The notes beneath the pieces were generated by a model. It had not been told where the DNA came from, did no database searches, and saw only the letters and a list, made by a program, of their open reading frames with translations. Position numbers and translations under genes: made by a program. A stretch of 64,000 nucleotides of DNA from Pseudenterobacter timonensis (GTDB lineage: Bacteria; Pseudomonadota; Gammaproteobacteria; Enterobacterales; Enterobacteriaceae), in NCBI RefSeq assembly GCF_900021175.1, contig NZ_FCOP01000011.1, positions 992,001 to 1,056,000 of the forward strand, in the 5' to 3' direction. Numbering within the stretch: position 1 is the first letter of the stretch; each line of letters starts with the position of its first letter. Of this stretch, positions 1 through 64,000 are shown piece by piece.

Positions 1-919
1 GGTTGCCATGCCACTCGGCCCACATCACCAGCGCGGCGCAAAGGATAAAGATAAGCGTCATCGTCCAGAGGATGGCGCGCCCCTGACGCGGATCGCCCAC
101 CGTCTCGCCAAAGGCGAAGCAGAGTGCCGCAGGAATCAGAAAGATCGCCAGCATCTGCACCAGATTGGTCAGCGCCGTCGGGTTTTCAAAAGGATGGGCG
201 GAGTTCGCATTAAAGAAGCCGCCGCCGTTGGTGCCGAGCATTTTTATCGCCTCCTGCGAAGCGACCGGCCCCATCGGCAACAGCTGTTTCACCCCTTCAA
301 GGGAGGTAAAAGGGGTTGCGGGGAGGAAATTTTGCAGCGCGCCCTGCTGGATAAAAAAGAGGGCGATAACCAGTGAAACGGGCAGCAGCACCCAGAGGGT
401 GATACGCGTCAGATCAACCCAGGCGTTACCCAGCGTGGTGACACTTTTGCGGGCAAAGGCGCGAATCAGCGCAAAGACCACCGCAATGCCGCTGGCGGCG
501 GAGAGGAAGTTCTGCACGGTCAGCCCCGCCATCTGGCTGAAGTAGCTGAGGGTGGTTTCGCCCGCGTAGGATTGCCAGTTGGTATTGCTGACAAAGCTCG
601 CCGCCGTATTCAGCGCCAGATGCCAGGAGAGGCCCGGCAGCTGCTGCGGATTTAAGGGGAGCATGCCCTGGAGCATCAGCATGGCGAACAACACCGCCAG
701 CCCCACCAGATTGAGCAGTAAAATCGACAGAAGATATTGCCGCCAGTTCATCTCCCCCGGGTCGATGCCCGCTGTCCGAAACAGTGCGTTTTCAATGCGG
801 CTTACCCCCGGCAACCCGACGTTCGCGATCATTCTCGCCAGTAAGGTGCCGAGCGGTTTTGCCAGCAGAAAAAGCACCAGCAGAAAGCTGGCAATGAGTA
901 AAAATCCCTGCGCAACCAT
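1..919 (-). CDS. kdpA: Potassium-transporting ATPase subunit KdpA, N-terminal part
   Basis: KdpA is the potassium-binding, channel-like subunit of the high-affinity Kdp P-type ATPase of the inner membrane. The frame reads leftward from an ATG at 919 ([12 protein letters not shown]) and stays open to the window edge, so about 306 of the usual 557 residues are present. The visible part is strongly hydrophobic with several membrane segments. The last readable stretch includes VMWAEWHGN, as expected for this family. The ATG overlaps the kdpF stop (TGATG), which indicates translational coupling. The rest of the gene, and presumably kdpBC and kdpDE, lies left of the window. Identity is firm; only completeness is limited. 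Confidence 0.95.
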
Positions 920-1008
920 CAGAATGCCTCCGCATTAATCAGGGCATAGACCAGATAACCCAACAACAGAAAAACCAGCACAATGCCGGTAAGCAGACCT
1001 GCACTCAC
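919..1008 (-). CDS. kdpF: Kdp complex small subunit KdpF
   Basis: This 29-residue single-membrane-span peptide stabilises the KdpFABC complex in the inner membrane. The reading starts at GTG 1008 and gives [20 protein letters not shown] followed by YALINAEAF. It is nearly all hydrophobic and matches the known length. A good ribosome site (GGAGGTGAA) lies just upstream. The TGA stop overlaps the kdpA ATG. It is the first gene of the kdp operon. Confidence 0.93.
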
Positions 1009-1083
1009 ACTTCACCTCCGGGTGATGTTTCTCGTGATGCTGAAGGTAGATTTTGCGGCGCAAAGATTTTGCAAAAATCGACA

Positions 1084-1111
1084 GGCGGGATGTAAAAAAA
1101 GTATAAAAATA
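1084..1111 (-). promoter_or_regulatory. Probable KdpE-binding site of the kdp promoter
   Basis: Read on the minus strand, this is a T-rich tract TTTTTATACTTTTTTTACA followed by TCCCGCC. It closely resembles the KdpE response-regulator site known upstream of E. coli kdpFABC. It lies about 80 bases before kdpF, where an activator site would be expected. The rest of the 1009-1318 kdpF-ybfA gap is AT-rich and shows no gene. Confidence 0.7.
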
Positions 1112-1318
1112 GCTAAAGCCACAATTTAACTAATGGTTAGTATTATTTTAACTTTTATGTAACTTAGTTACGGAATGGAATGTAAAGATCCGCAAACCGG
1201 TCTGAAAAAGTGGTCGGATGAGTAGTAAAATTACAGGCAAAGCGGTACTATTTTAATCAGATAACAGCTTACATTTTCCGGAGATCGTTTCCGGCTGGCA
1301 AAAAAGGGGGAGAAAATG

Positions 1319-1525
1319 ATGGGTGTTTATAAAGCGTATCCCGCACATGTTGTGCTGCTGCGTCGCGCTTTTGTCCTGATTGCGGGTATCCTGGCGCTGC
1401 CGGTGATGCTTTTCTGGAAAGATCGCGCACGCTTCTATAGCTATCTGCACCGCGTCTGGGCGAAAACCAGCGATAAGCCTGTGTGGATGGATATGGCCGA
1501 AAAAGCAGCCTGCGACTTTTACTAA
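1319..1525 (+). CDS. ybfA: YbfA family small protein, function unknown
   Basis: A 68-residue protein recognised by its conserved C-terminal half ([20 protein letters not shown], then [17 protein letters not shown]). The N-terminal part carries one hydrophobic helix at roughly residues 15-33, so it is probably an inner-membrane protein. Two ATGs are adjacent (1316 and 1319). I chose 1319 because it gives the family length and a better 6-base spacing from the GGGGGAG ribosome site. It is divergent from kdpF and followed by a strong terminator. No function is established, although its place next to kdp is conserved in E. coli. Confidence 0.88.
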
Positions 1526-1542
1526 ACGACTGCACACAGCAA

Positions 1543-1578
1543 TAAAAAAACCGCCAACAGCAATGTGGCGGTTTTTTT
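1543..1578 (+). terminator. Terminator after ybfA
   Basis: An inverted repeat AACCGCCA / TGGCGGTT with a short loop is flanked by A7 on the left and T7 on the right. It could act on both strands. Confidence 0.85.
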
Positions 1579-1701
1579 CCCCTCGGGATTCGCGGTCCTT
1601 CGGGTTTTTTCAGGCTCTCACCAGAGATTTTTCATCTTACTGACCTGATATGAATAATCAATCTGGGCTGCCTAAATATAATCTTAAATGCAGACCTGGT
1701 A

Positions 1702-1722
1702 GCTTACGCTTTATCCGTAAGC
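1702..1722. other. Hairpin in the ybfA-phrB gap
   Basis: A perfect 7-bp inverted repeat (GCTTACG, 7-base loop, CGTAAGC) sits in a stretch of about 300 bases with no recognisable gene (1579-1880). Further on, CCACCG at 1825-1830 can pair with CGGTGG at either 1840-1845 or 1850-1855. These two alternative hairpins lie just before the small ORF at 1881. The region may be a structured leader or RNA gene, but nothing known is recognised. Confidence 0.4.
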
Positions 1723-1880
1723 CCATTACTATGCCTCGTCCCTTTTCGCCATCTCGCAAATGGGCACCGGTCCCGGGAAAGGTGTACTGTCAACCGTCAG
1801 ACTGGCTCTCACCAGGGCTTGTGTCCACCGACTTATCACCGGTGGTAAACGGTGGAGCGGTTATTCGCAGGGACCGCATA

Positions 1881-1988
1881 ATGAAACGCTATATCTGCAT
1901 TGCGTTCATTGTCGCCAGCGCGCTTGCAGTGAAAGGTGATGAACACGCCACGTTCATCGCCTTCACCGTTACCGCGCAGGACAAGTAG
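1881..1988 (+). CDS. Orphan small ORF, 35 residues, unknown
   Basis: The ORF begins ATG AAA CGC TAT, 7 bases after a good AGGGA ribosome site, and ends with TAG just before a strong terminator. The product begins MKRYICIAFIVASALAV, a basic start followed by a hydrophobic stretch that could be a signal peptide or a membrane helix. It ends in a polar tail finishing TVTAQDK. I do not recognise the family. The gene-like spacing and the dedicated terminator support a real transcript. A type I toxin or leader peptide is possible but not shown. The frame is open further upstream to 1650, but without a ribosome site. Confidence 0.5.
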   Translation: MKRYICIAFIVASALAVKGDEHATFIAFTVTAQDK

Positions 1989-1992
1989 CGTT

Positions 1993-2018
1993 AAGGCCGC
2001 CATCGGGCGGCCTTTTTT
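1993..2018 (+). terminator. Terminator after the orphan small ORF
   Basis: Stem AAGGCCGCC / GGCGGCCTT with an ATCG loop, followed by a run of T. It isolates phrB from upstream transcription. Confidence 0.88.
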
Positions 2019-2090
2019 ATTTCATGAGGTCTACACTTTCATGGCAAAGTAGCGCAGCACTAACGACATGGACAACCTTGCAGGAGAATT

Positions 2091-3503
2091 ATGCCAACCC
2101 ATCTGGTCTGGTTTCGCGCCGATCTGCGTATTAACGATAACCTGGCGCTGGCTGCCGCCTGTCGTCATCAGACGGCGCGCGTGCTGGCGTTGTTTATCGC
2201 CACGCCTGAACAATGGCGCCAGCACGATATGGCGCCGCGGCAGGCTGCCTGTCTGCAATCCCACCTTAATGACCTGCGCCGCAGCCTGGCGGAAAAAGGG
2301 ATCCCGCTCCTTTTTGAAGAGGTGAGCGACTTCAACGCGCAGAGAAACAAGGTTCAGCAGATCTGCGAGCAGCATGACGTCACCCATCTTTTCTATAACT
2401 ATCAGTATGAATGGAACGAGCAGCAGCGCGACCGGCAGCTTGAAAAGGCGCTGGATGTGGTGGTCTGCCAGGGATTTGACGACAGTGTTATGCTCCCGCC
2501 CGGTAGCGTCATGACCGGCAGCCGGGAGATGTATAAGGTCTTTACCCCGTTTAAAAACGCCTTTCTCCGGCGCCTGAAAGAGGGGCTGCCCGAGTGCGTC
2601 GCCGCCCCCGCGCGGCGGGAGAGCGCGATTGCCGCCGGGGAGGCGATCAGGCTCTCTTATCCGCAGCAGCCTTATGATTCCGGGCTCTTTCCCGACAGCG
2701 AAAAGGCGGCGCTTGCCCGGCTGCGTCATTTTTGTCAGCAGGGGGCAGGGGAGTATGAGACGCAGCGGGATTTTCCCGCCGTCGATGGCACCAGCCGCCT
2801 CTCTGCCTCTTTAACGCTGGGGGCTCTCTCGCCGCGCCAGTGTCTGCATCGTCTGCTGGCGGAACAGCCGCAGGCGCTGGATGGCGGCCCGGGCGCAGTG
2901 TGGCTTAACGAGCTTATCTGGCGGGAATTTTATCGCCACCTGATGACGTATCACCCTGATTTATGCAAACATCGGCCTTTCATTCGCTGGACGGATAACG
3001 TGCGCTGGCGTCAGGATGACAGCATGTTCGACGCCTGGAAAACAGGAAAAACCGGTTTTCCCATCGTGGATGCGGCGATGCGCCAGCTTAATGAAACCGG
3101 CTGGATGCATAACCGCCTGCGGATGATTACCGCCAGCTTCCTGGTAAAAGATCTGCTTATCGACTGGCGCGCCGGAGAGCGTTATTTTATCTCTCAGCTG
3201 ATTGATGGCGATCTGGCGGCCAACAACGGCGGCTGGCAGTGGGCGGCCTCCACCGGCACCGACGCGGCCCCTTACTTTCGTATTTTTAACCCGACAACGC
3301 AGGGGCAGCGCTTTGATGCTGACGGTGATTTTATTCGCCGCTGGCTGCCGGAACTGGCCCACGTGCCGGGCAAAGCGATCCACGAACCCTGGCAATGGGC
3401 GGAAAAGTCGGGCGTAACGCTCGATTATCCGCGCCCGATTGTCGACCATAAACAGGCGCGCACCGCCGCGCTGGCGGCCTATGAAGCCGCCCGTACTGCT
3501 TAG
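2091..3503 (+). CDS. phrB: Deoxyribodipyrimidine photolyase
   Basis: This enzyme repairs cyclobutane pyrimidine dimers using blue light, with FAD as catalyst and methenyl-tetrahydrofolate as antenna. The 470 residues compare with 472 in E. coli. The N-terminal alpha/beta antenna domain starts THLVWFRADLRINDNLAL. The C-terminal FAD domain holds the conserved stretches WREFYRHLMTYHP, GWMHNRLRM and NNGGWQWAASTGTDAAPYF. A good ribosome site (AGGAG) lies before ATG 2091. In K-12 ybgA precedes phr and dtpD follows it; here both are absent and ybgI comes 9 bases after the stop. Confidence 0.97.
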   Translation: MPTHLVWFRADLRINDNLALAAACRHQTARVLALFIATPEQWRQHDMAPRQAACLQSHLNDLRRSLAEKGIPLLFEEVSDFNAQRNKVQQICEQHDVTHLFYNYQYEWNEQQRDRQLEKALDVVVCQGFDDSVMLPPGSVMTGSREMYKVFTPFKNAFLRRLKEGLPECVAAPARRESAIAAGEAIRLSYPQQPYDSGLFPDSEKAALARLRHFCQQGAGEYETQRDFPAVDGTSRLSASLTLGALSPRQCLHRLLAEQPQALDGGPGAVWLNELIWREFYRHLMTYHPDLCKHRPFIRWTDNVRWRQDDSMFDAWKTGKTGFPIVDAAMRQLNETGWMHNRLRMITASFLVKDLLIDWRAGERYFISQLIDGDLAANNGGWQWAASTGTDAAPYFRIFNPTTQGQRFDADGDFIRRWLPELAHVPGKAIHEPWQWAEKSGVTLDYPRPIVDHKQARTAALAAYEAARTA

Positions 3504-3512
3504 AGAGTGATG

Positions 3513-4256
3513 ATGAAAAATAGCGAACTGGAAAGCCTGATTAACGAGAAGCTCAACAGCACCCGCTTTAGCGATTATGGTCCCAACGGCCTGCAGGTGG
3601 AAGGGCGCGAAACGGTGCAGAAAATTATCACCGGGGTGACCGCAAGCCAGGCGCTGCTGGATGAAGCGGTGCGTCAGCAGGCCGATGCGGTTATCGTCCA
3701 TCATGGCTACTTCTGGAAAAATGAATCCCCGGTGATTCGTGGCATGAAGCGCCAGCGCCTGAAAACGCTGCTGGCGAACGACATCAACCTGTACGGCTGG
3801 CACCTGCCGCTGGACGCGCATCCGGAACTGGGCAACAACGTTCAGCTCGCGCAGCTGCTGGGTATTACGGTAATGGGCGAAATCGAAGAGCTGGTGCCGT
3901 GGGGCGAGCTGTCGATGCCGGTGCCGGGTCTGGAGCTGGCCTCGTGGATAGAGGCCCGGCTGGGACGTCGCCCGCTCTGGTGCGGCGATACCGGACCGGA
4001 ACTGGTGAAACGCGTCGCCTGGTGTACCGGCGGCGGGCAGGGCTTTATTGACAGCGCGGCGCGCTTTGGCGTGGATGCCTTTATCACCGGCGAAGTGTCG
4101 GAGCAGACCATCCATTCCGCCCGCGAGCAGGGATTACATTTTTACGCCGCTGGCCACCACGCCACCGAGCGCGGCGGTATTCGCGCCCTGAGCGAATGGC
4201 TGACGGAGAATACCGATCTCGACGTCACCTTTATTGACATTCCTAACCCAGCCTGA
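3513..4256 (+). CDS. ybgI: NIF3-like metal-binding hydrolase family protein YbgI
   Basis: A member of the NIF3/DUF34 family, sometimes listed as GTP cyclohydrolase 1 type 2. It binds a di-metal centre in a toroidal hexamer, and its cellular role is unsettled. Metal-ligand stretches are visible: VIVHHGYFW near the N-terminus and YAAGHHATERGG near the C-terminus. The triplet of possible starts is GTG 3507, ATG 3510 and ATG 3513. I chose 3513 because it gives MKNSELE and the usual 247 residues. It lies between phrB and the pxp genes and is probably co-transcribed with pxpBCA, 14 bases before pxpB. Confidence 0.93.
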   Translation: MKNSELESLINEKLNSTRFSDYGPNGLQVEGRETVQKIITGVTASQALLDEAVRQQADAVIVHHGYFWKNESPVIRGMKRQRLKTLLANDINLYGWHLPLDAHPELGNNVQLAQLLGITVMGEIEELVPWGELSMPVPGLELASWIEARLGRRPLWCGDTGPELVKRVAWCTGGGQGFIDSAARFGVDAFITGEVSEQTIHSAREQGLHFYAAGHHATERGGIRALSEWLTENTDLDVTFIDIPNPA

Positions 4257-4270
4257 CGGGAGGTATCTGA

Positions 4271-4927
4271 GTGCAGCGAGCGCGTTGTTATCTGCTTGGG
4301 GAGACGGCCGTCGTGCTGGAGCTGGAGCCGCCCGTTACGCTGGCCTCGCAAAAGCGCATCTGGCGGCTGGCCCAAAGGCTGACGGAGATGCCCGGCGTGG
4401 TGGAGTCGATACCGGGCATGAACAATATCACCGTAGTGTTACGCCATCCGCAGACCCAGGCGCTGGATGCCATCGAGCGCCTGCAGCGCTGGTGGGAAGA
4501 GAGTGAAGCGCTGGAGCCGGACTCCCGCGCCGTGGAAATCCCGGTCGTCTACGGGGGCGAGAGCGGGCCCGATCTGGCGGCCGTGGCGCACCACTGCGGT
4601 CTGACCGAAAAGCAGGTGGTGGAGCTGCACGCGTCGGTCAATTATGTGGTCTGGTTTTTGGGCTTCCAGCCGGGCTTTCCTTATCTCGGCGGACTACCCG
4701 CAGAGCTGCATGTGCCGCGCCGGGCCGAGCCGCGCCTGAGCGTGCCGGCGGGCAGCGTCGCCATTGGCGGCGAGCAGACCGGTATCTATCCGCTCTCGAC
4801 CCCGGGCGGCTGGCAGCTCATCGGCCTGACCACCGCGCCGCTTTTTGATCCGCACCAGCCGCAGCCGATCCTGCTGCGCCCGGGCGACAGCCTGCGCTTT
4901 GTGCCGCAAAAGGAGGGGGTATGTTAA
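4271..4927 (+). CDS. pxpB: 5-oxoprolinase subunit PxpB
   Basis: PxpB is part of the prokaryotic ATP-dependent 5-oxoprolinase PxpABC, which opens 5-oxoproline (pyroglutamate) to glutamate. It belongs to the KipI-like family. The 218 residues match the usual length, with family stretches [11 protein letters not shown] at the N-terminus and [13 protein letters not shown] in the middle. The start is GTG 4271 after GGGAGGT. The 3' end overlaps pxpC by 7 bases, so the two are translationally coupled. The annotation is secure by similarity and by the B-C-A order. Confidence 0.95.
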
Positions 4928-5853
4928 AGCTTATCCGCGCAGGGATGTATAGCTCCGTTCAGGATGCGGGGCGCTTTGGCCTGCGCCAGGCCGGGGTGAG
5001 CTACTGCGGGGCGCTGGACAGGCCCTCCCTGGAGATCGCTAACCTGCTGGTGGGCAATGCGCCTGACGCCGCGGCGCTGGAGATCACCATGGGGCAGTGC
5101 GTGGTGGAGTTTACCTGCGAAACCTGGTTCGCGCTGACGGGGGCGGGATGTGACGCGACCCTGGATGATAAAGCGGTCTGGACCGGCTGGCGTCTGCGGG
5201 CCAGGGCGGGGCAGCGGCTGAGCCTGAAGCGTCCTTTACATGGCGTGCGCAGCTATCTCGCCGTGGCGGGGGGCATCGACGTGCCGGAGATCATGAGCTC
5301 CTTTAGTACCGATGCGAAAGCGGGCATTGGCGGACATGAAGGCCGCCTGCTGAGAGATGGCGATACGCTTGCCATCCGGCCTTCCACACGCCACTTCACC
5401 ACTACGCAGGGGGTGAAACAGCTGCTGTGGGGGAATGTGATCCGCGCGCTGCCGGGACCGGAATATCATGAATTTGATACGGTATCTCAGGAGGCGTTCT
5501 GGCGTGCGCCGTGGCGGCTGAGTCCGCAGAGTAACCGGATGGGGTACCGGCTTCAGGGACAGCCGCTGAAGCGAACCACCGATCGGGAGCTGCTCTCCCA
5601 TGGTCTGCTTCCCGGCGTGGTGCAGGTACCACACAACGGTCAGCCGATCGTCTTAATGAACGACGCGCAAACCACCGGCGGATATCCGCGCATCGCCTGC
5701 ATCATTGAAGCGGATCGCTACCATCTGGCGCAGATCCCGCTCGGGCAGCCTATCCATTTTGTGCAGTGCTCCATTGAGGAGGCGCTACAGGCGCGTCAGG
5801 AGCGGCAGCGCTTTATCGAACAACTGGCGTGGCGGCTTGATGGTAAAGATTGA
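4921..5853 (+). CDS. pxpC: 5-oxoprolinase subunit PxpC
   Basis: The KipA-like partner of PxpB in 5-oxoprolinase. The 310 residues begin [20 protein letters not shown], typical of the biotin-dependent carboxylase-like domain family. Late conserved stretches include [14 protein letters not shown]. It overlaps pxpB by 7 bases and pxpA by 14 bases. The tight packing indicates one operon with pxpB and pxpA. Confidence 0.95.
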
Positions 5854-6577
5854 TTTAAATGCCGATCTGGGCGAGGGCGGTGAGGCGGACGGTGCCCTGA
5901 TGAAGCTGGTGTCGTCGGTCAATATCGCCTGCGGCTTTCACGCCGGGGATGCGCAGACCATGCTGGCCTGCGTGCGTGAGGCGCTGAAAAACGGCGTGGC
6001 GATCGGGGCGCACCCGAGCTTTCCGGATCGGGAAAACTTTGGCCGTACCGCCATGCAGCTCCCTTCCGAAACGGTCTACGCGCAAATGCTCTATCAAATC
6101 GGCGCGCTGGAGGCGATCGTGCGCGCCGAGGGCGGCGTGCTACGCCACGTCAAACCGCACGGCATGCTCTACAACCAGGCGGCGAGGGATCCAGAGCTTG
6201 CCCGGGCCATCGCCCGGGCGGTACACGCTGTTAACCCCCGGCTGATTCTGGTGGGGCTGGCCGGCAGCGAGCTGATTCGCGCCGGGCAGGCGCAGGGGCT
6301 CGTCACGCGCCAGGAGGTGTTTGCCGATCGCGGATATTGTAGTGACGGCAGCCTGGTGCCCCGTACGCAGCCGGGGGCGCTGATCGCTGACGCTGAGCAG
6401 GCGCTTGCGCAAACGCTGGAGATGATTAAGCACCATCGCGTGACCACACATGACGGCGGCAGGGCGCGGGTGCAGGCTGAAACGGTCTGTCTGCACGGCG
6501 ATGGTGAACATGCGCTGCAGTTTGCCCGTCGACTGCGGGAGGCGTTTGCTGAAGAGGGGATAGCAGTCAGCGCCTGA
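5840..6577 (+). CDS. pxpA: 5-oxoprolinase subunit PxpA (LamB/YcsF family)
   Basis: Third subunit of 5-oxoprolinase. The 245 residues start [13 protein letters not shown] and contain family motifs [37 protein letters not shown] and EVFADRGY. The start at ATG 5840 lies inside the end of pxpC; a longer upstream frame is only overlap with pxpC. A putative role in removing damaged glutamine or glutamate product fits the family. Nei follows 25 bases later. Confidence 0.95.
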
Positions 6578-6602
6578 ACAACATTTCTGAAAGGATAATA
6601 TG

Positions 6603-7394
6603 ATGCCTGAAGGACCGGAGATCCGCCGCGCGGCGGATAGCCTCGAGGCGGCGGTGAAGGGCAAACCCCTTACCCGCGCCTGGTTTGCCTTTCCTGAGCT
6701 AAAAGCGTTCGAGTCTCAACTGGTGGGCGAGCGCATTACGCATATCGAAACGCGCGGCAAAGCGCTGCTCACTCATTTTTCCAATAACCTGACGTTATAT
6801 AGCCATAATCAGCTTTACGGCGTCTGGCGCGTGGTGAAGGCGGATGAAGAGCCGCAAACGACGCGTATTTTGCGCGTCCGGTTACAAACAGTGGATAAGG
6901 CGATCCTGCTGTATAGCGCGTCTGATATCGAAATGTTAACGCCAGAGCAACTGCTTGCTCACCCGTTCTTACAGCGCGTCGGGCCGGACGTACTGGACAT
7001 GCGCCTGACGGCGAACGAGGTAAAAAACAGATTATTATCTGCCAAATTCCGTAACCGGCAATTTTCCGGGCTGTTGCTGGATCAGGCGTTTCTCGCGGGC
7101 TTAGGAAACTACCTGCGGGTGGAAATTCTCTGGGAAGTGGGGCTGGCGGCGCAGCATAAAGCGTCGCAGCTGACTGACGAGCAGCTGGAGGCACTTTCTC
7201 ACGCGCTTCTGGATATCCCGCGTCTGTCCTATAACACGCGCGGCAGGGTGGCGGAGAACAAGCATCACGGGGCATTGTTCCGTTTTAAGGTATTTCACAG
7301 GGCGGGGAAAAAGTGTGAGCGGTGCGGCGGGATAATTGAGAAAACCACGCTCTCGTCGAGACCGTTTTACTGGTGTCCAGGGTGCCAGAGGTAA
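6603..7394 (+). CDS. nei: Endonuclease VIII, DNA glycosylase/AP lyase
   Basis: Nei removes oxidised pyrimidines from DNA and cuts the abasic site. The start must be ATG 6603 rather than the adjacent ATG 6600, because the catalytic nucleophile is Pro2 of [10 protein letters not shown] after Met removal. The 263 residues equal the E. coli length. The C-terminal zinc finger is visible as CERCGG followed by FYWCPGC. In K-12 abrB and a fimbrial cluster (ybgOPQD) lie between nei and gltA; here nei and gltA converge directly. Confidence 0.96.
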
Positions 7395-7398
7395 AAGC

Positions 7399-7424
7399 AA
7401 AACGGCAACGAAAGTTGCCGTTTT
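7399..7424. terminator. Bidirectional terminator between nei and gltA
   Basis: Stem AAAACGGCAAC / GTTGCCGTTTT around a GAAA loop, with A and T flanks. It can serve nei (plus) and gltA (minus). Confidence 0.9.
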
Positions 7425-7433
7425 GAATGTTTT

Positions 7434-7470
7434 CACCCGGTCCCACGAGGGAGAGGGGCGGGGTGAGGGC
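7434..7470. repeat. Single degenerate copy of a GAGAGGG...GGTGAGGG repeat
   Basis: The sequence CACCCGGTCCCACGAGG then GAGAGGGGCGGGGTGAGGG resembles the outer ends of the tandem array at 62974-63580 (CCCTCACCC...ACCCTCTCCC and its complement). It is probably a scattered intergenic palindromic element of the same family. Confidence 0.5.
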
Positions 7471-7492
7471 ATCAGGCCGCACCCAACTTCTT

Positions 7493-8776
7493 TTAGCGCT
7501 TAATATCAGATTTAAAATCACGCTGCTCGTAGCCGGTGTAGAGCTGACGAGGACGGGCGATTTTCATCCCTTCGCTGTGCATTTCGTTCCAGTGCGCAAT
7601 CCAGCCCACGGTACGCGCCATGGCGAAGATAACGGTGAACATGGAGGACGGAATACCCATCGCTTTCAGAATGATACCGGAGTAGAAGTCCACGTTCGGG
7701 TAGAGTTTCTTCTCGATGAAGTACGGGTCGTTGAGCGCGATGTGCTCCAGCTCCATGGCGACTTCCAGCAGGTCGTCTTTGGTGCCCAGCTCTTTCAGCA
7801 CTTCGTGGCAGGTTTCACGCATAACGGTGGCGCGCGGGTCATAGTTTTTATAGACGCGGTGGCCAAAGCCCATCAGGCGGAAAGAGTCATTCTTGTCTTT
7901 CGCACGACGCACAAATTCCGGAATGTGCTCCACGGAGCTGATCTCTTCCAGCATCTTCAGGGCCGCTTCGTTCGCGCCGCCGTGAGCCGGTCCCCAGAGG
8001 GAGGCGATACCCGCAGCGATACAGGCGAACGGGTTCGCACCGGAAGAACCCGCAGTACGTACGGTAGAGGTCGAGGCATTCTGCTCATGGTCAGCGTGCA
8101 GGATCAAAATACGATCCATGGCGCGTTCCAGCACCGGGTTCACTTCATACTCTTCACACGGCGTGGAGAACATCATGCGCAGGAAGTTACCGGCGTAGGA
8201 GAGGTCGTTACGCGGATAAACAAACGGCTGGCCGATGGAGTACTTGTAACACATCGCCGCCATGGTCGGCATTTTAGAGAGCAGGCGATAGGCGGCAATT
8301 TCACGGTGACGCGGGTTATTCACATCCAGGGAGTCGTGATAGAACGCCGCCAGCGCGCCGGTGATCCCGCACATCACCGCCATCGGGTGAGAGTCGCGGC
8401 GAAACGCGTGGAACAGACGGGTGATCTGCTCGTGAATCATGGTGTGGCGGGTGACGATAGTTTTGAACTCATCGTACTGTTCCTGCGTCGGTTTTTCACC
8501 GTTCAGCAGGATGTAACAGACTTCAAGATAGCTGGAGTCGGTTGCGAGCTGATCAATGGGGAAACCACGGTGCAGCAGGATACCTTCGTCACCGTCAATG
8601 AAGGTGATTTTGGATTCGCACGATGCGGTGGAGGTAAAGCCGGGGTCAAAGGTAAACATTCCTTTTGAACCCAAACTACGGATATCAATAACATCCTGAC
8701 CGAGCGTGCCTTTTAGCACATCCAGTTCAATAGCATCACTCCCGTTGAGGGTAAGTTTTGCCTTTGTATCAGCCAT
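7493..8776 (-). CDS. gltA: Citrate synthase
   Basis: Condenses acetyl-CoA with oxaloacetate to citrate, the entry step of the TCA cycle. The 427 residues equal the E. coli type II, NADH-sensitive enzyme. Catalytic residues sit in GPAHGG (His), GFGHRVYK (His) and NVDFYSG (Asp). A ribosome site AAGGAG lies before ATG 8776. It is divergent from sdhCDAB across a 0.65 kb control region, an arrangement conserved in enterics that allows shared control by ArcA and CRP. Confidence 0.98.
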
Positions 8777-8996
8777 TTACGGTCTCCTTAGCGCCTTATG
8801 CTTAAGACTACGGTTCACCGGATTTGCTTTCCGCCGTTGATCATCGCTACCCGTTTTTTATTTGGCTCGCTGCTCAGCTCACGAGGAGAAACCAGGGTAC
8901 AGAGCTGTGGCGCCTTGCAGGTAAGTGAATGAAAAATCAGAGAAACAGCAGCAAATCAGCGTTTTTGCAGTCCGAATTATTCAAACCTGTATATCA

Positions 8997-9026
8997 CTAA
9001 TAGCGTGTCCTGATAACTGCGGTCAA
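8997..9026 (-). promoter_or_regulatory. Likely gltA promoter
   Basis: On the minus strand, -35 TTGACC (9026-9021) and -10 TATTAG (9002-8997) are separated by 18 bases. It lies about 220 bases before the gltA start. The call rests on sequence match only. Confidence 0.55.
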
Positions 9027-9174
9027 TACGTTCACACTGTTACATAACTTATTCTCAGGTGAAAGAGAGACCTCATAACTTTTGTGCATTATATGCCTTT
9101 TCTGGTGATGTTTGTAACAATATTGTTTAACATTTGTCAAATCAGATGATTAAAAATTAAATATATGTTGTTAT

Positions 9175-9190
9175 CGTGACCCGGATCACT
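9175..9190. promoter_or_regulatory. CRP-like site between gltA and sdhC
   Basis: CGTGA-N6-TCACT, an inverted GTGA/TCAC pair with 6-base spacing, matches the CRP core. It lies 38 bases before the sdh -35 box and between the two divergent promoters. Glucose repression of sdh and gltA through CRP is known in E. coli. The surrounding AT-rich stretch with GTTAA repeats could hold ArcA sites. Confidence 0.6.
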
Positions 9191-9227
9191 GTTCCGCATA
9201 AAACCTGACAAACTGTATGTAGGTTAA

Positions 9228-9256
9228 TTGTAATGATTTTGTGAACATCCTATACT
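9228..9256 (+). promoter_or_regulatory. sdhCDAB-sucABCD promoter
   Basis: -35 TTGTAA (9228-9233), a 17-base spacer, and -10 TATACT (9251-9256). This gives a leader of about 165 bases before sdhC. The sequence closely resembles the known E. coli sdh promoter. Confidence 0.8.
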
Positions 9257-9341
9257 GCCGCCAGGTCTCCGGAACAACCTGCTAATCCCGAGCCACCCAG
9301 CGTTATATGTGTCGTATTTGCTTCTGAAAGGGAGTTTTAAC

Positions 9342-9374
9342 ATGACGCTTAGTTATAGAAAGGACGCTGCTTGA
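9342..9374 (+). CDS. Ten-residue leader ORF upstream of sdhC
   Basis: ATG ACG CTT AGT TAT AGA AAG GAC GCT GCT TGA encodes MTLSYRKDAA. An AAAGGGAG ribosome site precedes the ATG at normal spacing. It lies in the sdh mRNA leader, 53 bases before the sdhC ATG. I recall a similar short frame in E. coli, but cannot confirm it here. Whether it is translated or affects sdhC expression is unknown. Confidence 0.4.
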   Translation: MTLSYRKDAA

Positions 9375-9427
9375 CCCGCACGCAGACCGGAGGATGGAAT
9401 AATAAGAACAGCATGTGGGCGTTATTC

Positions 9428-9817
9428 ATGATAAGAAATGTGAAAAAACAAAGACCTGTCAATCTGGATCTGAAAACGATCCGGTTCCCTGTAACGGCAA
9501 TAGCGTCCATCCTCCACCGCGTTTCCGGTGTGATCACGTTTGTGGCGGTCGGTATTCTGCTGTGGTTACTGGGTACCAGTCTCTCCTCTCCGGAAGGCTT
9601 CCTTCAGGCTTCGGCCATCATGAACAGCTTCTTCGTCAAATTCATTATGTGGGGCATCCTCACCGCGCTGGCGTATCACGTCGTGGGCGGCATTCGTCAT
9701 ATGCTGATGGATTTCGGCTATCTGGAAGAGACCTTCGAGGCCGGGAAACGGTCCGCTAATCTTTCCTTTGTGTTGACTGTCGTGCTTTCAATTCTCGCAG
9801 GAGTTCTCGTATGGTAA
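9428..9817 (+). CDS. sdhC: Succinate dehydrogenase cytochrome b556 subunit
   Basis: SdhC is one of two membrane anchors of complex II; it binds haem b and ubiquinone. Starting at ATG 9428 ([11 protein letters not shown]) gives the usual 129 residues, although the frame is open upstream to 9371. Three membrane segments are evident. His84, the haem ligand in E. coli, lies in [10 protein letters not shown]. Ser27 and Arg31 of the quinone site are within [10 protein letters not shown]. Its 3' end overlaps sdhD by 7 bases. It is the first gene of an eight-gene TCA operon. Confidence 0.97.
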
Positions 9818-10158
9818 GCAACGCCTCCGCATTAGGACGCAACGGCGTACATGACTTCATTCTGGTCCGTGCTACCGCTATCGTTCTCACGCTCTACATC
9901 ATCTACATGGTCGGTTTTTTTGCCACCAGCGGCGAGCTGACGTGGGAAATCTGGACCGGCTTCTTCGGCTCCGCCTTCACCAAAGTGTTTACCCTGCTGG
10001 CGCTCTTTTCCATTCTGATCCACGCCTGGATTGGCATGTGGCAGGTACTGACCGATTACGTTAAACCGCTGGCGATTCGCCTGCCGTTACAGCTGATTAT
10101 CGTCGTGGCGCTGGTGGTTTACGTTATTTATGGATTTGTTGTGGTGTGGGGTGTGTGA
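9811..10158 (+). CDS. sdhD: Succinate dehydrogenase membrane anchor subunit
   Basis: The second membrane anchor of complex II, 115 residues with three hydrophobic helices. His71 (second haem ligand) and Asp82-Tyr83 (quinone site) are present in [17 protein letters not shown]. It overlaps sdhC by 7 bases, and its TGA overlaps the sdhA ATG by one base, so translation of the anchors and flavoprotein is coupled. Confidence 0.97.
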
Positions 10159-11924
10159 TGAAACTGCCAGTCAGAGAATTTGATGCTGTTGTGATTGGTG
10201 CCGGTGGCGCAGGTATGCGCGCGGCGCTGCAAATTTCCCAGAGCGGCCAGACCTGTGCGCTGCTCTCAAAAGTTTTTCCAACCCGTTCCCACACCGTATC
10301 AGCGCAGGGCGGTATCACCGTTGCGCTCGGTAATACCCATGAAGATAACTGGGAATGGCATATGTACGACACCGTAAAAGGGTCGGACTATATCGGCGAC
10401 CAGGACGCCATTGAATATATGTGTAAGACCGGCCCGGAAGCGATTCTGGAGCTGGAACATATGGGCCTGCCGTTCTCCCGTCTGGACGATGGCCGCATCT
10501 ATCAGCGTCCGTTTGGCGGCCAGTCGAAAAACTTCGGCGGCGAGCAGGCGGCACGTACCGCGGCGGCGGCGGACCGTACCGGCCACGCCCTGCTGCACAC
10601 GCTTTACCAGCAGAACCTGAAAAACCACACCACCATCTTCTCCGAGTGGTACGCGCTGGATCTGGTGAAAAACCAGGATGGAGCCGTGGTCGGCTGTACG
10701 GCGCTCTGCATTGAAACCGGGGAAGTAGTTTACTTCAAAGCCCGTGCCACCGTGCTGGCGACCGGCGGCGCAGGCCGTATCTACCAGTCCACCACCAACG
10801 CGCATATCAACACCGGCGACGGCGTAGGCATGGCGATCCGCGCTGGCGTGCCTGTGCAGGATATGGAGATGTGGCAGTTCCACCCCACCGGCATCGCCGG
10901 CGCAGGCGTGCTGGTTACAGAAGGCTGCCGCGGGGAAGGCGGTTATCTGCTGAACAAACATGGCGAGCGCTTTATGGAGCGTTATGCCCCGAACGCGAAA
11001 GACCTGGCGGGTCGTGACGTGGTGGCGCGCTCCATCATGATCGAAATCCGTGAAGGTCGCGGCTGCGACGGCCCGTGGGGTCCGCACGCCAAGCTGAAGC
11101 TCGACCATCTGGGTAAAGAGGTGCTGGAATCCCGTCTGCCGGGCATTCTGGAACTCTCCCGTACCTTTGCGCACGTTGATCCGGTGAAGGAGCCGATCCC
11201 GGTTATCCCAACCTGTCACTACATGATGGGCGGTATTCCGACCAAAGTGACCGGCCAGGCGCTGACCGTTAACGCCGAAGGCGAAGATGTGGTGATCCCG
11301 GGGCTGTTTGCGGTGGGCGAAATCGCCTGCGTATCGGTACACGGCGCCAACCGTCTGGGCGGCAACTCGCTGCTTGACCTGGTGGTCTTTGGCCGCGCGG
11401 CGGGCCTGCACCTGCAGGAATCTATCGCCGAACAGGGCGCGCTTCGCGACGCGAGCGAATCAGATATCGAAGCCTCCCTGACGCGTCTCAACCGCTGGAA
11501 CAACAACCGTACCGGCGAAGATCCGGTTGTCATCCGCAAGGCGCTGCAGGAGTGCATGCAGCACAACTTCTCCGTATTCCGCGAAGGCGATGCGATGGCG
11601 AAAGGGCTGGAGCAGCTGAAGGTGATCCGCGAGCGTCTGAAGAATGCCCGCCTGGACGACACCTCCAGCGAATTTAACACCCAGCGCGTGGAGTGCCTTG
11701 AGCTGGATAACCTGATGGAAACCGCTTACGCCACCGCTGTATCCGCTAACTTCCGTACCGAAAGTCGTGGCGCCCATAGCCGCTTCGACTACCCGGATCG
11801 TGACGACGAAAACTGGCTGTGCCATTCCCTGTACCTGCCAGAGTCGGAGTCCATGACGCGTCGCAGCGTCAACATGGAGCCGAAACTGCGTCCGGCATTC
11901 CCGCCGAAGATTCGTACCTATTAA
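10158..11924 (+). CDS. sdhA: Succinate dehydrogenase flavoprotein subunit
   Basis: The catalytic subunit that oxidises succinate to fumarate on the cytoplasmic face of complex II. The 588 residues match E. coli. The FAD-binding motif [10 protein letters not shown] is at residues 11-20. His45 of [11 protein letters not shown] is the covalent FAD attachment site. The substrate-binding stretch [12 protein letters not shown] lies further on. The start at ATG 10158 overlaps the sdhD stop; a slightly longer frame from 10146 is not needed. Confidence 0.98.
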
Positions 11925-11939
11925 TGCGGAGACAGGATA

Positions 11940-12656
11940 ATGAAACTCGAATTTTCAGTTTATCGTTATAACCCGGATGTCGATGACGCTCCGCGTATGC
12001 AGGACTACACCTTGGAGGCGGAAGAGGGTCGCGACATGATGCTGCTGGATGCGCTGCTCCAGCTTAAAGAAAAAGATCCGTCGCTGTCGTTTCGTCGCTC
12101 CTGTCGTGAAGGGGTGTGCGGCTCTGACGGTCTGAACATGAACGGCAAAAACGGTCTGGCCTGTATCACGCCGATCTCCGCACTTCAGCGCCCCGGGCAG
12201 AAAATCGTCATTCGTCCGCTGCCGGGCCTGCCGGTGGTGCGCGATTTGGTGGTGGACATGGGGCAATTCTACGCACAATATGAGAAGATTAAGCCTTACT
12301 TATTGAATAATGGGCATAATCCACCTGCTCGTGAGCATTTACAGTCGCCTGAGCAGCGTGAAAAGCTGGACGGCCTGTACGAGTGTATTCTCTGTGCCTG
12401 CTGTTCCACCTCCTGCCCGTCGTTCTGGTGGAATCCGGACAAATTTATCGGCCCGGCGGGGCTGCTGGCGGCGTATCGCTTCCTGATCGACAGTCGCGAT
12501 ACCGAAACCGCCAACCGTCTGGATGGGTTGAGCGATGCTTTCAGCGTATTCCGCTGTCACAGCATCATGAACTGCGTCAGCGTATGTCCGAAAGGGCTGA
12601 ACCCGACGCGCGCCATCGGCCATATTAAGTCGATGTTGTTGCAGCGCAGTGCGTAA
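11940..12656 (+). CDS. sdhB: Succinate dehydrogenase iron-sulfur subunit
   Basis: Carries electrons from FAD to quinone through three clusters. The 238 residues match E. coli. The [2Fe-2S] ligands are in SCREGVCGSDGLNMNG with a later Cys. The [4Fe-4S] and [3Fe-4S] ligands are in CILCACCSTSCPS and CHSIMNCVSVCPKG. It follows sdhA by 15 bases. The next gene, sucA, comes after a 293-base gap that holds REP elements. Confidence 0.98.
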   Translation: MKLEFSVYRYNPDVDDAPRMQDYTLEAEEGRDMMLLDALLQLKEKDPSLSFRRSCREGVCGSDGLNMNGKNGLACITPISALQRPGQKIVIRPLPGLPVVRDLVVDMGQFYAQYEKIKPYLLNNGHNPPAREHLQSPEQREKLDGLYECILCACCSTSCPSFWWNPDKFIGPAGLLAAYRFLIDSRDTETANRLDGLSDAFSVFRCHSIMNCVSVCPKGLNPTRAIGHIKSMLLQRSA

Positions 12657-12664
12657 GTAACAAC

Positions 12665-12729
12665 GCCGGATGGCGCTGCGCTTATCCGGCCTACGTAACA
12701 GTAGGCCCGGTAAGCGTAGCGCCACCGGG
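12665..12729. repeat. Pair of REP elements between sdhB and sucA
   Basis: Two facing palindromic units: GCCGGATGGCGCTGCGCTTA... at 12665-12694 and GTAGGCCCGGTAAGCGTAGC... at 12701-12729. This is the layout of a bacterial interspersed mosaic element. Such elements commonly stabilise upstream mRNA or attenuate read-through. The remaining gap to 12949 may hold a sucA promoter; none is clear. Confidence 0.85.
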
Positions 12730-12949
12730 AAATAACAGGAAATCTTTAAAAACCGCTACATTGCAGTACCCGTAATCGAGGCGTTCAGGCAGCCAACGAA
12801 ATCGCAGCCGGAACGCAGAAGATTAATGGCAGTTTTTAAAGGTTCCTTCGCGGGCCAAAAAGAGCTCGCAGGTGAACCCCGGCACGTACACGTGTTGTGC
12901 GTGGTAGTTTCTACGGCGAAATAAGCATACAAATGCTTAAGGGATCACG

Positions 12950-15757
12950 ATGCAGAACAGCGCTTTGAAAGCCTGGATGGACTCTTCTTACCTCTCTGGA
13001 TCTAACCAGACCTGGATAGAACAGCTCTATGAAGACTTCTTAACCGATCCTGACTCGGTGGACGCAACCTGGCGTTCCATGTTCCAGCAGTTGCCTGGTA
13101 CGGGAGTCAAACCGGATCAATTCCATTCCAAAACGCGTGATTATTTCCGTCGCCTGGCGAAAGATGCTTCACGTTACTCTTCGGCGATTTCCGACCCTGA
13201 CACCAATGCGAAGCAGGTTAAAGTCCTGCAGCTTATCAACGCTTATCGCTTCCGCGGTCATCAGCATGCGAATCTCGATCCGCTGGGGCTGTGGAAACAG
13301 GAGCGTGTCGCCGATCTCGATCCCGCTTTTCACGATCTGACCGAGGCCGATTTCCAGGAGAGTTTCAACGTCGGTTCTTTCGCTATCGGCAAAGATACGA
13401 TGAAGCTGGGCGAGCTGATCGAAGCGCTCAAGCAAACCTACTGCGGTTCCATCGGCGCGGAATATATGCACATTACCTCCACGGAAGAGAAGCGCTGGAT
13501 CCAGCAGCGTATCGAGTCCGTGGCGGGCCATGCGAACTTCTCTGTAGATGAGAAGAAACGCTTCCTGAACGAACTGACCGCCGCCGAAGGGCTGGAGCGC
13601 TATCTCGGCGCCAAGTTCCCGGGCGCGAAACGCTTCTCGCTGGAAGGCGGCGACGCGTTAATCCCGATGTTAAAAGAGATGATCCGCCATGCGGGTAAGA
13701 GCGGCACCCGCGAAGTGGTGCTGGGCATGGCGCACCGTGGTCGTCTTAACGTGCTGGTTAACGTGCTGGGTAAAAAACCGCAGGATCTCTTTGATGAGTT
13801 TGCGGGCAAGCATAAAGAGCATCTCGGCACCGGCGACGTGAAGTACCATATGGGCTTCTCCTCCGATATCGAAACCGAGGGCGGCCTGGTTCACCTGGCG
13901 CTGGCGTTTAACCCGTCGCACCTGGAGATTGTCAGCCCGGTGGTGATGGGCTCCGTGCGCGCCCGTCTGGATCGTCTCGACGAGCCGAGCAGCAACAAGG
14001 TATTGCCGATCACCATTCACGGGGACGCGGCGGTCACCGGCCAGGGCGTGGTGCAGGAGACCCTGAACATGTCCAAAGCGCGGGGTTACGAGGTGGGCGG
14101 TACCGTTCGCATCGTTATCAACAACCAGGTGGGCTTCACGACTTCGAACCCGCTGGACGCGCGCTCCACCCCATACTGCACCGACATCGGCAAGATGGTG
14201 CAGGCGCCGATTTTCCACGTTAACGCGGATGATCCGGAAGCGGTGGCGTTTGTTACCCGCCTGGCGCTGGACTACCGTAACACCTTTAAGCGCGATGTGT
14301 TCATCGACCTCTTCTGCTATCGCCGTCACGGCCATAACGAAGCGGACGAGCCGAGTGCAACCCAGCCGCTGATGTATCAGAAAATCAAAAAACATCCGAC
14401 CCCGCGTAAAATCTACGCCGATCGTCTGGAAGGGGAGAAAGTGGCCTCGCTGGAAGATGCGACCGAAATGGTCAACCTCTACCGCGACGCGCTGGATGCG
14501 GGGGAATGCGTGGTGAAAGAGCTGCGCCCGATGAACATGCACTCCTTTACCTGGTCGCCGTACCTCAACCACGAGTGGGATGAGAGCTACCCGAACAAGG
14601 TCGAGATGAAGCGTCTGCAGGAGCTGGCGAAGCGTATCAGCACCGTGCCGGAAGCGATCGAGATGCAGTCCCGCGTGGCGAAAATCTACGGCGACCGCCA
14701 GGCGATGGCGGCAGGCGATAAGCTTTTCGACTGGGGCGGCGCGGAAACGCTGGCCTACGCCACGCTGGTTGACGAAGGCATCCCGGTGCGTCTGTCCGGG
14801 GAAGATGCGGGCCGTGGTACTTTCTTCCACCGTCACGCGGTGGTTCACAACCAGGCGAACGGTTCTACCTACACCCCGCTGCAGCACATCCACAACGGTC
14901 AGGGCCAGTTTAAGGTCTGGGACTCCGTGCTCTCTGAAGAGGCGGTGCTGGCCTTTGAATATGGTTACGCCACGGCGGAACCCCGCACCCTGACCATCTG
15001 GGAAGCGCAGTTCGGCGACTTCGCCAACGGCGCGCAGGTGGTCATCGACCAGTTCATCTCCTCTGGCGAGCAGAAGTGGGGCCGTATGTGCGGTCTGGTA
15101 ATGCTGCTGCCGCACGGCTACGAAGGACAAGGGCCGGAACACTCCTCCGCCCGTCTGGAGCGTTATCTGCAGCTCTGCGCCGAGCAGAACATGCAGGTCT
15201 GCGTGCCGTCCACCCCGGCTCAGGTTTACCATATGCTGCGTCGTCAGGCGCTGCGCGGTATGCGTCGTCCGCTGGTGGTCATGTCGCCGAAATCGCTGCT
15301 GCGCCATCCGCTGGCGGTCTCCAGCCTGGATGAACTGGCGAACGGTACCTTCCTGCCAGCCATCGGCGAGATTGATGAACTGGATCCGCAGGGCGTTAAG
15401 CGTGTGGTGATGTGTTCTGGTAAGGTTTATTACGACCTGCTGGAACAGCGCCGTAAGAACGATCAGAAAGATGTCGCCATCGTGCGTATCGAACAGCTTT
15501 ATCCGTTCCCGCATCAGGCGATGCAGGAAGTGCTGAAACAGTATGCTCACGTACATGATTTTGTCTGGTGCCAGGAAGAGCCGCTCAACCAGGGCGCATG
15601 GTACTGTAGCCAGCATCATTTCCGTGAAGTGATTCCATTTGGGTCAGCCCTGCGTTATGCAGGTCGCCCGGCCTCCGCCTCTCCGGCGGTAGGGTATATG
15701 TCCGTTCACCAGCAGCAGCAGCAGGATCTGGTGAATGACGCGCTGAACGTCGATTAA
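12950..15757 (+). CDS. sucA: 2-oxoglutarate dehydrogenase E1 component
   Basis: A thiamine-diphosphate enzyme that decarboxylates 2-oxoglutarate and passes the succinyl group to SucB. The 935 residues compare with 933 in E. coli. Visible stretches include [17 protein letters not shown] and [16 protein letters not shown], and the ThDP-binding [17 protein letters not shown]. The N-terminus ([20 protein letters not shown]) matches the E2-binding segment. A long open frame on the opposite strand across this gene is a composition effect. It is followed by sucB after 14 bases. Confidence 0.98.
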
Positions 15758-15771
15758 TTAAAGGATACATA

Positions 15772-16998
15772 ATGAGTAGCGTAGATATTCTTGTTCCCGA
15801 CCTGCCTGAGTCCGTAGCGGACGCCACCGTCGCCACCTGGCATAAAAAACCGGGCGACGCGGTAACCCGTGACGAAGTGCTGGTAGAAATCGAAACTGAC
15901 AAAGTGGTACTGGAAGTACCGGCGTCGGCGGATGGTATTCTGGATGCGGTGCTGGAAGATGAAGGCACCACCGTCACCTCTCGTCAGATTCTGGGCCGCC
16001 TGCGTGAAGGCAACAGCGCCGGTAAAGAGTCCAGTGCAAAATCGGAAGAGAAAGCGTCCACCCCGGCGCAGCGCCAGCAGGCCTCTCTCGAAGAGCAAAA
16101 CAACGATGCCCTCAGCCCGGCGATCCGTCGCCTGCTGGCTGAGCACAGCCTCGATCCGGCGGCCATTAAAGGCACCGGCGTTGGCGGCCGCCTGACCCGC
16201 GAAGATATCGATAAGCATCTGGCGAAAGCGCCGGCGAATGCTAAAGAAGAAGCCAAAGCGCCGGAAGCTGCGCCAGCCGCTCAGCCGCAGCTTGGCGCAC
16301 GCAGCGAAAAACGCGTGCCGATGACTCGTCTGCGCAAGCGCGTGGCCGAGCGTCTGCTGGAGGCGAAAAACTCCACCGCGATGCTGACCACCTTCAACGA
16401 AGTCAACATGAAGCCGATCATGGATCTGCGTAAGCAGTACGGTGAAGCGTTTGAAAAACGCCACGGCATCCGTCTGGGCTTTATGTCCTTCTACGTGAAG
16501 GCGGTGGTAGAAGCGCTGAAGCGCTATCCGGAAGTTAACGCCTCTATCGACGGCGACGACGTGGTTTACCACAACTATTTCGACGTCAGCATGGCGGTAT
16601 CGACGCCACGTGGCCTGGTGACCCCGGTTCTGCGTGATGTGGATACGCTGGGCATGGCTGATATCGAGAAGAAGATCAAAGAGCTGGCGGTGAAAGGGCG
16701 CGACGGTAAGCTGACCGTTGAAGACCTGACCGGCGGTAACTTCACCATCACCAACGGCGGTGTATTCGGTTCGCTGATGTCCACCCCGATCATCAACCCG
16801 CCGCAGAGCGCGATCCTGGGCATGCACGCCATTAAAGATCGTCCGATGGCGGTAGACGGTAAAGTGGAGATCCTGCCGATGATGTACCTGGCGCTCTCCT
16901 ACGATCACCGTCTGATCGATGGTCGCGAGTCCGTGGGCTTCCTGGTCGCCATTAAAGAGCTGCTGGAAGATCCAACGCGTCTGCTGCTGGACGTCTAG
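15772..16998 (+). CDS. sucB: 2-oxoglutarate dehydrogenase E2, dihydrolipoyl succinyltransferase
   Basis: The core of the 2-oxoglutarate dehydrogenase complex. Domains in order: a lipoyl domain at residues 1-80 with lipoylated Lys44 in [11 protein letters not shown]; a linker; a peripheral-subunit-binding domain around 112-146 ([16 protein letters not shown]); an Ala/Pro/Lys-rich linker; and the catalytic domain with [10 protein letters not shown] (His379, Asp383). The 408 residues are three longer than E. coli, with the difference in the second linker. Confidence 0.98.
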
Positions 16999-17021
16999 TT
17001 ACTTTTAAGCATCACCTGCCC

Positions 17022-17053
17022 TGTAGGCCGGATAAGCGTAGCGCCGTCCGGCA
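17022..17053. repeat. REP element between sucB and sucC
   Basis: A palindromic unit beginning TGTAGGCCGGATAAGCGTAG and ending GTCCGGCA. It lies in the 117-base sucB-sucC gap and could modulate mRNA stability within the operon. Confidence 0.85.
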
Positions 17054-17115
17054 CACAGACCGCGCCGGTCTACAGGTTTGAAGATAACGATTACCCTGAA
17101 GGATGGATAGAACAC

Positions 17116-18282
17116 ATGAACTTACATGAATATCAGGCCAAACAGCTGTTTGCCCGGTATGGCTTACCGGCTCCGGTGGGTTATGCCTGTACTACCCCGC
17201 GTGAAGCAGAAGAAGCCGCATCTAAAATCGGTTCCGGCCCGTGGGTAGTTAAATGTCAGGTTCACGCTGGTGGCCGTGGCAAAGCGGGCGGTGTGAAGGT
17301 TGTTAAGAGCAAGGAAGAGATTCGCGCGTTTGCTGAGCACTGGCTCGGCAAGCGTCTGGTAACTTACCAGACAGATGCGAACGGCCAGCCTGTAAACCAG
17401 ATCCTGGTGGAAGCGGCGACCGATATCGCGAAAGAGTTGTACCTCGGCGCAGTAGTCGACCGTAGCTCCCGTCGCGTGGTGTTCATGGCGTCTACCGAAG
17501 GCGGCGTGGAGATTGAAAAAGTGGCGGAAGAGACCCCGCACCTGATCCACAAAGTGGCTATCGATCCGCTGGCGGGCCCGATGCCGTACCAGGGTCGTGA
17601 GCTGGCGTTCAAACTGGGCCTGGAAGGCAAACTGGTTCAGCAGTTCACCAAGATCTTTATGGGCCTGGCGACCATCTTCCTGGAGCGCGACCTGGCGCTG
17701 ATCGAGATCAACCCGCTGGTGATCACCTCCCAGGGCGATCTGATCTGCCTCGATGGCAAGCTGGGCGCTGACGGCAACGCGTTGTTCCGCCAGCCGGATC
17801 TGCGCGAAATGCGCGACCAGTCGCAGGAAGATCCGCGTGAAGCGCAGGCTGCACAGTGGGAGCTGAACTACGTGGCGCTGGATGGCAACATCGGCTGCAT
17901 GGTTAACGGCGCGGGCCTGGCGATGGGCACCATGGACATCGTTAAGCTGCACGGCGGCGAGCCGGCGAACTTCCTCGACGTGGGCGGCGGCGCGACCAAA
18001 GAGCGCGTGACCGAAGCGTTTAAAATCATCCTCTCCGACGATAACGTGAAAGCCGTTCTGGTGAACATCTTCGGCGGCATCGTCCGTTGCGATCTGATTG
18101 CTGACGGTATCATCGGCGCGGTGGAAGAGGTGGGCGTTAACGTTCCGGTTGTTGTTCGTCTGGAAGGGAACAACGCGGAACTCGGCGCGAAGAAACTGGC
18201 TGACAGCGGCCTGAATATTATTGCAGCGAAAAGTCTGACGGATGCAGCTCAGCAGGTTGTTGCCGCAGTGGAGGGGAAATAA
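17116..18282 (+). CDS. sucC: Succinyl-CoA synthetase beta subunit
   Basis: Together with SucD it converts succinyl-CoA to succinate, making ATP or GTP. The 388 residues match E. coli. The N-terminal ATP-grasp domain starts [20 protein letters not shown] and contains [16 protein letters not shown]. The C-terminal domain holds [11 protein letters not shown]. Its stop overlaps the sucD start (TAATG), giving coupled 1:1 synthesis. Confidence 0.98.
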
Positions 18283-19151
18283 TGTCCGTTTTAATTAATA
18301 AAGATACCAAGGTTATCTGCCAGGGCTTCACCGGTAGCCAGGGGACTTTCCACTCCGAACAGGCGATCGCTTACGGTACGCAGATGGTTGGCGGCGTAAC
18401 GCCGGGCAAAGGCGGCACCACCCATCTGGGCCTGCCGGTGTTCAACACCGTGCGTGAAGCTGTAGAAGCAACGGGCGCAACCGCGACCGTTATCTACGTT
18501 CCGGCACCGTTCTGCAAAGACTCCATCCTGGAAGCGATCGATGCAGGTATTAAGCTCATCATCACCATCACCGAAGGTATCCCGACGCTGGATATGCTGA
18601 CCGTGAAGGTGAAGCTGGACGAAGCGGGCGTGCGCATGATCGGGCCGAACTGCCCGGGCGTGATCACCCCAGGCGAGTGCAAAATCGGCATCATGCCGGG
18701 CCATATTCATAAGCCGGGCAAAGTGGGCATCGTCTCCCGTTCTGGTACCCTAACCTATGAAGCGGTCAAGCAGACCACCGATTACGGCTTCGGCCAGTCC
18801 ACCTGCGTGGGTATCGGCGGCGACCCGATCCCGGGCTCTAACTTCATCGACATCCTGAAGCTGTTCCAGGAAGATCCGCAGACCGAAGCGATCGTGATGA
18901 TCGGTGAGATCGGCGGCAGCGCGGAAGAAGAAGCGGCTGCTTACATCAAAGATCACGTCACCAAGCCGGTTGTCGGTTACATCGCGGGCGTCACCGCGCC
19001 GAAAGGCAAGCGTATGGGCCACGCCGGAGCAATCATCGCGGGCGGTAAAGGTACGGCGGATGAGAAATTCGCCGCGCTGGAAGCCGCTGGCGTGAAAACC
19101 GTTCGCAGCCTGGCCGATATCGGCGAAGCGCTGAAAGCTGTCATTAAGTAA
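18282..19151 (+). CDS. sucD: Succinyl-CoA synthetase alpha subunit
   Basis: Carries the CoA-binding site and the phosphorylated histidine. The 289 residues begin [20 protein letters not shown] (CoA-binding Rossmann fold). His247 in [13 protein letters not shown] is the phospho-histidine. It is the last gene of the sdh-suc operon. Its 3' untranslated region has the features expected for the SdhX small RNA. Confidence 0.98.
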
Positions 19152-19238
19152 ATCCTCTCTGCTCCCTTTGCGGGGAGCTTTGGAATAATAAGTGTCCATT
19201 TTCGACATGGTTGGCCGCTGAAAAGCGGCCTTTTTTTT
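19152..19238 (+). ncRNA. sdhX: Candidate SdhX (RybD) small RNA from the sucD 3' UTR
   Basis: In E. coli the Hfq-binding RNA SdhX is processed from the 3' end of the sdh-suc mRNA. Here the same place has a stem GCTCCC / GGGAGC (19161-19177), a single-stranded stretch, then a terminator hairpin with T8, the usual 3' end of an Hfq RNA. The 5' end is not defined from sequence. Identity rests on position and architecture. Confidence 0.55.
19213..19238 (+). terminator. Terminator of the sdh-suc operon
   Basis: GGCCGCT-GAAA-AGCGGCC followed by T8. The end of the T run forms part of the mngR stop codon on the other strand, so the two transcription units touch. Confidence 0.92.
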
Positions 19239-19953
19239 ATTGCCTGCGTTTCGCCACCAGGGTGAATTTATAGTCGTCGCTATTGAACACGTTACGGCTG
19301 TACTCGAATACCTGCCCGTCCTTCAGAAATCCTCTTGAGACTTTTTCCAGCACCGGTTTTCCCGGCTCCAGGGCCAGCGCGGCGACAGCTTCTTCAGACG
19401 GCATAACCGGCGAAAGCTCCTGCTCGCTACGATCGATGATCATCTTCTTCATCTGCTCGATGTAGCGGTATTTCGAGTTCTCCATTACCTCCCAGGTCAG
19501 ATCGCCGAAGAGCGCCAGCGGCATCCAGGTCTCCTCCAGGTTGACCGGCTTTTGCTTAATAAAGCGCACCCGCTTAACGTGCCAGACCTTGTCATGAGCG
19601 GCTATCTGCAACTTTTCCGCCAGCCACGGCTCCGCCTGGATCACCTCGAAGACTTTCACATCGCTATGGCTGTCAATATTACGGTTAGCCAGTTTTTCAT
19701 AAAAACCGGTGAGCTGATAAATATCGTAATTAACGCGCTCCTCTTTTACATAAGAGCCGCTGCCCTGGATACTTTCGATGATCCCTTCTTCAGTCAGCAG
19801 CTTTAGCGCCTGCCTGACGGTGACGCGGCTGACGCCAAAAGAGGCCTGTAGGGTCGACTCGGTGGGCAGCGCATCGCCGGGCTTCAGCGTTGCACAACGA
19901 ATCTCTTCGCGCAGCGCGTCGGCAATCTGCCGGTACATCGGTTTCCTGCTCAT
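19237..19953 (-). CDS. mngR: GntR-family repressor of mannosyl-D-glycerate use
   Basis: A 238-residue HutC-type GntR regulator. The N-terminal winged helix (residues 5-70) contains PTESTLQASFGVSRVTVRQA. The C-terminal UTRA effector domain includes VNYDIYQLTGFYEKL and FEYSRNVFNSDDYKFTLVA. It is divergent from mngAB, which it is expected to repress until mannosyl-D-glycerate is present. Its stop lies in the sdh-suc terminator. Similarity to E. coli MngR is clear but lower than for neighbouring housekeeping genes. Confidence 0.93.
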   Translation of the reverse strand: MSRKPMYRQIADALREEIRCATLKPGDALPTESTLQASFGVSRVTVRQALKLLTEEGIIESIQGSGSYVKEERVNYDIYQLTGFYEKLANRNIDSHSDVKVFEVIQAEPWLAEKLQIAAHDKVWHVKRVRFIKQKPVNLEETWMPLALFGDLTWEVMENSKYRYIEQMKKMIIDRSEQELSPVMPSEEAVAALALEPGKPVLEKVSRGFLKDGQVFEYSRNVFNSDDYKFTLVAKRRQ

Positions 19954-20027
19954 AATTTCCGTTTTTGTATGAATTAACTAATACCATTTCCCTGAATTAT
20001 GCCTTTATCCGGCATATTGTAAACAAT

Positions 20028-20071
20028 ACAAAATTAATACAAATATTGCTATTTAGGTGAAAGTGATCACA
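20028..20071. promoter_or_regulatory. mngR-mngA control region: palindrome and CRP-like site
   Basis: TGTA-AACAA-TACA (20028-20040), followed by a further ATACAAA repeat, is a candidate MngR operator. GGTGA-AAGTGA-TCACA (20056-20071) matches the CRP core. Together they fit a catabolite-controlled, substrate-induced operon. The MngR site is inferred from symmetry only. Confidence 0.45.
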
Positions 20072-20134
20072 TAAAGGTATTATATTCTCAGGCACAATCC
20101 GCCCGACATTACCTATCATTCTGTGAGGATCATG

Positions 20135-22051
20135 ATGAACCTGACGACACTGACCCACCCCCATGCGATCTGCCTGAACGCCAGGTTTACCGACCGCGAT
20201 GAGGCGATTCGAAAGCTCGCGCAGCGGCTCTGCGAGCTGGGAAAAATTAACGATCCGGCTGCGTATCTGGCGGAGGTGTTTCACCGGGAGACGCAGGGAC
20301 CGACGGCGCTGGGGGAGGGGCTGGCGGTGCCGCATGGCAAAACCGACGCGGTGAAGGAAGCGGCCTTCGCGGTGGCGACGCTTGGCGAGCCGCTGGAATG
20401 GGAAGGGGTGGACGGGCCGGAGCCGGTCAGGCTGATTTTTCTGCTGGCGATCCCGGCCTCGGAGGCGGGATCGACCCACATGCAGTTGCTGACCGCTCTG
20501 ACCACGCGGCTGGCGGATGATCGGCTCCGCGCGCGCGTAATGAGCGCCACCACGCCGGAAGCGCTGCTGGCGGCGCTCGACGCCCAGCCGGATAACGAGA
20601 CGCCGGCCAGCCTTGAGGATGCGCCGACTCTGGTCTGCGTAACCGCCTGTCCGGCGGGTATCGCCCATACCTATATGGCGGCGGAATATCTGGAAAAAGC
20701 CGGGCGCAAGCTGGGGGTGAATGTCGTTGTGGAAAAGCAGGGCGCCAACGGAATAGAAGGGCGGATTACCGATCGGCAGCTTCGCGATGCGCGGGCCTGC
20801 ATTTTTGCGGCGGAAGTGGCCATCAAGGAGAGCGAACGTTTCGCCGGTATCCCCACTATCGCCGTGCCGGTGGCTGAACCGCTGCGCCACGCGGAGGCGC
20901 TGATCGAGCGAGCGCTGGCCCTGGAGCCCTCACAGGGCGCGCGACCCAGCCAGACGACCTCTCCACAGGCCAAAGGGGTAAAGGCTGAGTTAAAGCAGGC
21001 GCTGCTCAGCGGCATCTCTTTCGCTGTGCCGCTCATTGTGGCGGGCGGAACGGTGCTGGCCGTGGCGGTGCTGCTGGCGCAGCTACTGGGCTTGCAGCAC
21101 CTTTTTGATCAGGAAAACTCCTGGCTGTGGATGTACCGCAAGCTTGGCGGCGGGATGCTGGGTATCCTGATGGTGCCGGTACTGGCGGCTTATACCGCCT
21201 TTTCGCTGGCGGATAAGCCCGGCCTGGCGCCAGGGTTTGCGGCGGGGCTGGCGGCCAACATGATCGGTTCCGGCTTTTTGGGCGCGGTGGCGGGCGGTCT
21301 GATTGCGGGCTACCTGATGCGCTGGGTCAAAAATCATATTCGCCTCAATAATCGCTATAACGGATTTCTGACCTACTACCTCTATCCGGTGATTGGCGTG
21401 CTGGGCGCGGGCAGCCTGATGCTGTTCGTAATTGGCCAGCCGGTGGCCTGGATTAATAACGGCCTGACCGCCTGGCTGAACGGCCTGTCCGGGGCGAATG
21501 CGCTGCTGCTTGGCGCTATTCTCGGCTTTATGTGTTCCTTTGATCTCGGCGGACCGGTGAACAAGGCCGCCTACGCCTTCTGTCTGGGGGCTATGGCCAA
21601 CGGTGTCTACGGCCCTTACGCCATCTTCGCCTCGGTCAAAATGGTCTCTGCCTTTACGGTGACCGCCGCGACGATGATCGCGCCCCGGCTGTTTAAGCAG
21701 TTTGAAATCGAAACGGGTAAATCCACCTGGCTGCTGGGGCTGGCGGGGATTACCGAAGGGGCGATTCCAATTGCGATTGAAGATCCGCTGCGGGTAATTG
21801 GCTCGCTGGTGCTCGGCTCGATGGTTACCGGTGCCATTGTCGGCGCGATGGGGGTAGGGCTTTCCACCCCGGGCGCGGGAATTTTCTCCCTGTTCTTACT
21901 CCATCATGGCGGGCTGGACGGCTTTGTCGCCGCAGGGGGCTGGTTTGGCGCGGCGCTGGTGGGAACAGCTCTCTCTACGTTGATTTTGCTGGCCTGGCGA
22001 CGTCAGGCGGTTAAACAGGGGAAATACATCACCGACAGCGTGATGCCGTAA
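20135..22051 (+). CDS. mngA: PTS EIIABC for 2-O-alpha-mannosyl-D-glycerate
   Basis: A fructose-family phosphotransferase permease that imports and phosphorylates mannosyl-D-glycerate. Domains: EIIA at residues 1-145 with phospho-His67 in AVPHGKT; EIIB at about 160-255 with the phospho-Cys in [20 protein letters not shown]; then a membrane EIIC with about ten hydrophobic segments including [20 protein letters not shown]. The start is ambiguous (GTG 20123, ATG 20132 or ATG 20135). I chose 20135 for its spacing from GAGG, giving 638 residues. It forms an operon with mngB. Confidence 0.94.
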
Positions 22052-22074
22052 GATTTCAGGAAAAGGAAATAACG

Positions 22075-24708
22075 ATGAAAGCACTCTCACGGGTTCACAT
22101 TACGCCGCATATGCACTGGGATCGCGAGTGGTATTTCACCACCGAAGAGTCGCGTATTTTGCTGGTCAATAATATGGAGGAGATCCTGACCCGCCTTGAG
22201 CAGGACGCGGAGTATAAATATTACGTTCTCGACGGGCAGACGGCGGTACTGGAGGATTACTTTGCGGTCAAACCGGAAAACCGGGAGCGTGTCAGGGCGC
22301 TGGTGCAGGCTGGCAGGCTCATTATCGGGCCGTGGTATACCCAGACCGATACCACCATCGTGTCGGGGGAATCGATTGTGCGCAACCTGATGTACGGTAT
22401 GCGCGACTGCATGGCGTTTGGCGAGCCGATGAAAATTGGCTATCTGCCCGATTCGTTCGGTATGTCAGGCCAGCTTCCCCATATCTATAACGGTTTTGGC
22501 ATCCGACGCGCCATGTTCTGGCGCGGCTGTTCGGAGCGTCACGGCACCGATAAAACTGAGTTTCTGTGGCAAAGCAACGACGGAAGCGAAGTGGCGGCGC
22601 AGGTATTACCCCTGGGCTATGCCATCGGAAAATATCTGCCAGAAGATGAGGCGGGGTTGCGCAAGCGGCTCGACATTTATTTTGACGTGCTGGAAAAAGC
22701 TTCGCTCACGCAAGAGATCCTGTTGCCGAACGGCCACGATCAGATGCCGCTTCAGCAGAATATTTTCGCGGTAATGGATAAACTGCGCGAAATCTATCCG
22801 CAGCGCCGCTTCGTGATGAGCCGCTTTGAGGAGGTCTTTGAGCAGATTGAGGCCCAGCGTGAGCAGCTGGCGACCCTCACCGGGGAGTTTATCGACGGAA
22901 AATATATGCGCGTACACCGCACCATCGGTTCGACGCGGATGGATATCAAAATCGCCCACGGGCGCATTGAGAATAAAATCGTTAATCTCCTCGAGCCGCT
23001 GGCGACTATCGCCTGGACGCTCGGCTTTGAGTATCACCACGGCCTGCTGGAGAAAATGTGGAAGGAGATCTTAAAAAATCACGCCCACGACAGTATCGGC
23101 TGCTGCTGTAGCGACAAGGTTCATCGGGAAATCGTCGCCCGCTTTGAACTGGCGGAAGATATGGCCGACAACCTGATCCGCTTTTACATGCGCAAGATTG
23201 TCGACAATATGCCGCAAAGCGATCATGACAAACTGGTGTTGTTTAACCTGATGCCCTGGCCGCGGGAAGAGGTGATCAATACCACGGTGCGCCTGCGCGC
23301 CAGCCAGTTCCGCCTGCTGGATGACAAAGGCAATGAGATCCCCTTTTTCATCCGCCACGCCCGCGAAATTGACCCTGGCCTGATCGACAGGCAAATCGTC
23401 CATTACGGCAATTATGAGCCGTTTATGGAGTTTGATATTCAGCTCAGCCAGATCCTGCCCTCCATGGGCTACCGCACGCTTTATATCGAACCGCATAAGG
23501 CGGGACGCCTGCAGCAGGCGACGACAAGCCCTGACGCGCTGCTGGAGAACGCCTTCTGGCAGATCACGCTCAACTCCGACGGCACGCTGCGGCTGCGTGA
23601 TAAAGAGAGCGGCGTCATTTACGATCGCGTACTGGAGATTGAAGAGGGGTCAGATGATGGGGATGAATATGACTACTCCCCGGCGCGCGAAGAGTGGCTG
23701 CTCTCATCGGCGCAGTGTCAGCATGAGGTCGACGTTATCCACGAGGGGTGGCAGAGCCGGGCGCTGATTCGCTGCCGGATGGCGGTACCGCTTAATCTGG
23801 CCGAGCGCGCCGCCCGCCAGCGCAGCGGCTCGCTGGGTATAGAGATGGAGGTGACCTTAAGTCGGCACAGCCGCCGCATCGAGGTGACGGTCCATCTTGA
23901 TAATCAGGCGGATGATCACCGCGTACGGGTGCTTATCCCGACGCCGTTTGTCACCGACCACGTGCTGGCCGATACGCAGTTCGGCACGCAGACGCGCCCG
24001 GTGCGCGACGAGGCGATGGCCAGCTGGCAGGAGGAGGGCTGGAAAGAGGCGCCTGTGCCCGTCTGGAACCTGCTCAGCTACGCCACGCTCCAGGAGGGAC
24101 GCAACGGGCTGGCGCTCTTCAGCGAGGGGCTGCGGGAATTTGAGGTGGTGGGCGAGAGGCAAAAAAGCTTTGCGCTGACGCTGCTGCGCGGCGTCGGATT
24201 GCTCGGCAAAGAGGAGCTACTGCTGCGTCCGGGCAGGCCGTCGGGGATCAAAATGCCTGTTCCCGACTCGCAGGTGCGCGGTCTGTTGCACTGCCGCTTT
24301 AGCCTGTTTAGCTTTAGCGGTTCGCCGCTCAACGCGGGCGTCGCTCATCAGGCCAGAGCCTGGCTCACGCCGGTGCAGTGCTACAACAAAATTCCGTGGG
24401 ACGCCATGAAGCTCAACAAAGCGACCTTTACCACCCCGCAGAGCTTCAGTTTGCTCGCCGTGCCGCCGGTCGGTTGCGTACTGAGCACGCTAAAAAAGGC
24501 GGAAGATCGCGATGAGATCATCGTCCGGCTCTTTAACCCGTCAGAAACGGTCAGTTGCGACACAACCCTCTCTTTTGGAAACGAGACGGTGCGCTGTCGT
24601 GAAACGGGAATGGACGAAGTTCTCCTGCAAGAGAGTGAAGAAGGGGAGGGGCTCGCGGGGACGTTCCGGCCCTGCCAGTCCAGAACGTTCAGCGTGAAGC
24701 GGGGGTAA
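22075..24708 (+). CDS. mngB: Alpha-mannosidase, mannosyl-glycerate-6-phosphate hydrolase
   Basis: A glycoside hydrolase family 38 enzyme that splits imported 6-phosphomannosyl-glycerate into mannose-6-phosphate and glycerate. The 877 residues equal E. coli MngB. The N-terminal zinc-site signature [11 protein letters not shown] and the stretch [16 protein letters not shown] with the catalytic Asp are visible. [15 protein letters not shown] follows in the middle domain. It lies 23 bases after mngA and is followed by a terminator. Confidence 0.95.
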
Positions 24709-24727
24709 ACTTTCCGGCGTCGATTCA

Positions 24728-24752
24728 GGGCCACCTTAGCGGTGGCCTTTTT
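24728..24752 (+). terminator. Terminator after mngB
   Basis: GGGCCACC / GGTGGCC stem with a short loop, followed by T5. Confidence 0.88.
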
Positions 24753-25034
24753 GCCTCTTAGTTTCGGTGCGGTGTTAATTCCGTTAATATGAAAAGTAGC
24801 GCAAATGTAATTATTGGCATGAGTCCTGCGCGGGCGAGAAACTGTGATCCACGCGGTATCTCAGCATGACCTACTAAAAATGCGAGTCGCTTTCCCTGAG
24901 GTTAATAAATATCACTAAGTTTTATATTTGTTATGGCTATTAACAACTGATAAAGGTTTTTATTTATACATATCGTTAACAAGGTTTTTACTGTTGTCAC
25001 CTCGAAACCACACAATTAACAACGTAACGGCCAA

Positions 25035-25048
25035 TTGATTTAAATCAA
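25035..25048. promoter_or_regulatory. FNR box in the cydA control region
   Basis: TTGAT-TTAA-ATCAA is a perfect match to the FNR consensus. It lies in the 674-base mngB-cydA gap. The surroundings have several GTTAA-type repeats compatible with ArcA sites. In E. coli, ArcA activates cyd at low oxygen and FNR represses it under full anaerobiosis. Otherwise the gap is AT-rich with no gene other than the short frames before cydA. Confidence 0.85.
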
Positions 25049-25360
25049 TGTTTAATGGTTGGAAAAAGACTCCAAAAGGCGTTAAATTGTTCCCGATCAA
25101 ACCAGCCGAAAAGCGGCAAATTCCCGAGATCTTGATCGCCGTCGTAAAACGTAAATCCCGTTCAATAAAAACCTGTTTATTGTAAGGGTTTTGCGGCGTA
25201 TTATATTCGAGGGATCAATTTTGGTTTTTTCTTAACGTATTTGTAACCTTTTTCACCTTTTGTCTCGTATTAAAAATAAGAGGCGCTTGAGGTTATCGAT
25301 AAATTGGTATTGGGGCATGCGTGTGAACCCTTTCTAACGGGGTTCATTCTCGGAGTCTTC

Positions 25361-25383
25361 ATGCGATGAGCAAGGAGTCATGA
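25361..25383 (+). other. Two overlapping minimal ORFs leading into cydA
   Basis: ATG CGA TGA (25361-25369, Met-Arg-stop) has a GGAG ribosome site at good spacing. Its stop overlaps ATG AGC AAG GAG TCA TGA (25366-25383, MSKES), and that stop overlaps the cydA ATG at 25383. The AAGGAG inside the second frame is also the cydA ribosome site. The layout would allow ribosome relay into cydA; it could also be chance. Confidence 0.35.
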
Positions 25384-26951
25384 TGTTAGATGTAGTCGAA
25401 CTGTCGCGCTTACAGTTTGCCTTGACCGCGATGTACCACTTCCTTTTTGTGCCGCTGACGCTGGGTATGGCGTTCCTGCTGGCCATTATGGAAACGGTCT
25501 ACGTCCTCTCCGGCAAACAGATTTATAAAGATATGACCAAGTTCTGGGGCAAGTTGTTTGGGATCAACTTTGCACTGGGCGTGGCAACCGGCCTGACCAT
25601 GGAGTTCCAGTTCGGGACAAACTGGTCTTACTATTCCCACTATGTTGGGGATATTTTCGGTGCGCCGCTGGCCATTGAAGGTCTGATGGCCTTCTTCCTC
25701 GAATCCACCTTTGTAGGTCTGTTCTTCTTTGGCTGGGATCGTTTGGGCAAAGTTCAGCACATGGCGGTCACCTGGCTGGTGGCGTTAGGCTCTAACCTCT
25801 CTGCCCTCTGGATTCTGGTCGCTAACGGCTGGATGCAGAACCCGGTCGCCTCTGACTTCAACTTCGAAACCATGCGCATGGAGATGGTCAGCTTCTCCGA
25901 GCTGGTGCTTAACCCGGTTGCACAGGTGAAGTTCGTCCACACCGTCGCCTCAGGCTACGTCTGCGGCGCGATGTTTATTCTCGGCATCAGCGCTTACTAT
26001 ATGCTGCGCGGTCGTGATTTCGCCTTTGCAAAACGCTCCTTCGCCATCGCCGCAAGCTTTGGTATGGCGGCGATTCTCTCCGTTATCGTTCTGGGTGATG
26101 AATCTGGCTACGAGATGGGCGACGTGCAGAAAACCAAGCTGGCAGCCATCGAAGCCGAATGGGAAACCCAGCCGGCGCCTGCTGCGTTCACGCTGTTTGG
26201 TATTCCCGATCAGGATGCGCAGGAGAACCACTTTGCCATTCAGATCCCTTACGCGCTGGGCATCATCGCGACGCGCTCCGTGGATAAACAGGTTACCGGC
26301 CTGAAAGAGCTGATGGAGCAACACGAAGAGCGTATCCGTAACGGCATGAAGGCTTACTCCCTGCTGGAACAGCTGCGCGCTGGGGCGACCGATCAGGCCG
26401 TTCGCGATCAGTTTAACGACGTCAAAAAAGATCTGGGCTACGGTCTGCTGCTGAAACGCTATACCCCGAACGTCACCGACGCGACGGAAGCGCAAATTCA
26501 GATGGCGACAAAAGATTCGATTCCACGCGTTGCGCCGCTTTACTTCGCGTTCCGTATCATGGTGGGCTGTGGCGTGCTGATGCTGCTGATCATTGCCGCC
26601 TCCTTCTGGAGCGTGATTCGTAACCGTATCGGCGAGAAAAAATGGCTGCTGCGCACCGCGCTCTACGCCATTCCGCTGCCGTGGATCGCTATCGAATCTG
26701 GCTGGTTTGTGGCGGAATATGGCCGTCAGCCGTGGGCGATTGGTGAAGTGCTGCCCACCGCGGTGGCCAACTCCTCCCTGACGGCGGGCGATCTGATTTT
26801 CTCCATGCTGCTGATTTGTGGTCTTTATACCCTGTTCCTGGTGGCCGAACTGTTCCTGATGTTCAAGTTCGCGCGCTTAGGCCCAAGCAGCCTGAAAACC
26901 GGCCGCTACCACTACGAGCAGTCCACCGTGACTACTCAGCCGGCACGCTAA
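25383..26951 (+). CDS. cydA: Cytochrome bd-I ubiquinol oxidase subunit I
   Basis: A haem-carrying quinol oxidase subunit used at low oxygen. Starting at the second of two ATGs (25383, [19 protein letters not shown]) gives 522 residues as in E. coli. His19 is the haem b595/d ligand. The later His in [12 protein letters not shown] and the Met region are the b558 ligands. The periplasmic Q-loop (about residues 250-330) binds quinol. About nine membrane helices are evident. First gene of cydABX-ybgE. Confidence 0.98.
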
Positions 26952-26966
26952 GACAGGAGTCGTCAA

Positions 26967-28106
26967 ATGATCGATTATGAAGTATTACGTTTTATCTGGT
27001 GGCTGCTGGTTGGTGTGCTGCTGATTGGCTTTGCGGTGACAGACGGGTTCGACATGGGGGTGGGCATGCTCACCCGCTTCCTCGGCCGTAGCGATACCGA
27101 GCGCCGGATCATGATTAACTCCATCGCCCCGCACTGGGACGGTAACCAGGTGTGGCTGATCACCGCCGGCGGCGCGCTCTTCGCTGCCTGGCCGATGGTC
27201 TACGCGGCTGCGTTCTCCGGCTTTTATGTGGCGATGATCCTGGTGTTGGCCTCTCTTTTCTTCCGTCCGGTTGGTTTTGACTATCGCTCGAAGATTGAGG
27301 ACAACCGCTGGCGTAACCTGTGGGACTGGGGCATCTTCATCGGCAGCTTTGTGCCACCGCTGGTGATTGGCGTGGCCTTCGGCAACCTGCTGCAGGGCGT
27401 ACCGTTCAACATCGATGAATATATGCGCCTTTACTACACCGGTAACTTCTTCCAGCTGCTGAACCCGTTCGGCCTGCTGGCGGGCGTGGTGAGCGTGGCG
27501 ATGATCATCACCCAGGGGGCGACCTATCTGCAAATGCGTACCGTTGGCGAGCTGCATCTGCGCTCCCGCGCCGTGGCGCAGGTTGCCGCGCTGGTTACCC
27601 TGGTGGGCTTTGCTCTGGCGGGCGTCTGGGTGGTTTACGGTATTGAGGGCTTTGTTGTGACCTCGGCTATTAACCACGTTGCGCCGTCGAATCCGCTGAC
27701 CAAAGAGGTGGTTCGTCAGGCGGGCGCATGGCTGGTGAACTTCAATAACACGCCGATTCTGTGGGCAATTCCGGCACTGGGTGTCGTGCTGCCGCTGCTG
27801 ACGGTGCTCACTTCGCGCCTGGAAAAAGGGGCGCTGGCGTTCGTCTTCTCTTCTCTGACGCTCGCCTGCATCATCCTGACTGCCGGTATCGCGATGTTCC
27901 CGTTTGTTATGCCGTCCAGCACTATGCCGAATGCGAGCCTGACCATGTGGGATGCGACCTCCAGCCAGATGACGCTGAACCTGATGACCTACGTGGCCTG
28001 CGTGTTTGTCCCGATCATTCTGCTCTACACCGGCTGGTGTTACTGGAAAATGTTCGGACGCATCACGAAAGAGCATATCGAAAGCAACACCCACTCTATG
28101 TACTAA
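26967..28106 (+). CDS. cydB: Cytochrome bd-I ubiquinol oxidase subunit II
   Basis: The second large subunit of the bd oxidase, 379 residues with about eight membrane helices. The N-terminus (MIDYEVLRFIWWLLVGVLLI) and the stretch AVTDGFDMGVGMLTRF are typical. It begins 15 bases after cydA and is followed by cydX after 14 bases. Confidence 0.98.
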   Translation: MIDYEVLRFIWWLLVGVLLIGFAVTDGFDMGVGMLTRFLGRSDTERRIMINSIAPHWDGNQVWLITAGGALFAAWPMVYAAAFSGFYVAMILVLASLFFRPVGFDYRSKIEDNRWRNLWDWGIFIGSFVPPLVIGVAFGNLLQGVPFNIDEYMRLYYTGNFFQLLNPFGLLAGVVSVAMIITQGATYLQMRTVGELHLRSRAVAQVAALVTLVGFALAGVWVVYGIEGFVVTSAINHVAPSNPLTKEVVRQAGAWLVNFNNTPILWAIPALGVVLPLLTVLTSRLEKGALAFVFSSLTLACIILTAGIAMFPFVMPSSTMPNASLTMWDATSSQMTLNLMTYVACVFVPIILLYTGWCYWKMFGRITKEHIESNTHSMY

Positions 28107-28120
28107 GTCAGGAGCTAAAT

Positions 28121-28234
28121 ATGTGGTATTTCGCATGGATTTTAGGAACGCTTCTTGCCTGTGCTTTCGGTGTCATTACCGCGCTGGCGCTTGAGCACGT
28201 CGAAGCGACCAAAACGGGTGAAGAACCGCGCTAA
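28121..28234 (+). CDS. cydX: Cytochrome bd-I small subunit CydX
   Basis: A 37-residue single-span peptide needed for stable, active bd oxidase. The sequence begins MWYFAWILGTLLACAFGVIT and ends TGEEPR, matching E. coli CydX. A GGAG ribosome site precedes the ATG. Its TAA overlaps the ybgE ATG (TAATG). Confidence 0.95.
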   Translation: MWYFAWILGTLLACAFGVITALALEHVEATKTGEEPR

Positions 28235-28527
28235 TGATCAACATTATCGCGACGCTCTATAACGTCATGGATAAGCGCCCGTTAAGGGCGCTTTCCCTGC
28301 TGATGGCGTTAGCGCTGGCGGGCTGCATCTTTTGGGACCCGACGCGCTTTGCGGCCAGGACCAGCGAGCTGGAAATCTGGCACGGTTTTCTGATGATGTG
28401 GGCAGTCTGCGCCGGGGTGATCCACGGCGTTGGCTTCCGTCCAAAGGCGGTGCACTGGCAGGGCATTTTCTGCCCCCTGCTGGCGGATATCGTGCTGCTC
28501 GTCGGCCTTATCTTCTTCTTCTTTTGA
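28234..28527 (+). CDS. ybgE: Cyd operon membrane protein YbgE
   Basis: A 97-residue inner-membrane protein with three hydrophobic segments. It is conserved as the fourth gene of the cyd operon in enterics; its function is not established. Recognised by its start (MINIIATLYNVMDKRPLRAL) and by coupling to cydX. The hydrophobic C-terminus ends LVGLIFFFF. Confidence 0.93.
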   Translation: MINIIATLYNVMDKRPLRALSLLMALALAGCIFWDPTRFAARTSELEIWHGFLMMWAVCAGVIHGVGFRPKAVHWQGIFCPLLADIVLLVGLIFFFF

Positions 28528-28549
28528 AAGCCGCCTCACCCTTAATGCT

Positions 28550-28569
28550 ATGGGCTTACCCGGGCCCAT
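28550..28569 (+). other. Hairpin between ybgE and ybgC
   Basis: ATGGGC / GCCCAT inverted repeat with an 8-base loop, followed by AAAAATTT rather than a T run. It may be a weak terminator or RNA end between the cyd and tol units. A promoter for ybgC-tol probably lies in 28570-28660. Confidence 0.4.
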
Positions 28570-28669
28570 AAAAATTTACTCTCCGTTTACTTTCCCCCAT
28601 TCCAAACCAACTTGCCCGCGCGTATAGTAGCGAAGTTTAAAAGCTCTAATTGCATTACCGGGATGTAAC

Positions 28670-29763
<1,094 letters not shown>

Positions 29764-29766
29764 ACC

Positions 29767-30195
29767 ATGGCCAGATCGCGTGGACGAGGTCGTCGCGAAC
29801 TTAAGTCCGAAATTAACATCGTTCCGCTGCTGGACGTACTGCTGGTGCTGCTGCTGATCTTTATGGCGACAGCGCCCATCATTACCCAAAGCGTGGAAGT
29901 AGATCTGCCGGATGCGACAGAATCGAAGACGGTGAGCACCAATGATGATCCTCCGGTCATTATTGAAGTGTCCGGCGTAGGACAGTACAGCGTGGTGGTG
30001 GATAAAGATCGTCTGGATCAGCTCCCGCCTGAGCAGGTTATTGCCGAAGCGCAGCGCCGCCTGACGTCAAATCCGAAAACGGTCTTTTTAATCGGTGGCG
30101 CAAAAGATGTGCCTTACGATGAAATTATTAAAGCGCTGAACCTACTGCATAGCGCAGGTGTGAAGTCAGTCGGTTTAATGACTCAGCCTATTTAA
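29767..30195 (+). CDS. tolR: Tol-Pal system subunit TolR
   Basis: A single-span inner-membrane partner of TolQ, homologous to ExbD and MotB. The 142 residues carry the conserved membrane Asp in INIVPLLDVLLVLLLIFMAT near residue 23. A periplasmic domain follows that can bind peptidoglycan. The ATG is 3 bases after the tolQ stop. Confidence 0.97.
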   Translation: MARSRGRGRRELKSEINIVPLLDVLLVLLLIFMATAPIITQSVEVDLPDATESKTVSTNDDPPVIIEVSGVGQYSVVVDKDRLDQLPPEQVIAEAQRRLTSNPKTVFLIGGAKDVPYDEIIKALNLLHSAGVKSVGLMTQPI

Positions 30196-30233
30196 TCATC
30201 TGCGTAGCGGTGACGAGTTTTTGGGAACCAATA

Positions 30234-31526
30234 GTGTCAAAGGCAACCGAACAAAACGATAAGCTTAAGCGAGCGATAATTATCTCCGCGGTGCTGCACG
30301 TCATCCTTTTTGCAGCCCTGATCTGGAGTTCGTTCGATGAGCATATAGATGCAGCTGCTGGCGGCGGTGGGGGCGCTATCGACGCGGTAATGGTGGATCC
30401 CGGCGCGGTAGTGCAAAACTACAACCGGCAGCAACAGCAGCAGGCGAGTGCGAAACGGGCGCAAGCACAGCGGGAAAAAGAGGCGCAACAGCAGGCCGAG
30501 GAGCTGCGTGAAAAGCAGGCCGCGGAGCAGGAGCGACTCAAGCAGCTTGAGAAAGAACGTTTGCAGGCGCAGGAAGCGGCTCGCGAGCAGGCGGAACAGC
30601 AGAAGCAGGCGGAAGAAGCCGCGAAGAAAGCCCAGGAGCAGCAGAAGCAGGCGGAAGAGGCAGCAGCTAAAGCCGCCGCGGATGCGAAAGCGAAGGCTGA
30701 CGCGCAGGCGAAAGAGGCCGCAGAAGCTGCGAAGAAAGCCGCAGCGGACGCCCAGAAGAAAGCGGAAGCCGAAGCTGCAAAAGCGGCCGCCGACGCGAAG
30801 AAGAAAGCGGAAGCCGAAGCTGCAAAAGCGGCTGCCGACGCGAAGAAGAAAGCGGAAGCTGAGGCGGCAAAACAGGCTCAGGCTGAAGCGGCGAAAAAGG
30901 CTGCGGCTGAGAAAGCCGCCGCCGAAAAAGCCGCTGCCGCGGAAAAAGCTGCGGCAGCCAAAGCCGCAGCAGCGGAAAAAGCCGCCGCCGAAAAAGCGGC
31001 TGCCGAGAAGGCCGCCGCCGATAAGAAAGCAGCCGCTGAAAAGGCCGCAGCGAAAGCCGCTGCTGATAAGAAAGCCGCAGCAGATAAAGCGGCCGCAGCT
31101 AAAAAAGCGGCTGCGGACAAGGCGGCTGCGGCGGATGTTGACGATCTTTTCGGTGACCTTAGCTCGGGTAAGAATGCGCCGAAAGGGACAAATAGTGGTA
31201 GCGCAGGAGGCTCCTCGCCTGCTAAAGGAAGTAAGCCGGGGCAGGGGGGCGCATCTCAGGCTGAGATCGCTTCCTATATTGCGCAGGTACAGGCCGCTAT
31301 TCGTGGGCATCTCTACGACTGGGATACCTATAAAGGCAAAATGTGTACGCTGCGCGTGAACCTCAGCGCGGATGGGACGATACTTAGCGTGAAGCAGGAA
31401 GGGGGCGACCCGGCGTTTTGTCAGCAGATGTTGGCGGCAACCAGCAGAATGACAAAGTTCCCGAAACCACCTTCTCAGGCTGTGTACGAAACGTTCAAAA
31501 ATGCACCGCTGGATTTCAAACCATAA
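30234..31526 (+). CDS. tolA: Tol-Pal system bridging protein TolA
   Basis: TolA spans the periplasm and links the TolQR motor to Pal and TolB at the outer membrane; it is also a colicin and phage entry point. The start GTG 30234 (MSKATEQNDKLKRAIIISAV) gives 430 residues. Domain I is the membrane anchor with Ser18 and His22. Domain II is a very long Ala/Lys/Glu helix (about residues 60-300) with tandem 15-residue repeats. Domain III is globular, with the disulfide Cys pair in GKMCTLRV and DPAFCQQM. Domain III has clearly diverged from E. coli, as expected from colicin and phage pressure. The linker and length also differ. Confidence 0.96.
   Translation: MSKATEQNDKLKRAIIISAVLHVILFAALIWSSFDEHIDAAAGGGGGAIDAVMVDPGAVVQNYNRQQQQQASAKRAQAQREKEAQQQAEELREKQAAEQERLKQLEKERLQAQEAAREQAEQQKQAEEAAKKAQEQQKQAEEAAAKAAADAKAKADAQAKEAAEAAKKAAADAQKKAEAEAAKAAADAKKKAEAEAAKAAADAKKKAEAEAAKQAQAEAAKKAAAEKAAAEKAAAAEKAAAAKAAAAEKAAAEKAAAEKAAADKKAAAEKAAAKAAADKKAAADKAAAAKKAAADKAAAADVDDLFGDLSSGKNAPKGTNSGSAGGSSPAKGSKPGQGGASQAEIASYIAQVQAAIRGHLYDWDTYKGKMCTLRVNLSADGTILSVKQEGGDPAFCQQMLAATSRMTKFPKPPSQAVYETFKNAPLDFKP
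30762..30851 (+). repeat. Tandem 45-bp repeat inside tolA
   Basis: Two nearly identical 45-base units (30762-30806, 30807-30851) encode AEAEAAKAAADAKKK twice, with related units on either side. It extends the helical domain of TolA and is a likely site of length variation by slippage. Confidence 0.85.
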
Positions 31527-31629
31527 GCTACAGTTTCCCCGTGTGAGCGGGGAACGGAGTTCCGGTTTTAATCACAGGGCGTGAGTAGTTTTGTCTATTT
31601 GAGTTTGTTAACATTCTGCTAAATTATCA

Positions 31630-31645
31630 TGGGTAACGTTACCCA
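31630..31645. promoter_or_regulatory. Perfect 16-bp palindrome before tolB
   Basis: TGGGTAAC-GTTACCCA is a perfect palindrome with a central CG, the symmetry typical of LacI-family operators. It lies 16 bases before the tolB start in the 134-base tolA-tolB gap. It could be an operator or an RNA hairpin next to the ribosome site. No regulator is identified. Confidence 0.45.
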
Positions 31646-31660
31646 GGTAAGGGAGATATG

Positions 31661-32953
31661 ATGAAGCAGGCATTACGTGTAGCATTTAGTTTCATAATCC
31701 TGTGGGCAGCCGCGCTGCACGCAGAAGTCCGTATCGAGATCACCCAGGGGGTGGACTCGGCACGTCCGATCGGTGTGGTTCCTTTCCAGTGGGCGGGTTC
31801 TGGTGCTGCGCCTGAAGATATTGGCGGCATTGTCTCTGCTGACCTGCGTAACAGCGGTAAATTTAACCCGCTGGATCGCTCTCGTCTGCCTCAGCAGCCG
31901 GGTACGGCGCAGGAAGTTCAGCCTGCGGCATGGTCTGCGCTCGGTATTGACGCCGTTGTTGTTGGCCAGGTGACCTCCAATCCTGACGGCTCCTACAACG
32001 TGGCCTATCAGCTCGTTGACACGGGCGGCGCGCCGGGTACCGTGCTCGCGCAAAATTCCTACAAGGTAAACAAGCAGTGGCTGCGCTATGCGGCCCACAC
32101 CGCAAGCGATGAAGTGTTCGAGAAGCTGACCGGCATTAAAGGGGCGTTCCGTACCCGTATCGCCTATGTCGTGCAGACCAACGGCGGTCAGTTCCCGTAT
32201 GAGCTGCGCGTATCCGATTACGACGGTTACAACCAGTTTGTGGTTCACCGTTCTCCGCAGCCGCTGATGTCTCCGTCATGGTCGCCTGATGGTTCCAAAC
32301 TGGCCTACGTGACCTTCGAAAGCGGTCGTTCTGCGCTGGTGATCCAGACGCTGGCCAACGGCGCGGTGCGTCAGGTCGCCTCGTTCCCGCGTCACAACGG
32401 TGCGCCTGCCTTCTCTCCGGACGGTACAAAACTGGCGTTTGCGCTCTCTAAAACCGGTAGCCTGAACCTCTATGTGATGGATCTCGCTTCAGGTCAGATT
32501 CGTCAGATTACCGACGGTCGCAGCAACAATACTGAACCGACCTGGTTCCCGGATAGCCAGAACCTGGCGTTCACGTCTGACCAGGCTGGCCGTCCGCAGA
32601 TCTACAAAATGAATATCAACGGCGGCGCTCCGCAGCGTATTACCTGGGAAGGTTCGCAGAACCAGAACGCTGATGTAAGTAGCGATGGCAAAACAATGGT
32701 CATGGTAAGTTCTGCTGGTGGTCAGCAGCACATTGCCAAACAAGATCTGGTAGCGGGTGGCGTACAAGTCCTGTCGTCAACGTTCCTGGATGAAACGCCA
32801 AGTCTGGCACCTAACGGCACGATGGTAATCTACAGCTCTTCTCAGGGGATGGGATCTGTGCTGAATCTGGTTTCTACAGATGGGCGTTTCAAAGCGCGTC
32901 TTCCGGCAACTGACGGACAGGTAAAATCACCTGCCTGGTCGCCGTATCTGTAA
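31661..32953 (+). CDS. tolB: Tol-Pal system periplasmic protein TolB
   Basis: A secreted six-bladed beta-propeller that binds Pal and TolA. The start is the second of two ATGs (31661), with better spacing from GGGAG, giving 430 residues as in E. coli. The signal peptide ends ALHA just before EVRIEITQG. Propeller repeats appear as [32 protein letters not shown] and [16 protein letters not shown]. Confidence 0.97.
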
Positions 32954-32963
32954 TAATAATTAA

Positions 32964-33512
<549 letters not shown>

Positions 33513-33521
33513 GAGAATTGC

Positions 33522-34316
33522 ATGAGCAGTAACTTCAGACATCAACTGTTGAGTCTGTCGTTACTGGTTGGCATAGCGGCCCCCTGGGCCGCTTTTGCTC
33601 AGGCGCCAATCAGTAGTGTCGGCTCAGGCTCGGTCGAAGACCGTGTCACTCAACTCGAGCGTATTTCTAACGCTCACAGCCAGCTTTTAACTCAGCTTCA
33701 GCAGCAGCTCTCCGATAACCAAAGCGATATTGACTCCCTGCGCGGGCAGATTCAGGAAAACCAGTATCAGCTCAACCAGATCGTCGAGCGCCAGAAGCAG
33801 ATTTTGCTGCAAATTGACAGCCTCAGCAGCGGCGGCGCGGCAGCGCAACCGGCAACGGGCGATGCCAGCGGGGCAGCTACAGCAGCGCCAGCACCGGCGG
33901 GAGATGCTTCAGCCGCCACAGGCGCGCCTGTACAGAGCGGTGATGCGAATACCGACTACAACGCAGCGTTTGCCCTGGTGCAGGACAAATCGCGTCAGGA
34001 TGACGCGCTGGCGGCGTTTCAGAACTTCGTGAAAAAGTACCCGGATTCAACCTATCAGCCGAATGCCAATTACTGGCTCGGACAGTTGAATTACAATAAG
34101 GGGAAAAAAGACGATGCGGCTTTCTATTTTGCCTCTGTGGTGAAAAATTATCCTAAATCACCGAAAGCACCCGACGCGATGTTTAAGGTGGGGGTAATCA
34201 TGCAGGACAAAGGTGATACCGCCAAGGCTAAAGCCGTCTACCAGCAGGTGATTAGCAAATACCCGGGCACCGATGGTGCTAAACAAGCGCAAAAACGCTT
34301 AAATAGTCTGGGATGA
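33522..34316 (+). CDS. cpoB: Cell-division coordinator CpoB (YbgF)
   Basis: A periplasmic protein that couples Tol-Pal activity to PBP1B during constriction. The 264 residues have a signal peptide (to about residue 26, AFAQAP), an N-terminal trimerising coiled coil (residues 40-105), an Ala/Gly/Pro-rich linker, and a C-terminal TPR domain with repeats such as YPDSTYQPNANYWLGQLNYN. Last gene of the tol-pal unit. Confidence 0.96.
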   Translation: MSSNFRHQLLSLSLLVGIAAPWAAFAQAPISSVGSGSVEDRVTQLERISNAHSQLLTQLQQQLSDNQSDIDSLRGQIQENQYQLNQIVERQKQILLQIDSLSSGGAAAQPATGDASGAATAAPAPAGDASAATGAPVQSGDANTDYNAAFALVQDKSRQDDALAAFQNFVKKYPDSTYQPNANYWLGQLNYNKGKKDDAAFYFASVVKNYPKSPKAPDAMFKVGVIMQDKGDTAKAKAVYQQVISKYPGTDGAKQAQKRLNSLG

Positions 34317-34325
34317 TTATCGCAT

Positions 34326-34351
34326 GACCAGAAATCGCATTATTTCTGGTC
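34326..34351 (+). other. Hairpin after cpoB
   Basis: A perfect 10-bp inverted repeat GACCAGAAAT / ATTTCTGGTC with a 6-base loop begins 10 bases after the cpoB stop. There is no T tract, so it may protect the 3' end rather than terminate alone. Confidence 0.6.
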
Positions 34352-34399
34352 GTGCCGCATGATTCCTAAGCAGTTAAGTGATCTTTGTCGAAATTTTTG

Positions 34400-34427
34400 T
34401 TGCGCTAAAATCTGAAATCAGTAATAT
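34400..34427 (+). promoter_or_regulatory. Likely tRNA operon promoter
   Basis: TTGCGC, a 16-base spacer, then TAATAT, followed by a GC-rich stretch (GCCGCCG). This is typical of stringently controlled stable-RNA promoters. It lies about 50 bases before the first tRNA-Lys. Confidence 0.6.
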
Positions 34428-34477
34428 ATGCCGCCGTTGCCACGGGATATCAAACATCTCAAAAGCAACGCAAAAGT

Positions 34478-34553
34478 GGGTCGTTAGCTCAGTTGGTAGA
34501 GCAGTTGACTTTTAATCAATTGGTCGCAGGTTCGAATCCTGCACGACCCACCA
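34478..34553 (+). tRNA. tRNA-Lys (UUU), copy 1
   Basis: A 76-nt cloverleaf with acceptor GGGTCGT / ACGACCC, anticodon loop CTTTTAA (TTT anticodon), T arm GCAGGTTCGAATCCTGC and encoded CCA. Identical in sequence to the other three lysine copies here. Confidence 0.98.
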
Positions 34554-34574
34554 ATCGTTCTGGTGGAAACGAAA

Positions 34575-34654
34575 GTAGAACGTGAAGGATAACGTTGCGT
34601 CAGCAACGGCGCGTAGGGCGAGGCGAAGCCGAGTCATCCTGCACGACCCACCAC
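34575..34654 (+). repeat. Spacer repeat with detached tRNA-Lys 3' end, copy 1
   Basis: The spacer carries a hairpin CGTTGC-GTCA-GCAACG and ends with ATCCTGCACGACCCACCA (34636-34653). That is the last 18 bases of tRNA-Lys without the rest of the gene. It is about 90% identical to copy 2 at 34865-34945. Confidence 0.85.
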
Positions 34655-34689
34655 TAACTAAGGTTAGTAGAAGTATCCAGCGCAGTATC

Positions 34690-34765
34690 GGGTGATTAGC
34701 TCAGCTGGGAGAGCACCTCCCTTACAAGGAGGGGGTCGGCGGTTCGATCCCGTCATCACCCACCA
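34690..34765 (+). tRNA. tRNA-Val (UAC)
   Basis: 76 nt, acceptor GGGTGAT / ATCACCC, anticodon loop CTTACAA (TAC anticodon), encoded CCA. Only 3 bases separate it from the next tRNA-Lys. Confidence 0.98.
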
Positions 34766-34768
34766 CTC

Positions 34769-34844
34769 GGGTCGTTAGCTCAGTTGGTAGAGCAGTTGAC
34801 TTTTAATCAATTGGTCGCAGGTTCGAATCCTGCACGACCCACCA
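34769..34844 (+). tRNA. tRNA-Lys (UUU), copy 2
   Basis: 76 nt, identical to copy 1, with TTT anticodon and encoded CCA. It follows tRNA-Val closely, so both are cut from one precursor. Confidence 0.98.
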
Positions 34845-34864
34845 CTTTTCAAGTGGAACAGAGA

Positions 34865-34945
34865 GTAAAACGTGAAGGATAACGTTGCGCCAGCAACGGC
34901 CCGTAAGAGCGAGGCGAAGCTGAGTCATCCTGCACGACCCACCAC
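34865..34945 (+). repeat. Spacer repeat with detached tRNA-Lys 3' end, copy 2
   Basis: Same design as copy 1: hairpin CGTTGC-GCCA-GCAACG, then the 18-base tRNA-Lys tail at 34927-34944. The tail has no matching 5' half nearby. Confidence 0.85.
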
Positions 34946-34989
34946 TTTTCGGTGGAACGAGTAAAAATCTTCGAAGTCAGCACCCGAAT

Positions 34990-35065
34990 GGGTCGTTAGC
35001 TCAGTTGGTAGAGCAGTTGACTTTTAATCAATTGGTCGCAGGTTCGAATCCTGCACGACCCACCA
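34990..35065 (+). tRNA. tRNA-Lys (UUU), copy 3
   Basis: 76 nt, identical to the other lysine copies, encoded CCA. Confidence 0.98.
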
Positions 35066-35088
35066 CTTCGAAGAAAAAATCCCATAAG

Positions 35089-35164
35089 GGGTCGTTAGCT
35101 CAGTTGGTAGAGCAGTTGACTTTTAATCAATTGGTCGCAGGTTCGAATCCTGCACGACCCACCA
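35089..35164 (+). tRNA. tRNA-Lys (UUU), copy 4
   Basis: 76 nt, identical to the other lysine copies, encoded CCA; followed 4 bases later by a terminator. Confidence 0.98.
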
Positions 35165-35168
35165 GTGT

Positions 35169-35195
35169 AAAAAGGCGCCCTAAAGGCGCCTTTTT
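35169..35195 (+). terminator. tRNA operon terminator, copy 1
   Basis: AAAAAGGCGCC / GGCGCCTTTTT hairpin. The whole 59-base block from the tRNA tail through this terminator (35147-35205) recurs exactly at 35376-35434. Confidence 0.92.
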
Positions 35196-35217
35196 GCTAT
35201 CTGCGATGCCAATGATT

Positions 35218-35236
35218 CGAACCTGCAGCAGGTTCG
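35218..35236. other. Inverted tRNA T-arm fragment forming a palindrome
   Basis: CGAACCTGC-A-GCAGGTTCG. The left part, GATTCGAACCTGC (35215-35227), is the reverse complement of the tRNA-Lys T-arm stretch GCAGGTTCGAATC, and the right part restores the direct sense. This is a fold-back remnant of a lost tRNA copy. Confidence 0.7.
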
Positions 35237-35375
35237 GGTCGACAAAATTGTCGGGAACAATTTTGAACAACGCGTAGCGTTGGCCCGAGGGTGAGTCTCA
35301 GGATGAGACGAGTAAAGAAGTGAGACACTGGAGCCGCCTGCGGCGACGGCCCGTAAGGGCGAGCGAAGCCGGGTC

Positions 35376-35434
35376 ATCCTGCACGACCCACCAGTGTAAA
35401 AAGGCGCCCTAAAGGCGCCTTTTTGCTATCTGCG
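35376..35434 (+). repeat. Exact 59-bp duplication of tRNA tail plus terminator
   Basis: Identical to 35147-35205: the last 18 bases of tRNA-Lys, GTGTA, and the GGCGCC terminator hairpin (here 35398-35424), ending GCTATCTGCG. It is preceded by a shortened version of the spacer repeat (GGCCCGTAAGGGCGAGCGAA). Confidence 0.92.
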
Positions 35435-35472
35435 GTATTAACGATTCAAATTTTCTTAAACCTCTTGGTTTT

Positions 35473-35504
35473 GTAGGTCGGGTAAGGCGAAGCCGCCACC
35501 CGAC
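35473..35504. repeat. REP-like palindrome
   Basis: GTAGGTCGGGTAAGGCGAAG followed by CCGCCACCCGAC. TCGGGT / ACCCGA arms flank a GGCG...CGCC inner stem. It belongs to the common enteric palindromic repeats and separates the tRNA cluster from nadA. Confidence 0.7.
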
Positions 35505-35555
35505 AAATGCTTCCCTATCTATTTCCGGTGACTTTTGCTCGCAAATTAGCTATCT

Positions 35556-35573
35556 TGTTTAGTATATAAAACA
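35556..35573. promoter_or_regulatory. NadR operator before nadA
   Basis: TGTTTA-GTATAT-AAAACA matches the NadR box TGTTTA-N6-TAAACA at all but one position. It lies 74 bases before nadA. NadR represses NAD synthesis genes when NAD is plentiful. Confidence 0.85.
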
Positions 35574-35646
35574 CCATTGCCACAGTTTTTGCTATTTCCC
35601 GCAAAATGAAGGCAATATTGTTAAGCCAGAAAAACGAGAAGCCATA

Positions 35647-36690
35647 ATGAGCGTGATGTTTGATCCTGAAGCTGCGATTTATCCTTTTCCTCCTAAGCCC
35701 GTCCCGCTGACCCTGGACGAAAAGCAGTTCTACCGCGAAAAAATCAAGCGTCTGCTCAAGGAGCGGGACGCGGTCATGGTGGCGCACTACTACACCGATC
35801 CTGAGATCCAACAGCTCGCGGAAGAGACCGGCGGCTGCATCTCCGACTCGCTGGAGATGGCGCGCTTTGGCGCCAGGCATCCCGCCTCCACGCTGCTTGT
35901 AGCCGGGGTGCGCTTTATGGGCGAAACGGCCAAAATACTCAGCCCGGAAAAAACGATCCTTATGCCCACGCTCAACGCGGAGTGCTCGCTCGATCTCGGC
36001 TGCCCCATTGAGGAATTTAGCGCCTTTTGCGATGCGCATCCTGACAGAACGGTAGTTGTCTATGCGAACACCTCTGCAGCGGTAAAGGCGCGGGCGGACT
36101 GGGTGGTAACGTCCAGCATTGCCGTCGAGCTGATCGATTATCTCGACAGTCTTGGGCAAAAGATTATCTGGGCGCCGGACAAACATCTCGGCAGCTATGT
36201 GCAGAAGCAGACCGGTGCTGACGTGTTGTGCTGGCAGGGGGCCTGTATCGTTCATGACGAATTTAAAACCCAGGCGCTGATGCGCATGAAAGGGCTCTAT
36301 CCTGAGGCTGCGATCCTGGTGCACCCGGAGTCGCCTCAGTCAGTTGTCAGCATGGCGGATGCAGTCGGCTCGACCAGCCAGCTTATCAATGCGGCCAGAA
36401 CGCTTCCCCATCAGCAGCTTATCGTTGCCACCGATCGCGGGATCTTCTATAAAATGCAGCAGGCGGTGCCGGAAAAAACTTTATTCGAGGCGCCGACCGC
36501 CGGGGAAGGGGCGACCTGTCGCAGCTGCGCTCACTGTCCCTGGATGGCGATGAACGGCCTGAAGGCGATTGCCGAGGGGCTGGAAACGGGCGGAACCGCC
36601 CATGAGATCCATGTGGATGCCGCCTTGCGTGAAGGGGCGTTACTGCCGCTTAATCGTATGCTCGATTTTGCAGCTACACTACGTTCATAA
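35647..36690 (+). CDS. nadA: Quinolinate synthase A
   Basis: A [4Fe-4S] enzyme that condenses iminoaspartate with dihydroxyacetone phosphate to quinolinate, a precursor of NAD. The 347 residues equal E. coli. Cluster ligand cysteines are in [21 protein letters not shown] and [24 protein letters not shown] is typical of the active site. It is controlled by the NadR box upstream and is followed by pnuC after 36 bases. Confidence 0.97.
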
Positions 36691-36726
36691 CAGGGCGGTC
36701 CACACACCACAGGCTTCGGGGACAAG

Positions 36727-37449
36727 ATGGATTTTTTTAGCACACAGAACATCCTGGTACATATACCTATTGGGACAGGCGGCTATGACCTGTCATGGAT
36801 TGAAGCCGTGGGGACCCTGGCGGGCCTGCTCTGTATTTGGCTTGCCAGCCTGGAGAAAATCAGCAACTACGCGTTTGGCCTGATTAACGTCACGCTCTTC
36901 GCGATTATTTTCTTTCAGATCCAGCTCTACGCCAGCCTGCTGCTCCAGCTCTTTTTCTTTGCGGCGAATATTTATGGCTGGTACGCATGGTCCCGGCAGA
37001 ACAACGAGCAGGAGGCGGCGCTGCACATCCGCTGGTTGCCGCTGCCGAAGGCGCTGGGTTGGCTTGCCGCCTGCGTAATCGCCATCGGGTTAATGACTGT
37101 CTATATTAATCCGGTGTTCGCGTTTCTCACGCGTGTGGCGGTGACGGCGATGTCTGGGCTGGGGCTGAATGTCACTATGCCGGAACTTCAGCCTGACGCC
37201 TTTCCGTTCTGGGACTCCTGCATGATGGTGCTCTCGATAGTCGCCATGATCCTGATGACCCGAAAATACGTTGAGAACTGGCTCTTGTGGGTCATCATTA
37301 ATGTGATAAGCGTGGTGATATTCGCTCTGCAGGGGGTCTATGCCATGTCGCTGGAGTACCTCCTGCTCACCTTTATCGCCCTCAACGGCAGCAGGATGTG
37401 GATGAACAGCGCGCGTGAACGGGGCTCCCGCGCGCTATCCGGTCAGTGA
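36727..37449 (+). CDS. pnuC: Nicotinamide riboside transporter PnuC
   Basis: An inner-membrane facilitator for nicotinamide riboside salvage. The 240 residues have about seven hydrophobic helices. The stretch [15 protein letters not shown] is typical of the family. It is in operon with nadA and shares its NadR control. Its last 7 bases overlap the end of the convergent zitB. Confidence 0.95.
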
Positions 37450-38378
37450 TGATGGTGCGTATGGGGGGAGTGTAGCTCATTGAGATGACAGTCTGCCCCG
37501 GCGCACGGCTGGTATTCCATCTGTATGGTGGCATGCGCTATCGCGTAGTGATGCTCCAGAAAATGTTGAATCCTTCCCAGCAGCGCATCGTGATCGTGCG
37601 GCGGGATCACCTGCACATGCAGTGTGATAACCGGTTTTTCCCCCACCTGCCAGAGGTGAACATGGTGAACGTTGCGCACTTCCGGCAACGAGCGGCAGAG
37701 GTTACGTTTGAGGTCGGGGATATCCATTGAGACCGGCGCGCCTTCCAGCAGCTCGTTGACGCTCTCCTGCAAAAGTTTCCAGGCGCTGCGCAGCACAAGG
37801 CATGAAACCAGTATCGACAGGATCGGGTCGACCGGGGTCCAGCCGGTGGTCAGGATCACCACAGCGGCCACGATGGCGCCTACCGAGCCCAGCAGATCGC
37901 CCAGCACATGGAGCGCGGCGGCGCGTACGTTTAAGTTCTTCTCTGCGCTACCGCGATGCAAAATCCAGAATGCCAGCAGATTGGCAATTAACCCGGCGAC
38001 AGCGATGACGATCATCGTCGTGCCGGCGACGGGTTGTGGGAAGCGAAAACGCTGGATCGCTTCCCAGACAATCAGAATAGTAATCACCACCAGCGCGATG
38101 GCGTTCACAAAGGCGGCAAGGGTGGTGAGGCGCAGCCAGCCGAAGGTGTGGCGGGCGTTGGGTGGGCGGCGGGCAAATTGTACCGCCAGCAGCGCGAACA
38201 GCAGGGCGGCGGCGTCGGTCAGCATATGGCCCGCATCGGCCAGCAGCGCGAGCGAGCCGGAGATAAGCCCCCCGATCACCTCTATAACCATGAATGTGGC
38301 GGTAACGGCGAAAGCCAGCATTAGCCGTCTGGCGTTTTCATCCTGATTGCCGTGCGAATGGGAGTGCGAGTGCGCCAT
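37443..38378 (-). CDS. zitB: Zinc transporter ZitB (cation diffusion facilitator)
   Basis: Exports Zn2+ in exchange for protons across the inner membrane. The start at 38378 gives 311 residues and [19 protein letters not shown], with a His-rich N-terminus. Metal-site motif [12 protein letters not shown] is in helix 2 and [15 protein letters not shown] in helix 5. The cytoplasmic C-terminal domain ends in a HTHHHH tail. The frame extends further upstream, but without similarity. Confidence 0.95.
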
Positions 38379-38430
38379 AGTGAAATCCTGATTCGTTATT
38401 ATTCCCTGCAGAGTGTTAAATATTTTGCAC

Positions 38431-38458
38431 AAAAAAGAAAGGAGAGCCCAGGCTCTCC
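38431..38458 (-). terminator. Terminator of ybgS
   Basis: On the minus strand GGAGAGCC-TG-GGCTCTCC is followed by TTTCTTTTTT. It separates ybgS from zitB. Confidence 0.9.
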
Positions 38459-38482
38459 TCTTCGTCATTCACCGAAACAGAC

Positions 38483-38977
38483 TTACTGGGTGGTGCCGTC
38501 CGTTTTAGTGTTGACATCGGTATCGCCATTCACGGAACCGACTTTGTCATTGGTATCCGGGCAACGACCATCCTTGCACATGGTATTTTTGTGCATTTCT
38601 TCTGTGGACATATTGTCATGGTTCATGGTGCCAGTAGTGCCTGTCGCGCTGGTACCCGTAGTGCCGGTGGTGCCGGTAGCGCTGGTACCCGTAGTGCCGG
38701 TGGTGCCGGTAGCGCTGGTGCCGGTCGTAGAGTCAGTGCCGGTTGCGCTTGTCCCGGTGGTATTAGTATTGGTACTGCTTTTGTTAATATTGGTGCCATC
38801 AAGGTTATTTGGCGCAATATTCTCTTTCGCGCCAGGCGCCACCTGGCCCGCATCCGCAGCGGCGTTCGCCTGGCCGTTATTATCGGCTGAACCGGTGGTA
38901 TCGGCAGCCAGCGCGGCGCCGCTTGCCATGGTCAGAGTTGCTGTCAGGAAAAGGGTTGCCAGTTTAGTCATTTTCAT
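38483..38977 (-). CDS. ybgS: YbgS-like secreted protein with an expanded Thr/Gly repeat
   Basis: A probable periplasmic protein of unknown function. The start at 38977 ([20 protein letters not shown]) has an AGGAG ribosome site and a signal peptide ending AALA. The flanks match E. coli Ybg[21 protein letters not shown] before, and [13 protein letters not shown] and NTKTDGTTQ after. The middle carries a Thr/Gly/Ser-rich run with 11-residue repeats ([11 protein letters not shown]). This makes it 164 residues against 126 in E. coli. A longer upstream frame has no ribosome site. Confidence 0.9.
38646..38744. repeat. 33-bp tandem repeat in ybgS
   Basis: Two exact 33-base units (38646-38678, 38679-38711) and a diverged third (38712-38744), with further degenerate copies to about 38775. 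In-frame units encode [11 protein letters not shown]-type peptides. Confidence 0.85.
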
Positions 38978-39209
38978 CTTACTGCTCCTGTTCTGGTCGT
39001 TATATGCTGGATAACTTCGTCCAACAGTACACAGGCGATAAAAGTAGTCGCTCAGTGGTGAAAGATCCCGACCGCAGAATCTTAGCCAGTACGGAATCGC
39101 GTTAAAGTGCATAAACAGAGTGGTTACAGTTAAAAAGTGTAGGGTAAATCTCGTTTTTCGCTACTTTGTGAGGTTTTTTTAGCGTATTCCAGGAATAATC
39201 CGTGAGAAG

Positions 39210-39227
39210 TGTAAAAGGCAGTTTACA
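39210..39227. promoter_or_regulatory. TyrR box before aroG
   Basis: TGTAAA-AGGCAG-TTTACA is a perfect TyrR box (TGTAAA-N6-TTTACA), 70 bases before aroG. TyrR with phenylalanine represses aroG. The rest of 38978-39297 holds the divergent ybgS promoter area and no further gene. Confidence 0.9.
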
Positions 39228-39297
39228 CTTCCGGGGTGACAAGATAGATTGAAAGCATTGCATTCCCCAAAAAAAATATGGCAACGCTGGAAAGAAG

Positions 39298-40350
39298 ATG
39301 AATTATCAGAACGACGATTTACGTATTAAAGAGATCAACGAGTTATTACCGCCCGTAGCGCTCCTTGAAAAATTCCCCGCCACTGAAAACGCCGCCAATA
39401 CCGTCTCTCACGCCCGTAAAGCGATCCACCAGATCCTGAAAGGTGAGGACGATCGACTGCTGGTGATTATAGGTCCTTGCTCCATTCACGATCCGGCGGC
39501 AGCCAAAGAGTATGCGGCACGACTGCTGACGCTGCGGGAAGAGCTGAAGGGCGAGCTGGAGGTGGTGATGCGCGTTTACTTTGAAAAGCCGCGTACCACC
39601 GTCGGCTGGAAAGGGCTGATTAACGATCCGCACATGGATAACAGCTTCCAGATTAATGACGGCCTGCGCATCGCCCGTAAACTGCTGCTGGATATTAACG
39701 ACAGCGGCCTGCCGGCGGCGGGAGAATTCCTCGATATGATCACCCCGCAATACGTTGCCGATTTGATGAGCTGGGGAGCGATTGGTGCGCGTACCACCGA
39801 GTCCCAGGTACACCGCGAACTGGCGTCGGGGCTTTCCTGCCCGGTAGGATTTAAAAATGGCACCGACGGCACCATCAAAGTGGCCATTGATGCCATCGGC
39901 GCCGCGAGCGCGCCACACTGTTTTCTCTCGGTCACCAAGTGGGGCCACTCCGCGATTGTGAACACCAGCGGCAACGGCGACTGCCATATCATCCTGCGCG
40001 GCGGTAAAGAGCCGAACTACAGCGCGAAGCATGTGGCGGAGGTGAAAGCGGGCCTGGAGAAAGCGGGTCTGCCGCCACAGGTGATGATCGACTTCAGCCA
40101 TGCCAACTCCTGCAAGCAGTTTAAAAAGCAGATGGAGGTGGGCGCCGACGTCTGCGAGCAGATCGTGAAGGGTGAGAAAGCGATTATCGGCGTAATGATT
40201 GAAAGCCATCTGGTGGAAGGCAATCAGAGCCTGGAGAGCGGCGAGCCGCTGGTCTACGGTAAAAGTGTTACCGACGCCTGCATCGGCTGGGAAGATACCG
40301 ATACCCTGCTGCGCCAGCTGGCCGCCGCGGTCAAAGCGCGTCGCGGTTAA
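39298..40350 (+). CDS. aroG: DAHP synthase, phenylalanine-sensitive
   Basis: First step of the shikimate pathway: phosphoenolpyruvate plus erythrose 4-phosphate gives DAHP. The 350 residues equal E. coli AroG. Conserved stretches are LLVIIGPCSIHDPAAAKEYA, RVYFEKPRTTVGWKGL and MIDFSHANSCKQF. The last two help bind substrate and metal. Feedback by Phe is known for this isozyme. Confidence 0.97.
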   Translation: MNYQNDDLRIKEINELLPPVALLEKFPATENAANTVSHARKAIHQILKGEDDRLLVIIGPCSIHDPAAAKEYAARLLTLREELKGELEVVMRVYFEKPRTTVGWKGLINDPHMDNSFQINDGLRIARKLLLDINDSGLPAAGEFLDMITPQYVADLMSWGAIGARTTESQVHRELASGLSCPVGFKNGTDGTIKVAIDAIGAASAPHCFLSVTKWGHSAIVNTSGNGDCHIILRGGKEPNYSAKHVAEVKAGLEKAGLPPQVMIDFSHANSCKQFKKQMEVGADVCEQIVKGEKAIIGVMIESHLVEGNQSLESGEPLVYGKSVTDACIGWEDTDTLLRQLAAAVKARRG

Positions 40351-40356
40351 GAAAAT

Positions 40357-40388
40357 AAAAAAGCCGGATCGCACAGGCGATCCGGCCA
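40357..40388 (-). terminator. Terminator for gpmA (leftward)
   Basis: GCCGGATCGC / GCGATCCGGC with a four-base loop; on the minus strand it is followed by TTTTTT. It lies on the aroG side of the converging pair. Confidence 0.85.
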
Positions 40389-40396
40389 GCAGAGAG

Positions 40397-40432
40397 TCCG
40401 GTACGCGCTATGCGCGACCGGGCTTTTTTTTA
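40397..40432 (+). terminator. Terminator for aroG (rightward)
   Basis: CCGGTACGCGC-TAT-GCGCGACCGG followed by GCTTTTTTTT; the T run ends in the gpmA stop codon. Each of the two converging genes thus ends beyond the other's hairpin. Confidence 0.85.
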
Positions 40433-41182
40433 CTTCGCTTTACCCTGGTTCGCTACCGCTGCCGCTTTGGCTGCGATCTCTTCTGCGTTGCCCAGATAGT
40501 AGTGTTTAATCGGCTTGAAGTTCTCATCGAACTCGTAAACCAGCGGCACGCCGGTCGGGATGTTCAGTTCGAGAATCGCTTCTTCGCTCATGTTATCCAG
40601 GTATTTCACCAGCGCGCGCAGGGAGTTACCGTGAGCTGCGATGATCACGCGCTCACCGCTTTTCAGGCGCGGCAGAATGGTTTCATTCCAGTACGGTACG
40701 ACGCGGTCAATGGTCAGCGCCAGGCTTTCGGTAGTTGGCAGTTCCGCGTCGGTCAGTTTGGAGTAGCGCGGATCGTGGCCCGGGTAACGTTCATCGTCTT
40801 TGGTCAGCTCTGGCGGAGTCACCGCGAAGCCGCGACGCCACTGTTTCACCTGCTCGTCACCATACTTTTCAGCGGTTTCCGCTTTGTTCAGACCCTGCAG
40901 CGCGCCGTAGTGACGCTCGTTCAGTTTCCAGGATTTCTCAACCGGCAGCCAGGCCTGATCCAGCTCGTCCAGCACGTTCCACAGCGTATGGATGGCACGT
41001 TTCAGCACAGAGGTGTAAGCAAAATCAAAGGTAAAGCCTTCCGCTTTCAGCAGCTTACCGGCTGCTTTCGCTTCGCTTACCCCTTTCTCGGACAGGTCAA
41101 CGTCATACCAGCCAGTAAAGCGGTTTTCGTTGTTCCACTGGCTTTCGCCGTGACGAACCAGAACCAGCTTAGTTACAGCCAT
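40430..41182 (-). CDS. gpmA: Phosphoglycerate mutase, 2,3-BPG dependent
   Basis: Interconverts 3- and 2-phosphoglycerate in glycolysis. The start at 41182 ([20 protein letters not shown]) gives 250 residues as in E. coli. His11 in LVRHGES is the phospho-histidine; the second catalytic His lies in [12 protein letters not shown]. The frame continues upstream, but a good ribosome site (GAGGAG) fits 41182. Confidence 0.97.
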
Positions 41183-41204
41183 ATCGTACTCCTCAAGCAT
41201 TTTG

Positions 41205-41223
41205 AATGATAACAATTCTCATT
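41205..41223. promoter_or_regulatory. Fur-like box upstream of gpmA
   Basis: AATGATAACAATTCTCATT is close to the 19-bp Fur consensus GATAATGATAATCATTATC. It lies 23 bases before the gpmA start. Fur control of gpmA has been reported in E. coli. Confidence 0.65.
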
Positions 41224-41355
41224 ATATTGCCGTAGCTGTGCCAGCGGCAACGCTTACCCATAACCATAGCGAAAATAGTCACGCAGTGTAAGCTGCTTGT
41301 GAATACAGGGTTATGTTTTTGTCCTTGAATGGCGCTATTTTCAGCAATATGCGCA

Positions 41356-41381
41356 GAAAAAAGCCCTCCGGTGGAGGGCTG
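41356..41381 (-). terminator. Terminator of the gal operon
   Basis: AGCCCTCC / GGAGGGCT; on the minus strand it is followed by TTTTTT. It lies about 50 bases beyond the galM stop. Confidence 0.88.
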
Positions 41382-41433
41382 ATGATTGGTGTTATTCCCG
41401 CAGGCGGGGTAAGTGAAGCGCCACCGGCAGAGA

Positions 41434-42474
41434 TTATCGCGGCGTAAACTGATATACCGTCACGCTGACATACTCTTCCCCCGGGCGCAACACGCAGTCT
41501 GGCTGCGGCCACTCCGGATGGTTCGGGCTGTCCGGCAGAAACTCGCTTTCCAGCGCCAGCCCCTGCCAGGCGTTATAGTCGCCATGTTCGCGTGCGGCGG
41601 TGCCTGCCAGAAAGTTGCCGGAATAGAACTGCAGCGCCGGAGCCGTCGTATAGACCGACATTTGCAATTTCTTGTCCGCCGACCAGACGTGAGCAGCCGG
41701 CTGCTTCATATCCCCCTGAGCGGTCAGCAGGAAGGCGTGGTCGTAGCCGTTTACCTTGCGCTGATCGTCATCGCTTAAGAAATCCTGGCCGATGGTTTTC
41801 GGCTGGCGGAAATCAAAGCTCGTACCGGAGACCAGCTTCAGTCCCTCATGGGGGATCCCCATCTCATCCACCGGCAGATAAGCATCCGCCAGAAGCTGCA
41901 GATGGTGGTCGCGCACGTCGCTCTGGTCGCCGTCGAGGTTGAAATAGGCGTGGTTGGTCAGGTTGACCGGGCAGGGCTTATCGACCGTGGCGCGATACTC
42001 AATGGCCAGACGGTTATCCTCGCTCAGGGTAAAGCGGGCCGAGGCGATAAGGTTGCCGGGGAATCCCTGGTCGCCGTCCGGTGATTCCAGGGAAAAAAGC
42101 GCTTCGCTGTCGTTCTGCTGCACAATGCGCCAGCGGCGCTTGTCAAAGCCGTCCGGCCCGCCGTGAAGCTGGTTTTCGCCCTGACTTGACAGCAGGCTGT
42201 AATCCGCGCCGTCCAGGGTAAAGCGACTTTTGGCGATGCGGTTCGCATAGCGACCAATCGACGCGCCAAGAAAGGCGGTCTGCTCAGTATAGTGCTCCGG
42301 GGAGGGGCAGCCGAGCAGGGTTTCGCGCACGCTGCCGTCCGGCAGGGGGACGCGTGCCGAAAGCAGCGTCGCGCCCCAGTCCATCAGGGTGACGACCATT
42401 CCCGCCTCGTTGCGCAGGGTGATCAGACGCCAGGGCAGGCCATCGGCGGCGGTGGAAGGAGTCTCTTTTAACAC
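41434..42474 (-). CDS. galM: Aldose 1-epimerase (galactose mutarotase)
   Basis: Interconverts alpha and beta galactose for GalK. The start is GTG 42474 (VLKETPS read as MLKETPS), giving 346 residues as in E. coli and a 7-base overlap with galK. Catalytic stretches include [26 protein letters not shown] and [12 protein letters not shown], with the catalytic Glu in [19 protein letters not shown]. Last gene of galETKM. Confidence 0.95.
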
Positions 42475-43616
42475 TGTCCCGCTCCTTGTGACGCTTTGCA
42501 CACGTAAAAAGTCTCTTTAATGCCGGTTTTGGCTTCGTACTGTGCCGCTACCGCTTCTTCTACCGTTGAGACCAGATCCTCAGGCACCAGCGCCACGACG
42601 CAGCCGCCGAAGCCGCCGCCGGTCATGCGTACGCCGCCTTTCTCACCAATCGCGGCTTTGACAATCTCCACCAGGGTGTCGATTTGCGGCACGGTGATTT
42701 CAAAATCGTCGCGCATGGAGGCATGGGACTCGGCCATCAGCTCGCCCATACGCTTCAGATCGCCTTTTTCCAGCGCGCTGGCCGCTTCTACGGTACGGGC
42801 ATTCTCGGTCAGGACGTGACGCACGCGTTTCGCGACTACCGGATCCAGCTCCGAGGCCACCTTATTGAACTCTTCAAGGGTGACGTCGCGCAGGGCGGGC
42901 TGCTGGAAGAAGCGCGCGCCGGTTTCGCACTGCTCGCGGCGGGTGTTGTATTCGCTGCCCACCAGGGTGCGCTTAAAGTTACTGTTGATGATGATCACCG
43001 CCGCCCCTTTCGGCAGGGAGACCGCTTTGGTGCCAAGCGAGCGGCAGTCGATCAGCAGGGCGTGATCTTTCTTGCCGAGCGCGGAGATGAGCTGGTCCAT
43101 GATGCCGCAGTTACAGCCGACAAACTGGTTCTCCGCCTCCTGGCCGTTGAGGGCGATCTGCGCCCCGTCCAGCGGAAGATGGTAGAGCTGCTGAAAGACG
43201 GTTCCCACCGCCACTTCCAGCGAGGCGGAGGAGCTCAGTCCGGCCCCCTGCGGCACGTTGCCGGTGATCACCAGATCGGCGCCGCCGAAACTCTTGTCGC
43301 GCTGCTGGAGATGCTTCACCACACCGCGCACGTAGTTCGACCACTGCTGGGTTTCATGCGCCAGAACAGGCTCATCCAGCGAGAACTGGTCGATTTCGTT
43401 ATCGTAGTCAGCCGCAATCACGCGCACCTGACGGTCGTCGCGTTTTGCGCAGCTAATAACGGTTTGATAGTCAATGGCGCACGGCAGCACGAAGCCGTCG
43501 TTATAGTCGGTGTGTTCGCCAATCAGGTTAACGCGGCCCGGCGCCTGGATAGCATGGGTGGCAGGGTAGCCGAATTTTTCAGCAAACAGGGATTGTGTTT
43601 TCTCTTTCAGACTCAT
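42468..43616 (-). CDS. galK: Galactokinase
   Basis: Phosphorylates galactose with ATP (GHMP kinase family). The 382 residues equal E. coli. The N-terminal galactose signature is [19 protein letters not shown]. The ATP-binding [16 protein letters not shown] and the C-terminal [13 protein letters not shown] are visible. It lies 2 bases after galT. Confidence 0.98.
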
Positions 43617-43618
43617 TA

Positions 43619-44665
43619 TTAAACTCCTGATTCGCGATAATGGACGTCGCTGACCGCGCGCAGGCGTTCCGCCGCCTGTTCCGCCGTCAGATCGCGCTGG
43701 GTTTCCGCCAGCATCTCGTAGCCCACCATAAATTTACGTACCGTTGCCGAGCGCAGCAGCGGCGGATAAAAATGGGCGTGCAGCTGCCAGTGCGCATTCT
43801 CTTCGCCATTAAACGGCGCGCCGTGCCAGCCCATCGAGTAAGGGAAGGAGCACTGGAAGAGATTATCGTAGCGGCTGGTCAGCTTCTTCAGCGCCAGCGC
43901 CAGATCGTCGCGCTGGGCGTCGTTCAGGTCGGTGATGCGTTGTACATGCGCTTTTGGCAGCAGCAGCGTCTCAAACGGCCAGGCGGCCCAGTAGGGCACA
44001 ACCGCCAGCCAGTGCGCGGTTTCCACTACCGTGCGGCTGCCGTCGGCCAGCTCGCGTTGCACGTAATCCACCAGCATCGGGGAGCCCTGCTGCGCGTAAT
44101 AGTCGCGCTGCAGACGATCTTCGCGCTCGGCCTCGTTGGGTAAAAAGCTATTCGCCCAGACCTGACCGTGCGGATGTGGGTTAGAGCAGCCCATCGCCGC
44201 CCCTTTATTTTCAAACACCTGAACCCAGGGATAGTGCTGGCCTAAGTCGGCGGTTTGCGCCTGCCAGGTTTTCACCACCTCTTTCAGCGCCGCGACGCTC
44301 AGTTCCGGTAGCGTTTTGCTGTGATCGGGTGAAAAGCAGATCACGCGGCTGGTGCCGCGCGCGCTCTGGCAGCGCATCAGCGGATCGTCGCTTTCCGGCG
44401 CGTCCGGCGTGTCGGTCATCAGCGCCGCGAAGTCGTTGGTAAAGACGTAGGTGCCCTTGTAATCGGGATTCTTATCGCCGGTGACGCGGGTATTGCCCGG
44501 GCAGAGAAAACAGTCGGGATCGTGCGTCGGCAGCTTCTCGCTGGACGGCGTCTCCTGGGCGCCCTGCCAGGGGCGCTTTGCGCGATGCGGTGAAACCAGA
44601 ATCCATTGCCCGGTTAAGGGGTTGTAGCGTCGATGCGGATGATCGACGGGATTGAATTGCGTCAT
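43619..44665 (-). CDS. galT: Galactose-1-phosphate uridylyltransferase
   Basis: Swaps UMP between UDP-glucose and galactose-1-phosphate in the Leloir pathway (HIT superfamily). The 348 residues equal E. coli. The active-site histidine triad is in [12 protein letters not shown]. Zinc-binding residues lie in DCFLCPGN. It starts 9 bases after galE. Confidence 0.98.
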
Positions 44666-44674
44666 GACAAATCC

Positions 44675-45691
44675 TTAGTCTGGATACCCCTGCGGATGGC
44701 GTGACTGCCAGCGCCAGGTATCTTGTGCCATCTCATCAAGCGTGCGGGTAACACGCCAGTTTAGCTCGTTGTCCGCTTTCGTCGCGTCTGCCCAGTAGGC
44801 CGGGAGGTCGCCGTCGCGACGCGGCGCAAAATGATAGTTCACCGGCTTGCCACAGGCCTTGCTGAAGGCGTTGACCACGTCCAGCACGCTGCTGCCCACC
44901 CCCGCGCCGAGGTTGTAGATATGTACGCCCGGCTTGTTGGCCAGCTGCTGCATGGCGGCCACGTGGCCGTCTGCCAGATCCATCACGTGGATATAGTCGC
45001 GCACGCCGGTGCCATCTTTGGTCGGGTAATCATTGCCAAAGACCGCCAGCGATTCGCGGCGCCCGACGGCGACCTGGGCGATATAAGGCATCAGGTTATT
45101 CGGAATACCCTGCGGATCTTCGCCCATATCGCCTGACGGATGGGCGCCGACCGGGTTGAAATAGCGCAGCAGGGCAATGCTCCACTCCGGCTGGGCTTTC
45201 TGCAGATCGGTCAGGATCTGTTCCACCATCAGCTTGCTCTTGCCGTAGGGGCTTTGCGGCGTGCCGGTAGGGAAGCTTTCAACGTAGGGGATTTTCGGCT
45301 GATCGCCATAGACCGTGGCGGAGGAGCTGAAGATAAGGTTTTTTACGTTCGCCGCGCGCATGGCGGCGATGAGACGCAGCGTACCGTTGACGTTGTTATC
45401 GTAGTATTCGAGCGGTTTCGCCACCGATTCGCCCACCGCCTTCAGGCCCGCAAAGTGGATCACGGTATCAATGGCGTGGTCGTGGAGGATCTCGGTCATC
45501 AGCGCTTCGTTGCGGATATCGCCCTCCACGAAGGTGGGCTGGTTACCGCCGAGACGCTCAATAACGGGCAGCACGCTACGCTTGCTGTTGCAGAGGTTGT
45601 CGAGGATCAGAACATCATGGCCATTTTGCAGCAATTGCACACAGGTATGGCTGCCAATGTAACCGCTACCACCTGTTACCAATACTCTCAT
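44675..45691 (-). CDS. galE: UDP-glucose 4-epimerase
   Basis: An NAD-dependent short-chain dehydrogenase family enzyme interconverting UDP-galactose and UDP-glucose. The start at 45691 (MRVLVTGGSGYIGSHTCVQL) gives 338 residues. The nucleotide-binding GGSGYIGS and the YxxxK catalytic pair in SPYGKSKL are present. The internal GalR operator OI lies in its first codons. First gene of galETKM. Confidence 0.98.
   Translation of the reverse strand: MRVLVTGGSGYIGSHTCVQLLQNGHDVLILDNLCNSKRSVLPVIERLGGNQPTFVEGDIRNEALMTEILHDHAIDTVIHFAGLKAVGESVAKPLEYYDNNVNGTLRLIAAMRAANVKNLIFSSSATVYGDQPKIPYVESFPTGTPQSPYGKSKLMVEQILTDLQKAQPEWSIALLRYFNPVGAHPSGDMGEDPQGIPNNLMPYIAQVAVGRRESLAVFGNDYPTKDGTGVRDYIHVMDLADGHVAAMQQLANKPGVHIYNLGAGVGSSVLDVVNAFSKACGKPVNYHFAPRRDGDLPAYWADATKADNELNWRVTRTLDEMAQDTWRWQSRHPQGYPD
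45657..45672. promoter_or_regulatory. GalR internal operator OI
   Basis: Read on the minus strand GTGGTAGC-GGTTACAT, the same sequence I recall for OI within E. coli galE. Paired with OE it allows GalR loop repression. Confidence 0.85.
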
Positions 45692-45750
45692 AATTCGCTC
45701 CGTTAAGCCTATGGTATGAAATAAACATAGCATAACAGAGCGCGTAAAAG

Positions 45751-45785
45751 TGTGACATGGGATAAAATAGTGGAATCGTTTACAC
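45751..45785. promoter_or_regulatory. gal CRP site and GalR external operator OE
   Basis: TGTGA-CATGGG-ATAAA (45751-45766) matches the known gal CRP site. GTGGAATC-GTTTACAC (45770-45785) is OE. The minus strand TATGCTATG nearer galE is the gal promoter -10 region. The arrangement is that of E. coli galP1/P2. Confidence 0.88.
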
Positions 45786-45884
45786 TGCGTATTTTATCCA
45801 TTTAAATGATGGTGTACGCCATAGTAAATCAATTAGTTAAAGGTGCAATCCTGCTGATTGTCTGAAAAAGAGGGCACAGCGTTA

Positions 45885-45913
45885 CGCCGGGTGGCGGCTA
45901 AGCCTTACCCGGC
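45885..45913. repeat. REP element between galE and modF
   Basis: GCCGGGTGGCGGCTAAGCCT then TACCCGGC, a classic REP palindrome downstream of modF. Confidence 0.75.
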
Positions 45914-45970
45914 TGATATCCCTGTAGACCTGAAGCGCAGCGAATCAGGCGCGAAGAGTGTGCTTTTGAC

Positions 45971-47443
45971 TTACCGAATACGACTCAGATCGTAGCGATA
46001 GCCTTCATCCTGCGGGATAAAGGCGAGCCGGTGGGTGATGCAGGCGGGGGCATCCTCGGCGTGATGGGAGACAAACAGTAGTTGCGTTTCACCTTCGCCA
46101 ATCAGCACATCCACAAAACGCCGGATTAGCTGGCGGTTGAGCGGGTCCAGCCCCTGTAGCGGCTCGTCGAGGATCAGCAGCGTCGGATGTTTGACCAGCG
46201 CCCGCACGATCAGCGCCAGCCGCTGTTGCCCCCAGGAGAGGCTATGAAACGGCGCATCCGCCACCCGGTTATCCATTCCAAGAATATCAAGCCACTGCTG
46301 CGCCAGCATGCGCTGCTTATCCGATACCGCCTGATAGATACCGATAGAGTCGAAATAGCCTGACAGAATGACGTTACGCACCGAGGTACTGACGCGATAG
46401 TCCAGATGCAGGCTGCTGCTGACATAGCCGATATGCTTTTTGATATCCCAGATGGTTTCGCCGCTTCCGCGACGGCGGCCAAAGAGCGTCAGATCGTTGC
46501 TGTAGCCCTGAGGATGATCGCCGGTGATAAGACTCAGCAGGGTTGATTTACCCGCTCCGTTGGGGCCAGTAATCTGCCAGTGCTCTTTGGGATTGACGGT
46601 CCAGCTCAGCCGATCGAGCACCGCCCGATCGTTATAAGAGACCACGCCGTTGTTCAGCACGATGCGTGGCTGGTCGTGGGGGAGAGCGTGGCGGGCGGGC
46701 GGGGCGTCCGGCTCGGGAAGAGCAATCTCGGCAAGCTTCTCGCTGTGCGCCAGCTGGGCAATCAGCGCCTGCTGAAGCAGCGTCGCTTTCGGCCCGGTCT
46801 CCGTCAGGGTACAGTCCGCCAGCACTCCCGCATACTGCACAAAATCGGGAATTTCATCAAAGCGGTTGAGCACCAGCGCCAGCGTATAACCCTGCTGGTT
46901 AAGCTCCTCCAGCAGCAGGGCCAGCTGTGCGCGAGATGCCACGTCCAGGCCATCGAACGGTTCGTCCAGAATCAGCAGATCCGGTTCCCCCATCAGCGCC
47001 TGGCAGAGCAGAGTCTTGCGGGTTTCGCCGGTAGAGAGGTATTTGAAGCGACGCGACAATAGCCCGCTAATACCAAACTGCGCCGCCAGGGCGCGGCAGC
47101 GGGCATCATCCTGGATCTCATCCTGAATGATCTCCGCGGTGGTGCGTCCGGTATCCTCTTCGCCGGGGCTGAGCAGATCGGTATTGTTCCGCTGCCACTC
47201 GTCGCTGACCAGTTTTTGAAGCTGTTCGAAAGAGAGGCGCGTCAGGCGGCGAAAATCGCAGCGCCGCTCGCCCTGCAGTAGCGGCAGCTCCCCTGCGAGG
47301 GCGCGGGCAAGGACTGATTTGCCGCTGCCGTTTGCGCCGACAAAGGCCCAGCTTTCCCCCGCACGTAGCGTCAGGTTGCCCGTGTTAAGCGTGCGCGTAT
47401 CGCCAACGCGAAACGTACCTTGCGAAATTTGCAATGATGACAT
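45971..47443 (-). CDS. modF: Double-ATPase protein ModF
   Basis: A 490-residue protein with two ABC ATPase domains and no membrane segment. Domain one has Walker A GANGSGKS near residue 36 and signature LSTGETRK. Domain two has Walker A GPNGAGKS near residue 294 and LSWGQQRL. It is linked to molybdate genes by position, but its exact role is uncertain. Co-transcribed with modE, 67 bases downstream of it. Confidence 0.94.
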   Translation of the reverse strand: MSSLQISQGTFRVGDTRTLNTGNLTLRAGESWAFVGANGSGKSVLARALAGELPLLQGERRCDFRRLTRLSFEQLQKLVSDEWQRNNTDLLSPGEEDTGRTTAEIIQDEIQDDARCRALAAQFGISGLLSRRFKYLSTGETRKTLLCQALMGEPDLLILDEPFDGLDVASRAQLALLLEELNQQGYTLALVLNRFDEIPDFVQYAGVLADCTLTETGPKATLLQQALIAQLAHSEKLAEIALPEPDAPPARHALPHDQPRIVLNNGVVSYNDRAVLDRLSWTVNPKEHWQITGPNGAGKSTLLSLITGDHPQGYSNDLTLFGRRRGSGETIWDIKKHIGYVSSSLHLDYRVSTSVRNVILSGYFDSIGIYQAVSDKQRMLAQQWLDILGMDNRVADAPFHSLSWGQQRLALIVRALVKHPTLLILDEPLQGLDPLNRQLIRRFVDVLIGEGETQLLFVSHHAEDAPACITHRLAFIPQDEGYRYDLSRIR

Positions 47444-47510
47444 GAGTTATCCCGTTTTTTGCAGCAACAGCGTTCAGGGATACCCACAGACGGTATGTTT
47501 GTCAATGCGC

Positions 47511-48299
47511 TTAGCACAACGTGGCGATAATGATCCGATCGGCGTTAAAATATGCCGTCACTTCCCGATCTTCTTCCAGATCCGCCGCCCCGGAGGAGGG
47601 TACCGTGGCGCAAAGGCGCTGGCCGTCCGGCAATGTCATTAGCACCTCACACTGCGTTTCGCCGCGCTCAATATGGCTTATCGTGCCGCGCAGCTGGTTA
47701 TCCGCCCCCTGTGCCTGTGCGGGGTCGCACGTCACGTTAACCCACGGCGCTTTCAGCAGGATCAGCACCTCTTTGCCTTCCTCCAGCCCCAGCCGCTCGC
47801 CGCTCTGCGCGGTGACCGCGACCTTCAGGCGGGTGGCACCATCGGCCAGCAATACCTCTACATGCTGCTGGATCTGATCGCGATCCCGGGCGGTGATTGT
47901 GCCAAACCACTGATTGCGGGCGCTGGTCTGTAGCGAGAAGCGGGAGAGCGCCGCCAGCAGGCTGTCGAGCGGTACATCATCGTTGTCGCTCAGGGCATCA
48001 AACGCTTTCTGCTGGATCTGCGCCAGCAGATCGTATAGCTGGATCAGGCGGCGACCGTAGCGGGTCAGCGCCGCACCGCCGCCGCCCCTGCCACCGGTGG
48101 CGCGATCCACCAGCGGCTGTTCGCTCAGGGTATTCATCTCATTGATGGCATCCCAGGCGCTCTTGTAGCTGATGCCGGCGTTTTTTGCCCCCTGGCTAAT
48201 GGAGCCGGTTTGTTCTATCTGTTTAAGCAGGGCGATCCGACGCGGATCGGCAAACAGCTTTTGCTGGAGTTTCAGGGTAAGAAGGATTTCAGCCTGCAT
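47511..48299 (-). CDS. modE: Molybdate-responsive regulator ModE
   Basis: Senses molybdate and represses modABC. The start at 48299 (MQAEILLTLKLQQKLFADPR) gives 262 residues. The N-terminal winged helix includes GSISQGAKNAGISYKSAWDA. Two C-terminal TOBE/MOP domains carry SARNQWFGTI and the second copy from about residue 195. The frame is open further upstream, but without similarity. Its binding site is seen before modA. Confidence 0.96.
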   Translation of the reverse strand: MQAEILLTLKLQQKLFADPRRIALLKQIEQTGSISQGAKNAGISYKSAWDAINEMNTLSEQPLVDRATGGRGGGGAALTRYGRRLIQLYDLLAQIQQKAFDALSDNDDVPLDSLLAALSRFSLQTSARNQWFGTITARDRDQIQQHVEVLLADGATRLKVAVTAQSGERLGLEEGKEVLILLKAPWVNVTCDPAQAQGADNQLRGTISHIERGETQCEVLMTLPDGQRLCATVPSSGAADLEEDREVTAYFNADRIIIATLC

Positions 48300-48428
48300 A
48301 ACGCGGTATCCTGACAAAAATTCTATTGTGACCCAATTGGCCCTACGCGCAAAGGGCACCGCACAAAAGGGGATGTTTTTCTGACGTTTCGGGTTAGAAT
48401 AAGATGTTCACAATATCTGGAGAAAGCC

Positions 48429-48578
48429 ATGTTAGAGTTGTTGAAAAGTCTGGTATTCGCCGTGATCATGGTCCCAGTGGTGATGGCTCTCATCCTCGGC
48501 GCCATCTACGGCCTGGGTGAAGTGTTCAACGTCTTTTCTAAAATTGGTCACCGCGACCAGCCCAAAAAACAGCACTGA
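48429..48578 (+). CDS. acrZ: AcrAB-TolC efflux accessory protein AcrZ
   Basis: A 49-residue single-span inner-membrane protein that binds AcrB and modifies drug specificity. The sequence starts [20 protein letters not shown] and ends DQPKKQH, matching E. coli AcrZ at most positions. It lies between modE and modA and has its own terminator. Confidence 0.95.
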
Positions 48579-48589
48579 TTCCCTCAAAT

Positions 48590-48612
48590 CGCCCGGCCTG
48601 TCCGGGCGTTTT
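48590..48612 (+). terminator. Terminator after acrZ
   Basis: CGCCCGG-CCTGT-CCGGGCG followed by TTTT. Confidence 0.88.
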
Positions 48613-48717
48613 GCTCTCAAGTTTCCCCGCCCTGCGCCGATAATTTTTCTGACCGATCGTACCCCTTAATCGTTACCTTACCCGACGGTAAATCGCTGGC
48701 GTTCCGCTTCCTCTTTC

Positions 48718-48741
48718 CGTTATATTTATATTTATATAACG
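48718..48741. promoter_or_regulatory. ModE operator before modA
   Basis: CGTTATAT-N8-ATATAACG, an excellent inverted repeat of the ModE-binding half-site. It overlaps the region just before the AAAGGAGG ribosome site of modA. It allows ModE-molybdate to repress modABC. Confidence 0.9.
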
Positions 48742-48757
48742 AAAGGAGGAGTGAAGA

Positions 48758-49534
48758 ATGACACGTACCTGGGTACGCCTTTTTGCAGGCGCGACGTTAA
48801 CCCTCGTCATGGCCGGGCAGGCGCTGGCGCAGGAGGGGAAAATTACGGTCTTTGCCGCGGCGTCATTAACCAACGCCATGCAGGATATTGCGGCGCAGTA
48901 TAAGAAAGAGAAAAATGTTGAGGTTGTCTACTCCTTTGCCTCATCCTCCACGCTGGCACGCCAGATAGAGGCAGGCGCGCCGGCCGATCTCTTTATCTCT
49001 GCCGATCAGAAGTGGATGGATTACGCGGCGGATAAGAAAGCGATCGATATCGCTACCCGTGAAACGCTGCTGGGCAACAGCCTGGTGGTAGTGGCACCGA
49101 AAGCGAGCGCGCAGGGGGAGTTCACGGTTAACAAACAGACGCCCTGGACCACGCTGCTGCACGGCGGTCGCCTGGCGGTAGGCGATCCGGACCACGTTCC
49201 GGCGGGCATCTACGCCAAAGAGGCGCTGCAAAAGCTGGGCGCCTGGGATACCCTGTCGCCGAAACTGGCCCCAGCGGAAGATGTACGCGGCGCGCTGGCG
49301 CTGGTAGAGCGTAACGAAGCGCCGCTCGGTATTGTCTACGGCTCTGACGCGGTTGCCAGCAAAAGTGTTAAGGTGGTCGGCACTTTCCCGGAAGATTCCC
49401 ACCAGAAGGTGGAATATCCGGTGGCCATCGTGGATGGACATAAAAATGCGGCGGTGAGCGCGTTCTGCAACTACCTGAAAGGGCCAGAAGCTTCCGCTAT
49501 CTTTAAACGCTATGGATTTACCACGCACGAATGA
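48758..49534 (+). CDS. modA: Molybdate-binding periplasmic protein
   Basis: Captures molybdate and tungstate for the ModBC transporter. The 258 residues include a signal peptide ending GQALA near residue 24, then QEGKITVFAAASLTNAMQDI typical of the anion site. The Ser and Asp/Tyr ligands lie in SFASSSTLARQIEAGAPADL and NEAPLGIVYGSDA. Its stop overlaps modB (ATGA). Confidence 0.96.
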   Translation: MTRTWVRLFAGATLTLVMAGQALAQEGKITVFAAASLTNAMQDIAAQYKKEKNVEVVYSFASSSTLARQIEAGAPADLFISADQKWMDYAADKKAIDIATRETLLGNSLVVVAPKASAQGEFTVNKQTPWTTLLHGGRLAVGDPDHVPAGIYAKEALQKLGAWDTLSPKLAPAEDVRGALALVERNEAPLGIVYGSDAVASKSVKVVGTFPEDSHQKVEYPVAIVDGHKNAAVSAFCNYLKGPEASAIFKRYGFTTHE

Positions 49535-50220
49535 TACTGACGGATCCCGAATGGCAGGCGGTACTGCTGAGCCTGAAAGTCTCTTCCCTGGCCGTTGTTT
49601 TTAGTCTCCCCTTTGGGATCTTTGTCGCCTGGCTGCTGGTACGCTGCCGATTTCCGGGTAAAGCGTTGCTCGACAGCCTGATTCATCTTCCTCTGGTCCT
49701 GCCGCCGGTGGTGGTGGGATATCTGCTGTTAATCACGATGGGGCGCCGCGGATTAATCGGCCAGTGGCTCTATGACTGGTTCGGTCTGACCTTTGCCTTT
49801 AGCTGGCGCGGTGCGGTGCTGGCGGCGGCGGTAATCTCCTTTCCACTGATGGTGCGGGCGATTCGCCTCGCGCTTGAAGGGGTGGACATCCGGCTGGAGC
49901 AGGCTGCCCGCACGCTGGGTGCCGGGCGCTGGCGGGTCTTTTTGACCATCACGCTGCCGCTCATCCTGCCGGGGATTATTGTCGGCACCGTGCTGGCGTT
50001 TGCCCGTTCGCTGGGGGAGTTTGGCGCGACCATCACCTTTGTCTCTAACATTCCCGGGGAAACCCGCACCCTGCCGTTAGCGATGTATACCCTGATCCAG
50101 ACTCCCGGCGGGGAGGGGGCCGCCACGCGGCTGTGCGTGATTTCGATTGTGCTGGCGCTGGCGTCACTCCTGGTCTCCGAGTGGCTGGCGCGCCTCAGCC
50201 GTCAACGAATGGGGAAATAA
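49531..50220 (+). CDS. modB: Molybdate ABC transporter permease
   Basis: A 229-residue inner-membrane permease with five to six helices. The ATPase-contact EAA-like loop reads [20 protein letters not shown], followed by [10 protein letters not shown]. It overlaps modA by 4 bases; modC starts one base after its stop. Confidence 0.96.
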
Positions 50221-50221
50221 G

Positions 50222-51280
50222 ATGCTGGAGCTCCACTTCACCCAGACGCTGGGCAATCACACGCTGTCGCTTAACGAAACGCTGCCCGCCAGCGGCATTA
50301 CCGCTATCTTTGGCGTCTCAGGCGCAGGCAAAACCTCTCTTATCAACGCTATCAGCGGCCTGACGCGCCCGCAGAAGGGGCGTATCGTCCTTAACGAACG
50401 GGTACTGAACGACGTGGAGCGGGGGATCTACCTTGCGCCGGAGAAGCGCCGTATCGGTTATATTTTTCAGGATGCGCGACTCTTTCCGCACTACAGCGTG
50501 CGCGGCAACCTGCGTTACGGCATGGCGAAAAGCATGGCGGGGCAGTTTGATAAGCTGGTGGCGCTGCTGGGCATTGAGCAGCTGCTCGATCGGCTGCCCT
50601 CTTCGCTTTCGGGGGGAGAAAAACAGCGCGTGGCGATTGGCCGGGCGCTGCTTACCGCGCCGGAGCTGCTGCTGCTGGATGAGCCGCTGGCTTCGCTGGA
50701 TATTCCGCGTAAGCGCGAGTTACTGCCCTATCTGCAGCGGCTGGCGCGCGAGATTAATATCCCCATGCTCTATGTGAGCCACTCGCTGGATGAAATTTTG
50801 CATCTGGCGGATAAGGTGCTGGTGCTGGAAGCGGGGAGTGTGAAGGCGTTCGGGAATCTGGAAGAGGTGTGGGGCAGCAGCGTGATGCATCCGTGGCTGC
50901 CGCAGGATCAGCAGAGCAGCATTCTGCGCGTCAGCGTGCTGGAGCACCATCCGCACTACGCCATGACCGCGCTGGCGCTGGGCGATCAGCATCTGTGGGT
51001 AAATAGGGTGGATAAGCCGCTGCAGTCGGTGCTGCGCATCCGTATCCAGGCTTCGGACGTTTCGCTGGTGCTCCAGCCGCCGCAGCAGACCAGTATTCGC
51101 AACGTGCTGCGCGCCAGAGTCGCCCGTTGCTACGATGATAGCGGGCAGGTGGAGGTCCAGCTTGAGATAGGCAGTAAGACGCTCTGGGCGCGGGTGAGCC
51201 CCTGGGCCAGGGATGAGCTGGGCATCAGGCCCGGCCTGTGGCTCTACGCGCAGATCAAGAGCGTCTCCATCACCACCTGA
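50222..51280 (+). CDS. modC: Molybdate ABC transporter ATPase
   Basis: Energises molybdate import. The start ATG 50222 gives 352 residues as in E. coli. Walker [10 protein letters not shown] is near residue 32, signature [15 protein letters not shown] and Walker [13 protein letters not shown] follow. A C-terminal TOBE domain (about 290-352) can bind oxyanion. Its TGA directly abuts the ybhA stop on the other strand (TGATCA). Confidence 0.96.
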
Positions 51281-52099
51281 TCAGAGCAGGTGGGTGTAGA
51301 TAAATTTAGCGATGCTGTCGGTCGTGTTATCGCCAATCACCACGTTCGCCCGCGCCTTTACCGCGTCGTCGGCGTTACCCATCGCCACGCCCATGCCTGC
51401 CGCTTCCAGCATGCTGATATCGTTATAGTTATCGCCAAAGGCGATCACATCGCTCATAGAGCCGCCCCGGGACTCAATGTACCGGGTCAGGCGCTTGCCC
51501 TTGCTGTTGCCCCGGCGGGCAATATCCACCTGATCGTGCCAGGAGCGTTCGCACTCCAGCCCGAGCGTCTCTTCCACGTGGCTGGCAAAATGGTTGAGCT
51601 TGACGGAATCTTCGTCGGTCAGGGCAAATTTCCAGATGGCATTCACCTCCCGGGCGGCATCACGCAGCGAAGCGACCTGGGTAAAGACCGGACGCTGGGC
51701 CTCCGGCAGCGACTGCGCCCAGTTACGCGTGCGGATCACGTGGCCGGTAGGGCGCTCAAAGAGCATAGCGTCGTCCACGTACATCAGGCCGTGAACGTCA
51801 TGTTCGTCCAGTAGCGTAATTAATTTCAGCGCATCGTCTGCGGGCAGCGGATCGGCTTCCAGCACCTTTTTTGCATGATAATCATACGAATAAGTGCCAT
51901 TGCAGCAAATTGCAGGTGTATCCAGCGCCAGTGCCTGATAAAAAGGATGAATGGCAACGTGGTGTCGGCCCGTCACGATGAGGAGTTGATATCCCGCTTC
52001 CTGGGCGCGCTTCAGCGCCTCGAGGGAGGAGGGGAGCAGGGTTTTTTGCGGAGTAAGCAGTGTGCCGTCTAAATCCAGCGCAATTACACGAGAGGTCAT
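51281..52099 (-). CDS. ybhA: HAD-family phosphatase YbhA
   Basis: A 272-residue Cof-type HAD phosphatase, reported in E. coli to act on pyridoxal phosphate and sugar phosphates. Motif I is DLDGTLL near residue 9. Motif III Lys and motif IV FGDNYNDISMLEAAG are present. It is divergent from pgl and convergent with modC, with no gap. Confidence 0.94.
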   Translation of the reverse strand: MTSRVIALDLDGTLLTPQKTLLPSSLEALKRAQEAGYQLLIVTGRHHVAIHPFYQALALDTPAICCNGTYSYDYHAKKVLEADPLPADDALKLITLLDEHDVHGLMYVDDAMLFERPTGHVIRTRNWAQSLPEAQRPVFTQVASLRDAAREVNAIWKFALTDEDSVKLNHFASHVEETLGLECERSWHDQVDIARRGNSKGKRLTRYIESRGGSMSDVIAFGDNYNDISMLEAAGMGVAMGNADDAVKARANVVIGDNTTDSIAKFIYTHLL

Positions 52100-52240
52100 T
52101 TTTTCTTCCGGATTGATAATGAATGTAATTTCTTCAGGGATGGTACACCGGGAGGCGATACCGACAAAATTCCTGGCTAAAATTCAGCATTCACCGTTAA
52201 AAACTCACCACTTTCACGTGCAGTGACGAAAGGAGTATTC

Positions 52241-53236
52241 ATGAAACAAACTGTTTATACCGCCAGCCCGGAAAGCCAGCAGATCCACGTCTGGCGTCTG
52301 AACGCCGAAGGCTCCCTCACGCTGGTGCAGGTTGTCGATGTGCCAGGGCAGGTTCAGCCGATGGTTATCAGCCCGGATAAACGTTTTCTCTACGTCGGCG
52401 TGCGCCCGGAGTTCCGCGTGCTGGCCTATCGTATCGCTCCTGACGACGGCGCGCTGACCTTCACCGCCGAAGCGCCGCTGCCGGGCAGCCCGACCCATAT
52501 CTCCACCGACCGTTCAGGCCGTTTTCTCTTTAGCGGCTCCTATAATGCCGGCTGCGTGAGCGTTACCCGCCTGGAAGACGGGCTCCCGACCGAAACCGTC
52601 GAGGTGGTGGAAGGGCTGGAAGGCTGCCACTCCGCCAACATCTCCCCGGACAACCGTACCCTGTGGGTGCCCGCTCTCAAGCAGGATCGCATCTGCCTGT
52701 TTACGCTGAGCGATGACGGCCATCTGGTGGCGCAAAACCCGGCGGAGGTAACCACCGTGGAAGGGGCAGGCCCGCGTCATATGGTCTTCCACCCCAACCA
52801 GAAGTTCGCCTATGTGGTAAACGAGCTGAACAGCTCCGTCGACGTCTGGGCGCTGAGCGATCCGCACGGTCAGATCGAGTGCGTGCAGACACTGGATATG
52901 ATGCCTTCCGACTTCTCCGACACCCGCTGGGCGGCGGACATTCATCTCACCCCGGACGGCCGTCATCTCTACGCCTGCGATCGTACCGCCAGCCTGATCA
53001 CCGTCTTTAGCGTCTCCGAAGATGGCAGCGTGCTGGCGATTGAGGGCTTCCAGCCGACCGAAACGCAGCCGCGCGGCTTTAACATCGATGACAGCGGTAA
53101 GTTCCTTATTGCGGCGGGGCAGAAATCCCACCATATCGCGCTCTATGAGATCAAAGGAGTGCAGGGGCTGCTGGAGGAAAAAGGCCGTTACGCCGTGGGC
53201 CAGGGGCCGATGTGGGTGGTCATTAACGCACACTAA
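52241..53236 (+). CDS. pgl: 6-phosphogluconolactonase
   Basis: Hydrolyses 6-phosphogluconolactone in the oxidative pentose phosphate pathway. It is the beta-propeller YbhE type. The start ATG 52241 ([20 protein letters not shown]) gives 331 residues as in E. coli. Propeller motifs [16 protein letters not shown] and [20 protein letters not shown] are clear. In K-12, ybhD-ybhJ separate pgl from ybhC; here they are absent. Confidence 0.96.
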
Positions 53237-53246
53237 GCCGAAAAAG

Positions 53247-53275
53247 AAAAAACCTCGCCAGCGCGAGGTTTTTTT
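53247..53275. terminator. Bidirectional terminator between pgl and ybhC
   Basis: AACCTCGC-CAGC-GCGAGGTT flanked by A and T runs; it serves both converging genes. Confidence 0.9.
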
Positions 53276-53292
53276 ATCACTACAAAAGCGGA

Positions 53293-54576
53293 TTACGCTT
53301 TCGGTTCGGCAACCACTTTGCTGCCCAGACCGCGGTTGTTGTATTCCCACATGCGGTTGAAGCTGGCGTCGTTCAGGTTACGCTGCACGTTGCCTTTATC
53401 GTCCGTCGCACCGGTATTACCCGCGTAAGGACGTTTCGAGACAGCCGCGTCGGCCCACGGCTTCGCCATGTTAAAGCCTTCGTTAATCACGCTGTCGCGG
53501 ATCACTACCTGACCGTTCGTCATGGAGTCGACATCCAGCGAGCGGCCCAGCTGCGCCACGCCATCCCCTGCGGCGGTGAAGCGGCTGTTGACCGCGAGGA
53601 AGCCGTAGTAGAGGTTCGACAGCGTCGCCGGGGCAAAGACATACCCCTCCTGCTGGGTGCGGGAGTTCACCACGCGGAAATCGGTATTATCAAACACCAC
53701 CGCGCCGCGTCCGGAGACAATATCCACATCGCCTTCAATGTAGCTGTTGGTCACCTGCGTACGGGTCAGGCGATTGTTCTGCATCGCGTTCTGAATGCCG
53801 CTGTTGGTGACAAAGAAGGTGTTCTGACGACCCAGGATATTAACGTTGTTGAGCTGCACGCGATCGCCGTCGTTGCGCAGGGCAACGGCCTGATGCGTTC
53901 CGGCGTCGACGCTGTCGCCCAGCGTATTCTGGATGGTCAGGTTCTGCAGCTGCAGCCCGTTGTTCTGGGACCAGAAGACGGCGGAGCACATCATCCCCAC
54001 CGTGGCGCTGCGCTTGCGCTGGCAGTTGTCATACATATACCAGGCCGGTTTGCCCGGCATATATTTCCCGGCCGGGTTAACCAGATGACGCCAGGTATTG
54101 CTGTCGATTTCAGAGTCGATCGCCAGCCCAATCTTTACGTCGATCGCTTTTTCGCCCGTACCATAAATCGTAATACTGCCCGGTGCGGCAGGCACATAGA
54201 CGGTGCCTTCATACTCGCCCGGCATCACCGCGATATACTGGCGGGAGGCGCTATGTTTGGTGATCGCGGCATCTACGGCTGCCTGGATCGAGGTGTGGGT
54301 GACCCCCTGTGTACCCGCCGGCCCGACGACAAAATCAGGCTGGGCAGGCAGGCGAATTGGCGACGGCGCCCACGGCGCGGCATTGGGATCCATTGACGCG
54401 AAATAGTGTGCCGGAGTGAAGTTTTTCGCTTCATCCGCCGAGAGGATCGGGCGAGAGGCGGTGCCCGGCGCAACCTGCTCAGAAGGCTGCTGATCTGGCG
54501 GCGTGGAGCTGCACGCGGAGAGGGTAACGCCAAAAGCGAGCGCCAGCGCCAGACGGGAAATCCTGGAAATGTTCAA
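53293..54576 (-). CDS. ybhC: Pectinesterase-like outer-membrane lipoprotein YbhC
   Basis: A 427-residue lipoprotein of the pectin methylesterase superfamily (right-handed beta helix). The lipobox LSAC places the lipidated Cys at residue 22. Family stretches are VMPGEYEGTVYVPAAPG and SYIEGDVDIVSGRGAVVFDN, the latter with the catalytic-type Asp. True substrate and activity are not established. It is transcribed leftward after the terminator shared with pgl. Confidence 0.92.
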   Translation of the reverse strand: MNISRISRLALALAFGVTLSACSSTPPDQQPSEQVAPGTASRPILSADEAKNFTPAHYFASMDPNAAPWAPSPIRLPAQPDFVVGPAGTQGVTHTSIQAAVDAAITKHSASRQYIAVMPGEYEGTVYVPAAPGSITIYGTGEKAIDVKIGLAIDSEIDSNTWRHLVNPAGKYMPGKPAWYMYDNCQRKRSATVGMMCSAVFWSQNNGLQLQNLTIQNTLGDSVDAGTHQAVALRNDGDRVQLNNVNILGRQNTFFVTNSGIQNAMQNNRLTRTQVTNSYIEGDVDIVSGRGAVVFDNTDFRVVNSRTQQEGYVFAPATLSNLYYGFLAVNSRFTAAGDGVAQLGRSLDVDSMTNGQVVIRDSVINEGFNMAKPWADAAVSKRPYAGNTGATDDKGNVQRNLNDASFNRMWEYNNRGLGSKVVAEPKA

Positions 54577-54744
54577 GGGAAAGCTCCTTGCTTAGCGAGT
54601 CAAAACGGGATAATCGAAATAGCCTGCTTTTTTATACTAAGTTGAGCGAAACGGGAAGATGAATTGGCAAAAAGTTGCATGAGTGGCGGGTAAATTTAAA
54701 TAAATATCGCGATAACCTGTAAACCCGGGGTTATCGAGTGTGAC

Positions 54745-54769
54745 GCCCCTCCCCGGCAGGAAGAGGGGC
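54745..54769 (-). other. Hairpin downstream of ybhB
   Basis: GCCCCT / AGGGGC arms with a 13-base loop in the 234-base ybhC-ybhB gap. It may mark the ybhB 3' end; no T tract is evident. The neighbouring GGCAAGGCGAAGCC is REP-like. No gene is seen here. Confidence 0.4.
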
Positions 54770-54810
54770 AGAAATGTGGGCCAGGCAAGGCGAAGCCGAC
54801 GCCCGGATTT

Positions 54811-55287
54811 TTAAATATAGATCGCCGTAATCGACGCACTGCCCAGAGTATGGAAATGGACGTTAAAGCCCACCATTGCGCCGCTCGACTCTTCATCCAC
54901 TTCAATCTTCTCCACGTCCAGCGCGTGTACGGTGAAGATATAGCGGTGCGACTCCCCCTTCGGCGGCGCCGCGCCGCCGTAGCCCGCTTTGCCAAAGTCG
55001 GTGCGGGTCTGCACGGCGCCTTCCGGCAGCGCCACCAGATCGGAGCCCGAGCCCTGCGGTAGCACGCGGGTATCCGCCGGCAGATTAGCGACAATCCAGT
55101 GCCACCAGCCGGAGCCGGTGGGGGCATCCGGATCGTAGCAGGTCACGACAAAACTTTTGGTGCCCGCAGGCACATCGTCCCACGCCAGATGGGGCGAAAT
55201 ATTATCGCCCTGATAACCCATGCCGTTAAAGACATGGCGTGCGGGCAGCTTTTCGCCGTCGCGCAGATCCTGACTGATGAGCTTCAT
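54811..55287 (-). CDS. ybhB: PEBP/RKIP-family protein YbhB
   Basis: A 158-residue phosphatidylethanolamine-binding-like protein with unknown bacterial role. The family signature is CYDPDAPTGSGWWHWIVANL followed by PADTRVLPQG. GGAAPPKGESHRYIFTVHAL is also typical. It lies next to bioA in the usual enteric order. Confidence 0.95.
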   Translation of the reverse strand: MKLISQDLRDGEKLPARHVFNGMGYQGDNISPHLAWDDVPAGTKSFVVTCYDPDAPTGSGWWHWIVANLPADTRVLPQGSGSDLVALPEGAVQTRTDFGKAGYGGAAPPKGESHRYIFTVHALDVEKIEVDEESSGAMVGFNVHFHTLGSASITAIYI

Positions 55288-55361
55288 CCCGATTTCTCCC
55301 TCTGTTGAATGAGAAAAGTGTAATGCACAATCCCGCAGAGTACCTAAGCTAAGGCGTTGGG

Positions 55362-56648
55362 TTAACTCACAAAATGTTCAGGAATGTTAACGGCTTCGGT
55401 CACCGCGCGGGTCAGGCGGGTCAGCTGCGCTGAATCAATGATATACGGCGGCATCAGGTAGATGAGTCTGCCGAACGGCCGCACCCAGACGCCACGCTCG
55501 ACGAAAAAGCGCTGCAGCGCCGCCATGTTGACCGGCTGGCTTGTCTCCACCACTCCCGTGGCGCCCAGCACGCGCACGTCTGCGACAAATTCCGAGGCAG
55601 CCGCAGCCAGCTCCGCTTTGAGCTGCGCTTCGATGGCGGCCACCTGTGACTGCCACGCGCCGCTTTCCAGAATCGCCAGGCTCTCGTTCGCCACCGCGCA
55701 GGCAAGCGGGTTACCCATAAAGGTCGGGCCGTGCATAAAGCAGCCCGCCTCGCCGTCGCTGATGGTCTCGGCCACCTGCCGGGTGGTAAGGGTGGCGGAG
55801 AGGGTCAGGGTGCCGCCGGTCAGCGCTTTGCCAAGGCAGAGAATATCCGGCGCGATCCCCGCATGCTCGCAGGCAAAGAGCTTGCCGGTACGACCAAACC
55901 CGGTGGCGATCTCGTCAGCAATCAGCAAAATTCCCTCGCGATCGCACATTTTACGCAGGCGTTTAAGCCACTCAGGGTGATAGAAGCGCATTCCGCCCGC
56001 CCCCTGGATCACCGGCTCAAGGATCACCGCCGCAATCTCGTGGCGGTGCGCCGCCATCAGGCGGGCAAAGCTGACCATATCCGCCTCGTCCCACTCGCCA
56101 TCAAAACGGCTTTGCGGTGCAGGGGCGAAAAGGTTCTCCGGCAGATAGCCCTTCCACAGGCTGTGCATGGAGTTATCCGGGTCGCACACCGACATGGCGC
56201 CGAAGGTATCCCCGTGATAGCCGTTACGGAAGGTAAGGAAACGCCGGCGCGCCTCCCCCTTCGCGTGCCAGTACTGAAGCGCCATTTTCATCGCCACCTC
56301 TACCGCCACGGAGCCGGTATCGGCCAGAAATACGCACTCCAGCGCCGAAGGGGTCATGGCGACCAGCCGACGGCAGAGATCCACCGCGGGCTGGTGGGTG
56401 ATCCCGCCAAACATCACATGCGACATCTTCGCGATCTGCGCCTGCATCGCCGCGTTCAGACGCGGATGGTTATAGCCATGGATCGCCGCCCACCAGGAGG
56501 ACATGCCGTCCACCAGCCGCTCGCCGCTGGCAAGCTGCAGCTCGCAGCCGTGGGCCGACGCCACCGGGTAGACGGGCAGGGGGCGGGTCATGGAGGTGTA
56601 AGGGTGCCAGATATGTTGCCTGTCGAAGGCGAGATCGTCCTGGGTCAT
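55362..56648 (-). CDS. bioA: Adenosylmethionine-8-amino-7-oxononanoate aminotransferase
   Basis: A PLP enzyme using SAM as amino donor to make 7,8-diaminopelargonate in biotin synthesis. The start at 56648 ([20 protein letters not shown]) gives 428 residues. The longer frame would run through the operator. The PLP Lys is in [33 protein letters not shown] is typical. It is divergent from bioBFCD across the BirA operator. Confidence 0.97.
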
Positions 56649-56655
56649 AATCGAC

Positions 56656-56689
56656 TTGTAAACCATTTTGAAAAGATTTAGGTTTACAA
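56656..56689. promoter_or_regulatory. BirA operator between bioA and bioB
   Basis: TTGTAAACC-N16-GGTTTACAA, the hallmark BirA-binding inverted repeat. It overlaps both divergent promoters, so biotinyl-AMP-loaded BirA represses bioA and bioBFCD together. Confidence 0.95.
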
Positions 56690-56734
56690 TCATAAACCGA
56701 AACGTCAATTAACAAAACCCTTTGGAGAAGCCCG

Positions 56735-57775
56735 ATGGCTCACCACGCACGCTGGACACTGTCGCAAGTCACCGAATTATTTAATAAACCCCTCCTGGAT
56801 TTGCTCTTTGAAGCCCAGCAGATCCACCGTCAGCATTTCGATCCGCGCCAGGTGCAGGTCAGCACGCTGCTCTCGATCAAGACCGGCGCCTGCCCGGAAG
56901 ATTGTAAATATTGTCCGCAGAGCGCCCGTTATAAAACCGGGCTGGAGTCCGAACGTCTGATGGAGGTGGAGCAGGTGCTCGACTCGGCGCGCAAGGCGAA
57001 AAACGCCGGTTCCACCCGCTTCTGCATGGGGGCGGCGTGGAAAAACCCCCACGATCGCGATATGCCTTACCTGGAGCAGATGGTCAGGGGGGTGAAGGAG
57101 ATGGGGCTGGAGGCCTGCATGACGCTGGGGACGCTGACCGGGCCACAGGCGCAGCGTCTCTCCGAAGCGGGGCTGGACTACTATAACCACAACCTGGACA
57201 CCTCCCCGGAGTTCTACGGCAACATCATCACCACCCGCACCTACCAGGAGCGTCTCGACACCCTCGACAAGGTGCGTGAGGCGGGGATTAAGGTCTGCTC
57301 GGGCGGCATCGTCGGGCTGGGAGAGACGGTGAAAGATCGCGCTGGTCTGCTGTTGCAGCTCGCAAATCTGCCCACGCCGCCGGAGAGCGTGCCGATCAAC
57401 ATGCTGGTGAAGGTGAAAGGGACGCCGCTGGCGGACAACGAGGATGTAGACGCCTTCGATTTTATCCGCACTATCGCCGTAGCACGCATCATGATGCCTA
57501 CCTCGTTTGTGCGCCTCTCCGCCGGACGTGAGCAGATGAACGAGCAGACCCAGGCGATGTGCTTTATGGCGGGCGCCAACTCCATCTTCTACGGCTGCAA
57601 ACTGCTTACCACACCGAACCCGGAAGAGGATAAGGATGTGCAGCTGTTCCGCAAGCTGGGGCTTAACCCCCAGCAGACAGAGGTGCTGGCGGGGGACAAC
57701 GAACAACAGCAGCAGCTGGAAGCGCAGCTTTTTAACGCCGATACCGAAAGCTATTACAACGCGGCGGCGGTATGA
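56735..57775 (+). CDS. bioB: Biotin synthase
   Basis: A radical SAM enzyme inserting sulfur into dethiobiotin. The 346 residues equal E. coli. The SAM cluster Cys53, Cys57 and Cys60 are in [12 protein letters not shown]. The [2Fe-2S] ligands and Arg lie later, including the stretch [15 protein letters not shown] ribosome site precedes the ATG. Its stop overlaps bioF (ATGA). Confidence 0.98.
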
Positions 57776-58929
57776 GTTGGCAGGAGCGAATCCATGCTGC
57801 CCTCGACCAGCGACGCGCGGCCGACGCCCTGCGCGTGCGGGCAGTGGTGGACAACGGCGCGGGGCGCTTTTTAACACGCGACAACCGCCGCTACTGCAAC
57901 TTTTCCAGTAACGACTACCTTGGCCTGAGCCGTCACCCTGCCATCGTACGCGCCTGGCAGCAGGGGGCGGAGCGCTACGGCGTTGGCAGCGGCGGCTCCG
58001 GGCACGTTAGCGGCTACACCACGGCGCACCATCAGCTTGAGGAGCAGCTTGCCGACTGGCTCGGCTATCCTCGCGCGCTGCTCTTTATCTCGGGATTTGC
58101 CGCCAATCAGGCGGTTATTACGGCCCTCACCGATAAAGAGGACAAAATCGTTGCCGACCGCCTGAGCCACGCCTCGTTGCTGGAGGCGGCGGATCTCAGC
58201 GCCGCCCGGCTGCGCCGCTTTCACCATAACGACGTCAGCCATCTGCAGACGCTGCTGGCGACTCCCTGCGCCGGCCAGCAGCTGGTGGTCACAGAGGGGA
58301 TCTTCAGCATGGATGGTGACGGGGCGCCGCTGGGGGCGATAGCGGAAGCGGCGCGGCAACAGCAGGCCTGGCTGATGGTGGATGATGCCCACGGCATCGG
58401 CGTGACCGGCGAGCAGGGGCGCGGCAGCATCGCGGTCCATAACGTCAAACCGGATCTGCTGATAGTCACTTTCGGCAAAGGTGTGGGAGTCAGCGGGGCG
58501 GCGGTACTTTGCAGCGAGCCGGTGGCGGACTATTTACTCCAGTTCGCCCGGCATCTTATCTATAGCACCAGCATGCCGCCCGCCCAGGCCGCAGCGCTCC
58601 AGGCTTCGCTGGCGATAATTCGCAGCGAAGAGGGGGACGCGCGGCGTCAGCGTCTGGGGGAGCATATCCGCCGTTTTCGCCGCGGAACAGGCGAGTTTTC
58701 CGGCGCGCTCGGCGAATCTGACAGCGCCATCCAGCCGCTGATTATCGGTGAAAACGCGCGCGCGCTGGCGCTGGCGCAACGGCTACGGGAGGAGGGGATC
58801 TGGGTGACGGCGATGCGCCCTCCCACCGTACCGCCGGGTACGGCGCGCCTGCGTCTGACGCTCACTGCCGCGCATGAGGCGCAGGATATCGACAGGCTGC
58901 TGGAGGTCCTCTATGCCGCCGGTCAATAA
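57772..58929 (+). CDS. bioF: 8-amino-7-oxononanoate synthase
   Basis: A PLP-dependent condensation of pimeloyl thioester with alanine. The 385 residues compare with 384 in E. coli. The PLP Lys lies in [14 protein letters not shown], and the substrate region is [19 protein letters not shown]. It overlaps bioB by 4 bases and bioC by 17. Confidence 0.97.
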
Positions 58930-59668
58930 GCAGGCCGTCGCCGCCGCCTTTGGCCGGGCGGCGCACAGCTATTCGCAGCACGATGAACTCCAGCGCCGCA
59001 GCGCCGCGGGGCTGTTGGCCCTGCTGGGAGAGGGGCAATTTAGCCGTGTACTGGACGCGGGCTGCGGGCCAGGCGCCAACAGCCGCTACTGGCGCGACGC
59101 GGGAAGCCGCGTCACCGCCCTCGATCTCTCGCCTCTGATGCTGACGCAGGCGCGCGCGCGGCAGGCGGCGCATCACTATCTGGCGGGCGACATCGAGGCG
59201 ATTCCGCTGGCTGCCGGGCAGTTCAGCCTCGTCTGGAGCCACCTGGCGGTGCAGTGGTGCGAAAGCCTGGTGCAGGCGCTGGGGGAGCTTTATCGGGTAA
59301 CGCAGCCCGGCGGCACCGTCGCCTTCACTACCCTGCTGGCGGATTCCCTGCCCGAGCTGCGCCAGGCGTGGCAGGCGGTGGACGATCGCCCCCACGCCAA
59401 CCGCTTTCTGACTCTGCCGGAGGTACTGGACGCGATGACGGGCTACCGCTACCGCTTCTCGCTGCAGACCGTGACGCTCGACTTCAGCGACGCGCTGGGC
59501 GCCATGCGCTCGCTTAAAGGTATCGGCGCCACGCATCTGCACGCCGGTCGCGCCCGTGCGCCGCTCACGCGTGGTGAGCTGCACCGCCTTGAGCTGGCGT
59601 GGCCGCAAAAGGGCGGAAATTTCCCGCTCTCCTATCAACTTTTTCATGGGATTATCGAACGTGACTGA
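58913..59668 (+). CDS. bioC: Malonyl-ACP O-methyltransferase
   Basis: Methylates malonyl-ACP so that fatty acid synthesis can build the pimeloyl chain. The start at 58913 ([20 protein letters not shown]) gives 251 residues as in E. coli. SAM motif [15 protein letters not shown] lies near residue 43. The later [12 protein letters not shown] is typical of BioC (here [12 protein letters not shown]). It overlaps bioF by 17 and bioD by 8 bases. Confidence 0.96.
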
Positions 59669-60353
59669 ACGTTTTTTTGTTACCGGGACCGACACGGAGG
59701 TGGGCAAGACCGTTGCCAGCGCTGCCCTGTTGCAGGCCGCGAGCGCTCTGGGATTCACTACCGCGGGCTACAAGCCGGTCGCCTCCGGCAGCGAGATGAC
59801 GCCGGAGGGCTTACGCAATAGCGACGCGCTGGCGCTGCAGCGCCACAGCAGCCTGCCGCTCAGCTATGAGCAGGTCAACCCGTATACCTTCGCCGAGCCG
59901 ACCTCGCCGCATATCATCAGCGCCGACGAGGGGCTTCTTATCGATCTGGATAAGCTCTCATCCGGCCTGCGGGCGCTGGAGCAGCAGGCGCAGTGGGTAC
60001 TCGTGGAAGGGGCAGGGGGCTGGTATACGCCGCTGTCGCAGGAGCACACCTTTGCCGACTGGGTATGCCGCGAACGGCTCCCGGTAATTCTGGTGGTGGG
60101 GGTCAAGCTTGGCTGCATTAACCACGCCCTGCTTACCGCCCAGGCCATTGAGCAGTCCGGGCTGCGGCTGGCTGGCTGGATCGCCAACGACGTTGTCGCG
60201 CCGGGTAAACGCCATCGCGAATACCTTGCCACCCTGCAGCGCATGCTCCCCGCACCGTTTCTGGGGGAAATTCCGTGGCTGTCGGGCGATCCTGACGACG
60301 CGGCAACCGGCCACTATCTCAACCTGCAGCTCCTGCATCATCACGGGCGATAA
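59661..60353 (+). CDS. bioD: Dethiobiotin synthetase
   Basis: Closes the ureido ring using ATP and CO2. The P-loop is [20 protein letters not shown] at the N-terminus. The start is GTG 59661 (MTERFFVTG), giving 230 residues and an 8-base overlap with bioC; ATG 59646 is an alternative. [13 protein letters not shown] and [20 protein letters not shown] confirm the family. Last gene of bioBFCD. Confidence 0.95.
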
Positions 60354-60360
60354 CAACGCT

Positions 60361-60387
60361 TTTCCCCCTCTCTGCGGCAGGGGGAAA
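60361..60387 (+). terminator. Hairpin after bioD
   Basis: Perfect 9-bp arms TTTCCCCCT / AGGGGGAAA with a 9-base loop, 7 bases after the bioD stop. No T tract follows directly; TTTTTTT occurs about 20 bases later. The first arm resembles the unit of the array at 62974-63580. Confidence 0.5.
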
Positions 60388-60525
60388 TGTGATGGCGATC
60401 GCACCGGTTTTTTTGTGCCAAAAGGGGCATTCGCATCAAAAAATGGCTAAAAATTTTTTTGTTTTCCGGCGAAACGGGAAAAATCAGGAACTGTCCGAGT
60501 GGCGGTTCGTATGGGCTGGAAGCAG

Positions 60526-60548
60526 TTATCCACTATTCCTGTGGATAA
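60526..60548. promoter_or_regulatory. Inverted pair of DnaA boxes upstream of uvrB
   Basis: TTATCCACT (60526-60534) and TGTGGATAA (60540-60548, the reverse of TTATCCACA) form an 8-bp inverted repeat with a 7-base spacer. DnaA boxes at a distal uvrB promoter are known in E. coli. The remainder of 60354-60944 is AT-rich leader and promoter sequence without a gene. Confidence 0.8.
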
Positions 60549-60849
60549 CCATGTGTATTAGAGTTAGAAAACGTGAGGCAAGCGAGAGAATACGCGGCCT
60601 GCGCCTGAATTGGCGCGAAAGGCGGCTTTAAAAAATAGTCTAATTTTTTTAATGAGTTATATAAAAGCAATGACTGTCAAGAAAGTGTCACCCGTTGCCA
60701 TAAAACTTTAATTCTGACGCTTGACAAATGTTAAAAAAGGAAATTTTTTGGGGATAACCTTTCCCTGACAGCGTTTTGTCTTGTTTGTGTACAGATTTAC
60801 GCTTTTTTACGTTGAGCGGTGGCGTTGGGTAAGTGTAATCATGATCGGT

Positions 60850-60869
60850 AACTGTTTTTATATCCAGTA
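60850..60869. promoter_or_regulatory. LexA (SOS) box of uvrB
   Basis: AACTG-TTTTTATATC-CAGTA: CTG-N10-CAG with an AT-rich core, matching the LexA consensus. It lies 76 bases before uvrB and makes it SOS-inducible. Confidence 0.9.
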
Positions 60870-60944
60870 TTTTTTACTGGCAAAATCGGCAGGCGGGAGT
60901 AAAATTAGAGACCTGCCGCTTATTTCGTCATCAGGTCGTCGCCC

Positions 60945-62966
60945 ATGAGTAAACCGTTTAAATTAAATTCCGCCTTCCGTCCTTCCGGCGATCAGCCTGA
61001 GGCGATCCGCCGTCTGAAGGAGGGGCTGGAGGATGGGCTTGCTCACCAGACGCTGCTTGGCGTAACCGGTTCGGGCAAGACCTTTACCGTCGCCAATGTG
61101 ATTGCCGATCTGCAGCGCCCCACCATGGTGCTGGCGCCTAACAAAACCCTGGCGGCGCAGCTTTATGGCGAGATGAAGGCCTTCTTCCCGGACAACGCCG
61201 TCGAGTATTTCGTCTCTTACTACGATTACTACCAGCCGGAAGCGTACGTGCCGAGTTCAGACACCTTTATCGAGAAAGATGCCTCGGTAAACGAGCACAT
61301 CGAACAGATGCGTCTCTCCGCCACCAAGGCGCTGCTTGAGCGTCGGGATGTGGTGGTAGTCGCGTCGGTCTCCGCCATCTACGGCCTGGGCGACCCGGAT
61401 CTCTACCTGAAGATGATGCTGCACCTGACCAACGGTATGATTATCGACCAGCGCGCCATTCTGCGGCGGCTGGCGGAGCTGCAGTATACCCGTAACGATC
61501 AGGCGTTCCAGCGCGGCACATTCCGCGTGCGCGGCGAGGTGATCGACATCTTCCCGGCGGAGTCGGACGACCTGGCGCTGCGCGTGGAGCTTTTTGACGA
61601 GGAGGTTGAACGGCTGTCGCTTTTCGACCCCCTGACCGGCCACGTGGAATCGACCGTCCAGCGCTTTACCATCTACCCGAAAACCCACTACGTCACGCCG
61701 CGCGAGCGCATTGTACAGGCGATGGAGGAGATCAAGGTGGAGCTGGCCGAGCGGCGCAAGGTGCTGCTGGCGAACAACAAGCTGCTGGAAGAGCAGCGTC
61801 TGACCCAGCGCACGCAGTTCGACCTGGAGATGATGAACGAGCTGGGCTACTGCTCCGGGATCGAAAACTACTCCCGTTATCTCTCCGGGCGTGGCCCTGG
61901 CGAAGCGCCGCCAACGCTCTTTGACTACCTGCCCGCCGACGGCCTGCTGGTGATCGATGAATCTCACGTGACGATCCCGCAGATCGGCGGAATGTACCGC
62001 GGCGACCGGGCGCGTAAAGAGACGCTGGTGGAGTACGGTTTCCGTCTGCCGTCCGCGCTGGACAACCGTCCGATGAAGTTTGAGGAGTTCGAGGCGCTGG
62101 CCCCGCAGACCATCTACGTCTCGGCGACCCCGGGCAACTACGAGCTAGAGAAATCGGGCGACGAGGTGATCGATCAGGTGGTACGTCCTACCGGCCTGCT
62201 CGACCCGATTATCGAGGTCCGCCCGGTGGCGACCCAGGTGGACGATCTTCTGTCGGAAATCCGCATCCGCTCGGCGATCAACGAGCGCGTGCTGGTGACG
62301 ACGCTGACCAAGCGCATGGCGGAAGATCTGACCGAATATCTGGAGGAGCACGGGGAGCGGGTGCGCTATCTGCACTCCGATATCGACACCGTGGAGCGAA
62401 TGGAGATCATTCGCGACCTGCGCCTGGGCGAGTTCGACGTGCTGGTGGGCATCAACCTGTTGCGGGAAGGGCTCGACATGCCGGAAGTCTCGCTGGTGGC
62501 GATTCTGGACGCCGACAAAGAGGGCTTTTTGCGCTCCGAGCGTTCGCTGATTCAGACCATCGGCCGCGCCGCGCGTAACGTGAACGGCAAGGCGATTTTG
62601 TATGGCGATAAAATCACCCCGTCAATGGCCAAAGCGATTGGCGAGACGGAACGCCGTCGTGAGAAACAGCAGCGCTACAACGAAGAACACGGCATTACCC
62701 CGCAGGGGCTGAACAAGAAAGTGGTCGATATTCTGTCGCTGGGCGAGAATATCGCCAAAACCAAAGCGAAGGGTCGCGGCAAGTCACGTTCTCCGGTAGA
62801 GGCGGATACCGCCGCGCTGCCGCTGACGCCGAAAGCGCTGCAGCAGAAAATCCACGAACTGGAAGGGAAGATGATGGAGCATGCGCAGAACCTGGAGTTC
62901 GAGGAGGCGGCGCAGATCCGCGACCAGCTGCATCAGCTGCGCGAGCTGTTTATTGCGGCGTCGTGA
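60945..62966 (+). CDS. uvrB: Excinuclease ABC subunit B
   Basis: The damage-verifying helicase of nucleotide excision repair; it receives DNA from UvrA and recruits UvrC. The 673 residues equal E. coli. Walker A GVTGSGKT is at residues 39-46. The beta-hairpin ([20 protein letters not shown]) is at about 92-111. Helicase motifs include [12 protein letters not shown] and [21 protein letters not shown]-terminal UVR motif ([20 protein letters not shown]) binds UvrA and UvrC. Confidence 0.98.
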
Positions 62967-62973
62967 CGGGTTA

Positions 62974-63580
62974 CCCCTCACCCTAACCCTCTCCCCAAAG
63001 GGGAGAGGGGACAGTCCCAGCACGGACCAGCCTCAGGAGTACCATTCAGGGAAAGACCGCTTTTCCCCCTCTCCCCAAAGGGGAGAGGGGACAGTCCCAG
63101 CGCGGATCAGCCTCAGGAGTACCGTTCAGGGAAAGATCGCTTTTCCCCCTCTCCCAAACGGGAGAGGAGGCAGCCCCAGCGCGGACCAGCCTCAGGAGTA
63201 CCGTTCAGGGAAAGACCGCTTTTCCTCCTCTCCCCAAAGGGGAGAGGGGACAGCCCCAGCGCGGAGCAGCCTCAGGAGTACCGTTCAGGGAAAGACCGCT
63301 TTTCCCCCTCTCCCCAAACGGGAGAGGAGGCAGCCCCAGCGCGGACCAGCCTCAGGAGTACCGTTCAGGGAAAAACCGCTTTTCTCCTCTCCCCAAAGGG
63401 GAGAGGGGACAGTCCCAGCGCGGATCAGCCTCAGGAGTACCGTTCACGGAAAGACCGCTTTTCCCCCTCTCCCAAAGGGGAGAGGAGACAATCCCAGCAC
63501 GGAGCAGCCTCAGGAGTACCGTTCAGGGAAAAACCGCTTTTCCCCCTCTCCCCTTTGGGGAGAGGGTCGGGGTGAGGGGC
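62974..63580. repeat. 80-bp tandem repeat array between uvrB and ybhK
   Basis: The core CTCTCCCC-AAA-GGGGAGAG recurs at 62989, 63069, 63149, 63228, 63308, 63387, 63467 and 63546, a period of 79-80 bases. Between cores each unit carries CAGCCTCAGGAGTACCGTTC and GGGAAAGACCGCTTTT with few changes. The outer ends are inverted: CCCCTCACCCTAACCCTC on the left and GAGGGTCGGGGTGAGGGG on the right. It starts 8 bases after the uvrB stop and ends 8 bases before the ybhK stop, filling the convergent gap. Each core can fold as a hairpin on either strand. It is not a CRISPR: the spacers are themselves repeated. Confidence 0.93.
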
Positions 63581-63587
63581 GCGTTTC

Positions 63588-64000
63588 TCAACCCAGCTTC
63601 TGTATCGCTTTCTCCAGCGCTTCGCGCAGCAGGTGGCGGTCATGACGGTACTGGATGTCGCTCGCTTCCAGCGGCTCCTGCACCACCACTCGTCCTTCCA
63701 TGCCGGTCACATTCACTTTCGGCCCCACGACCACTGCGTCGATAATCTTTTTGCCCACGTACTGTTCCATCAGGTTCAGCTTGTCAGACAGCGACAGGCT
63801 GGCGGCGGCGGGGCTTAGTTCGCGGCCCAGATTACCGATATAGACCACCGGCGCGGGAGTTCTGCGCAGCGCCTGCGCCAGCTCCTTAACCAGCAGAAGC
63901 GGCATCAGGCTGGTGTAAAAGCTCCCGGGACCGATCAGGATCAGATCCGCCTCGCCGATCGCTTCCACCGCTTCACGCGTGGCGGCCACTGCCGGGGAGA
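63588..64000 (-). CDS. ybhK: YbhK/YvcK-family (CofD-like) protein, C-terminal part
   Basis: The frame enters from the right edge and ends at TGA 63588, showing about 137 C-terminal residues of roughly 302. The family signature [20 protein letters not shown] and [13 protein letters not shown] is clear, and the end [20 protein letters not shown] matches E. coli YbhK. Family members (YvcK/GlmR) bind UDP-sugars or resemble the 2-phospho-L-lactate transferase fold. YvcK affects carbon metabolism and cell shape in Bacillus; the enteric role is not established. It converges with uvrB. Confidence 0.93.

Follow-up and report, generated by a model that had tools for sequence, protein, structure and literature searches.

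The closest described relatives of the element analysed here are the G/C-rich intrastrand-triplex motifs (TMs), also termed TMECO or PIT, which consist of a hairpin and an adjacent third strand and occur as two types, A (linker TTA) and B (linker CCG) (Holder et al. 2015, PMC4666352). According to the parts of that paper available to us, Escherichia coli K-12 carries five close inverted pairs, each composed of one A and one B motif, and the motif count of Enterobacter asburiae LF7a amounts to 143. The triplex was seen in vitro with the single-stranded E. coli motif, and neither as a duplex nor by in vivo footprinting. TM loci are tied there to instability in E. coli, by a mechanism termed unclear; the same parts assign the E. 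coli motifs no consistent position or gene class, and cite an earlier study in which the motifs lacked promoter or terminator activity.

The window, a stretch of 64,000 nucleotides from Pseudenterobacter timonensis, contains a tandem array in the gap between uvrB and ybhK that shares several traits with this family: both of its ends fit the motif, an A copy is paired in inverted orientation with a B copy, the site is intergenic, many copies are found in Enterobacter, and local instability has been linked to such loci (PMC4666352, as far as available). The two differ in that four of the five K-12 pairs have their arms inward, whereas the arms of the window pair point outward. Moreover, the available text of PMC4666352 covers pairs, mutation and deletion, whereas tandem interiors with armless cores are a feature of the window.

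Three further groups of repeats invite comparison, each on the basis of the accessible parts of the respective reports. The palindromic repeat CCCTCTCCCXX(X)GGGAGAGGG of Enterobacter sp. 638 (PMC2869309) has a core identical to that of the window and is present in 100 copies, often duplicated or triplicated at the 3' ends of genes; yet, as described, it is devoid of arms, A/B types or spacer amplification. The pneumococcal BOX element, boxA-(boxB)n-boxC (PMC3049150), likewise retains two unlike ends once each around a tandem interior of variable number and is dispersed through the genome. Its boxB is a module common to all loci, whereas here each locus has a private spacer and shares the core only; the likeness drawn here is one of architecture. 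Finally, REP/BIME elements and REPINs with their RAYT transposases (PMC3733652, PMC3116915) are intergenic too and have palindromes both in inverted pairs and in tandem clusters; their arrays repeat whole REPs, in contrast to the armless cores of the window, and inspection by eye found no GTAG tetranucleotide beside the cores of the window array. Fixed unlike ends enclosing a variable tandem interior, the hallmark of the BOX design, are found across loci of the P. timonensis genome. The window element is a TM pair with an amplified, BOX-like interior, one of many in its genome, and the kind of element as such has been published. A search of mainly open literature, including the available part of PMC12306157, retrieved no account of a TM pair whose interior is tandemly repeated, which is weak evidence of absence.

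Anatomy of the uvrB-ybhK array

The element comprises 604 bp (62975-63578) and occupies the whole gap between the convergent genes uvrB and ybhK (Table 1). The stop codons lie at 62966 and, on the other strand, at 63588; the genes are thus separated from the element by 8 and 9 bases. Tandem Repeats Finder (TRF) reports a period of 80, 7.3 copies and 90% matches with a score of 950, and a 159-bp period scores slightly higher (978), suggesting that part of the growth may have proceeded by two units at once. Cutting at the cores yields units of 80, 80, 79, 80, 79, 80 and 79 bp, followed by an eighth core, in agreement with the seven units and eight hairpin cores counted initially; the seven units differ from each other at 2-13 aligned positions. 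The left end reads CCCTCACCC-TAA-core and the right end core-TCG-GGGTGAGGG, with seven spacers and six more cores inside. Accordingly, the tandem array corresponds to bases 13 to 592 of the element and omits precisely one arm and linker on each side.

Table 1. Positions of the genes, outer motifs and repeated parts at the uvrB-ybhK locus of the window.
Feature	Position	Strand	Basis
uvrB, 673 aa	60945..62966	+	94% identity to E. coli K-12 UvrB over 673 aa; NCBIfam TIGR00631 above cut-off; stops 8 bp short of element
Left outer TM, type A (linker TTA)	62975..63009	-	Arm 62975-62983, linker 62984-62986, core 62987-63009; TM definition from available part of PMC4666352
Tandem array, 7 units of 79-80 bp (core + spacer) and eighth core, outer arms excluded	62987..63566		TRF, unit splitting
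First of seven locus-specific spacers, 57 bp	63010..63066		Spacer 27-mer matches confined to window array
Stretch with the six internal armless cores	63067..63489		CCTCTCCC starts at 63068, 63148, 63227, 63307, 63386, 63466
Right outer TM, type B (linker TCG)	63544..63578	+	Core 63544-63566, arm 63570-63578; Table 1 of PMC4666352, as far as available, has TCG copies under type B
ybhK, 3' part, leaves window	63588..64000	-	Open frame; partial TIGR01826 match; E. coli K-12 gene order uvrB-ybhK

Both outer ends fit the expression CCCTCNCCC N3-6 GGGNGAGGG N3 GGGNGAGGG, searched with a loop of 2-7 and at most three substitutions. The inverted arms carry the linkers TTA on the left (minus strand) and TCG on the right (plus strand), which is an inverted A/B pairing. 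Judged by sequence, the ends are two copies of the published TM repeat, type A on the left and type B on the right, with their arms outward. The inverted ends of the initial annotation are thus confirmed and correspond to the third strands of the TMs, which are missing beside the hairpins of all six inner cores. These inner cores share the AAA-type loop of the left TM, and the right TM has a TTT loop.

The arm plus half-core pattern matches the window three times at up to two mismatches, all three matches being exact, and is absent from 100 dinucleotide shuffles of the window. The third match is a lone arm and half-core with a decayed hairpin (7449-7469), located just behind a terminator-like hairpin; the same order is seen in the uvrB-ybhK gaps of several relatives. 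The whole genome contains 77 + 85 = 162 arm-plus-core sites at no more than one mismatch, versus none for a reversed control pattern, and the number of such sites per genome ranges from 6 to 264 across 61 genomes of the genus. The spacer, on the other hand, is private: a 27-mer from it, allowing three mismatches, matches the genome seven times, always within the window array. The ends of the element belong to the published TM/PIT family, and its architecture recurs.

The RNAs of both strands are predicted to fold far more stably than shuffled sequences (z -13.0 and -11.6; 20 shuffles each), and in both predicted folds the two ends of the element pair with each other. An Rfam scan of the window gave nine matches at the gathering score, none of them in the array. 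The ybhK fragment, of which the window holds just 136 aa, matches TIGR01826 (YvcK/CofD-related) with E 6e-32, under the whole-protein cut-off. Elsewhere in the window, 33-bp tandem repeats at 38628-38762 lie within a minus-strand open frame of 209 aa and would encode peptide repeats.

Similar arrays in the genome and the genus

Sixty TM clusters of the P. timonensis genome were examined, namely the window locus and those on 59 stretches picked from 100 listed places out of 162 and from the listed part of 231 matches (one stretch, L239, has no full TM, and another, L186, has two clusters). Arms-out pairs with exactly two full TMs account for 37 clusters, and the others are 12 single TMs, seven arms-out clusters with repeated armed TMs and four clusters with several TMs on one strand only. 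TRF detects a tandem interior in 25 of the 37 pairs and none in 12; a long pair is thus not always an array. The array at L238 (640 bp, 6.2 copies of 99 bp) is even larger than that of the window. When the cores are masked and all 37 interiors compared with one another, merely three pairs are similar at E 1e-3, none of which involves the window. The architecture recurs in the genome with largely unrelated, locus-specific spacers. Weak preferences are visible at the spacer edges, AC.G..CGG next to the A core and GAAAA next to the B core. Short pairs of some relatives have spacers like GACTGCTCGGTGCGGTTTTC, and by eye the window spacer resembles this sequence with extra middle sequence.

Compact dispersed arms-out pairs are found in 53 of the 61 genus genomes and measure 74-92 bp at the places listed. 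Long pairs are a different matter: 27 of the 31 exact arm pairs listed for P. timonensis are more than 95 bp apart, versus none of 6 in G025 and none of 15 in G037 (Fisher P 6.6e-11, where pairs within one genome are not strictly independent and a long pair need not be an array). This comparison rests on exact arms in pairs of at most 700 bp, collected manually among the matches listed; the window array lies outside the listing of its own genome, and a one-mismatch pair of G037 (74 bp) as well as the genome G001 were left out. Since pairs 41-71 bp apart number four in the whole P. timonensis genome (0 to 36 across the genus), which is above the number listed, the true share of long pairs must be somewhat under 27/31.

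Beyond counts, the excess of arrays was examined in just four relatives. The complete genomes G025 and G037 contain short pairs only, and the matches listed for G002 and G003 include pairs of 24-89 bp. G001 possesses milder arrays: its seven listed pairs span 621, 288, 281, 163, 119, 117 and 59 bp, and eight of its stretches include armless tandem interiors (L249, L251, L252), a degenerate one (L250) and otherwise armed or mixed arrays. As G001 also has some tandem interiors, the excess in P. timonensis is a matter of degree. A strict three-core pattern is found in four of the 61 genomes, P. timonensis included; some of its matches are armed arrays, and the window array itself is missed, because the pattern allows no mismatch and is too strict. 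A search of plasmids with the whole array retrieved 77 records; coverage of the query in the 20 listed does not exceed 14% and is confined to its ends. SbcC and SbcD are encoded side by side, both above the NCBIfam cut-offs and free of stops; loss of this hairpin nuclease thus does not account for the excess of arrays in this genome.

The uvrB-ybhK gap was obtained from 56 of the 61 genus genomes, P. timonensis included; a ybhK match was lacking in L104, L109, L118 and L144, and in G041 the contig ends there. The gap measures 42 to 865 bp. According to a heuristic scan with overlapping categories, a TM or TM core is present in 39 gaps, a REP-like palindrome in 16 and a terminator-like hairpin in 13, and three gaps have none of these. 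Independent arrays are found in two genomes, where they lie downstream of a terminator-like hairpin and consist of whole, armed type-B TMs on the same strand with a period of about 56, ten in G051 (L137) and six in G015 (L142). The gap is thus a recurrent target of such elements. Inspection by eye found the window spacer in no relative's gap. Among 14 named relatives, six yielded the gap, in which the scan detected no TM, and eight were without a ybhK match at the locus.

In seven of the gaps (L101, L102, L103, L110, L123, L130, L140) a TM core is split by an insert some 430 bp long that itself has a TM close to one end. Similar sequence occurs in L108 and L153 as well as at another locus in L218, and by eye the insert, present in several species and at a second site, looks like a dispersed element. 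Rfam gave no match in the five relatives' loci scanned, including four with the insert (L101, L103, L108, L153). In L118 (G026), the 1.5-kb flank after uvrB has no ybhK match although the contig continues; this gap may hold a larger insert.

Proposed growth of the array and rival explanations

What the sequence shows is how the element is built, to which family its ends belong, that its spacer is confined to this locus and that other loci have similar outcomes; from this we infer the recombination steps by which the array would have grown. It was most probably generated by amplification of "spacer plus core" between the direct-repeat cores of an arms-out TM pair, in keeping with the initial proposal of a palindromic element amplified between its two arms, which the similar outcomes at other loci of the genome support. 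The putative ancestor would have been a single arms-out pair, A on the left and B on the right, around one spacer between uvrB and ybhK, each TM consisting of an arm, a 3-nt linker and a palindromic core. Leaving the loop aside, each core reads the same on both strands, and the two cores of an inverted pair are therefore direct repeats of one another as well, with about 10 bp per half-stem and a spacing of roughly one unit. A spacer and a core could be duplicated between these two cores by slippage, where single strands form hairpins, or by unequal exchange, and subsequent rounds could be driven by the 80-bp homology. The inner cores would be chimeras, still capable of forming hairpins but missing the third strand. 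The arms are found once at each end because they lie outside the repeated part, such that recombination or slippage from core to core would copy the spacer and the core only. This combination of one arm per end with a repeated spacer-plus-core unit points to recombination between cores, an amplification opposite to deletion.

The borders expected from such growth coincide exactly with those of the window array. Among all 25 tandem interiors, 15 start 11-15 bases into the element, 14 end 10-14 bases before its end and 11 do both; the remaining 14 miss at one or both ends, hence do not run exactly from core to core, and some of their units are not bounded by cores. The loops of the inner cores, expected to derive from a single end, conform in the window (six of six of the left type) and in L238 (five of five matching the left end), and deviate in L163, where they match neither end, and in L183, where they alternate. 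With 25 such interiors and private spacers in one genome, the mechanism and its rate are testable. The window locus illustrates clearly how repeats of this type can expand, and the arrays may supply VNTR markers for the species.

The most serious rival is a selected function, whereby the array would be maintained as a hairpin barrier that acts in both directions on the 3' ends of the two convergent genes, replacing a terminator and with its copy number tuned. Nothing resembling a promoter or a terminator was found inside the array by a simple scan, which fits an array that stands in for a terminator; on the transcription barrier suggested initially, the available part of PMC4666352 cites a lack of promoter or terminator activity. 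At least one of the three kinds of sequence scanned for is present in 53 of the 56 genus gaps, P. timonensis included (heuristic scan). Moreover, where flanking gene orientation could be called, from the longest open frames instead of annotation and for 40 of the 60 clusters, convergent settings outnumber divergent ones (16 versus 5; binomial P 0.027), and in nine of the 16 convergent cases the cluster comes within 20 bp of the frame end on either side. Yet the other 19 clusters reside in tandem gaps, and thus the TM element is not restricted to 3'-3' gaps; many relatives make do with a single TM between uvrB and ybhK, and the E. coli motifs have no consistent position or gene class (PMC4666352, as far as available). 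Taken together, a selected barrier is rather unlikely. As to the protein-binding array likewise suggested initially, IHF, the one consensus scanned, has no site at up to one mismatch in 62967-63587.

REP elements provide hairpin 3' ends that survive exonucleases. By analogy, our guess is that the array most likely has a mild effect, by giving the uvrB and ybhK mRNAs a hairpin 3' end that resists nucleases, and that failing this it is neutral.

Repeated transposition, in which new TMs inserted into old ones and were moved by a REP-type (Y1/HUH) transposase, is improbable. The wide dispersal of compact arms-out pairs in the genus and the 430-bp insert that splits TMs in relatives are compatible with mobility, but one locus-specific spacer is common to all units of the window array. 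A profile search for the Y1 transposase (PF01797) was negative in the P. timonensis genome and positive for the E. coli control; the family occurs in eight of the 61 genus genomes, and 15 Y1 loci are without a TM in flanks of up to 1.5 kb. RAYT losses are known in other E. coli-like cases (PMC3733652, available part), and hence the missing Y1 gene alone does not decide against a BIME/REP relationship; in combination with the TM-free flanks it led us to reject RAYT-driven spread.

Expansion or misjoining of a shorter array by the assembler is more improbable still. The genome is a draft of 13 contigs and 607 bp exceed the length of short reads, but each of the seven units has distinct variants, the array lies deep within a 1.49-Mb contig, and similar arrays with other spacers exist elsewhere in the same genome and in G001. 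A coding repeat can be practically dismissed: a 254-aa frame (62881-63645, plus strand) in the list of open frames does traverse the array, but it begins inside uvrB out of frame, the 79- and 80-bp units shift the frame from copy to copy, and the spacer is absent by eye from the gaps of relatives.

Amplification between cores could also be extended to a general rule. Inverted TM pairs might act as expansion cassettes, in which any interior is amplifiable via the cores as direct repeats. In this species the process would have run genome-wide and produced numerous BOX-like arrays, independent of each other and each with its private spacer; such a natural VNTR system, frequently located at the 3' ends of genes, would be driven by a replication or repair difference other than loss of SbcCD. 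This generalization is tentative and, on balance, doubtful. The E. coli lldD-trmL locus, where six alleles including MG1655 were aligned, provides a comparison. In one allele (L224) the stretch between GAGGGGA in the A stem and GAGGGGA in the B arm is lost, in another (L225) 12 bp of B are lost, and the gap of strain CFT073 (L227) is free of TMs; the contractions are events opposite to the amplification in the window, and the loss in L224 speaks for the growth proposed above. The spans in 60 listed out of 5,370 matching genomes are 420 (14 genomes, as in MG1655), 408 (16), 376 (8) and 326 (1), with 21 partial rows, which might conceal an expansion; none is seen among the 60, and this counts against generality in E. 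coli. In a further lldD-trmL allele (L223), an unrelated inverted repeat whose arms are 14 bp long stands in place of part of the TM pair, and eight of the 60 listed rows have an equal span.
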